NCBI RefSeq assembly: GCF_030733205.1
Contig: NZ_JASHJL010000052.1
Span: 1-35,346, forward strand
From: Mameliella sp. MMSF_3455
GTDB taxonomy: Bacteria; Pseudomonadota; Alphaproteobacteria; Rhodobacterales; Rhodobacteraceae
DNA length: 35,346 bases
Reading direction: 5' to 3'
Part shown: positions 1 to 35,346 of the stretch, in pieces
Layout: every line of letters begins with the position of its first letter
How positions within the stretch are numbered: position 1 is the stretch's first letter
Translations under genes and position numbers: made by a program
Notes under the pieces: generated by a model
What the model was told of the DNA's origin: nothing
The model's input: the letters and a program-made list of their open reading frames with translations, nothing else
Database searches by the model: none

Positions 1-41
1 GTGCGCCGCCCCTTCATTCTTGCCGGGTGAATGCCCATTTT

Positions 42-58
42 TGCCCAAATATTGGGCG
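42..58. promoter_or_regulatory. NtrC-like dyad operator upstream of nasT
   Basis: A perfect dyad, GCCCAA-ATA-TTGGGC (43-57), lies 72 bases before the nasT start. It can be read as TGCC-N9-GGCG, close to the CGCC-N9-GGC pattern I recall for Rhodobacter capsulatus NtrC sites. The same dyad with a different 3-base centre (TAG) occurs at 20822-20836 upstream of potA. NtrC control would fit nitrogen-limitation control of nitrate assimilation, but assigning the protein is inference. The rest of 1-129 shows no gene and no clear sigma-54 motif. Confidence 0.45.
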
Positions 59-129
59 ATGTGCCGGGGCGGCAGGCATCCGGGGCCGCCTGCGCTTGCC
101 GTGCGCAGCGCCAGTGGTGAAAAGACGCC

Positions 130-714
130 ATGCCGGATCGGATCACCATCGTCGTCGTCGAGGAGGATCGCGAGCGCGCGATCTCGATCGTCGATGCGCT
201 GCGCGCCTCGGGCCCTTATGACGTGCATGTCATAGGCAATGCCTCCAGCCTGGCGCGGCGGATCGGGGCGCTGGCGCCCGATGTCGTGCTGATCGACATC
301 GACAATCCCACCCGTGACATGCTTGAGGAACTCTCGCTGGCCTCCGGTCCGTTGGAACGTCCCGTCGCGATGTTCGTCTCGGGCGCGGCCAGCGGTCTTG
401 CGCGCGAGGCGGTGGAGGCGGGCCTGTCGGCCTATGTCGTCGACGGGATGCAGCCGGACCGGCTCAAACCCGTGCTGGATGCGGCCATCGCGCGGTTCCA
501 AATGATGCGCCAGATGCGCCGGGAACTGGCCGAAACGCGCCGCGCGCTCGAGGAACGCAAGGTCATCGACCGCGCAAAAGGCCTGCTGATGAAGGCCCGC
601 GGCATCGAAGAGGAAGAGGCCTACGCGTTGTTGCGCAAGGCCGCGATGGACCAGGGGCGCCGCGTGGCCGAGGTGGCCGAGGCGCTGGTCACGGCATCGG
701 GGCTCTTGTCATGA
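130..714 (+). CDS. nasT: NasT, ANTAR-domain nitrate-responsive antiterminator
   Basis: A 194-residue protein with a receiver-like N-terminal half (about residues 5-115, with LIDID near 54-58) and a C-terminal ANTAR helical bundle (about 130-190, containing ERKVIDRAKGLLM and the EEEAYALLRKAAM segment). ANTAR proteins bind paired hexaloop RNA hairpins in leaders and prevent formation of a terminator. NasT is held inactive by NasS until nitrate (or nitrite) binds NasS. The next gene is nasS, overlapping by 4 bases (ATGA), as expected for a stoichiometric pair. A matching RNA target is present in the leader at 1998-2019. Length is typical of the family. The ATG at 130 follows a purine-rich GTGAAAAG. 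Confidence 0.93.
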   Translation: MPDRITIVVVEEDRERAISIVDALRASGPYDVHVIGNASSLARRIGALAPDVVLIDIDNPTRDMLEELSLASGPLERPVAMFVSGAASGLAREAVEAGLSAYVVDGMQPDRLKPVLDAAIARFQMMRQMRRELAETRRALEERKVIDRAKGLLMKARGIEEEEAYALLRKAAMDQGRRVAEVAEALVTASGLLS

Positions 715-1883
715 AGATGGTCAGGCTGCCCACGGCATTTGTCCCGTTGGTGGATGCCGCGCCTCTGATCGTGGCCGAAGAGATGGGTTTTGCCCGCGAA
801 GAGGGGATTGCGCTGGATCTGATTGCAGCGCCCTCGTGGTCCTCGGTGCGCGACATGCTGGCCTTTGGCCGCGTGGATGCGGCGCAGTTGCTGTCGCCGG
901 TGCCGGTGGCCATGGCGCTGGGGCTGGGCGGGGTGACACAACCGGTGTCGGCGGTCTCTGTCCTGTCGGTCAACGGCAACGTGATCGGTGTCAGCCGCAC
1001 GCTGGAGCACCGGTTGCGGGCCACGGGATACGGGTTCGATTTTCACGACGCGGCGGGTGCGGCCCGCGCTCTGGCCGCCGTTGCGGAACGGCCGCTGGTC
1101 TTCGGCGTGCCGTTCCCGTTCTCCATGCATGTGGAACTTCTGCACTACTGGCTGGAGTCTTCCGACCTCGCGCAATCGGGCTTCGAAGTGCGCACGGTGC
1201 CGCCGCCTCTGATGGTGCGCGCCCTGGCCGAGGGGGACGTGGATGCCTTTTGCGTGGGCGAACCCTGGGGGTCGGCTGCGGTCGAGGCCGGGGCCGGGGC
1301 GCTTTTGCTGCCCGGCAAGGCGGTCTGGTCTTTCGCACCCGAAAAGGTGCTGGCCGTACGCACGGACTGGGCCGAGACCGAACCCCACCTGCTGGGCAAG
1401 CTGATGCGCGCGGTCTGGCGGGCGGGGCGCTGGCTGGATGCGCCGGGGCACCGCACCTCGGCGGCCGAGATCCTCGCACAGAAGCCTTATCTCGATCTGC
1501 CGTCCGAGGTGGTCGACCGCGCCCTGACCGGGCGCCTGACGATATCGGGCCATGCCGAACAGCGCCTGGTCGATGGCTTTGTCGCCTTTCACGAGGGCGC
1601 CGCGAACTTTCCCTGGCGCAGCCAGGCCAAGTGGATCGCGCATCGGCTGGCCGCGCGTCTGGGCCTGGACGAAGACCGGGCACGCAGCCGGGCGGCGGAG
1701 GTTTTTCGCAGCGATATCTACCGTATGCAGATGTCGACCACGGGGGCCGATCTGCCCGGCGCGTCCGAGAAACTCGAGGGCGCGATTCGCGAAGAAACCG
1801 CCGTCGCATCGCGGAAAGGGGGGCTGATGCTGCCGCCGGATGCGTTTTTCGACGGGCGCGTTTTTGATCCCGACCGCTTCTGA
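711..1883 (+). CDS. nasS: NasS, cytoplasmic nitrate sensor of the NrtA family
   Basis: A 390-residue protein of the NrtA/CmpA/NasS ligand-binding family. It has no signal peptide (starts MKMVRLPTAFVPLVDAAPL), which separates it from the exported NrtA encoded next. The shared segments are visible: VPPPLMVRALAEGDVDAFCV then GEPW here corresponds to [20 protein letters not shown] in NrtA. In the NasS/NasT system the apo form sequesters NasT and nitrate binding releases it. The gene overlaps nasT by 4 bases and is followed by the long leader of nrtA, so sensor and structural genes are separated by the RNA switch they control. Confidence 0.9.
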   Translation: MKMVRLPTAFVPLVDAAPLIVAEEMGFAREEGIALDLIAAPSWSSVRDMLAFGRVDAAQLLSPVPVAMALGLGGVTQPVSAVSVLSVNGNVIGVSRTLEHRLRATGYGFDFHDAAGAARALAAVAERPLVFGVPFPFSMHVELLHYWLESSDLAQSGFEVRTVPPPLMVRALAEGDVDAFCVGEPWGSAAVEAGAGALLLPGKAVWSFAPEKVLAVRTDWAETEPHLLGKLMRAVWRAGRWLDAPGHRTSAAEILAQKPYLDLPSEVVDRALTGRLTISGHAEQRLVDGFVAFHEGAANFPWRSQAKWIAHRLAARLGLDEDRARSRAAEVFRSDIYRMQMSTTGADLPGASEKLEGAIREETAVASRKGGLMLPPDAFFDGRVFDPDRF

Positions 1884-1997
1884 TGCACATTTTTGCGGCA
1901 GTTGGCCGTGCCGTTCCGGGTGGTTTCCGGATCTCGCGCCGCAGTGCAGCAGAAAACCGTTGCCGCACCCGGTGTGCCTGACGCAGGGTACTCCCAT

Positions 1998-2019
1998 CGA
2001 CGTGCAATGGCGTACGTCG
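1998..2019 (+). promoter_or_regulatory. ANTAR-target hairpin (P1) in the nrtA leader
   Basis: CGACGTGC (1998-2005) pairs with GTACGTCG (2012-2019): 8 bp with one G-T wobble, closing a 6-base loop AATGGC. The loop has A at position 1 and G at position 4, which are the invariant positions of ANTAR RNA targets. It lies between nasS and nrtA, 43 bases before the start of the terminator-like hairpin, where NasT should act. The pairing and loop are read directly; binding by NasT is inferred from the family. Confidence 0.72.
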
Positions 2020-2030
2020 CACGAAATACC

Positions 2031-2045
2031 TCCCATGGACCGGGA
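2031..2045 (+). promoter_or_regulatory. candidate second ANTAR hairpin (P2)
   Basis: TCCC (2031-2034) pairs with GGGA (2042-2045) around ATGGACC, 11 bases after P1. ANTAR targets normally contain two hairpins. This one has A1 and G4 but a 7-base loop instead of 6, and only 4 bp, so it is a weaker call. An alternative is CGGG-ATCA-CCCG just downstream, which shares bases with it. Confidence 0.35.
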
Positions 2046-2058
2046 TCACCCGAGCAAC

Positions 2059-2107
2059 GCCGCTCACTCTTTGTCTGCCACCGGACAAAGCGTGTTTGCG
2101 GCTTTTT
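2059..2107 (+). terminator. leader terminator/attenuator before nrtA
   Basis: GCCGC (2059-2063) pairs with GCGGC (2098-2102), enclosing CTTTGTC (2069-2075) paired with GACAAAG (2084-2090), followed by five T (2103-2107). GACAAA can also pair with the downstream TTTGTC (2105-2110), so two mutually exclusive folds exist. Placed between the ANTAR hairpin and the nrtA start, it is the expected intrinsic terminator that NasT would suppress in nitrate. Confidence 0.6.
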
Positions 2108-2161
2108 GTCTTGCCCGGCGTTTCGTGAAGGACCCGGGCCCCTGAAAAAGGAACCGACCTC

Positions 2162-3526
2162 ATGAAGTCTTTCCTCCTTGGCCTCGCGGCCACCACCGCC
2201 CTTGTCAGCCCCGCGCTGGCGCAGATGCTGGAGCTTGAAAAGGACGAACTGACCTTCGGCTTCATCAAGCTGACCGACATGGCCCCGCTCGCCGTGGCCT
2301 ATGAGCAGGGGTACTTCCTTGACGAGGGCCTGTTTGTGACGCTCGAAGCGCAGGCCAACTGGAAGGTTCTGCTGGACGGCGTGATCGGCGGGCAACTGGA
2401 CGGCGCGCACATGCTGGCGGGCCAGCCGCTGGCGGCCACCATCGGGTTCGGCACGGAGGCGCATATCGTCACCCCATTCTCGATGGACCTCAACGGCAAC
2501 GGCATCACCGTCTCGAACGAGATCTGGGCCGAGATGAAGCCGAACATCCCGCACGAGGACGGCAAACCGGTGCATCCGATCTCGGCCGAGGCGCTGGCCC
2601 CGGTGGTTGAAAAGTACAAGTCCGAGGGCAAGCCCTTCAACATGGGCATGGTCTTTCCGGTGTCCACCCACAACTACGAACTGCGCTACTGGCTGGCCGC
2701 CGGTGGTCTGCACCCTGGCTACTACTCGCCCGAGAATATCACCGGCCAGATCGGCGCCGACGTGCTGCTGTCGGTGACGCCGCCGCCGCAGATGCCCGCC
2801 ACGCTGGAGGCCGGCACCATCTATGGCTACTGCGTCGGAGAGCCCTGGAACCAGCAGGCGGTGTTCAAGGGGATCGGCGTGCCGGTCATCACCGACTACG
2901 AGCTGTGGAAGAACAACCCCGAAAAGGTCTTTGGCATCACCGCTGAGTTCGCCGAGGAATACCCCAACACCACGCTGGCCGTGACCAAGGCGTTGATCCG
3001 CGCCGCCATGTGGCTGGACGAAAACGACAATGCCAACCGTCCCGATGCGGTCGAGATCCTGTCGCGGCCCGAATACGTTGGCGCCGATTACGACGTTATC
3101 GCCGCCTCGATGACCGGCACCTTTGAATATGAAAAGGGTGACAAGCGTGACGTGCCCGACTTCAACGTCTTCTTCCGCTACAACGCCACCTATCCCTTCT
3201 ACTCGGATGCCGTCTGGTACCTGACGCAGATGCGCCGCTGGGGTCAGATCGCCGAGGCCAAGCCCGACAGCTGGTACGACGAGGTCGCGCGGTCGGTCTA
3301 TCGCCCGGACATCTACCTGGAAGCCGCGCGCATTCTGGTCGACGAGGGCCTGGCGAACGAGGCCGACTTTCCCTGGGACAGCGATGGCTACAAGGCGCCG
3401 ACACCGGCCACCGACATCATCGACGGCATTCCCTACGACGGCCGCACGCCCAATGCCTACCTCGACAGCCTGCCCATCGGCCTGAAGGCCGACCAGACCG
3501 TCGTCGGCACCGAGGTCAAGGGCTGA
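2162..3526 (+). CDS. nrtA: NrtA, periplasmic nitrate-binding protein
   Basis: A 454-residue protein starting with a Sec-type signal peptide ([20 protein letters not shown], cleavage near residue 20). It then belongs to the NrtA/CmpA family: the [20 protein letters not shown] segment after the signal, [26 protein letters not shown], and [18 protein letters not shown]. It captures nitrate (possibly nitrite) for the NrtBCD transporter. There is no lipobox cysteine, so it should be soluble rather than a lipoprotein. It is the first structural gene after the NasT-controlled leader. The ATG follows AAAAAGGAACC. A palindromic repeat follows the stop and may raise the level of this mRNA segment over nrtB. 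Confidence 0.93.
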
Positions 3527-3542
3527 GCCCGACCCGAACGCC

Positions 3543-3614
3543 GAGGCCCCGGATCCTGTCCGGGGCGCGGTTCACTCCCTGCATCGCGCGTCCCGGGCCG
3601 TGACCCGGGGCCTC
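3543..3614. repeat. REP-like palindromic element between nrtA and nrtB
   Basis: GAGGCCCCGG (3543-3552) is the exact inverse complement of 3605-3614. Inside are CCCCGGA/TCCGGGG (3547-3553 with 3559-3565) and a second small hairpin CCCGGG-CCGTGA-CCCGGG (3592-3609). It resembles the dispersed CCCCGGA..TCCGGGG palindromes common in Rhodobacteraceae intergenic regions. No T-run follows, so it is more likely an mRNA-stabilising or processing element than a terminator. Confidence 0.6.
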
Positions 3615-3642
3615 CACTCCCTCTGAACGAGGACCGCATGAC

Positions 3643-4725
3643 ATGACCACAGTCGACCCGAATTTTTCCGACAGCGCCGCCCGCGAGGCCCGCCGCGCAC
3701 GCCTCTTCACCCGTATCAACGCCGCCGACAAGTGGTTCCAGGTCCTGGGTTTGAGCTGGCTCACTCCTGCGATCAAGGCTGCTGCAGGCGACAATCCCAA
3801 GGCCCAGATGAAGGATCTTTGGCGCCTTCTTGGTGTGCCGCTCCTGGCCATTGCCGGTTTCCTGCTGCTCTGGAGCACGCTTGCACCGCAGGTGCAGACC
3901 AGCCTGGGCGCCGTGCCCGGCCCGGCCGCCGTCTGGGAAGAGGCGGTGAACCTGCACGCCGACGCCGAGGCCAAGGCCGCCAAGCGCGAAAAGTTCGAGG
4001 CAATGGTCGCCAAGCGCAACCAGAAGTTCATCGATGCCGGTCAACCCGAACGGGTCAAGGACATCGCCTATACCGGCGCGCCCAGTTACTACGAACAGAT
4101 CTGGACCTCGATCAAGACCGTCTTCTTCGGCTTCTTCATCGGCACGGTCATCGCCATCCCGCTGGGCATCATGGCCGGGTTGTCGCCCACGGCCAATGCC
4201 GCGCTGAACCCGTTGATCCAGATCTTCAAGCCGGTTTCGCCGCTGGCATGGTTGCCCATTGTCACGATGATCGTTTCGGCGGTCTACGCCACCAACGACG
4301 GGCTCTTCGCCAAGTCTTTCCTGATCTCGGCCATCACGGTCACGCTCTGCTCGATCTGGCCGACGATCATCAACACCGCGCTGGGCGTGGCCTCGATCGA
4401 CAAGGACCTGGTGAACGTCTCGAAGGTGCTGAAGATGAACACCTGGACCAAGATCACCAAGCTGGTCCTGCCTTCGGCGCTGCCGTTGATCTTCACCGGC
4501 TTGCGGCTGAGCCTCGGTGTCGGCTGGATGGTGCTGATCGCCGCCGAGATGCTGGCGCAGAACCCGGGTCTGGGCAAGTTCGTCTGGGATGAATTCCAGA
4601 ACGGTTCCAGCCAGTCGCTGGCCAAGATCATGGTGGCCGTCTTTACCATCGGGATCATCGGCTTCCTGCTGGATCGCGTGATGTACGCCCTGCAGTCGCT
4701 CTTCACCTTCTCGAACCAGCGGTGA
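3643..4725 (+). CDS. nrtB: NrtB, nitrate ABC transporter permease
   Basis: A 360-residue inner-membrane permease. After a soluble N-terminal stretch, the first hydrophobic segment is [20 protein letters not shown] (about residues 63-82). A hydrophilic 70-residue insert ([23 protein letters not shown]) follows, then the BPD_transp core from about 150 with five further hydrophobic segments. The cytoplasmic EAA-type loop that docks the ATPase is [20 protein letters not shown]. It is longer than a minimal NrtB (about 275) because of the N-terminal extension. It runs 116 bases after nrtA and overlaps or abuts the ATPase gene. Confidence 0.92.
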
Positions 4726-4730
4726 ACGAC

Positions 4731-6416
4731 ATGGCAGTCATCGATTTCAACAACGTCTCCAAGAGTTTCGGCGAGGGCACCCATGCCACGCCGGTCCTCA
4801 AGGACATCGACCTCAAGGTGCAGGAAGGCGAGTTCTTGGTGATCCTCGGTTTTTCCGGCACCGGCAAGACGACCCTCATCAACCTGATGGCGGGCCTGGA
4901 AATGCCCACCGCCGGCAGCGTGACCTACCAGGGCAAGCCGATCACCGAACCGGGCCGGGAACGCGGCGTGATCTTCCAGAACTATTCGCTGATGCCCTGG
5001 CTGACGGTCGAAGGCAACGTGCGGCTGGCGGTGGATACGGTGTTCCCGGGGATGCCGCGCGCCGAAAAGGCCGCCAAGGTCGCCCATTACGTCCAGATGG
5101 TGGGTCTCAGCCATGCCGCCACGCGCCGCCCGGCGGAACTGTCGGGCGGGATGCGCCAGCGGGTGAACGTCGCCCGGGCCCTGGCCATGTCGCCCGAGGT
5201 GCTGCTGCTGGATGAACCCCTGTCGGCGTTGGACGCGCTGACCCGTGCCAACCTCGCCGAGGAGATCGAGAAGATCTGGGAGGCGGACAAGAAGACCTGC
5301 GTGCTGATCACCAACGACGTGGACGAGGCGATCCTGCTGGCCGATCGCATCATCGCGCTGAATCCCGACGGCACGCTGAGCGATGAGTTCAAGGTCGACA
5401 TTGCCCGCCCGCGCGACCGGTCGGCCATGAACCACGACGAGCGGTTCAAGGCGCTGCGGGCGCAGGTCACGCAATACCTGATGGAGGTGGGGATCGAGGC
5501 CAAGCCCGAGGGGACGCGCGTGCTGCCCGAGGTGACGCCGATCCACGGTGTTCCGCAGGCGGTCAAGGATGCCCAGCAGGGGCTGATCGACGAACGCTTT
5601 CTGGATTTCAGCCAGCTGCACAAGGTCTACGCAACACCCAAGGGACCGCTGACCGTGGTCGAGGACTTCAACCTCAAGATGGATCGGGGCGAATTCATCT
5701 CGCTGATCGGCCATTCGGGCTGCGGCAAATCCACGGTGTTGACCATGGCCGCCGGACTGAATGAAATTTCCAAGGGCGCGATCAAGCTGGATGGCCGCCA
5801 CGTCGAGGGCGCCGATCCGGAACGGGCCGTGGTGTTCCAGTCGCCCTCGCTGTTTCCCTGGCTGACGGCGCGCGAGAACTGCGCCGTGGGCGTGGACAAG
5901 GTCTATCCCAAGGCCAGCCGGGCCGAGCGTCAGGATGTGGTGGAATACTATCTTGAACGCGTCGGGCTGGGCAATGCGATGGACAAGCCCGCCAGCGAAA
6001 TGTCGAACGGCATGAAGCAACGGGTTGGCATCGCGCGGGCTTTTGCGCTCTCGCCCAAGCTGTTGCTGCTGGATGAGCCTTTCGGAATGCTCGACAGCCT
6101 GACGCGCTGGGAATTGCAGGAAGTCCTGATGGAGGTCTGGGACCGGACCAAGGTCACCGCGATCTGCGTCACCCATGACGTCGACGAGGCGATCCTGCTG
6201 GCAGACCGCGTGGTGATGATGACCAACGGGCCGCAGGCCACCATCGGCAAGATCGTTGACGTCGACCTGCCGCGCCCGCGCACCCGCAAGGCCCTGCTGG
6301 AACATCCCGACTACTACGATTACCGCGCCCAGGTGCTCGATTTCCTCGAGGAATACGAGCACGGCGCCAAACCCAAGCCCAAGGCCGATGCGCCGCGGGC
6401 CATCGCGGCGGAGTAA
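4731..6416 (+). CDS. nrtD: NrtC/NrtD-type tandem ATPase of the nitrate transporter
   Basis: A 561-residue protein with two complete ABC nucleotide-binding domains. Domain 1 (about residues 1-230) has Walker A GFSGTGKT (40-47), signature LSGGMRQRV and Walker [13 protein letters not shown]. Domain 2 (about 290-540) has Walker [10 protein letters not shown], signature [14 protein letters not shown] and Walker [13 protein letters not shown]. Cyanobacteria split this into NrtC and NrtD; here both sites are in one chain. The NrtA-like tail of cyanobacterial NrtC is absent. The second signature (SNG instead of SGG) suggests asymmetric ATP sites. ATG 4731 has GGTGA at a good distance; an in-frame GTG at 4722 overlapping the nrtB stop is the alternative start. 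Confidence 0.88.
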
Positions 6417-6421
6417 TCCCC

Positions 6422-8854
6422 ATGAAACAGAAATTAGTCGTTATCGGCGCCGGCATGGCCTCTGGCCGGGTGCTGGAGCACCTGCGCGAACGCGCACCCG
6501 ACCAATATGACATCACGCTGTTCAACGCCGAACCGCGTGGCAACTACAACCGCATCATGCTTTCTCCTGTCCTGTCGGGTGAAAAGACCTACGAGGAAAT
6601 CGTCACTCATGACGATGACTGGTATGCGCAGAACGAGATCACCTGCCGCTTTGGCGAGCATGTGGTGGGCATCGACCGCGACAGCCGGACAGTCACCGGT
6701 GAGAACGGCGAAGTCTCTTATGACAAGCTGCTGATTGCCACCGGGTCGGCGCCGTTCATCATTCCCGTGCCCGGCAAGGATCTGCCCGGTGTGATTGCCT
6801 ATCGCGATCTGGACGACACCAACGCGATGGTCGAGGCCTCGGCCAGGGGCGGCAAGGCCGTGGTGATCGGCGGCGGCCTTCTGGGGCTGGAGGCGGCGGC
6901 GGGGCTGGCCCTGCGCGGCATGGATGTGACCGTCCTGCACCTGATGGGTCACCTGATGGAACGCCAACTGGACGAGGCGGCGGGCTACCTGCTGAAGAAG
7001 GATCTGGAAAAGCGCGGCATCGCCGTGATGACCAAGGCGGCGACCAAGGCCATCCTGGGCGAGGATCGCGTCGAGGCGGTGCTGCTGGAGGACGGCACCG
7101 TTCTGGACGCCGATCTGGTGGTCATGGCGGTGGGCATCCGTCCGGAAACCCGGCTCGCCAACGACGCCCACCTGGACGTGGCGCGCGGGATCGAGGTCAA
7201 TGCGCAGATGATGACCTCGGACCCGGACGTGCTGGCCGTGGGCGAATGTGTCGAACTCGACGGGCAACTCTTTGGCCTTGTCGCGCCACTTTACGACCAG
7301 GCCAAGGTCGTCGCCGCGACGCTGACCGGGGAAGAGGCGTCTTTCGTCCCCAAGGAACTCTCGACAAAGTTGAAGGTCACCGGCTGTGATCTGTTCAGCG
7401 CCGGCGATTTCGCCGAAGGCGAGGGGCGCGAAGATGTGGTCTTCCGCGACCCGTCGCGCGGCGTCTACAAACGCCTCGTGATCGAGGGCGACAGGCTGGT
7501 CGGGGCGGTGATGTACGGCGACACAGCCGACAGCAACTGGTTCTTCGGCCTGATCAAGGACGGCACCGACATCTCGGACATGCGCGAGACGCTTATATTT
7601 GGTCCCGCCTACCAGGGAGGCGGTCAATCGGACCCTCTCTCAGCCGTTGCAGCCTTGCCGCCTGAGGCAGAGATCTGCGGGTGCAACGGCATTTGCAAGG
7701 GGCAGATCGTCCAGGCCATCGAGGGCGGCGCGACAGACCTTGGCGCAGTCAAGGCCACAACCAAGGCCAGCGCCTCTTGCGGGACCTGCACCGGGCTGGT
7801 CGAACAGCTGTTGCAGGTGACACTGGGCGACGGGTTCGAGATGCCTTCGGCCCAGCCCGTCTGCGGCTGCACCGACCTGTCCCACGAGGATGTCCGCCGG
7901 CTGATCAAGAGCCAGGAGCTGAAGAGCCAGGAGGCGGTCTGGCAGGAACTGGGCTGGAAGACGGTCAACGGCTGCCACACCTGCCGCCCGGCGGTGAACT
8001 TTTACCTGCTGGCGGATTGGCCGCTGGATTACACCGACGATCCGCAAAGCCGCTTCGTGAATGAGCGCAACCACGCCAATATCCAGAAGGACGGCACCTA
8101 TTCGGTGATGCCGCGCATGTGGGGTGGCATGACCACGCCGCAGGAACTTGTCGCCATCGCGCAGGCGGCAGAGAAATACGGCGCGACCGTCAAGGTGACG
8201 GGCGGCCAGCGGATCGACCTGCTGGGGGTGCACAAGGAAGACCTGCCCGCGATCTGGGCCGATCTGAACAAGGCGGGAATGGTCTCGGGCCATGCCTACA
8301 CCAAGGGGCTGCGCACGGTGAAGACCTGTGTCGGCTCGGACTGGTGCCGGTTTGGCACGCAGGATTCCACCGGGCTGGGCATCAAGCTGGAAAAGCGGCT
8401 GTGGGGGTCGTGGACGCCGCACAAGGTCAAGCTGGGCGTTTCCGGCTGTCCGCGCAACTGCGCCGAGGCGACCTGCAAGGACATCGGCATCGTCTGCGTC
8501 GACTCCGGCTACCAAATTGGGGTCGGCGGTGCTGCCGGCATGGACGTCAAGGAGGTCGAGCGCCTCGTCGATGTGCCAACCGAGGAAGAGGCGATCGAAT
8601 GGACCGTCGCCTTTGTCCAGCTCTACCGCGAGAACGCAAAATACCTCGACCGGGCCTACAAGTGGCTTGCCAAGGTGGGGCTCGACTGGGTGCAGGACGT
8701 GCTGGCTGACCCCGAGGAGCGCGCCGCGCTGGTCGCCCGTTTCGACCTTTCGCAAAGCGTCTATCAGACCGATCCCTGGGCCGAACGCGCGCGCCCGGAC
8801 GTGGCCAAGAGCTTTCAACCGCTGGCCGATTTCACACTGGAGGCAGCAGAATGA
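6422..8854 (+). CDS. nirB: NirB, assimilatory NAD(P)H nitrite reductase large subunit
   Basis: An 810-residue multidomain enzyme that reduces nitrite to ammonium with NADH. The N-terminus is an FAD/NAD(P) oxidoreductase (VVIGAGMASGRVLE near 6-18, second nucleotide fold VVIGGGLLGLEAAAG). Then come two BFD-like [2Fe-2S] modules (CGCNGICKG from about 419, with CGTC; then CGCTD..CHTCRP). The C-terminus is the ferredoxin-like plus siroheme/[4Fe-4S] half with C636, C642 (TCVGSDWCRFG) and C676, C680 (SGCPRNCAEATCKD). Siroheme would come from CysG encoded downstream. It starts 5 bases after the transporter gene and overlaps nirD by 4 bases. Confidence 0.95.
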   Translation: MKQKLVVIGAGMASGRVLEHLRERAPDQYDITLFNAEPRGNYNRIMLSPVLSGEKTYEEIVTHDDDWYAQNEITCRFGEHVVGIDRDSRTVTGENGEVSYDKLLIATGSAPFIIPVPGKDLPGVIAYRDLDDTNAMVEASARGGKAVVIGGGLLGLEAAAGLALRGMDVTVLHLMGHLMERQLDEAAGYLLKKDLEKRGIAVMTKAATKAILGEDRVEAVLLEDGTVLDADLVVMAVGIRPETRLANDAHLDVARGIEVNAQMMTSDPDVLAVGECVELDGQLFGLVAPLYDQAKVVAATLTGEEASFVPKELSTKLKVTGCDLFSAGDFAEGEGREDVVFRDPSRGVYKRLVIEGDRLVGAVMYGDTADSNWFFGLIKDGTDISDMRETLIFGPAYQGGGQSDPLSAVAALPPEAEICGCNGICKGQIVQAIEGGATDLGAVKATTKASASCGTCTGLVEQLLQVTLGDGFEMPSAQPVCGCTDLSHEDVRRLIKSQELKSQEAVWQELGWKTVNGCHTCRPAVNFYLLADWPLDYTDDPQSRFVNERNHANIQKDGTYSVMPRMWGGMTTPQELVAIAQAAEKYGATVKVTGGQRIDLLGVHKEDLPAIWADLNKAGMVSGHAYTKGLRTVKTCVGSDWCRFGTQDSTGLGIKLEKRLWGSWTPHKVKLGVSGCPRNCAEATCKDIGIVCVDSGYQIGVGGAAGMDVKEVERLVDVPTEEEAIEWTVAFVQLYRENAKYLDRAYKWLAKVGLDWVQDVLADPEERAALVARFDLSQSVYQTDPWAERARPDVAKSFQPLADFTLEAAE

Positions 8855-9183
8855 CCTGGACCGATATTGGTGCCGTCACGGATGTTCCCCTGCGCGGTGC
8901 GCGCCTGGTCAAGACACATGCGGGCTGCATCGCGGTGTTCCGCACCGCAGAGGACGAGGTCTTTGCCGCCTCGAACGCCTGCCCGCACAAGCAGGGGCCA
9001 TTGTCCGAGGGCATCGTGCACGGACAGAAAGTCACCTGCCCGCTGCACAATTGGGTGTTTGACCTGAACACCGGAGAGGCGCAGGGCGCCGACGAGGGGC
9101 GGATCGCGGTCTACCCGGTGCGGATCGAGGCAGGGCGCATCCTGCTGGAGATTAGTGCACTTCAGAACCGGAGCGCAGCGTGA
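8851..9183 (+). CDS. nirD: NirD, Rieske-type small subunit of nitrite reductase
   Basis: A 110-residue Rieske-fold protein with the pair CPH (C44, H46) and CPLH (C63, H66), so unlike many NirD proteins that have lost the ligands it appears able to bind a [2Fe-2S] cluster. It overlaps the end of nirB (ATGA) and the start of nasA (TGATG), implying translational coupling. It is expected to associate with NirB in the cytoplasm. Confidence 0.92.
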   Translation: MTWTDIGAVTDVPLRGARLVKTHAGCIAVFRTAEDEVFAASNACPHKQGPLSEGIVHGQKVTCPLHNWVFDLNTGEAQGADEGRIAVYPVRIEAGRILLEISALQNRSAA

Positions 9184-11813
9184 TGGCGGGGGCAGGGCGG
9201 AAAACCGTTCGGTCCACATGCCCCTATTGCGGGGTGGGTTGCGGCGTGTTGCTGACCCCTCAGCCGGGCGGGGGGCTGGACGTACGCGGCGATCCGGACC
9301 ACCCGGCCAATTTCGGGCGTCTGTGCTCCAAGGGGTCTGCGCTGGGCGAGACGGTGGGGATGGAGCACCGCCTTCTGATGCCGCGGATTGGGGGGCGGGA
9401 CGTCAACTGGGACAGCGCCCTGCGCACGGTGGCTGAACGCTTTGCTGCCACAATCGCCGAACACGGGCCGGACAGCGTCGCCTTCTACGTCTCCGGGCAA
9501 TTGCTGACCGAGGACTACTATGTTGCCAACAAGCTGATGAAAGGCTTCATCGGCTCGGCAAACATCGACACGAACTCTCGTCTTTGCATGGCCTCGACGG
9601 TGGCGGGGCACAAGCGCGCCTTCGGCACGGATACCGTCCCCGGCACCTACGAGGACATCGAGACCGCGGACATGGTGGTCCTTGTCGGCTCGAACCTGGC
9701 CTGGTGCCATCCGGTTCTGTACCAACGTGTCCTCGCAGCGCAAAAGGCGCGCGGCACGCGGATCATCGTCGTGGACCCGCGCCGCACTGCCAGTTGCGAT
9801 GGCGCCGACATGCATCTCGCGTTGGAGCCCGGATCGGACGTTGCCCTGTTCAACCGGCTTCTGGCAGAGATCGACGCGCGCGGCGCCGTGGACCAGGAGT
9901 TCCTGCGCAGCACCACGGGTTTCGACAGCGCGCTGGCGCAAGCCCGCGCGGAGAATGGCAAGGCGACGGGGCTGAGCGAGGCCGAGATCGCTGCCTTCTG
10001 CCACCAGTGGATCGGGACCGAAAAGGTCGTCACCATTTTCAGCCAGGGTGTGAACCAGTCCAGCGCCGGGTCGGACAAGGTGAACGCGATCCTCAACTGT
10101 CATCTCGCCACCGGCCGCATCGGCAAGCCCGGCTGCGGGCCGCTGTCGGTCACCGGTCAGCCCAACGCGATGGGCGGGCGCGAGGTCGGAGGGCTGGCGA
10201 ACATGCTGGCCTGTCACCTCGACCTTGAAAACGCCGACCACCGTGCCGCCGTGCGTGATTTCTGGTCCGCACCCACTGTTCCCGACGCGCCGGGGCTGAA
10301 GGCCGTGGACATGTTCAACGCGGTGCGCGAGGGGCGGATCAAGGCGCTCTGGGTCATCCACACCAATCCCGCCGTTTCCATGCCAGATGCCGACCGCGTG
10401 CGCGACGCCATCGCGGGGTGTGAGTTCACCGTAGTCAGCGACATCACTGCCGAGACAGATACCGCGCGGCTGGCCGACGTCCTTCTGCCCGCCAGCGCAT
10501 GGGCGGAAAAGGACGGCACCGTCACCAATTCGGACCGCACCATCAGCCGCCAGCGCGCCGTTCTGCCCGCCCCGGGCGAGGCCCGTCCCGATTGGGAGAT
10601 CCTCGCAGAGGTCGGGCGCCGCATGGGGTGGCGCGCGGCCTTCGACTACCAGTCCCCGGCCGAGATCTTTCGTGAATACGCCGCGCTCTCGGGCATTGCC
10701 GGCGCCTTTGGCCGCGACTTCGACATCTCCGGCCTCGCCGCCCTGGGCGCCGAGGACTACGACAGCTTGCAGCCGACCCGCTGGCCGGTCAGTGCCAGGC
10801 GCGAGGGCGGGCGTTTCTTTTCCGATGGCAGGTTCTTCCATGCCGATCAAAAGGCCCGCCTCGTCCCGGTCTCATGGCGCCCGCCGGTGGCGAAGACCGC
10901 CCCGCGCTACCCGTTCCGCCTCAATACTGGGCGCACCCGCGACCAGTGGCACACGATGACGCGCACGGCGCTTTCGCCGCGGCTTTCGGCGCATCTGGCA
11001 GAGCCTTTCCTGGAAATCCATCCCGCTGACGCCATTGCCAAGGGCATCGGGGCGGCTGATCTTGTGCGGGTCCACAGCCCGCAGGGCAACGCCATCCTGC
11101 GCGCCCGCATCACCGATGCCGTCCGCCCCGGGCAGGTCTTTGCGCCCATGCACTGGACCGGGGAAACCGCCCCTTCGGCCCGGATCGATGCGCTGGTCGC
11201 GGCGGTGACCGACCCGGTCTCGGGTCAGCCGGAAAGCAAGGCCAGCGTGGTCAATGTCACGCGGCTGAACGCGGCCTGGTACGGTTTCGCGGTTTCCGCC
11301 CGTCCCATGACGCCAAGGGCCGCCTACTGGGCGCGCAGCGTCACCGGCTCGGGCCAACGGGCCGAGCTTGCCGGGCTGGACACGCCACAGGACTGGGAGG
11401 CCGAAGCGCGCGCGCTTTTCGATCTGCCGACCGCCGAACTGACATCGGTCACCGGGCCGGGACAGGGGAATGCGCGCCTGGCGTTTCGGGAAAACGGGCA
11501 ACTGGTCGCGGCGCTGTTCGTGTCACCCACGCCGATTGCGGTGATGCGCGACTACCTGGCCACGCTGCCGGATCAGCCGGACCAGAGCCTGCTCTCGGGC
11601 CGGTCGCCCGCCGATGTGCCGGACCCGGGGCCGATCCTCTGTTCCTGTTTCGGCGTTGGCGTGAACACGATCCTGAGCGCCATCGAGGCCGACGGGCTGC
11701 TGAGCGTCGAGGCCATCGGCGCGGCCTTGCAGGCGGGCACCAACTGCGGCTCGTGCCGGCCGGAACTGGCGGACCTCCTGGCCTCGGTCCAGCAGAGGGA
11801 GGCCGCGGAATGA
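9183..11813 (+). CDS. nasA: NasA, assimilatory nitrate reductase catalytic subunit
   Basis: An 876-residue cytoplasmic molybdoenzyme (no signal peptide). N-terminal [4Fe-4S] ligands are C13, C16, C20 and C48 (CPYCGVGCGV .. GRLCSKGS). The Mo-bis-MGD body follows, including NIDTNSRLCMAS, with a cysteine at the usual Mo-ligand position, and the C-terminal molydopterin-binding domain from about residue 580. A BFD-like [2Fe-2S] module ends the protein (C820, C822, C855, C858), as in NasA and NasC of Klebsiella and Paracoccus. It reduces nitrate to nitrite, which NirBD consumes. ATG 9183 overlaps the nirD stop; a GTG at 9180 is in frame. Confidence 0.94.
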   Translation: MAGAGRKTVRSTCPYCGVGCGVLLTPQPGGGLDVRGDPDHPANFGRLCSKGSALGETVGMEHRLLMPRIGGRDVNWDSALRTVAERFAATIAEHGPDSVAFYVSGQLLTEDYYVANKLMKGFIGSANIDTNSRLCMASTVAGHKRAFGTDTVPGTYEDIETADMVVLVGSNLAWCHPVLYQRVLAAQKARGTRIIVVDPRRTASCDGADMHLALEPGSDVALFNRLLAEIDARGAVDQEFLRSTTGFDSALAQARAENGKATGLSEAEIAAFCHQWIGTEKVVTIFSQGVNQSSAGSDKVNAILNCHLATGRIGKPGCGPLSVTGQPNAMGGREVGGLANMLACHLDLENADHRAAVRDFWSAPTVPDAPGLKAVDMFNAVREGRIKALWVIHTNPAVSMPDADRVRDAIAGCEFTVVSDITAETDTARLADVLLPASAWAEKDGTVTNSDRTISRQRAVLPAPGEARPDWEILAEVGRRMGWRAAFDYQSPAEIFREYAALSGIAGAFGRDFDISGLAALGAEDYDSLQPTRWPVSARREGGRFFSDGRFFHADQKARLVPVSWRPPVAKTAPRYPFRLNTGRTRDQWHTMTRTALSPRLSAHLAEPFLEIHPADAIAKGIGAADLVRVHSPQGNAILRARITDAVRPGQVFAPMHWTGETAPSARIDALVAAVTDPVSGQPESKASVVNVTRLNAAWYGFAVSARPMTPRAAYWARSVTGSGQRAELAGLDTPQDWEAEARALFDLPTAELTSVTGPGQGNARLAFRENGQLVAALFVSPTPIAVMRDYLATLPDQPDQSLLSGRSPADVPDPGPILCSCFGVGVNTILSAIEADGLLSVEAIGAALQAGTNCGSCRPELADLLASVQQREAAE

Positions 11814-12754
11814 GCCTCGCCGCCCATGTCCGCACCTTGGGTCGGGGGCCGGGCCGTTCGCGCTCCCTGACCGAGGAAGAGGCCGCCGAGGCCATGTCGC
11901 AGATGCTGGAAGGCGCCGCGCCGGAGGCGGTTGGCGCGCTCTTGATGCTGCTTAGGATGAAAGGCGAGACGGCAGAGGAAATCGCCGGCTTTGCCCGCGC
12001 CGCCCAGGCTCCGCTGGCCGACTGGCCCCAAGCTGATCTGGACTGGCCCTGCTACGCTGCCGGTCGCACCCGTGGTCTGTCCTGGTTCCTGCTGGCGGCA
12101 AGACTGGTCGCTTCCAGCGGTCAGCGCGTTCTGTTGCACGGCTGGAACGGGCCGGATCGGGCGATCCGCGACGGACTGGAGGCTTTGGGCATCCCGCAGG
12201 TCCGTACCCCGGCCGAGGCGGCGCGCGCGCTCGACGCCGGGCGGATTGCCTACCTGCCGCTGGAAAATGCGCATCCTGCCCTGTTCCACCTGCTCGACCT
12301 GCGCCGGACCCTTGGCCTTCGCTCTTGCATCAACACGGTTTGCCGGATGCTGAATCCGGGCCGCGCGCCCGCCAGCGTGCAAGGTGTCTTTCATCCCTCC
12401 TACCGATTGTTGCAGGCCGACGCGGCGCAGCGCCTGGGCTGGTGCAACCTGACCGTCATCAAGGGCGGCGGTGGCGAGTTCGAACGCCATCCGGGGATGG
12501 AAATCGCCGGTTTCGGCCTGCGCGACGGCGTTGCATGGCAGGGGGGCTTTCCGGGGCTCACCGAGGATCATCGCCGGCTGTCGGACCTGTCCCTGCCGAC
12601 CGAGGCGCTCACCGCGCTTTGGGTCCGTGACGAGGGGCCGGAGTTCGCCCGGCAGATCGTCCTCGGCACCGCCGCTCTGGCCTTTGCCACGCTGGGCCGG
12701 TCGCCCGACCTTTCCGCGCTGTGGCACGCGCGCCCCGTTCTGCAGACCGCCTGA
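11810..12754 (+). CDS. TrpD-like (YbiB/TrpD2-type) glycosyltransferase-family protein
   Basis: A 314-residue member of the anthranilate phosphoribosyltransferase-like family. The N-terminal helical domain (LTEEEAAEAMSQMLEGAAPEAVGALLMLLRMKGET) and the fold-III core (VLLHGWNG, LGLRSCINTVCRMLNPG, VFHPSYRLLQADAAQRLG, VIKGGGGEFERHP) are recognisable. The GTGN phosphate motif and other substrate motifs of real TrpD are replaced, as in YbiB, which binds nucleic acid rather than making tryptophan. Such genes are often found inside alphaproteobacterial nitrate operons, but their role is not known to me. It starts ATGA-overlapped with nasA, so it is surely part of the operon. Confidence 0.75.
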   Translation: MSLAAHVRTLGRGPGRSRSLTEEEAAEAMSQMLEGAAPEAVGALLMLLRMKGETAEEIAGFARAAQAPLADWPQADLDWPCYAAGRTRGLSWFLLAARLVASSGQRVLLHGWNGPDRAIRDGLEALGIPQVRTPAEAARALDAGRIAYLPLENAHPALFHLLDLRRTLGLRSCINTVCRMLNPGRAPASVQGVFHPSYRLLQADAAQRLGWCNLTVIKGGGGEFERHPGMEIAGFGLRDGVAWQGGFPGLTEDHRRLSDLSLPTEALTALWVRDEGPEFARQIVLGTAALAFATLGRSPDLSALWHARPVLQTA

Positions 12755-12767
12755 CAGGAGACACGCC

Positions 12768-14159
12768 ATGAAAAGCTTTCCCATGTTCATCCGCACCACC
12801 GGCCGAAAGGTCATCATCGTCGGTGGTGGCGAACAGGCGGCACAAAAGGCACGGCTGATCCTCAAGACCGACGCCCAGATCCTATTGGTCGCGCCCGAGC
12901 TTGACCCGGAATTGCAGGCGCTGGTTGCCGAAGGCCGTGCCCGTCACCAGGGCCAGCTGTCCGCCGCTGTGTTCGAGGATGCCGCGATGGGGTTCATCGC
13001 CACGGGCTGCCCGGCGCTCGACGCCTCGGTCCATGCGCTGGCCAAGGCCATGCGCTGCCCGGTCAACGTGGTCGACCGGCCCGACCTGTGCGACCTGACC
13101 ACGCCCGCGCTTGTCGACCGCGATCCGGTCGTCATTGCCATCGGCAGCGAAGGCACGGCCCCGGTCCTGACCCGCGAGATCAAGACCCGGCTCGAAGAGA
13201 TGCTGGCGCCCTCCCTGGGAGGGCTGGCGGCGCTGGCCGGGCGGCTGCGCCCGTTGGTCAATGCCCGTGTGCCGCGCAGCAAGCGCCGTGCCTTCTGGGC
13301 CTGGGTCTTCAAGGGCGCGCCCCGCGTGACATGGACCCGGGGCGGCGAACGCGCGGCCGCGCAGGTGATAAAGTCAGCCATTGCATCGGGCGGCGCGCCC
13401 GATGAAGCGCCGCAGGGCCATGTCGCCCTTGTCGGCGCGGGGCCGGGCGCGCGCGACCTGCTGACGCTGCGCGCGGTTGAACGGCTGCAAGAGGCCGATG
13501 TGATCTTCTACGATCGGCTGGTCGACCCCGAGGTTCTGGAACTGGCGCGCCGCGATGCGGAACGGGTCTTCGTGGGCAAGCACGTCGGCGCGCATAGCTG
13601 GCCGCAAGAGCGCATCAACGCGGTGATCCTTGCCGCCGCGCGGCAGGGCAAGCAAGTGGTGCGGCTGAAGTCCGGCGATCCCGGCGTCTTTGGCCGCGCG
13701 GGCGAGGAGATTGCCGTGTTGCGCGCTGCAGGTATCGCCGTGGAACTGGTGCCGGGCATCACGGCAGCCTCAGCCGCCGGGGCCGCGCTGGGCGAGCCGC
13801 TGACCGAACGGGGCGTTTCGGACACGCTTATCCTGACCACCGGCATGTCGCGCGAAGGCGCGGCGCTGCCGGACAGCACGCGGCATGCGGCGCCGGGGAC
13901 GACCTCGGCCTTTTACATGTCGGTGGGGCAGGCGGCCCGTATCCGCGACGACCTGATGGCACGCGGGATGCCGCCTCAGGCCCCGGTGCGCGTCGCGATC
14001 GAGGTATCGAAACCCGGCGAGCAGCTGCTGACCTGTCCCCTCGTCTCGTTGGAAGAGCGCCTGCAGGAGGTCGGGTGCAAGGGCTGTGCCGTGATCCTTG
14101 TCACCTGGCCCGAAGCGGCGGCACCTGCGATCCCGGTGGCCGGGATCCGTGCCGCCTGA
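12768..14159 (+). CDS. cysG: CysG, siroheme synthase
   Basis: A 463-residue fusion. The N-terminal precorrin-2 dehydrogenase/sirohydrochlorin ferrochelatase has VIIVGGGEQAAQKARLIL at 15-32, VNVVDRPDLCDLTTPALV and IGSEGTAPVLTREIKTRLE. The C-terminal uroporphyrinogen-III methyltransferase starts near residue 220 with HVALVGAGPGARDLLTLRA, DVIFYDRLV, RLKSGDPGVFGRAGEE and VPGITAASAAGAALGEPLT. It supplies siroheme to NirB. The start at 12768 has CAGGAG seven bases upstream. It is the last gene of the nitrate operon; the convergent gene ends 7 bases further on and I see no strong terminator between them. Confidence 0.94.
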   Translation: MKSFPMFIRTTGRKVIIVGGGEQAAQKARLILKTDAQILLVAPELDPELQALVAEGRARHQGQLSAAVFEDAAMGFIATGCPALDASVHALAKAMRCPVNVVDRPDLCDLTTPALVDRDPVVIAIGSEGTAPVLTREIKTRLEEMLAPSLGGLAALAGRLRPLVNARVPRSKRRAFWAWVFKGAPRVTWTRGGERAAAQVIKSAIASGGAPDEAPQGHVALVGAGPGARDLLTLRAVERLQEADVIFYDRLVDPEVLELARRDAERVFVGKHVGAHSWPQERINAVILAAARQGKQVVRLKSGDPGVFGRAGEEIAVLRAAGIAVELVPGITAASAAGAALGEPLTERGVSDTLILTTGMSREGAALPDSTRHAAPGTTSAFYMSVGQAARIRDDLMARGMPPQAPVRVAIEVSKPGEQLLTCPLVSLEERLQEVGCKGCAVILVTWPEAAAPAIPVAGIRAA

Positions 14160-14166
14160 CCTTCAG

Positions 14167-14352
14167 TCAGTCCCGGCGCACCAGCCCCCCGCGGCACTCT
14201 GCGATCACTTCCAGCACGCGTTCCGTGTGGCCAAGATCCTCGGCCAAGGCCAGGGCCAGCTTGGCCAAAAAGACGTCGCCCTGTTTCGGACCGATGGCGT
14301 CGATCGCCTCTGCCATCGCCTCGTAGACGCGTTCCAGCTCTGCCTGGATCAT
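14167..14352 (-). CDS. small DUF2783-type protein
   Basis: A 61-residue acidic helical protein (MIQAELERVYEAMAEAIDAI.., containing GDVFLAKLALALAEDLG). Its size, sequence character and position directly after a flavin hydroxylase gene match the DUF2783 family as I remember it. The start codon overlaps the stop of the hydroxylase gene (ATGA), so the two are translationally coupled. It may be an accessory subunit of the hydroxylase; there is no direct evidence of function. Confidence 0.65.
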   Translation of the reverse strand: MIQAELERVYEAMAEAIDAIGPKQGDVFLAKLALALAEDLGHTERVLEVIAECRGGLVRRD

Positions 14353-15953
14353 GCGGTTTCTTCCTCGCAGATTGCCATGCGCCCCAGGGCCTGAAGCAGT
14401 TTTTCCTCCGTGACGCTGCGCCAGCGCGCGGCGACGTGCAGATCGGGCCGCACCAGGTACGCGCTTTCCTGCACCGCGCCATAGGCCCGGGCCACGGGGC
14501 CATTAGCGGGCAAGCGCAGCACCGACAGGCCCGGCGGGACGTCGAAGTCCGGTTGATCGAAGGCCAGCAGGGTCAGGCGCTTGCCCAGCTGGTCGCTCAG
14601 GAAACCATCCCCCAGCGCCACGTCGCGGATCATCGCACCCGGGATCGGCCCGGCGTCAAAACCCGGATCGTCCGGCGTGGTGGCCGGGCTGTCGGCATAG
14701 GTATGTGGTGTCATCTGGCGCGGGTTGGCGAGTTGCCCGGCGCTCTCTCGGCTCAGCGCCAACGACAGCGCCGCGTCCCGCATCACTCGCCAGCCGTGCG
14801 ACGGCGGCGTCATGAACCGCGTGCTCTTGGAGGCATTCGCAAAGACATCCAGCGTCGCTCCGCGCCGTTCGGGCGTGTAGCTGTCCAGCAGGCTTTCACC
14901 GGCCTTTCCGTTCAGCACGGCGGCCAGTTTCCAGCCGATGTTGTGCCCGTCCGCGATGCCGTTGTTCAGACCACGCACGCCAAAGATCGGCACGATATGC
15001 GCGCTGTCCCCCGCAAAGAAGACCCGTTCGTGCCGGTAATCGTCCAGAAGCAGCGTATTGGCCGAATAGACGCTCCACCATTCCAAATCGTACCCGTCAC
15101 CGTGGCCGATTTCCGCCAGCACGCCTTCGACAGAGGCGCGCACGTTCTCTTCGCGCGTGGCCTCCTCGGTTGTCTCGTCCTCGCGCAGCTGGTAGTCGAT
15201 GCGCCAGATGTCGTCGGGTTGGCGGTGGATCAGCACGGTGCCGCCCGGACGGCAGACCGGATCAAAGAGCGCGCGGCGGATCGTGGGGTAGTCATGCGCC
15301 ATCTTCACATCGGCGATGACATAGCGGCCCTCGTGGTTCTCTCCCTTCAGGCGCAGCCCGCACATGCCCCGCACCGCACTGCGCGCGCCATCGGCGGCGA
15401 TCACCCAGCAGGCGGGCAGGGCGTAGCTGCCGCTCGGATCCTCGACTGTCAGCACCGCGTCGCCCGGTCTCTGATCCAGGCCCGTCACCTTGCTTTGCCA
15501 GCGTGTCTCGATCAGCGGCGCGCTGGCGACCGCCTTCCAGAGGAAAGCCTCGATATACTGCTGTTGCAGGTTGTACATGGGGCGGAACTTTTCGTCCGCG
15601 CTGTCGGGCATGTCGAATTCCAGGATCTGCCGCCCGCGATAGAATGACCGCGCCTTCGTCCAGCCCAGGGATTTCTCCAGAAAAGGCGCTGCGATGCCCA
15701 ACTGGTCAAGAAAATGATAGCTGGACCGCGACATGCAGATGGCGCGGCTGCCGTCGTTGAAGGTGTCCTTGGCGTCCAGCAGGACGCTGCGCACCCCGTG
15801 CAGTGCCAGCGTCAGCGCGGCGACCATGCCGACCGGCCCGGCGCCCACCACGGCAACCGGCGCTTGCGGTTCGACCTCGGGCCGCCTGGGCGGGTCGAAA
15901 TGCGGGTAGTCGAAGTAAAGCGAGTCCAGCTCGCCGCGTCCCCTTGGGCGCAT
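14349..15953 (-). CDS. FAD-dependent aromatic-type hydroxylase (MhpA/PheA family)
   Basis: A 534-residue class A flavoprotein monooxygenase. Its FAD-binding Rossmann motif VAVVGAGPVGMVAALTLALHG lies near 33-53, a DG-type motif at VIAADGARSAVRG, and the second FAD motif FFAGDSAHIVPIFGVRGLN near 313-331. The closest named families are 3-(3-hydroxyphenyl)propionate and phenol-type hydroxylases, which use NAD(P)H and O2. The substrate cannot be read from sequence. No ring-cleavage gene is nearby, so assigning it to a particular aromatic would be a guess. It is divergent from the LuxR-type gene, 56 bases apart, which suggests local control. Confidence 0.8.
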   Translation of the reverse strand: MRPRGRGELDSLYFDYPHFDPPRRPEVEPQAPVAVVGAGPVGMVAALTLALHGVRSVLLDAKDTFNDGSRAICMSRSSYHFLDQLGIAAPFLEKSLGWTKARSFYRGRQILEFDMPDSADEKFRPMYNLQQQYIEAFLWKAVASAPLIETRWQSKVTGLDQRPGDAVLTVEDPSGSYALPACWVIAADGARSAVRGMCGLRLKGENHEGRYVIADVKMAHDYPTIRRALFDPVCRPGGTVLIHRQPDDIWRIDYQLREDETTEEATREENVRASVEGVLAEIGHGDGYDLEWWSVYSANTLLLDDYRHERVFFAGDSAHIVPIFGVRGLNNGIADGHNIGWKLAAVLNGKAGESLLDSYTPERRGATLDVFANASKSTRFMTPPSHGWRVMRDAALSLALSRESAGQLANPRQMTPHTYADSPATTPDDPGFDAGPIPGAMIRDVALGDGFLSDQLGKRLTLLAFDQPDFDVPPGLSVLRLPANGPVARAYGAVQESAYLVRPDLHVAARWRSVTEEKLLQALGRMAICEEETA

Positions 15954-16009
15954 GTCCCGTCCTCCTCGTCTGGTCTTGCAGGATGTGTACCAGAGCGCGC
16001 GGGTGGACT

Positions 16010-16738
16010 ATGTCCTACAAAATGGAGGACAGGACGATACCGGGAACGACGGACCTGCTGGCCGGGATCGACACCTGCCTTGCGCTGGCCGGACGGGATG
16101 CCTGGGCCGATGCCTTTGTTCCCCGCGTGGCCGCGACCGGGGCGGCGCAGGTCATGGTGTTTTCCTACCGTGAGGAGAGTGCCGCCTGTCTCTTGTCGCG
16201 CAACTTTCGCAGTGAGGCGTTGGGGCCTCGGCTGGCAGAGGATTACCTCGGCGGATGGTACCGTCAGGACCCCCTGTTCCGCCGTGCCCTTGCGCTGGAA
16301 ACCGGTGCGCTGGAGGTGATCGAAAGCGGGGCCGTCATCGACGAGATGACTGGGGATTATCGCGCATGGTTCTATGATCGTCCGGGGCTGGAGGGAAAAA
16401 CCGCCGTTCTGGTGCGTGGAAATGCGTTGTGCCTTGCGGTGAATTTCTACTGGCCGGAGGCGCAAGGTGCCGCGGCAGAGGTAGCCATCCGCGTACTGGC
16501 TCGGCTTGCGCTCTTGCATTTCGAGTCCCGCGCCGAAAGCGGCTATCCCGCACCGCTTGCCGTCCTGTCCCAGCGCGAGCGGGACGTTTGCCTTGGTATC
16601 CTGTCGGGAAAGAAGGCCGAGGTAATCGCGGGGGAGTTGGGCGTGGCGGTGTCGACCATTGCCACCTATCGGACCCGGGCCTACGAAAAACTGGGTATTT
16701 CCTCGCGCGGGTCCCTGTTTGCGCTATGCCGGGTCTGA
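16010..16738 (+). CDS. LuxR-type HTH transcriptional regulator
   Basis: A 242-residue regulator with a C-terminal GerE/LuxR helix-turn-helix (LSQRERDVCLGILSGKKAEVIAGELGV, then VSTIATYRTRAYEKLGISSR). The N-terminal 170 residues look like a sensor domain but do not carry clear AHL-pocket residues that I can place. No luxI-type synthase is nearby. It is transcribed away from the flavin hydroxylase gene and may regulate it. An in-frame ATG at 16022 is an alternative start; neither has a strong Shine-Dalgarno sequence. Confidence 0.78.
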   Translation: MSYKMEDRTIPGTTDLLAGIDTCLALAGRDAWADAFVPRVAATGAAQVMVFSYREESAACLLSRNFRSEALGPRLAEDYLGGWYRQDPLFRRALALETGALEVIESGAVIDEMTGDYRAWFYDRPGLEGKTAVLVRGNALCLAVNFYWPEAQGAAAEVAIRVLARLALLHFESRAESGYPAPLAVLSQRERDVCLGILSGKKAEVIAGELGVAVSTIATYRTRAYEKLGISSRGSLFALCRV

Positions 16739-16742
16739 ACGC

Positions 16743-16769
16743 GAAAAGGGGAGCGCGTCGCGCTCCCCT
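16743..16769 (-). terminator. intrinsic terminator of the pot operon
   Basis: AGGGGAGCG (16747-16755) pairs with CGCTCCCCT (16761-16769) around a 5-base loop. Read on the minus strand, the 9-bp hairpin is followed by TTTT (complement of 16744-16747). It lies 24 bases beyond the potD stop. It could also slow readthrough from the convergent LuxR-type gene, but there is no T-run in that direction. Confidence 0.8.
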
Positions 16770-16792
16770 CTCGGATCGGCTGATCTGTTGTG

Positions 16793-17821
16793 CTATTTCT
16801 TCAGGTTGGTCCAGATCTGGTCGTAGACCTCCTGCGTTTGCTGGTCGCAGACCTCGATGAACACGCCCTTGCCGGCGTCGGCGGGCGGATTGGATTCCGG
16901 TTGCTTGGCCAGTTCCGGGTCAAGGAAGGGGCCGACGCCATCGACACCCGCAACGTAGCGCGCGTAATTGGTCACCGCGGCGATGTTCTCGGGTTCGAGC
17001 AGGAAATCCATGAACTTCAGCGCGTTCTCGCGGTTGGGCGCATCCTTGAGCAGGACGACGTTGTCCATCCAGACGACGTAGCCTTCTTTCGGGAAGGCAT
17101 ATTCGATGTTCGCGCCTTCCTGGCGGGCCTTGGCGGCAAAGCCGTCGTAGATCTGCCCGACCGACGCGTCGCCCGAGACCAGAACCTCTTTCGCGGTGTC
17201 CGAGTTGAACGAGGCCCAGTGCTGTTTCGCCTCCTGCAGCATGGCGTTCAGCGCCTTGAGCTGCTCGCGGTCGGTGGAACACTGCGGGATGCCCATGTGC
17301 AGCGCGGCCATCGCCATGACCTCACCCTGGCTGTCCAGCATGTTGATCTTGCCCGAAAGCGCCGCGGGCGGGTTGAACAGGATGTCGGTGCTGTCGATGG
17401 GGCCATCGTAATCGTCCCGGTTCACGGCGAAGCTGGTCGAGCCCCATTGGTAGGGGATCGAATGTGCTCGGCCCGGATCGAACGCGGGATCGGCCCATTC
17501 CGGCTGGATGTTGCCCTTGTTGGCCAGTTCCCCCTCTTCGATGGTGTCCAGCAGGCCCTCACCGGCCATAATCTGCACCATGTAGTCGCCGGGCACGGCC
17601 ACGTCATACGTACCGATGGCGCCTGCCTTGAGCGAAGCCAGCAGGGCCTCGTTGCTGTCGTAGGTGTCCATGACCACCTCGACGTCGTGTTCCTCGCTGA
17701 ACTTGTCCAATAGCTCCTGCGGGATGTATTCGAACCAGTGGTAGATGACCAGCTTGCCCTCGGCCGAGGCCATGCCGGCGGTCAGGGCCAGCGCTGCGGC
17801 TGTGGTGACGAGTTTTTTCAT
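16793..17821 (-). CDS. potD: PotD/PotF-type polyamine-binding periplasmic protein
   Basis: A 342-residue substrate-binding protein with a signal peptide (MKKLVTTAAALALTAGMASA, cleavage near 20). The mature start GKLVIYHWFEYIPQELLDKFSEEHDVEV is typical of the PotD/PotF family. Other family segments are VPGDYMVQIMAGEGLL, YQWGSTSFAVNRDD and YVVWMDNVVLLKDAPN. It delivers a polyamine or similar cation to PotBC. The ATG at 17821 has GAGGGG nine bases upstream. It is the last gene of the potABCD operon. Spermidine versus putrescine preference cannot be decided here. Confidence 0.9.
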   Translation of the reverse strand: MKKLVTTAAALALTAGMASAEGKLVIYHWFEYIPQELLDKFSEEHDVEVVMDTYDSNEALLASLKAGAIGTYDVAVPGDYMVQIMAGEGLLDTIEEGELANKGNIQPEWADPAFDPGRAHSIPYQWGSTSFAVNRDDYDGPIDSTDILFNPPAALSGKINMLDSQGEVMAMAALHMGIPQCSTDREQLKALNAMLQEAKQHWASFNSDTAKEVLVSGDASVGQIYDGFAAKARQEGANIEYAFPKEGYVVWMDNVVLLKDAPNRENALKFMDFLLEPENIAAVTNYARYVAGVDGVGPFLDPELAKQPESNPPADAGKGVFIEVCDQQTQEVYDQIWTNLKK

Positions 17822-17841
17822 GTGTTTTCCCCTCTGTTGGA

Positions 17842-18651
17842 TCAGGTCTTCCGGTCCTTGCGGCTGATCAGCCATGACAATGTCACCATGACCACCGAGA
17901 CGCCAAGAAGCATCGTGGAAATGGCCATGATGTTGGGCTTGATGCCCTGTTTGACCGCGCCGAAGATCGCCGTCGGCAGGGTTTCGACACCCGCGCCCTT
18001 GACGAAGTTGGTGATGATGAAATCGTCGAGCGAGACGATGAAGGCCAGGATGAAGCCCGAGACGATGCCGGGTGCCATCAGCGGCAGCAGCACGCGGGTA
18101 AAGGCCTGCCTCTTGGTCGCATATAGGTCCATCGCGGCCTGTTCATAGGTCGCCTCGATCCCCTGCATCCGGGCCGAGATCGGCAGGTAGGCAAAGGGGA
18201 TGCAGAAGGTGATATGCGCCAGAAGGATGGTCAGCAGCCCGCGGTCGAACCCGATGGCATTGAAGAAGATCAGCGTGGCGACGGCGGTCACGATCTCTGG
18301 CACCATCAGCGGCAGGGAGATCAGGCCAAAGGACACGGTGCGCAGCCGGAACTTGCCACCGCGCAGGATGGCCGTGGCCGAAAGCGTGGCGATGGCGGTG
18401 GCCACTGTGGCGGCGATCAGGGCGATGACAAAGCTGTTGCGCGCTGCCGCCTTGAACTTGGCGCTTTCGGGGCCGGTGAAGACATCGGCGTACCAGCGCA
18501 GCGACAGCCCTTCCCAGTTGGTGATCGAGGGCGAGGCGTTGAAGCTGTAGGCCATGACGACGATGAGCGGGGAATAGAGGATCACCAGGCAAAGCAGCGT
18601 GATCGCGCGAAAGCCGGGGTAGACCCGCAGGTCGTATTTTCCCTTTGCCAT
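17842..18651 (-). CDS. potC: PotC-type ABC permease
   Basis: A 269-residue inner-membrane permease of the PotC/PotI family with about six hydrophobic segments, starting [25 protein letters not shown]. The EAA loop for ATPase docking is [23 protein letters not shown], and [14 protein letters not shown] is a PotC-family segment. The gene lies 2 bases after potB and 20 bases before potD. Confidence 0.92.
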
Positions 18652-18653
18652 GA

Positions 18654-19574
18654 TCAGCCCTCCGCCTTGGCTTGCTGGCGGGCAAAGATCAGCAGGATGA
18701 TCAGGACCATCGTCAGCAGGATCATCGAGGCCGCGGCCCCGAAAGGCCAGTTGCCGGCGTTGCCCTTGAACTGTTCCTCGATCAGCGAACCGATCATGAA
18801 GTTCCGCGCCCCACCCAGCAGGTCAGGCGCCAGGAAGGACCCCAGCGAGGGCACGAAGACCAGGATGCAGCCCGCGATGATCCCCGGTTTGACCGAGGGC
18901 AGCAGGATGCGCCGCAGCACCGTCCAGCGTGGGGCGTAAAGGTCCGATGCAGCCTCTGACAGGGCAAAGTTGTAGCGTTCCACGGCGGCATAGATCGGCA
19001 GCACCATGAAAGGCAGATAGGAATAGAACAGGCCCAGTTGCACCGCGAAATTTGTGTTCACGATGGCCAGCGGTTCGCTCAGCAGGCCGGTGCCGGTCAG
19101 GAAATCGTTGAGTGGCCCCTCGTCGCGCAGAAGGAATTTCATCGAGACGGTCCGGATCAGCAGGTTGACCCAGTAGGGGATCGTCACGAGGAATACCCAT
19201 AACGTGCGCTGCCTTGGGGGGCGGGTGGCGATGAAATAGGCGGTGGGAAATCCGATCGCGAGGCTGAGAAGGGTCGCCGCCCCCGCCTGCCAGATCGAAC
19301 GCCAGAAGATCTGGATATAGGTCCATTCGATGGAACAGGGTTCATCCCCGAACAGCCCGCGATTGCAGAAGAACTGGTCATAGGCGCCCAGACTGAACTC
19401 CCAGATGACGCCGCCGCGGAATTCCTTGGTCAGAAAGGAATAGACCAGCATGATCGCCACCGGGGCCAGAACCAGGATGCCCAGCGTCACCCAGGCCGGC
19501 AGCAAGAGCCATGTGCGCGCCTCTGCGTAGGTGTCGCTGGTCGAGGAACCGCCCGTTGCCGCACCGCCCGCCAT
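18654..19574 (-). CDS. potB: PotB-type ABC permease
   Basis: A 306-residue permease of the PotB/PotH family. A short serine/threonine-rich N-terminus precedes the first membrane segment ([23 protein letters not shown]). Then come [19 protein letters not shown], the EAA-type loop [24 protein letters not shown] and [17 protein letters not shown], a PotB-family signature. The start overlaps the potA stop (ATGA). Confidence 0.92.
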
Positions 19575-20665
19575 CAGTCCACCAGGAGGCGCGCGGCCCC
19601 CTGCTCCATGTTGACGAAGACCTCTGTGCCCGGTTCGAAGACCCGCGACGTGCCCCGGCTGGAGTTGGAGGCCCGCACGCGGAACTCCGGCCCATCGTCG
19701 AGGTCGAGGATGGTGGAAATGTCGGTGCCGATGAAGATGTTTTCCCGCACGCGCGCCTTGAGGCTTTCGCTCTCGGTTGGGGCCGACGACAGGAACAACC
19801 GCTCGGGACGCAGCGACATGTGCACCTTGGCGCCGGCGCCGATCCCGTCAACGGCATCGCAGGTCAGCCGGTGGCCGCCGCCCAGGTGGCACGCGGCGCG
19901 ACCCGCCTCGATGCGGTCCACCGTGACCTCCAGCAGGTTGGTCTCTCCGATAAAATCGGCCACGAACATGTTGCGCGGACGTTCATATATGTCGCGCGCA
20001 TCGCCCAGTTGCTGAACCTCGCCCGCCGACATCACGGCGACGCGGTCGGACATGGTCAGTGCTTCTTCCTGGTCGTGGGTGACAAAGATGAAGGTGATCC
20101 CGGTTTCCTTTTGCAGGTGCTTCAGCTCGATCTGCATGGCCTTGCGCAGCTTGAGGTCCAGCGCGCTCAGCGGTTCGTCCAGCAGGAGGACCTTGGGGCG
20201 CGGTGCCAGGGCACGGGCCAGCGCGACGCGTTGTTGCTGGCCGCCGGACAGCTGGGACGGCTTGCGGGCCGAGAATTGAGACAGCTGCACCATCTCCAGC
20301 ACCTCGCCGGCGCGTTTACGGGCCTCGGACTTCGACTTGCCCAGCATCTCCAGCCCGAAGCCGACGTTGTCGAGCACGGTCATGTGCGGGAAAAGCGCGT
20401 AGTTCTGGAACACGGTGTTGATCGGACGCTTGTGCGGCGGCAGGCCCTCGATTTCTTCGCCAAAGAGAAAGATGCCGCCTTCGGTCACGTCCTCGAACCC
20501 TGCGATCATCCTCAGGAGCGTGGTCTTGCCACAGCCCGACGGGCCAAGCAGCGTGAAGAATTCGTTGTCCGAGATCGTCAGCGATACCCGTTTCAGCGCC
20601 GTGAAGTCGCCATAGCGCTTGACCGCGTTGCGTACCTCGATCGCGTCGTTTGTCTTGCTGGTCAC
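19574..20665 (-). CDS. potA: PotA-type polyamine transport ATPase
   Basis: A 363-residue ABC ATPase: Walker A GPSGCGKT (41-48), Q-loop [11 protein letters not shown], signature [15 protein letters not shown], Walker [12 protein letters not shown], switch His in FVTHDQEEA, and a C-terminal TOBE domain from about 270. It powers uptake through PotBC. I chose the GTG at 20665 ([11 protein letters not shown]); a TTG at 20680 adds five residues and cannot be excluded. It is the first gene of the operon, with a TTAG-N7-CTAA site and an NtrC-like dyad within 175 bases upstream. Confidence 0.92.
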
Positions 20666-20753
20666 GCCTGTCCCGCCCAAGTGTCCGTTTCCCTGCGCCG
20701 GAGCATAGGGATATGCGCCCGGATGTCCGAAGAAACGACTGCCTCAGCGCGCC

Positions 20754-20768
20754 TTAGCCTTAGCCTAA
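20754..20768. promoter_or_regulatory. TTAG-N7-CTAA operator upstream of potA
   Basis: TTAGCCTTAGCCTAA is one of three TTAG-N7-CTAA dyads in the window. The form T-N11-A is typical of LysR-type regulator sites. It is 88 bases before the potA start. The others are at 25484-25498 and 27731-27745. Confidence 0.6.
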
Positions 20769-20820
20769 TCTGTCGGGAAGCACCTGATTTCGAGCGGTTT
20801 TCCCGGTGCTTGGCGGTGGT

Positions 20821-20837
20821 CGCCCAATAGTTGGGCG
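20821..20837. promoter_or_regulatory. NtrC-like dyad upstream of potA
   Basis: CGCCCAATAGTTGGGCG contains the perfect dyad GCCCAA-TAG-TTGGGC and fits CGCC-N9-GGCG, the same site type as at 42-58 before nasT. It lies between the argE stop and potA, about 155 bases before the potA start. There is no T-run on either strand, so it is not a terminator. Sharing between two nitrogen-acquisition operons suggests a common nitrogen regulator. Confidence 0.42.
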
Positions 20838-20876
20838 CGGGCGCTGGAAAACTGTGCATGACGGAAATGGGTCGGG

Positions 20877-22007
20877 TCAGCGCAATTCGTCCAGCAGCGC
20901 GTCCAGCATCGTGTCACAGGCCGCCAGCTGGCCGCGTTCGAGGTATTCGTCCGGCTTGTGGCCCTGACCCTCCATGCTGCCCGGGCCGCAAACGACGGTG
21001 GGGATGCCGAGGGCATCAAAGAACCCAGCCTCGGTGCCAAAGGCGACCTTGGTCAGTTCCTGGCTCCGCGCAAGGCGTTGGGTCAGCCGCGTGACCTCGG
21101 CGTCCGGCGCGGTGTCGAGACCGGGATAGCCTTTGACCTCTTGCAGGTCGATGGCGGCGCCGTGCCGTGCGGCGATCCGGGAGGCCAGCGCCCTGATCCG
21201 CGCCATGAGGTCCGCGGGCGCATCGGCGGCAAGGTGGCGGAACTCGAACAGAAGCTCGGCCCGGTCGGGGACGATGTTGAGGACGGTGCCGCCCTTGAGC
21301 ACACCGGCATGCACGGTGCTGTAGGGCACGGCATACTCCGCGTCGCGCGCGCCGTTCCGGGCCAGATCGTCCTGCAACTCGCGCAGTCCGGTGACAAGCT
21401 CTGCCGCAAGGTGCAGCGCGTTGGTGAAGCGGGGCGCCAGCGCCGAATGCCCGACCTCGCCGTGGCATATGGCGCGCAGCCCCTGCTTGCCCTTGTGACC
21501 GACGGCAACCTGCATTCCCGTCGGTTCACCGACGATGCAGGCGCGTGGCAGGCCCATGGCCGGTTCCAGTGCGTCGATCATCCGCGAGATACCGACACAG
21601 CCGATTTCCTCGTCGTAGGAAATGGCCAGTTTCAGCGGCTCGCGCAGCGGCGTATGCGCGGCCTTGTCCGCCACCGCCAGCATGGCGGCAAGAAAGCCCT
21701 TCATGTCCGTGGTCCCGCGTCCGTACAGCCGGTCGCCCTCGGTCGTCAGTTTGAACGGGTCTTTCGTCCACTCCTGCCCCGCGACGGGGACCACATCCGT
21801 GTGCGCCGACAGCATCAGGCCCGCGCCTTCCGGCCCGATACTGGCGTACAGGCCGGCCTTGGGTTCTGTCGGGTCCGCCACGCGGGTCACGGCAAAGCCG
21901 CGGGTCTTCAGGAAATCCTCGACATAGGCGATCAGCTCCAGATTGGACCGGGTGCTGACGGTGTCGAAAGAGATGAGCCGGTCGAGGATCTCCAGCGTCT
22001 GGGTCAT
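20877..22007 (-). CDS. argE: ArgE-like M20 deacylase (acetylornithine deacetylase family)
   Basis: A 376-residue M20 metallopeptidase-fold enzyme. Metal and catalytic motifs are SAHTDVVP (His and Asp), GRGTTDMKGFLAAML (Asp) and YDEEIGCVGI (catalytic Glu pair). The C-terminal metal-binding part includes FGTEAGFFDALGIPTVVCGPGS and GHKPDEYL. These match ArgE, which removes the acetyl group from N-acetylornithine. In this cluster the real substrate may be another N-acyl amino acid rather than an arginine intermediate, since no arg gene is nearby. It overlaps the decarboxylase gene by 4 bases (ATGA). Confidence 0.83.
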   Translation of the reverse strand: MTQTLEILDRLISFDTVSTRSNLELIAYVEDFLKTRGFAVTRVADPTEPKAGLYASIGPEGAGLMLSAHTDVVPVAGQEWTKDPFKLTTEGDRLYGRGTTDMKGFLAAMLAVADKAAHTPLREPLKLAISYDEEIGCVGISRMIDALEPAMGLPRACIVGEPTGMQVAVGHKGKQGLRAICHGEVGHSALAPRFTNALHLAAELVTGLRELQDDLARNGARDAEYAVPYSTVHAGVLKGGTVLNIVPDRAELLFEFRHLAADAPADLMARIRALASRIAARHGAAIDLQEVKGYPGLDTAPDAEVTRLTQRLARSQELTKVAFGTEAGFFDALGIPTVVCGPGSMEGQGHKPDEYLERGQLAACDTMLDALLDELR

Positions 22008-23341
22008 TGGGTGAGCGTCTCCAGGATTGCCAGCACCTCGTCCGAACGGGTGGCCGGGTTCACGATGCAGAGGCGAAAGACCATCTCGCCCCGCCAGCGC
22101 GTCGGCAGACAGAGCAACGCGCCCGAACGGCGGTGTGTCTCGCCCCATGCGATCATCTGTGCCTCGTCCATGTCTTGCGGGCGGAAGAGGATCACTGTCA
22201 ATTGCGGGCCAAGCAGCAGGTCGAGGCCCGGCATGGCGTCGATGCCCTTGGCGATGTCCCCGGCGACCTTGCGGGTGGTGGCGATGGCCTTGGCATAGGC
22301 ATCGGTCCCGTGCACCGCCAACGAGTACCAGAGCGGCAGTCCGCGTGCCCGCCGTGTCAGGTGCAGCGCATAGTCGGACGGGTTCCACTGGGTCTTGTCC
22401 ACCGTGTCGAGGTAGACCGCCTGTTGCCCATGCGCCGCTGCGCCGTGGCCCGCATCACGATAGAGCAGCGCGCAACTGTCGTAGGGGGCAAAAAGCCACT
22501 TGTGCGGATCGACGATCAGGCTGTCGGCCTGTTCGATACCGTCGAAGGCGGGGCGCATCGCGGGATCGGCCAGGGCCGCACCACCATAAGCCCCGTCGAC
22601 ATGCAGCCAGAGACCGTGCTCCTGTGCCAGATCGGCCAGCCCGGCGATGTCGTCCACCGCGCCGCAGTTGGTCGCCCCGCCATTGGCGACGATGGCAAAG
22701 GCTTTCTCGGTGACATGAGGCGCCGCCGCCTGCGCGGTCATGCGTCCGGTCTCATCGGCCTCGACGACGACAACCTCCACATCCATGACCCGCGCGACCG
22801 CCTGGATCGAACTGTGTGCCTCGGAAGAACACAGGATCGCACCGCGTCCCTCGCCGGGGCGGTTGTGCCGGTGCCATTCGCGCGCGGCGTGCAGGGCCGA
22901 CAAGTTTCCCAGCGTGCCCCCGGCGACGAACACACCGCCCGCGCTGGCGGGCCAGCCGGCAAGGTCCGCGATCCAGCGCAGCGCCTGGTTCTCGGCGTGG
23001 ATGGCGCCTGCGCCGCCGTCCCAGTTCCCGGCAAAGATCCCCGCCGCGCCAAGCGCCGCATCGAAACTCAGCGCCGCGCGGCTGGGGGCCGAGGCGACGA
23101 AGGACAGGCTCGTGGGATGGCCAAAAGGCCGGGTCGAGGGCACGATGGTGTCCGAAAACAGGCTGAACGCCAGTTCCGCGCCGATGCCTTCGGCGGTGAT
23201 CGACCCGCCCAGCACGGGTTCCAGCGCGGCGAATGCCTGTGCGCCGTGCTTCGGGTCCGGCCCCTCGGCGATACGCCGTTCGGTCCAGTCCAGGATCTCG
23301 CGGGTGGCACCGGGCGGGAAGGGAAAGGGGTCGTCGGTCAC
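22004..23341 (-). CDS. PLP-dependent group II amino-acid decarboxylase
   Basis: A 445-residue decarboxylase of the aromatic/glutamate/2,4-diaminobutyrate type. The PLP lysine sits in LIVDPHKWLFAPYDS, the aspartate that contacts the PLP nitrogen in WLHVDGAYGGAAL, and the cofactor-stacking region in SSEAHSSIQAV. Substrate choice cannot be read reliably. The GTG start at 23341 overlaps the stop of the upstream flavoprotein gene (GTGA) and gives VTDDPFPFPPGATREIL, typical of the family. It would convert an amino acid to an amine and CO2. Confidence 0.85.
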   Translation of the reverse strand: MTDDPFPFPPGATREILDWTERRIAEGPDPKHGAQAFAALEPVLGGSITAEGIGAELAFSLFSDTIVPSTRPFGHPTSLSFVASAPSRAALSFDAALGAAGIFAGNWDGGAGAIHAENQALRWIADLAGWPASAGGVFVAGGTLGNLSALHAAREWHRHNRPGEGRGAILCSSEAHSSIQAVARVMDVEVVVVEADETGRMTAQAAAPHVTEKAFAIVANGGATNCGAVDDIAGLADLAQEHGLWLHVDGAYGGAALADPAMRPAFDGIEQADSLIVDPHKWLFAPYDSCALLYRDAGHGAAAHGQQAVYLDTVDKTQWNPSDYALHLTRRARGLPLWYSLAVHGTDAYAKAIATTRKVAGDIAKGIDAMPGLDLLLGPQLTVILFRPQDMDEAQMIAWGETHRRSGALLCLPTRWRGEMVFRLCIVNPATRSDEVLAILETLTQ

Positions 23342-25419
23342 TCTGCAGCCAACTCCGTGATCTCGCGGCGGAAGGGCAGGGCGTCGCCGATGTCCTCTCC
23401 GTCCAGTTCGCGGGCATAGCGGTGACCGGCATAGGTTGCCCAGGCGATGGGGCCGGGGGCCTCGGCGTCGCCGATGATCCGGACCGTCTTGATCCCCGCA
23501 TCGGACCAATCCGCCTCGCGCGCTTTCAGGTCGGTATAGACCAGGTTGTTTTCCAGTTTCGAGGCGACGACTACCACCGCGTCGCAGCCCATCTCGGTGG
23601 TGCGGTCGGTATAGGTGCAGTTGGTCACGACATGCCCATTGCCGATCTCCGTCACGCCCCGGTTCAGTACGATCTCGACGCCCATCTCGGCCAGCCGCTT
23701 GTGGATCGTGTGCTGTTCCAGCGTGTTGACCGTCCAGTCCGACAGATAGGCCGAGGGCGTGACGATCGTCACCTGACACCCCTCCTGCCGCAAGAGTTCG
23801 GCCAGTACGCCGCCCATGTAATAGTGATCGTCGTCGTAGATCACGACATGGCCAGGGGGCCGCTTGCCGTCCATGATGTCGTCGGGCGTGTAGATCGACA
23901 TGCTGCCGTCCATCGGCATCGGTACGACATGCTGGCGGCTGACGCCGTCGCGGCGCCATTTGGCGCCGGTGGCCAGGCAGACGTGTTCAAAGCCGAATTC
24001 AAGGATGCTTTCGGCGTCCAGCGCGCTGTCGAAATAGGTTTCGACGTTGGGTTTCTGGCTGATCTGGTATTCGCGGTAATCCGCGACCCGGCCCCAGGCC
24101 GACAGGCCCGGCAGCAGCCTCTCGCGTGCCACGCGCCCGCCCAGCGTCGTGCCTGCCTCGGCCAATGCCACGTCATAGCCGCGTTCCGCGAGGGCGCGTG
24201 TCGCCTCCAGCCCGGCGGGGCCGGAGCCGACCACCAGCACCGACTGGCTGTCGCCCTTGGCGTTCATGCGTTCCGGGTGCCAGCCCTTGCGCCATTCTTC
24301 CATGAAGGTGGGGTTCTGGGTGCAGCGGCTGATCGACATGGTCATGTCGCCGGTGATGCAGATGTTGCAGCCGATGCATTCGCGGATATCGTCGATCCGC
24401 CCTTCCTCGACCTTTTTGGGCAGGAAAGGATCGGCGATCGAGGGACGCGCACAGCCGATGGCATCCAAGGTGCCCTGCCGGATCATCCGTGCCATCACAT
24501 CTGGCGAGGTAAAACGGCCGACCCCCACCACGGGTTTCGACGACAGTTCCCGGATGCCTTTCACTAGAGCTTCTTGCGCGGCCTCCTCCTTGAACCTGCT
24601 GGGACCCGAGCAATCCTCCCAGGTGCCATGCGCAAGATCCCAGAGGTCGGGCAGATCCTTGTTCATCTCGACGAATTCGCGCACCTCGGCATTGGAAAAG
24701 CCCAGGTCGCCGATGGTTTCGTCCAGCGACACCCGCAGGGTCAGGCCCATCGTGTCCCCCACGGCCTCGCGCATGTCGGCGATCACCTCGCGTGCAAAAC
24801 GCGAGCGGTTCTCCAGCGAGCCGCCGTATTCGTCATCGCGCATGTTGGTCGCGCGGCTGAGGAAATGCTGGAAGATGCCGAACCCATGTGCGCCGTAGAG
24901 GCAGATCAGGTCGAAGCCGGCGGCCTTGGCGCGCTTGGCGGCGTTCACGAACCAGCGGCGCAGGTCCTTGATCTCGTCCTTGGACAGGGCGCGCGCCTGA
25001 ACCGGGTCATTGGTGAAGGTCCGGATCGGTCCGGGCGAGACCGCCAGCGGCACTTCCTTGGTATAGAGGTTCGGCCCGTTGATCCCGGAATAGGCCAGCT
25101 GGATGCCTGCCAGTGCGCCGTGTTCCTTCATCTTGCCGGCCATCTTGGCCAGCATCGGGATGTCCTTGTCCTCCCACAGCCGCAACTCGATGAAAGGCGT
25201 GATCTCGGAGGTGTGGTGCATCTCGCACTGTTCTGTGAACACGACGCCCCAGCCGCCCTCGGATTTGATGCCGCGCATGGCGGCTGCGGCGGAGGGATCG
25301 CGATAGCCGCCTCCGTTGCAATGCGGCACCTGGTAGAACCGGTTTTTCGCGGTGACCGGCCCGATGGCCAGCGGTTCGAAAAGAATGTCGTAGCGGGGGT
25401 CGCGCAAGGTCTGCTCCAT
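23338..25419 (-). CDS. trimethylamine-dehydrogenase-family iron-sulfur flavoprotein
   Basis: A 693-residue protein of the TMADH/DgcA/2,4-dienoyl-CoA reductase family. The N-terminal FMN TIM barrel covers about 1-340 (FEPLAIGPVTAKNRF at the start, DEYGGSLENRSRF, PVVGVGRFTSPD). [4Fe-4S] ligands are C348, C351, C354 and C366. The C-terminal half is a dinucleotide-binding region (VLVVGSGPAGLEATRALAERG). Members oxidatively demethylate secondary or tertiary amines such as trimethylamine, dimethylglycine or N-methylproline. Demethylation of an N-methylated amino acid would suit the neighbouring genes, but this is inference. It is the first gene of a three-gene overlapping operon with the decarboxylase and ArgE-like genes. 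Confidence 0.85.
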   Translation of the reverse strand: MEQTLRDPRYDILFEPLAIGPVTAKNRFYQVPHCNGGGYRDPSAAAAMRGIKSEGGWGVVFTEQCEMHHTSEITPFIELRLWEDKDIPMLAKMAGKMKEHGALAGIQLAYSGINGPNLYTKEVPLAVSPGPIRTFTNDPVQARALSKDEIKDLRRWFVNAAKRAKAAGFDLICLYGAHGFGIFQHFLSRATNMRDDEYGGSLENRSRFAREVIADMREAVGDTMGLTLRVSLDETIGDLGFSNAEVREFVEMNKDLPDLWDLAHGTWEDCSGPSRFKEEAAQEALVKGIRELSSKPVVGVGRFTSPDVMARMIRQGTLDAIGCARPSIADPFLPKKVEEGRIDDIRECIGCNICITGDMTMSISRCTQNPTFMEEWRKGWHPERMNAKGDSQSVLVVGSGPAGLEATRALAERGYDVALAEAGTTLGGRVARERLLPGLSAWGRVADYREYQISQKPNVETYFDSALDAESILEFGFEHVCLATGAKWRRDGVSRQHVVPMPMDGSMSIYTPDDIMDGKRPPGHVVIYDDDHYYMGGVLAELLRQEGCQVTIVTPSAYLSDWTVNTLEQHTIHKRLAEMGVEIVLNRGVTEIGNGHVVTNCTYTDRTTEMGCDAVVVVASKLENNLVYTDLKAREADWSDAGIKTVRIIGDAEAPGPIAWATYAGHRYARELDGEDIGDALPFRREITELAAE

Positions 25420-25481
25420 TGGCTGTCGGGCGCAGGATAGCGAAAGGGCAAGACGTCGAAAGTCCGCCCTGCGAAAGCGTT

Positions 25482-25500
25482 GCTTAGGAAGGCGCTAAGC
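25482..25500. promoter_or_regulatory. TTAG-N7-CTAA operator before the flavoprotein operon
   Basis: GCTTAG (25482-25487) and CTAAGC (25495-25500) form a perfect 6-bp dyad around 7 bases. The centre is 72 bases before the flavoprotein ATG. It overlaps the stop codon of the lysR gene. It has the same TTAG-N7-CTAA core as at 20754 and 27731. Confidence 0.65.
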
Positions 25501-26436
25501 CGGGACGATGGGTTCGCCCCCGATGCGGGCCAGCTTGCCCGCGCGCACGAGCTCCGAGCCAAATTCGATGAACGCACGCACCGCGTTCGACCGGTCGGCG
25601 TCCTGTGCCGTCAGGAACCCCATGCGCAGCGGACGCACGCGGCCCGTGATCGGCACGCAGCGCACCGGGTTGCCGTCCGGGGCGCTGTCGCTCAGCGGGC
25701 GGACATTGGCGATGGAATATCCGAAGTCATTGGCGACAAGGCTGCGCATCACGGCCATGTCGCGGGTGCGTTCGGCGATCACGGGCTTGCCGCCGACCCC
25801 GTCGAAGAAGGACAGGAAGTAGTCGGCGCTGAGCGGCAGATCCAGCAGCACCATCGGGTGGTCCTTGAGTTCCTCGATCGACACGGCATCACGGTCGGCC
25901 AGCGGGTGCCCGGTGCCCATCAATGCGATCGGCGGCAGGCGGACGAGGCCGGTGAACTGCAGATCGGCGGGCACATCGAGGTCGTAGGTCAGCGCGAGGT
26001 CGATCTCGGACCGGCGCAGGGCGCTGAAGAGTTCGACCTGATTCAACTCGACCTGCCGCAGGCGCACCTCGGGGTATTGCGCCTCGAACCCACGCCGGAG
26101 GCCCGGCAGCACCAGTTGCGCGAAGGTCAGCAGGCAGCCGACCGACAGCGGCCCCCGAACCTTGCCCGCGATGTCCCCCGCAATGTCGGTCAGCGCCGCG
26201 GCCTCACGCAGCACCAGCCGCGCCTGTTCCATCATCTGCCGACCCCCCTGCGTCAGCGACAGGCCCTGAGCGTGCTGACGCACGAAAAGCGGCAGGCCGA
26301 ATTCCTGTTCCAGCTGGGCAATGGCGGCGGAAATGGACGGAGAAGACACGTTGATCCGCTCCGAGGCGCGCGCGATGCTGCCCGCCTCGCCCACGGCGAC
26401 GAAGTATTCCAGTTGCCGGAGGGTGTAGCGCAGCAT
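25495..26436 (-). CDS. LysR-family transcriptional regulator
   Basis: A 313-residue LysR-type regulator. The N-terminal winged HTH has LRQLEYFVAVGEAGSIARAS, then INVSSPSISAAIAQLEQEFG (about 5-60). The effector-binding domain from about 90 has segments such as LSVGCLLTFAQLVLPGLRRGF and HPMVLLDLPLSADYFLSFFD. The start MLRYTLRQL at 26436 fits the family better than an upstream in-frame ATG at 26514, which would overlap the DUF1028 gene. It sits between two minus-strand operons whose upstream regions both carry TTAG-N7-CTAA, the likely binding site. Confidence 0.9.
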   Translation of the reverse strand: MLRYTLRQLEYFVAVGEAGSIARASERINVSSPSISAAIAQLEQEFGLPLFVRQHAQGLSLTQGGRQMMEQARLVLREAAALTDIAGDIAGKVRGPLSVGCLLTFAQLVLPGLRRGFEAQYPEVRLRQVELNQVELFSALRRSEIDLALTYDLDVPADLQFTGLVRLPPIALMGTGHPLADRDAVSIEELKDHPMVLLDLPLSADYFLSFFDGVGGKPVIAERTRDMAVMRSLVANDFGYSIANVRPLSDSAPDGNPVRCVPITGRVRPLRMGFLTAQDADRSNAVRAFIEFGSELVRAGKLARIGGEPIVPA

Positions 26437-26510
26437 TCCGCGTCCTTGAACAGTTGGCCCGTTCAAGCTTTGTCCAGACGTCCCGGGGTTGCAAGCGCGC
26501 CGAGCGCCGG

Positions 26511-27185
26511 TCATTCGTCCCCGGGCACCCCGTAAGAGGGCGCTTCGCGCGGGTCCAACGCACGCTGGACGTAGGCGTCCAGTTGCGGTTTGTAGACCTC
26601 CCAGGCCCTGGCGACGGCCTCGATGGGACAGTCTTCGGTCCAGTCGCAGCGCAGATCGGCCACGGGCCAGGGGACGCGGTCGACCAGCATCATGCCCGCC
26701 GAATGGACCGGTCCTGCCTCGCCGCCCGCCGCCAGCCCGGCGCGCATCGCCGCGATCAGCCGGTCGCCAAGGTGGCCCCGTGCCGCCTCGAACCCGGCGA
26801 CGATGGCGTCCGGCACCCCGTCGTTGTCCAGCAGGTTGCCGCCCGAGGCCACGTCACGCCCCTGCGCCTGCGTCCAGATCCCCAGCGAGTTCGGGCCCGA
26901 GTGAATGGCCGTGCCGCCGGACCCGTCCACCGCCAGCACCTGCCGGTACTCGATGAACTTGCCCCGCACCTGCACCTCGGCCACGGCCTCGGCCGCGCTC
27001 ATGCCCTTCGCCATCAGGTCCAGCGCCAATGGCCCCAGTGTCGGGTCGGTCACGTTCTGCGAGGCCACGGCGCCGACACCGGCGCGCGCATAGGAACAGC
27101 GCGCCGCCACCGCCGGAGAGGACGATGAAATCGCCACGCCGAACATGCCGGTCTCGGCGCAGCGTGCGACAAGCGAAAAAGTCAT
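26511..27185 (-). CDS. DUF1028 family protein (Ntn-hydrolase-like)
   Basis: A 224-residue protein that starts MTFSLVARCAETGMFGVAISS, with SPAVAARCSYARAGVGAVASQ, typical of DUF1028. Members often accompany amidohydrolase, RidA and amino-acid catabolic genes and have an Ntn-hydrolase-like fold, but no reaction is assigned as far as I know. It lies 48 bases after ridA on the same strand, so probably in one transcript. Confidence 0.85.
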   Translation of the reverse strand: MTFSLVARCAETGMFGVAISSSSPAVAARCSYARAGVGAVASQNVTDPTLGPLALDLMAKGMSAAEAVAEVQVRGKFIEYRQVLAVDGSGGTAIHSGPNSLGIWTQAQGRDVASGGNLLDNDGVPDAIVAGFEAARGHLGDRLIAAMRAGLAAGGEAGPVHSAGMMLVDRVPWPVADLRCDWTEDCPIEAVARAWEVYKPQLDAYVQRALDPREAPSYGVPGDE

Positions 27186-27233
27186 TTCCGTCCCCTGTGC
27201 TTCTTCTCTGCAAAAATACTCAAATCTACGTCC

Positions 27234-27650
27234 TCAATCCGGGATGACGGCGGTGGCATCGATCTCGACCAGCCACTCGGGCCGCGCCAGCGCCTGCACG
27301 ACAAGGCCGGTGCAGACCGGGTGCACGCCCTTGATGTATTCGCCCATGACCCGGTAGATCGCCTCGCGGTGACGGACGTCGGTGATATAGACCACCAGCT
27401 TGACCACATGGCTCATCTCGCCCCCGGCTTCCTCGACAAGCTGACGGATGTTCTGCATCACCTTGTGGGTCTGCTCGGCGGGATCGTGACTGTCGATGTT
27501 CTTTGCCGTGTCCAGGTCCTGCGGACACTGACCGCGCATCCAGACCGTGCTTCCGCCTCGCGTGACGACAGCCTGGCACAGGTCGTTGTCCAGGTTCTGT
27601 TCCGGGTAGGTGTCGCGCGTGTTGAACGTGCGGATGCGCTTGTGCGCCAT
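27234..27650 (-). CDS. RidA/YjgF family enamine/imine deaminase
   Basis: A 138-residue RidA-superfamily protein. The C-terminal TIGR-like core has VVKLVVYITDVRHREAIYRV and HPVCTGLVVQALARPEWLVE IDATAV, but the usual substrate-binding arginine of archetypal RidA (in the R-A-A-x-V-A segment) is replaced by ..ALARPEWLVEI, so it may belong to an Rid subgroup other than RidA proper. Such proteins hydrolyse reactive enamine/imine intermediates from PLP or flavin enzymes, consistent with the decarboxylase and amine dehydrogenase nearby. ATG 27650 follows AGGAGA. Confidence 0.82.
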   Translation of the reverse strand: MAHKRIRTFNTRDTYPEQNLDNDLCQAVVTRGGSTVWMRGQCPQDLDTAKNIDSHDPAEQTHKVMQNIRQLVEEAGGEMSHVVKLVVYITDVRHREAIYRVMGEYIKGVHPVCTGLVVQALARPEWLVEIDATAVIPD

Positions 27651-27730
27651 GTCGGTCTCCTGTCGGTGTATCGCGGCGAACATCCCCTTGTGCGGGGGCT
27701 GGCGGAAAGAACGGATAGCCTCATCGCGGC

Positions 27731-27766
27731 TTAGGTCCCCCCTAACCGCGCTTAGCCTAGACCCAA
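27731..27766. promoter_or_regulatory. tandem TTAG-N7-CTAA operators in the ridA/monooxygenase divergent region
   Basis: TTAGGTCCCCCCTAA (27731-27745) is an exact TTAG-N7-CTAA dyad. A second, one-mismatch copy (TTAG-N7-CCAA) starts exactly 21 bases later at 27752, two helical turns away, which is the common recognition-plus-activation layout of LysR-type sites. The intergenic span 27651-27850 separates ridA (-) from the flavin monooxygenase (+); apart from these sites I see no gene in it. Confidence 0.6.
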
Positions 27767-27850
27767 CCAAGGCTTCACGAAAACCGTGTTTCGGCGGCGT
27801 CCCCGCCGGTCCTAGGGTGCCCGGCATTAATGGATCGGAGGACCGCGGGA

Positions 27851-29116
27851 ATGGAAAGCACGGATACGGTTGTCGTTGGCGGCGGTCAGGCCGGCATCGC
27901 CATGAGCGAGCACCTGGGCAAGCTGGGCGTGCCCCATATCGTGCTGGAGCGTGACCGCATCGCCGAACGCTGGCGTACGGGGCGCTGGGATTCCCTGGTG
28001 GCCAATGGTCCGGCCTGGCATGATCGTTTCCCGAACATGGAATTCGCCTGCGATGGCGACGCCTTTCCGGACAAGGAAAGCGTGGCCGACTATTTCGCGG
28101 CCTACGCCGAGAAGATCGGCGCGCCGGTGCGGACCGGGGTCGAGGTGACCGCGGTGACGCCTCTGGACGGACGGCCCGGTTTCCGGGTGGAGACCTCGCA
28201 AGGAGTGATGGAGGCGCGGCATGTCGTGGCCGCCACCGGGCCCTTTCAGCGCCCGGCGATCCCGCCGATCCTGCCCGAGGATGCCGGGCCGATGCAGATG
28301 CATTCCAACGCCTACCGCAATCCCGGCCAATTGCCCGAGGGCGCGGTGTTGGTCGTTGGCGGCGGGTCGTCCGGCGTGCAGATCGCCGAGGAACTGATGA
28401 AGGCGGGACGCCGTGTTTACCTGTCGATTGGTCCCCATGACCGCCCGCCGCGCCGCTATCGTGGGCGCGACAATGTCTGGTGGCTGGGCGTGCTGGGCAA
28501 GTGGAACGCGGACTCGCCCGGCCCGGGGACCGAGCATGTGACCATCGCCGTCAGTGGCGCCGAGGGCGGCAAGACCGTGGATTTCCGCAGGCTGGCGGAA
28601 CAGGGCATGACGCTTTTGGGTATGACCTCAGGGTATGACGGCGGCAAGTTGCGCTTTGCGCCGGATCTGAAAGCAAACCTCGACAAGGGCGACGCCAACT
28701 ACCTCTCCGTTCTGGACGAGGCGGACGCCTATATCGCGCGCCACGGTCTGGACCTGCCGGAAGAGCCCGCGGCCCGTACCATCCCGGAGGACCCAGCTTG
28801 TGTGCGGGATCCGATCTTGGAACTGGACCTCGCAGAGGCCGGGATCGGCACGGTGCTCTGGGCCACCGGCTACGCCTTCGATTTCAGCTGGATCAAGGCG
28901 GACACCTTTGATGATCGCGGCCGCCCGATCCACCAGCGCGGCGTGTCCAAGGAGCCGGGGCTTTATTTCGTGGGTCTGCCCTGGCAGACGCGGCGCGGGT
29001 CGTCCTTTATCTGGGGTGTCTGGCACGATGCCAAGTTCATCGCCGACCAGATCGACATCCAGCGCGGCTACATGGCATATCAGGGCAATGCCCGCCGCGT
29101 GACAGAGGATGCCTGA
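27851..29116 (+). CDS. flavin-containing monooxygenase (CzcO/YUCCA-like)
   Basis: A 421-residue two-dinucleotide-domain flavoprotein with FAD motif VVVGGGQAGIAMSEHL (8-23) and NADP motif VLVVGGGSSGVQIAEEL (about 170-186). Between them is ATGPFQRP, and WATGYAFDFSWI near 340 is the late FMO motif. Members oxygenate nitrogen, sulfur or ketone centres, and plant YUCCA proteins act on indole-3-pyruvate. The substrate here is unknown. The start ATG 27851 has GGAGG ten bases upstream; an earlier ATG at 27830 lacks a site. The nitrilase-family gene follows after 5 bases. Confidence 0.83.
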   Translation: MESTDTVVVGGGQAGIAMSEHLGKLGVPHIVLERDRIAERWRTGRWDSLVANGPAWHDRFPNMEFACDGDAFPDKESVADYFAAYAEKIGAPVRTGVEVTAVTPLDGRPGFRVETSQGVMEARHVVAATGPFQRPAIPPILPEDAGPMQMHSNAYRNPGQLPEGAVLVVGGGSSGVQIAEELMKAGRRVYLSIGPHDRPPRRYRGRDNVWWLGVLGKWNADSPGPGTEHVTIAVSGAEGGKTVDFRRLAEQGMTLLGMTSGYDGGKLRFAPDLKANLDKGDANYLSVLDEADAYIARHGLDLPEEPAARTIPEDPACVRDPILELDLAEAGIGTVLWATGYAFDFSWIKADTFDDRGRPIHQRGVSKEPGLYFVGLPWQTRRGSSFIWGVWHDAKFIADQIDIQRGYMAYQGNARRVTEDA

Positions 29117-29121
29117 CGCCC

Positions 29122-29892
29122 ATGAAACTGGCCCTTTACCAGGGGGCACCCACCGATGGCGACATCGACGGCGCCTTTGACCGCATCGAAAAAGTCCTGT
29201 CCGCGGCTGGCGCGATGGGCGCGGGCATGGCCGTGTTCCCCGAATTGTTCCTGCCCGGCTACAATCGTCCCGATCTGCATTCCGCCCTGTCACAGGAACA
29301 GGGCGCAGACTGGGAGCGGCGCCTGGCCGAACTGTGCCGGGTGACCGGCGTCGGGCTGACACTCGGTTGGGCTGAACGGGACGGTGACAAGGTCTTCAAC
29401 GCGGCCAGTTGTTTTCACCATACCGGCGCCAAACTGGCGCATTACCGCAAGGTGCAGCTGTTCGGCCCGATGGAGGCGGCGAGCTTTGTGCCGGGCGGGA
29501 GCTATTGCACCTTCGACATGGGCGGTTTCCGGGCTGCCCTGCTGATCTGTTACGACGTGGAATTTGCCCATCACGTCACGGTGCTGTCCCGGCGCGGAGT
29601 CGACCTGCTGCTGGTGCCGACGGCGAATCCTGCGGGGTTCGAGAATGTCGCCGACGTGCTGGTGCCTGCGCGCGCCTTTGAGAACGCGATCACCGTGGTC
29701 TATGCGAATTATCACGGCAGCGAGGCTGGCCTGGCATTTGGCGGTCACTCTGCCATCGTCGGGCCTGATGGGAATCCCCTGGCGCGGGCCGGGACGGGTG
29801 AGGCGCTGCTGATCGCCGATCTTGCGCATCGCGACACGATGGATGCGACCTTGCTCAGCACCCAGAAACGGGACCGGCGAGAGATCGAGTAG
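29122..29892 (+). CDS. nitrilase-superfamily carbon-nitrogen hydrolase
   Basis: A 256-residue hydrolase with the full Glu-Lys-Cys triad: E41 (VFPELFLPGY), K110 (YRKVQLFGP) and C143 (LLICYDVEF). Length and the C-terminal segment (FENAITVVYANYHGSE, GHSAIVGPDGNPLARAG) indicate an amidase branch (omega-amidase or N-carbamoyl-type) rather than a true nitrilase. It follows the monooxygenase gene by 5 bases, so the two probably act in sequence, releasing ammonia from an amide product. The rtcR gene converges 5 bases downstream. Confidence 0.87.
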   Translation: MKLALYQGAPTDGDIDGAFDRIEKVLSAAGAMGAGMAVFPELFLPGYNRPDLHSALSQEQGADWERRLAELCRVTGVGLTLGWAERDGDKVFNAASCFHHTGAKLAHYRKVQLFGPMEAASFVPGGSYCTFDMGGFRAALLICYDVEFAHHVTVLSRRGVDLLLVPTANPAGFENVADVLVPARAFENAITVVYANYHGSEAGLAFGGHSAIVGPDGNPLARAGTGEALLIADLAHRDTMDATLLSTQKRDRREIE

Positions 29893-29897
29893 GCGAC

Positions 29898-31472
29898 TCA
29901 CACCTTTTCGCTGACCGCGCTCCAGTCGAGGCCAAACCGGGCCAGGTACTTGCGTAGCCTGTCGGCATCATTGGTCGAGGCGCGTTTCGCGCGAGAGGCG
30001 GCGAACAGTGTGCGTCCTGCCGCGCTGAGGCTGGCAGAGCTTTGGCAGCAGCGGATCACCTCGGCCAGTTGAACGAGGTCGAACCGGTCGATTTCGGCAG
30101 CCGCCTCGCCCAAGACCGTGCGGACAAGTCGTGCATCATCATCCCGCTCGGCGCTGTGCCAGTCGGCCTGCAGGGTCGCGATTTCCTCCTCGACCATCGC
30201 CAGGGTAATCCGCCCGCGCGGGGCCAGCACGCACAGACGCCGGATCGACCCGCCGAAGTCACGGAAGTTGCCGGGCCAAGGCGTGCCCGGATCCGAGGCA
30301 AACCGCAGGTAGCGGTCCCGCGCATCGGTGTTGAAGCCCACCCTGTTGCCCAGGTCCTTTTCCGCCCGGTCCAGTTCGAACCGCAGGTTGGGTTCAATGT
30401 CCTCGCGCCGCTCCCGCAAGGCGGGCAGCCGGAAACTCCACATGTTCAGGCGCGCCAGCAGGTCCGGCCGGAACAGCCCCTGCGACGTCAGCGCGCGAAG
30501 GTCGCGATTGGCGCCCGCGATGATCTGGAACCGGCTTGTGACCTCATGATCGGACCCCAACGGGTAAAATCGCCCGCTTTCGATGGCGTGCAACAGGATG
30601 CTCTGTTCGTTCAGGCCCAGTTCGTCGACCTCGTCGAGAAACAGGACCCCGCCGTCCGCCTCGCGCAAAAGGCCACTGCGTTCGGTCCCCGCCTGCCCGG
30701 TAAAACTGCGTCTCTGGCCGAAAAGCGTGGCGCGCGCATCTTGCCCGCGCAGCGTGGCACAGTTGACATGCACCAGCCGACCTTTCAGTCGGCGCCTGTC
30801 CAGTTTCAGCGAATGGATGCGCTCGGCCAGGTGAGTCTTGCCGGTGCCGGTTTCGCCCAAGAGAAGGATCGGTTCGTTGGAATTGCTGGCCACCAGTTCG
30901 ATCCGGTCGATCAGCGCGTTGTAGGCGGGGTTCAAGGTCTCGATCCCGCCCTTCAACTGATCGCTGTATTCGCGCGACAGCTGGTCGAACCGCTGTTGCA
31001 GCGCGTTGTAGCGGCTGAGGTCGAGGTCGATGAGGTCGAACTTGGCCTTGTCCTCCTCCGGCCCGGGCGGGCCGGTCTGGATCAGCCTCGCGGGGATGTG
31101 GCGGCTTTCGGTCAGCAGGAACCAACAGATCTGCGCCACATGCGTGCCGGTGGTCAGGTGGACGTGATAGCGTTCACGGTCCTCGTCAAAGCCGTAGCCG
31201 CGGGCAAAGTCGAATAGCTTGCCGTAGACCTCCTGGAAATCCCAGGGGTCGGAGAGGTCGAGGTTGCGCAGCATGACCTCTGTCTGCGGATTGGTCCCCT
31301 GCACCTCGGTCCGGACGATCTCGGCCAGGGTTTTGAACCGCATGTCATAGAGGATTTCGAGCCGGTCCACGGGAAATCCATCATGCGTGACCAGGCTCAC
31401 CGTCGGCTTCCAGCGCCGCCTGCGCCCCATGTCGAGCTGCGTTCCGAGGAATCCGAGGACGACGTTGCGCAA
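29898..31472 (-). CDS. rtcR: RtcR, sigma-54-dependent activator of the RNA-repair operon
   Basis: A 524-residue activator. The N-terminal CARF-type ligand domain (about 1-180) includes DPWDFQEVYGKLFDFARGYG, HLTTGTHVAQICWFLLTES and LIDLDLSRYN, as in E. coli RtcR. The AAA+ domain has Walker A GETGTGKT (206-213) and Walker B VLFLDEVDEL. The C-terminal segment SLSAAGRTLFAASRAKRAST is the DNA-binding region. The sigma-54-contact GAFTGA loop reads RSFTGQ (255-260), a clear deviation. I chose TTG 31472 because LRNVVLGFLGT aligns with the E. coli start MRKTVAFGFVGT; a GTG at 31526 has no ribosome site. It is divergent from ro60. In related systems, damaged-tRNA fragments are the signal. Confidence 0.93.
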   Translation of the reverse strand: MRNVVLGFLGTQLDMGRRRRWKPTVSLVTHDGFPVDRLEILYDMRFKTLAEIVRTEVQGTNPQTEVMLRNLDLSDPWDFQEVYGKLFDFARGYGFDEDRERYHVHLTTGTHVAQICWFLLTESRHIPARLIQTGPPGPEEDKAKFDLIDLDLSRYNALQQRFDQLSREYSDQLKGGIETLNPAYNALIDRIELVASNSNEPILLLGETGTGKTHLAERIHSLKLDRRRLKGRLVHVNCATLRGQDARATLFGQRRSFTGQAGTERSGLLREADGGVLFLDEVDELGLNEQSILLHAIESGRFYPLGSDHEVTSRFQIIAGANRDLRALTSQGLFRPDLLARLNMWSFRLPALRERREDIEPNLRFELDRAEKDLGNRVGFNTDARDRYLRFASDPGTPWPGNFRDFGGSIRRLCVLAPRGRITLAMVEEEIATLQADWHSAERDDDARLVRTVLGEAAAEIDRFDLVQLAEVIRCCQSSASLSAAGRTLFAASRAKRASTNDADRLRKYLARFGLDWSAVSEKV

Positions 31473-31486
31473 GTGCCTATCCAACC

Positions 31487-31512
31487 CGATAAATCTATAT
31501 CCGCTGATATCG
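31487..31512. promoter_or_regulatory. candidate RtcR upstream activating site
   Basis: CGATA (31487-31491) and TATCG (31508-31512) are inverse repeats 16 bases apart, 80 to 105 bases before the -24 element of ro60 and just upstream of the chosen rtcR start. Bacterial enhancer-binding proteins bind such dyads about 100 bases upstream. The short arms make this tentative. Confidence 0.25.
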
Positions 31513-31591
31513 TACTGGCTTGACACGATTTCGGCAATGTCGGGGATAAGTGTTTCGATTCAGTGTCCTGACTGGATTTCCGATTTCTCTC

Positions 31592-31606
31592 GGGCAGCCG
31601 CGTTGC
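31592..31606 (+). promoter_or_regulatory. sigma-54 promoter of the ro60-Y RNA-rtcB operon
   Basis: GGGCAG-CCGCG-TTGC matches TGGCAC-N5-TTGC at eight of ten positions and keeps the diagnostic GG-N10-GC spacing (31593-31594 and 31605-31606). The transcript would start near 31618, about 30 bases before the ro60 ATG. Being divergent from rtcR, this is the expected target. Confidence 0.68.
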
Positions 31607-31647
31607 GCATGGCAAAACATCCTCATCAACAACGAAGGACCAGAGCA

Positions 31648-33204
31648 ATGGCAAACAAATCCGTGTTTGCATCGATGAAGGGCCGGTTGCTGCCGAAAGC
31701 GACCGCAAGGAATGTCGAAGGCGCACCGGCCTACGCCTACTCCGATGCACATGCCCTGGCGCAATTGGCGGCCACAGGCACATTCGGTGGCCTGTTCTAC
31801 CAGTCCGCCCAGGACGAACTGATCCGCGTGGTCGAGCTGGCCGAAAAGGTGGAACCGGAGTTCCTTGCCCGGACGGCGATCTACGCTCGCCAGTCGGGCT
31901 ACATGAAGGACATGCCGGCGGTGCTCTTGGCGGTGCTGGCGCGGCGCGATCCGGCGCTCTTCCGGGCGGTCTTTGGCCGCGTGGTGGATCACGGCAAGAT
32001 GCTGCGGACCTTCGTGCAGATCGTGCGGTCGGGCCAGACCGGGCGCAAGTCGCTGGGCTCGGCGCCCAAGGCAATGGTGCAGCACTGGCTGAACACGGCC
32101 TCGGACCGGGCCATCCTGAATGCCAACATCGGCAACGATCCGTCGCTGAAGGACGTGATCAGGATGGTTCACCCGAAGCCGGAGAGGGCAGAGCGCGAGG
32201 CGCTGTTCGCCTGGATCGTCGGGCGGCCCTGCGACGTGTCGAAACTGCCGGAGGCGGTGCAGGACTGGATGACCTTCAACGAAGGGGCGGAGGGGACATT
32301 GCCCGACGTGCCGTTCCAGATGCTGACGCAGCTGCCGCTGACCGCGGACCACTGGGCGCAGATCGCGCAAAAGGGTTCGTGGCAGATGGTGCGCCAGAAC
32401 TTGAACACCTTCCTGCGCAAGGGCGTCTTTGCCGATGCGCAGATGGTCGAACAGGTCGCGGCAAAGCTGCGTGACCCCAAGGCGGTCTCGAAGGCGCGGG
32501 CCTTTCCGTACCAGATGATGGTCGCGGCAAGGCACGCAAGCGACGAGATGCCCCGCGAGATCGTGGATGCGCTGCATGGTGCGATGGAGTTGGCGGTGCG
32601 CTATGTGCCGAAGGTCTCTGGCGAGGTCGTGGTCTGTCCGGACGTCTCGGCGTCTATGACGGGGCCGGTGACCGGCTACCGCAAGGGCGCAAGCTCTGCC
32701 GTGCGTCACGTGGACGTGGCCGCATTGGTTGCGGCGTCGTTCATGCGGGTGAACCGCAAGTGCCAGGTTCTGCCGTTCGAGGTGAAGGTGCGCAATGCAC
32801 GCCTGAACCCGCGCGACACGATCCTGACCAACGCGGAACGCCTGTCGGCCTTGGCCGGGGGCGGGACCAACTGTTCGGCACCGCTGCGGCAGCTCAACGA
32901 GCGCCGTCGCGCACCGGACCTGGTGGTCTTCGTGTCCGACAACCAGTCCTGGGTGGATGCCCGGGGCGGGCGCCAGTCGACGGCGATGATGCACGAATGG
33001 GCGGCTCTGAAACGGCGCAACCCGGGGGCCAGGCTGGTCTGCATCGACATCGCGCCCTACGGCACGACGCATGCGCAGACTCGTGAGGATGTGCTGAACA
33101 TCGGCGGGTTCTCGGACGCGGTCTTTGACCGGATCGCGGATTTCGCGAAGGGCCGGACAGGGTCCGAACACTGGGTGCAGGAGATCGAGAAGATCGAGCT
33201 CTGA
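31648..33204 (+). CDS. rsr: Ro60 (TROVE plus vWA domain) RNA-binding protein
   Basis: A 518-residue bacterial Ro60/Rsr protein. The ring of TROVE helical repeats covers about residues 15-325 (FLARTAIYARQSGYMKDMPA, FPYQMMVAARHA). The C-terminal vWA domain has a complete metal site: D332-x-S334-x-S336 (DVSAS), T407 in GGGTNCSAPL and D431 in VFVSDNQSW. Ro60 binds Y RNAs and the ends of misfolded RNAs and helps RNA turnover with exoribonucleases. ATG 31648 has GAAGGA seven bases upstream; earlier in-frame codons overlap the promoter. A 660-base structured non-coding interval follows, then rtcB, so an RtcR-controlled operon is likely. Confidence 0.94.
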   Translation: MANKSVFASMKGRLLPKATARNVEGAPAYAYSDAHALAQLAATGTFGGLFYQSAQDELIRVVELAEKVEPEFLARTAIYARQSGYMKDMPAVLLAVLARRDPALFRAVFGRVVDHGKMLRTFVQIVRSGQTGRKSLGSAPKAMVQHWLNTASDRAILNANIGNDPSLKDVIRMVHPKPERAEREALFAWIVGRPCDVSKLPEAVQDWMTFNEGAEGTLPDVPFQMLTQLPLTADHWAQIAQKGSWQMVRQNLNTFLRKGVFADAQMVEQVAAKLRDPKAVSKARAFPYQMMVAARHASDEMPREIVDALHGAMELAVRYVPKVSGEVVVCPDVSASMTGPVTGYRKGASSAVRHVDVAALVAASFMRVNRKCQVLPFEVKVRNARLNPRDTILTNAERLSALAGGGTNCSAPLRQLNERRRAPDLVVFVSDNQSWVDARGGRQSTAMMHEWAALKRRNPGARLVCIDIAPYGTTHAQTREDVLNIGGFSDAVFDRIADFAKGRTGSEHWVQEIEKIEL

Positions 33205-33218
33205 GCCCTGACACCAAA

Positions 33219-33294
33219 GGGTCAGGCGGAATGCCGACGGGACTACATTTTCAGGACATGTACCTGTCTCGTCATTTACTTGTCCGCCTGGCCC
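33219..33294 (+). ncRNA. Y-RNA-like unit 1 (minimal, no tRNA module)
   Basis: The outer helix is 33219-33230 paired with 33283-33294 (12 bp, one U-G). The 5' internal strand is AUGCC (33231-33235). The inner helix is GACGGGAC (33236-33243) paired with GUCUCGUC (33266-33273), with a G-U at the fifth pair. The 3' internal strand is AUUUACUUG (33274-33282). The end loop contains UACAU/AUGUA (33244-33248 with 33258-33262). It starts 15 bases after the ro60 stop. The architecture repeats in units 2-4. The Ro60 gene next door and the CUUG in the 3' strand, which recalls vertebrate Y RNAs, support the Y-RNA reading. An upstream CCTGAC (33207-33212) could pair with GTCAGG (33221-33226) and block the outer helix. 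Confidence 0.72.
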
Positions 33295-33323
33295 ACATCG
33301 GAAACGAGACACGAAAGGAGCAA

Positions 33324-33518
33324 TGTCCCGGCGAATGCCGGCGGAACTACAGCGCTGTTAACGCCCAGGTTGCGGGTTCGAATCCCGTCGCGGCCGCCAC
33401 AGACCATCCACAGGCAAGGTATTCCCGTCTGTCGGATCGGTTCCCCAACGGGGATTATGGCCGCGTAGCTCAATCGGAAGAGCAGGTCATGTTTCGCCAC
33501 CCCTTTGTCGCCGGGACA
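33324..33518 (+). ncRNA. Y-RNA-like unit 2 with permuted tRNA module
   Basis: The outer helix is UGUCCCGGCGA (33324-33334) perfectly paired with 33508-33518 (11 bp) although the strands are 173 bases apart. The 5' internal strand is AUGCC (33335-33339). The inner helix is GGCGGAAC (33340-33347) paired with GUUUCGCC (33491-33498), again with G-U at pair five. The 3' internal strand is ACCCCUUUG (33499-33507). Everything between the inner strands is a tRNA-like module in circularly permuted order, annotated separately. Handle plus tRNA-like module is the known plan of bacterial YrlA-type Y RNAs, where the handle binds Ro60 and the module binds an effector such as PNPase. Confidence 0.78.
33350..33484 (+). 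ncRNA. complete circularly permuted tRNA, anticodon GUU (Asn-like)
   Basis: In tRNA numbering: 27-43 is 33350-33366 (3-bp anticodon stem GCG/CGC, loop CUGUUAA with U33, anticodon GUU at 33357-33359, A37, A38). The variable loop AGGUU is 33367-33371. The T arm is GCGGG-UUCGAAU-CCCGU (33372-33388). The 3' acceptor strand CGCGGCC is 33389-33395, G73 is 33396 and CCA is 33397-33399. After a 59-base linker comes the 5' acceptor strand GGCCGCG (33459-33465), pairing 7 of 7, then U8 A9, and the D arm GCUC-AAUCGGAA-GAGC (33468-33483) with A14, G18, G19, A21, and A26 at 33484. Only pairs 27-43 and 28-42 are mismatched. The linker holds ACAGAC/GUCUGU and UCCCC/GGGGA hairpins. tRNA function is not shown. 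Confidence 0.75.
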
Positions 33519-33523
33519 CAATG

Positions 33524-33599
33524 CCAGGGACCAACCCAGCTTGGCAGAGTGCCCCACCCGGAGTGCGAAAGCCGAAGGTTCAACTCCTTCATCCTTGGG
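33524..33599 (+). ncRNA. degenerate conventional-order tRNA-like element
   Basis: CCAGGGA (33524-33530) pairs 7 of 7 (one G-U) with UCCUUGG (33592-33598). The D-like loop AGCUUGGCA (33538-33546) keeps A14, G18, G19 and A21, with 3 of 4 stem pairs. The T arm is GAAGG-UUCAACU-CCUUC (33574-33590), a canonical loop. The total of 76 bases to G73 equals a normal tRNA. However, the anticodon arm does not form (no U33), one extra base lies between T and acceptor stems, and the end reads GCAA rather than NCCA. It lies between Y units 2 and 3, outside any handle. It is probably a decayed or mimic tRNA rather than a working one. Confidence 0.45.
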
Positions 33600-33609
33600 C
33601 AACACGATC

Positions 33610-33675
33610 GGGAGGAATGCCTGCGGGGTTACTTGTCTTTCAACAACGCCAAACCTCGCAACATCTTGTCCTCCC
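33610..33675 (+). ncRNA. Y-RNA-like unit 3 (minimal, no tRNA module)
   Basis: The outer helix is GGGAGGA (33610-33616) paired with UCCUCCC (33669-33675). The 5' internal strand is AUGCC (33617-33621). The inner helix is UGCGGGGUU (33622-33630) paired with AACCUCGCA (33652-33660), with G-U at pair five. The 3' internal strand is ACAUCUUG (33661-33668). A 21-base open loop replaces the tRNA module. Helix sequences differ from unit 1 by compensating changes while the internal-loop bases are kept, which indicates selection on structure. Confidence 0.7.
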
Positions 33676-33693
33676 ACCCGAATACGAAAGGAC

Positions 33694-33845
33694 GCCCCCG
33701 GCGAATGCCGAAGGAACTACATGCCTCCAACCAAACCGGGTCACCGGGCGGTTCGACTCCGCCTTTGGCAATCGCCCAGACGGCAAACGCGCGTCCTGCG
33801 CGGGGCGGGTCCCGGAGATGTTTCTTCTCTCTTGTCGCCGGGGGC
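33694..33845 (+). ncRNA. Y-RNA-like unit 4 with a decayed permuted tRNA module
   Basis: The outer helix is GCCCCCGGCGA (33694-33704) perfectly paired with 33835-33845 (11 bp). The 5' internal strand is AUGCC (33705-33709). The inner helix is GAAGGAAC (33710-33717) paired with GUUUCUUC (33820-33827), with G-U at pair five. The 3' internal strand is UCUCUUG (33828-33834). Inside are CCGGG/CCCGG (33736-33740 with 33811-33815), a canonical T arm GGCGG-UUCGACU-CCGCC (33747-33763), an acceptor-like UUUG/CAAA (33764-33767 with 33784-33787), and a hairpin at 33788-33802 in the D-arm position that lacks the G18-G19 loop. The order is again permuted. It ends 5 bases before the rtcB ribosome-binding sequence. 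Confidence 0.7.
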
Positions 33846-33864
33846 CATTTACGGAGATCTTTTC

Positions 33865-35292
33865 ATGACGATATCGGATAACGCTGCATTTGATCCGGTC
33901 ACCGGGCACCACCTGCAGGACTGGGGCCATCGCCCTGGCAAGCATTTCCCCGTGCTGCTGGAAAAAGCCAACGCGATGCGGGCCGAGGGCTATGGACTTG
34001 TGCGCATCCGGCAGGAACTGGACGGCATGGCCCCGCCAGAGCCGGACACGCTGGCGCTGCGCGCACCCGGGGATCTTGCCTTTTCCGAGAACATCGAGAT
34101 TTCGCATCCCGATGAACAGGAGAACGTCGCCAAGGTGCGCGCCACCATGCGCGAACTGATGCGCACGCCCACGATCGAGGCCGGGGCGATCATGCCTGAC
34201 GCCTGTCCGGCAGGGCCCGAGGGCACGATCCCGGTGGGGGGCGTGGCCGCCGCCAGCAACGCGATTCACCCGGGGATGCATTCGGCCGACATCTGTTGTT
34301 CGGTCATGATCTCGGACATGGGCATGGCCGATCCCAAGGCGGTGCTGGATGCCGCGCAGTCGGTCACGCATTTCGGCCCCGGCGGGCGCGCCCAAGGCAA
34401 GCGTTATACCCTGCCGGTCGATCTGCTGGACGAGATGCGCGACAATTCCTTTCTCTGTACGCAAAAGATCATGCACATGGCGCAGGCGCACCTGGGGACG
34501 CAGGGGGACGGCAATCATTTCCTGTTCGTCGGACGCTCGCGCAAGACCGGGCGCACGGCGATGGTGACGCATCACGGGTCTCGCGGGCCGGGGGCGGTGC
34601 TCTACAAGGAGGGGATGATCGTGGCGGAACGCTATCGCCGGGAACTGTCGCCCGAGACACTGAAACAGAATGCCTGGATCCCGGCGGACAGCGACGATGG
34701 GCAGGATTACTGGGACGCGCTGCAGATCATTCGCCAGTGGACCAAAACCAACCACGCGATGATCCACGACGCGACGGCAGCGGCTGCCGGCGCCGAGGTG
34801 GGTGACCGTTTCTGGAACGAGCACAACTTCGTCTTCAAGCGGGGCGATCTTTACTTTCACGGCAAGGGGGCGACCCCGGCCTGGAAGGACTATGCCGATG
34901 ACGCCAGCGGGCTGACCCTGATTCCGCTCAACATGGCGCAGCCGGTTCTGGTGACGCGCGGGCTGGATGCGGCCAGCGGGCTGGGGTTCAGCCCGCATGG
35001 GGCCGGGCGCAATTTCTCGCGCTCGGAGCATCGCCGCCGCATGGGATCGGTCACGCCCGACCAGATGCTGAAGGCCGAGACCGAGGGTCTGGACATCCGG
35101 TTTCACGCCGGGGCGGTGGATGCGTCCGAACTGCCGTCCAGCTACAAGGATGCCGACAGCGTCGTGGCGCAGATCAAGTCCTACGGACTGGCCGAGATCG
35201 AGGATTACATCGATCCTTACGGCTGCATCATGGCGGGTGACGTGCCGCCGTTCTGGGCCAAGAAAAGGAAAGCTGCCCGGCGCGGTGCCTGA
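33865..35292 (+). CDS. rtcB: RtcB-family RNA ligase, divergent clade
   Basis: A 475-residue RtcB protein that should join 2',3'-cyclic-phosphate (3'-phosphate) and 5'-OH RNA ends with GTP and Mn2+. Metal and guanylate residues are visible: PDACPAGPEGTIPVGGV, D142 and C145 (or C144) in HSADICCSV where canonical RtcB has DIGCGM, N217-H218 in GDGNHF, H237 in HHGSRG, H332 in FHGKGATP, and the guanylylated histidine candidate H378 in SPHGAGRNFSR. It is about 65 residues longer than E. coli RtcB, with an N-terminal extension. ATG 33865 follows ACGGAGA, right after Y unit 4. No rtcA is seen before the window ends; 35293-35346 holds no recognisable gene. Confidence 0.92.
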   Translation: MTISDNAAFDPVTGHHLQDWGHRPGKHFPVLLEKANAMRAEGYGLVRIRQELDGMAPPEPDTLALRAPGDLAFSENIEISHPDEQENVAKVRATMRELMRTPTIEAGAIMPDACPAGPEGTIPVGGVAAASNAIHPGMHSADICCSVMISDMGMADPKAVLDAAQSVTHFGPGGRAQGKRYTLPVDLLDEMRDNSFLCTQKIMHMAQAHLGTQGDGNHFLFVGRSRKTGRTAMVTHHGSRGPGAVLYKEGMIVAERYRRELSPETLKQNAWIPADSDDGQDYWDALQIIRQWTKTNHAMIHDATAAAAGAEVGDRFWNEHNFVFKRGDLYFHGKGATPAWKDYADDASGLTLIPLNMAQPVLVTRGLDAASGLGFSPHGAGRNFSRSEHRRRMGSVTPDQMLKAETEGLDIRFHAGAVDASELPSSYKDADSVVAQIKSYGLAEIEDYIDPYGCIMAGDVPPFWAKKRKAARRGA

Positions 35293-35346
35293 CGGGTGCT
35301 GACGGCGGGCCGGGGTGATCCTCCTCTCGGGTGCTTTCGTGCACGG

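Follow-up and report, generated by a model that had tools for sequence, protein, structure and literature searches.

The closest described relative of the RNA reported here is YrlA (Rfam RF02553; PDB 6CU1), with which it shares the Y stem, the neighbouring Ro60 gene and the order T arm, acceptor hairpin, U8-A9, D arm. The crystal structure 6CU1, of a bacterial Y RNA, can be superposed on tRNA if circular permutation is allowed for, and permuted tRNA mimicry by a Y RNA is already published (PMC11472068). D, T and acceptor arms, binding to PNPase, and modification by DusA and TruB are described for YrlA in the available part of PMC8394870. In Salmonella, RtcR is activated by tRNA 5' fragments with a cyclic phosphate, and the nuclease does not cut YrlA itself; according to a suggestion of the authors, the tRNA-like domain of YrlA might act as a competitive inhibitor of the anticodon nuclease (available part of PMC7790460). 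The permuted tRNA genes of Cyanidioschyzon, green algae and Thermofilum pendens likewise place the 3' part before the 5' part, and their acceptor loop contains an intervening segment; two such genes of T. pendens encode CCA, and in one gene of this species the intervening segment is a single base (PMC3978253). The tRNA-like domain of the two-piece tmRNA also comes from a permuted precursor, for which processing by RNase P and tRNase Z is probable (PMC3985003). In the trn operon of Anabaena (regulator TrcR), extra tRNAs and rtcB are under one common stress repressor (PMC10272220).

The window (the whole stretch of DNA that was analysed, 35,346 nucleotides) is part of a 5.7 Mb genome and carries, in this order, rtcR, rsr (Ro60), a stretch with the Y RNAs and a gene of the rtcB family. 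The RNA-repair activator gene rtcR (29898..31526, minus strand) reached 691.5 bits with NF038308 (cut-off 650) and is divergent from rsr; the other features of the window named below lie on the plus strand. The gene rsr, coding for the Ro60/TROVE-vWA protein (PF25045 and PF05731 above cut-off), occupies 31648..33204; the ATG at 31648 was chosen as the start in an open frame that begins at 31387. Its protein is 53.6-57.6% identical to Rhizobium plasmid proteins (tblastn, among 60 matches listed). No sigma-54 promoter was found upstream of rsr with the one pattern tried. The gene is adjoined by the Y RNA stretch, in which a weak YrlB-like unit (33219..33294; RF02565, 25.4 bits, E 0.011, gathering score 97 not reached) precedes the YrlA-type unit (33325..33517). 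The latter aligned with the full RF02553 model (positions 1-114, two long inserts) at 33328-33517 with 67.6 bits (E 3e-15), against a gathering score of 69. Further downstream are a second weak YrlB-like unit (33605..33680; RF02565, 27.2 bits, E 0.0035, again below the gathering score of 97), a third Y-like unit with a T-arm-like hairpin (33698..33844; RF02553, 21.8 bits, E 0.05), and the gene for an rtcB-family RNA ligase (33865..35292; PF01139, 117.1 bits). Rfam at gathering thresholds reported nothing in the window, and all Rfam matches given here for the window were obtained at relaxed thresholds, which also yielded a chance-level Ocean-VII match in the Y RNA stretch. With tmRNA models, the YrlA unit gave only a partial beta_tmRNA match of 15.8 bits (cut-off 84). 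In the third unit no tRNA D arm was seen, and the permuted-tRNA search described below matched only a T-arm fragment (E 0.13). Counterparts of this third unit recur in relatives (e.g., L048 1842, L052 1647, L087 807); the type is marked by the T-arm-like hairpin and a segment resembling GCGCCCAGACGGCAAACGC, and no D arm was seen in it.

The YrlA-type unit is closed by a lower Y stem of 10 bp (33325-33334/33508-33517) and an upper Y stem of 8 bp (33340-33347/33491-33498). Inside lie all parts of a tRNA, in permuted order and with their pairing intact. The distal anticodon arm (33352..33364) comes first, with GCG at positions 29-31, the loop CTGTTAA at 32-38 (33355-33361; CUGUUAA in RNA, anticodon GTT at 33357-33359) and CGC at 39-41. 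It is followed by CC at positions 42-43 (33365..33366), the variable loop AGGTT at 44-48 (33367..33371), the T arm with the loop TTCGAAT (33372..33388, placed by the permuted-tRNA model and the letters), the acceptor 3' strand CGCGGCC at 66-72 (33389-33395), G73 (33396) and an encoded CCA (33397-33399). An intervening segment of 59 bases (33400..33458), ending in A(-2)T(-1), leads to the acceptor 5' strand GGCCGCG (33459-33465), which forms 7 of 7 pairs with the 3' strand. U8-A9 (33466-33467), the D arm (33468-33483), A26 (33484) and G27-G28 (33485..33486) complete the body; TCAT and the Y stem follow. The T and acceptor arms, G73-CCA and the A(-2)T(-1) leader end are sequence features of an RNase P substrate.

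A preliminary description of this DNA had claimed a complete permuted tRNA inside a Y RNA at 33350-33484. The parts were found where it had placed them, including the fully paired acceptor, and the claim is confirmed for a YrlA-type Y RNA; the bounds of the element shift to 33352-33486. The stem proposed there, CAGCG at 33350-33354 as positions 27-31, forms only 3 of 5 pairs and was rejected in favour of the split stem, which forms 5 of 5: 27-28 with 42-43, and GCG with CGC at 29-31/39-41. Since G27-G28 pair with C42-C43, no pair of the anticodon stem is missing, and the Y stem interrupts it between positions 28 and 29, which sets the new bounds.

ARAGORN found no tRNA in the window as it stands. 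After rotation of the element it called tRNA-Asn(gtt), both with the stem of the preliminary description and with the corrected one. A covariance model of tRNAs in permuted order, made from 23 tRNAs of the host genome only, matched 33352-33486 end to end (model positions 1-82 of 82) with 69.2 bits and an E-value of 1.7e-19 (approximate calibration); no other match in the 35 kb does better than E 0.13. The rotated sequence thus scores well as a tRNA. The assignment to Asn holds for the ARAGORN call and not as a stable label, the near relative L033 having the anticodon UCU in place of GUU. As a control, 30 loci with host tRNAs in normal order scored at most 37.6 bits with the permuted model, with the exception of one tandem tRNA-Gly pair (68.7 bits, in two overlapping loci), the juxtaposition of which mimics the permuted order. 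The window unit is no such tandem pair, because Y-stem strands flank it. Five exact-pattern matches in viral contigs contained no permuted-tRNA match at E 0.001. The unconstrained fold of the unit (-86.3 kcal/mol) keeps the Y stem and the acceptor, T and D arms, and replaces the anticodon arm by another hairpin; enforcing the full cloverleaf gives -82.4 kcal/mol, a cost of 3.9 kcal/mol.

For comparison, 59 distinct YrlA units, the window's included, were parsed from part of the matches listed by the searches. They came from Rfam model matches (172 and 323 genomes without a match being left out of the listing), an exact 5' motif, a narrower motif that ends in GCGC and is thereby biased to GCG-type arms, a genus search, and Ro60 plasmid loci; Ro60 was used to reach wider relatives in plasmids and phages. 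Because the T loop, the pairing of acceptor and D stem, and U8 were preconditions of the parsing, they are no independent evidence. The parser did not require the anticodon arm, A21, N26, pair 15-48, CCA or the leader.

The split anticodon stem of five pairs, with a loop of 7 bases and a variable region of 5, was present in 34 of the 59 units; 29 other settings of loop and variable region gave at most 4 units each. L078, counted among the 25 armless units, belongs to another Y type and was mis-parsed. The arm-bearing units show ten different stems at 29-31/39-41 and three types at 27-28/42-43: pair 29-41 is GC, AU, CG or UA, pair 30-40 is GC, CG, AU or UA, and pair 27-43 is GC or CG. At the Levitt pair 15-48, 26 of them have GC and the other 8 AU; U33 is conserved in 30 and R37 in 33 of the 34. 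Fifteen anticodons occur, most often GUU (10) and GUC (6), and 30 of 34 units carry one that is in use by the host genome. The whole 7-base loop is identical to a host tRNA loop in 13 of 34 units; when anticodons were exchanged among the loops the mean was 6.8, and 8 of 5000 shuffles reached 13. ARAGORN called a tRNA for all 34 joined sequences. As judged from sequence, covariation and relatives, the tRNA-like domain is a full permuted tRNA body, carried on the Y stem at a break between positions 28 and 29.

The arm is found in plasmids of Rhizobium, Shinella and Novosphingobium and, without CCA, in plasmids of Methylosinus and Xanthomonas sacchari; it is absent from two Salmonella-type contigs (L123, L179). 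The X. sacchari plasmid (L180:4634-5105) holds two arm-bearing YrlA units with the loops CUCCGAA and CUCUUAA (anticodons CCG and CUU) and no CCA, together with a third YrlA unit lacking the arm. Two alphaproteobacterial units (L149 and L152) have the split arm (anticodons CAU and GUU) and acceptor loops of 4 bases (ACAU and UCAU); the usual AATGC motif is not directly upstream of them.

CCA directly after N73 was found in 25 of the 34 arm-bearing units and in none of the 25 units without the arm (Fisher p 2e-9). After collapse at 90% identity (44 units) the figures are 17 of 24 and 0 of 20 (p 7e-7); the units are related by descent and both counts were made without a tree. Six more units, found with the model and missed by the parser, have no CCA. 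By the same rule L086 among them bears the arm; L047 and L135 have the three distal pairs, their D arm not being placed, and the other three have no arm. Outside the 59 units, arm and CCA occur together in two (L182, L183), the arm occurs without CCA in seven (L086, L184, L120, two in L180, L149 and L152), and CCA never occurs without the arm; neither is present in a second unit each of L184 and L180 and in L123/L179. The nine arm-bearing units of the set and the seven outside it that have no CCA make CCA dispensable for the role of the arm. The anatomy of the unit, the covariation of the stem, and the tie between CCA and anticodon arm are observed directly.

The preliminary description had regarded a lack of conservation of acceptor pairing and CCA in homologous loci as fatal to a tRNA reading. 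The locus is present in 3 of 5 genus-mates searched, and all 3 keep CCA, as do units beyond the genus, across changes of N73 and linker length; L034 keeps it even though G73 is replaced by A and the linker is down to 7 bases. A long linker was found in 3 of the 59 units only, all of the same genus (the window, L032 and L033). In the other units 3-24 bases lie between the acceptor strands, N73 and CCA included, and seven units have the minimal acceptor loop N-CCA-U (NCCAU). Where CCA is missing, the acceptor is closed by 3-19 bases, 8 or fewer in 20 of 34 units. The linker ends in AU in 16 of 25 units with CCA, compared with 3 of 34 others. RCCA pairs with bacterial RNase P, the catalysis of which is optimal with U(-1), and AU is one of its best leader ends; U(-1) is of little weight when catalysis is not limiting, and deletion of RCCA increased kcat/Km 3.8- and 7.9-fold (available part of PMC9433436). 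In view of this increase, the leader and CCA signature is suggestive only. Cutting of a closed acceptor loop by RNase P is called unknown in PMC3978253, as far as that text was available.

Ordinary tRNA genes were scanned in 45 loci including the window, over a range that starts 0.9 kb ahead of the first unit and stops 1.1 kb beyond the last. Present in 27 loci (L032, L034, L047, L048, L052, L053, L056, L057, L061, L079, L082, L086-L090, L099, L103, L125, L127, L129-L131, L135-L138), they number 42, all of them Asn, Lys, Gln or Pro; the loci are partly non-independent, and two odd calls were set aside, one of an Asp tRNA of 95 bases in L131 and one of 70 bases that overlaps the Y unit of L145. 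Judged by eye, the Asn copies of the repair loci are distinct from L005, the housekeeping tRNA-Asn in the genome of the window. The window itself has a degenerate tRNA gene of ordinary order (33524..33600; RF00005, 19.1 bits at 33525-33598, cut-off 29 not reached), located between the YrlA unit and the second YrlB-like unit (33605..33680). Its orthologues are tRNA-Pro(CGG) genes with CCA, intact in L032 and L034; no counterpart was called in the genus relative L033. A low-scoring extra tRNA-Asp-like gene (33.5 bits) was seen in L039 (G000 C90:183805-183876), and also in L044 and L045; the 3' half of the L039 gene matches that of the Y unit in the window with about 93% identity over 30 bases, and in G001 the gene comes after an extra tRNA-Glu. 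On another contig of the window's genome there is an alpha_tmRNA gene (316.7 bits), of an Rfam family that we take to be the permuted form.

The retention of the tRNA parts while the anticodon is swapped among relatives suggests a purpose-built tRNA stand-in. Our favoured reading, held tentatively and at somewhat below even probability, is that the YrlA unit is a full tRNA decoy tethered to Ro60 and perhaps opened by RNase P. By analogy with Salmonella, RtcR would sense cut tRNAs and the Y RNA would then be made, its Y stem presumably binding Ro60. The tethered stand-in would most likely offer its anticodon loop and tRNA elbow to tRNA-cutting or tRNA-binding enzymes, so that real tRNAs are spared, and the RtcB encoded next to it could re-seal the Y RNA after cleavage. 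In the CCA form, the leader signature points to a probable cut by RNase P before G1 and to trimming of the 3' side to CCA, which would leave an RNA of two pieces with a real tRNA end, as proposed for the two-piece tmRNA. This combination of decoy and repair would fit the RtcR and YrlA data from Salmonella and the Anabaena operon. Several observations count against it, namely the fold preference of 3.9 kcal/mol, the arm-bearing units without CCA, the kinetics of RNase P, the rarity of the long linker, and the uncut YrlA of Salmonella; on the last point, the Salmonella-type copy examined here shows no such arm.

Alternatively, the unit might be an ordinary YrlA, in which the domain only tethers Ro60 to PNPase and meets tRNA-modifying enzymes, arm and CCA being functionless ancestral leftovers. 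The arms, the PNPase binding and the DusA and TruB modifications described for YrlA (PMC8394870, in the part available) agree with this, as does the fact that 25 of 59 units do without the arm; Salmonella-type copies reach 42.5 bits with the permuted model and have no such arm. Leftovers would decay, yet the stem covaries over its ten types, the loop of 7 bases and U33 persist through changes of the anticodon, and CCA goes with the arm. We regard this explanation as unlikely, although it retains an appreciable chance.

A role as sensor or ligand of the repair circuit is rather improbable. A cut in the anticodon loop of the Y RNA would yield ends with a 2',3'-cyclic phosphate, and these would serve as input for RtcR or RtcB. 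The binding of 5' tRNA fragments with cyclic phosphate by RtcR (PMC7790460, in part) would provide for such a signal, and many loops are of a real tRNA type, over a third of them identical to a host loop. The YrlA of Salmonella is not cleaved, as stated in the same source, and an RNA that is itself a product of the operon is made after the signal and could thus only amplify it.

The unit could also be a working permuted tRNA gene: the Y stem would be cut off, RtcB would join 28 to 29, RNase P and 3' trimming would open the acceptor, and the product would be charged and translate. Such a gene has all its parts here, including CCA and a U(-1) leader, with an rtcB-family gene adjoining and ordinary tRNA genes in the same loci; every joined sequence was called a tRNA by ARAGORN, and the one-base intervening segment and encoded CCA of T. 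pendens (PMC3978253, in part) may be compared with the seven NCCAU loops. Against this, no conserved cut site was seen, the bases from 28 to the Y stem varying by eye in length and sequence, and in place of a bulge-helix-bulge, none of which was seen by eye, there is a three-way junction with a long Y stem. Nor was discriminator tuning found among the 25 units with CCA: N73 is that of the isotype of the anticodon in 13 of 25, with host values taken from one genome, compared with a mean of 10.4 on shuffling (794 of 5000 shuffles reach 13), which leaves a permuted tRNA gene of the accepted type, as raised in the preliminary description, unsupported in that form. The Leu(UAA) form has a variable loop of only 5 bases, the Cys(GCA) form carries A73 instead of the U73 of the host, and forms without CCA are not chargeable as encoded. 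An Ala form on a Novosphingobium plasmid (L122), with G3-U70 and A73, could be chargeable. The mismatch of N73, the Leu and Cys forms, and the variable segment between 28 and the Y stem make the set look like tRNA stand-ins and not like tuned adaptors. We consider a working gene improbable. The broader proposition that bacteria have true permuted tRNAs, in which the Y stem is a clamp at the splice side, RtcB ligates 28 to 29 and RNase P releases the acceptor, so that the repair operon would supply cut-resistant or spare tRNAs from a Y RNA precursor, is quite improbable.

A remnant of tandem tRNA genes, or chance, is highly improbable and was rejected: tandem tRNAs do give the same order of parts, as in the tRNA-Gly pair, and several weak YrlA matches are tandem tRNAs (L062, L151, L157, L159, L160), but the flanks here are Y-stem strands and not tRNA halves, the acceptor strands of other units are close together (the long-linker genus-mates excepted), seven of them with NCCAU, and the split stem is shared by far more units (34 of 59) than any other geometry tried (at most 4).

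These units bear on the question why RNA-repair operons have Ro60 and Y RNAs. Swapped loops of tRNA type, and CCA only where the arm is present, lead to testable predictions on the enzymes served (anticodon nucleases, RNase P, synthetases, RtcB). Should the YrlA unit be opened by RNase P, it would represent a second class of two-piece, tRNA-ended bacterial RNA besides tmRNA; if RtcB closes it, there would be permuted tRNA genes in bacteria. No literature joining 'permuted tRNA' and 'Y RNA' was found, and neither an anticodon arm nor an encoded CCA of YrlA was found described in the available parts of PMC7790460, PMC8394870, PMC9879122, PMC4987338 and PMC9569102. The literature comparison covers these later papers; the original YrlA papers may describe arms, so priority for the complete version with anticodon and CCA is uncertain.

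Compared with known systems, the units reported here add to the described YrlA a full anticodon arm, split by the Y stem and with anticodons that change between relatives, an encoded CCA (25 of 59 units), frequently accompanied by a leader like that of an RNase P substrate, and in the window a linker of 59 bases. Arm and CCA do go beyond the D, T and acceptor arms described for YrlA (PMC8394870, in part), as the preliminary description had supposed. In permuted tRNA genes a bulge-helix-bulge splice site holds the ends, a role taken here by a conserved Y stem. A tag reading frame is part of tmRNA, which has no anticodon arm; the YrlA unit differs from the two-piece tmRNA in having a Y stem and an anticodon. 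In Anabaena the tRNA genes concerned are ordinary and located elsewhere in the genome, whereas here a permuted tRNA lies within a Y RNA, beside ordinary tRNAs in many relatives.
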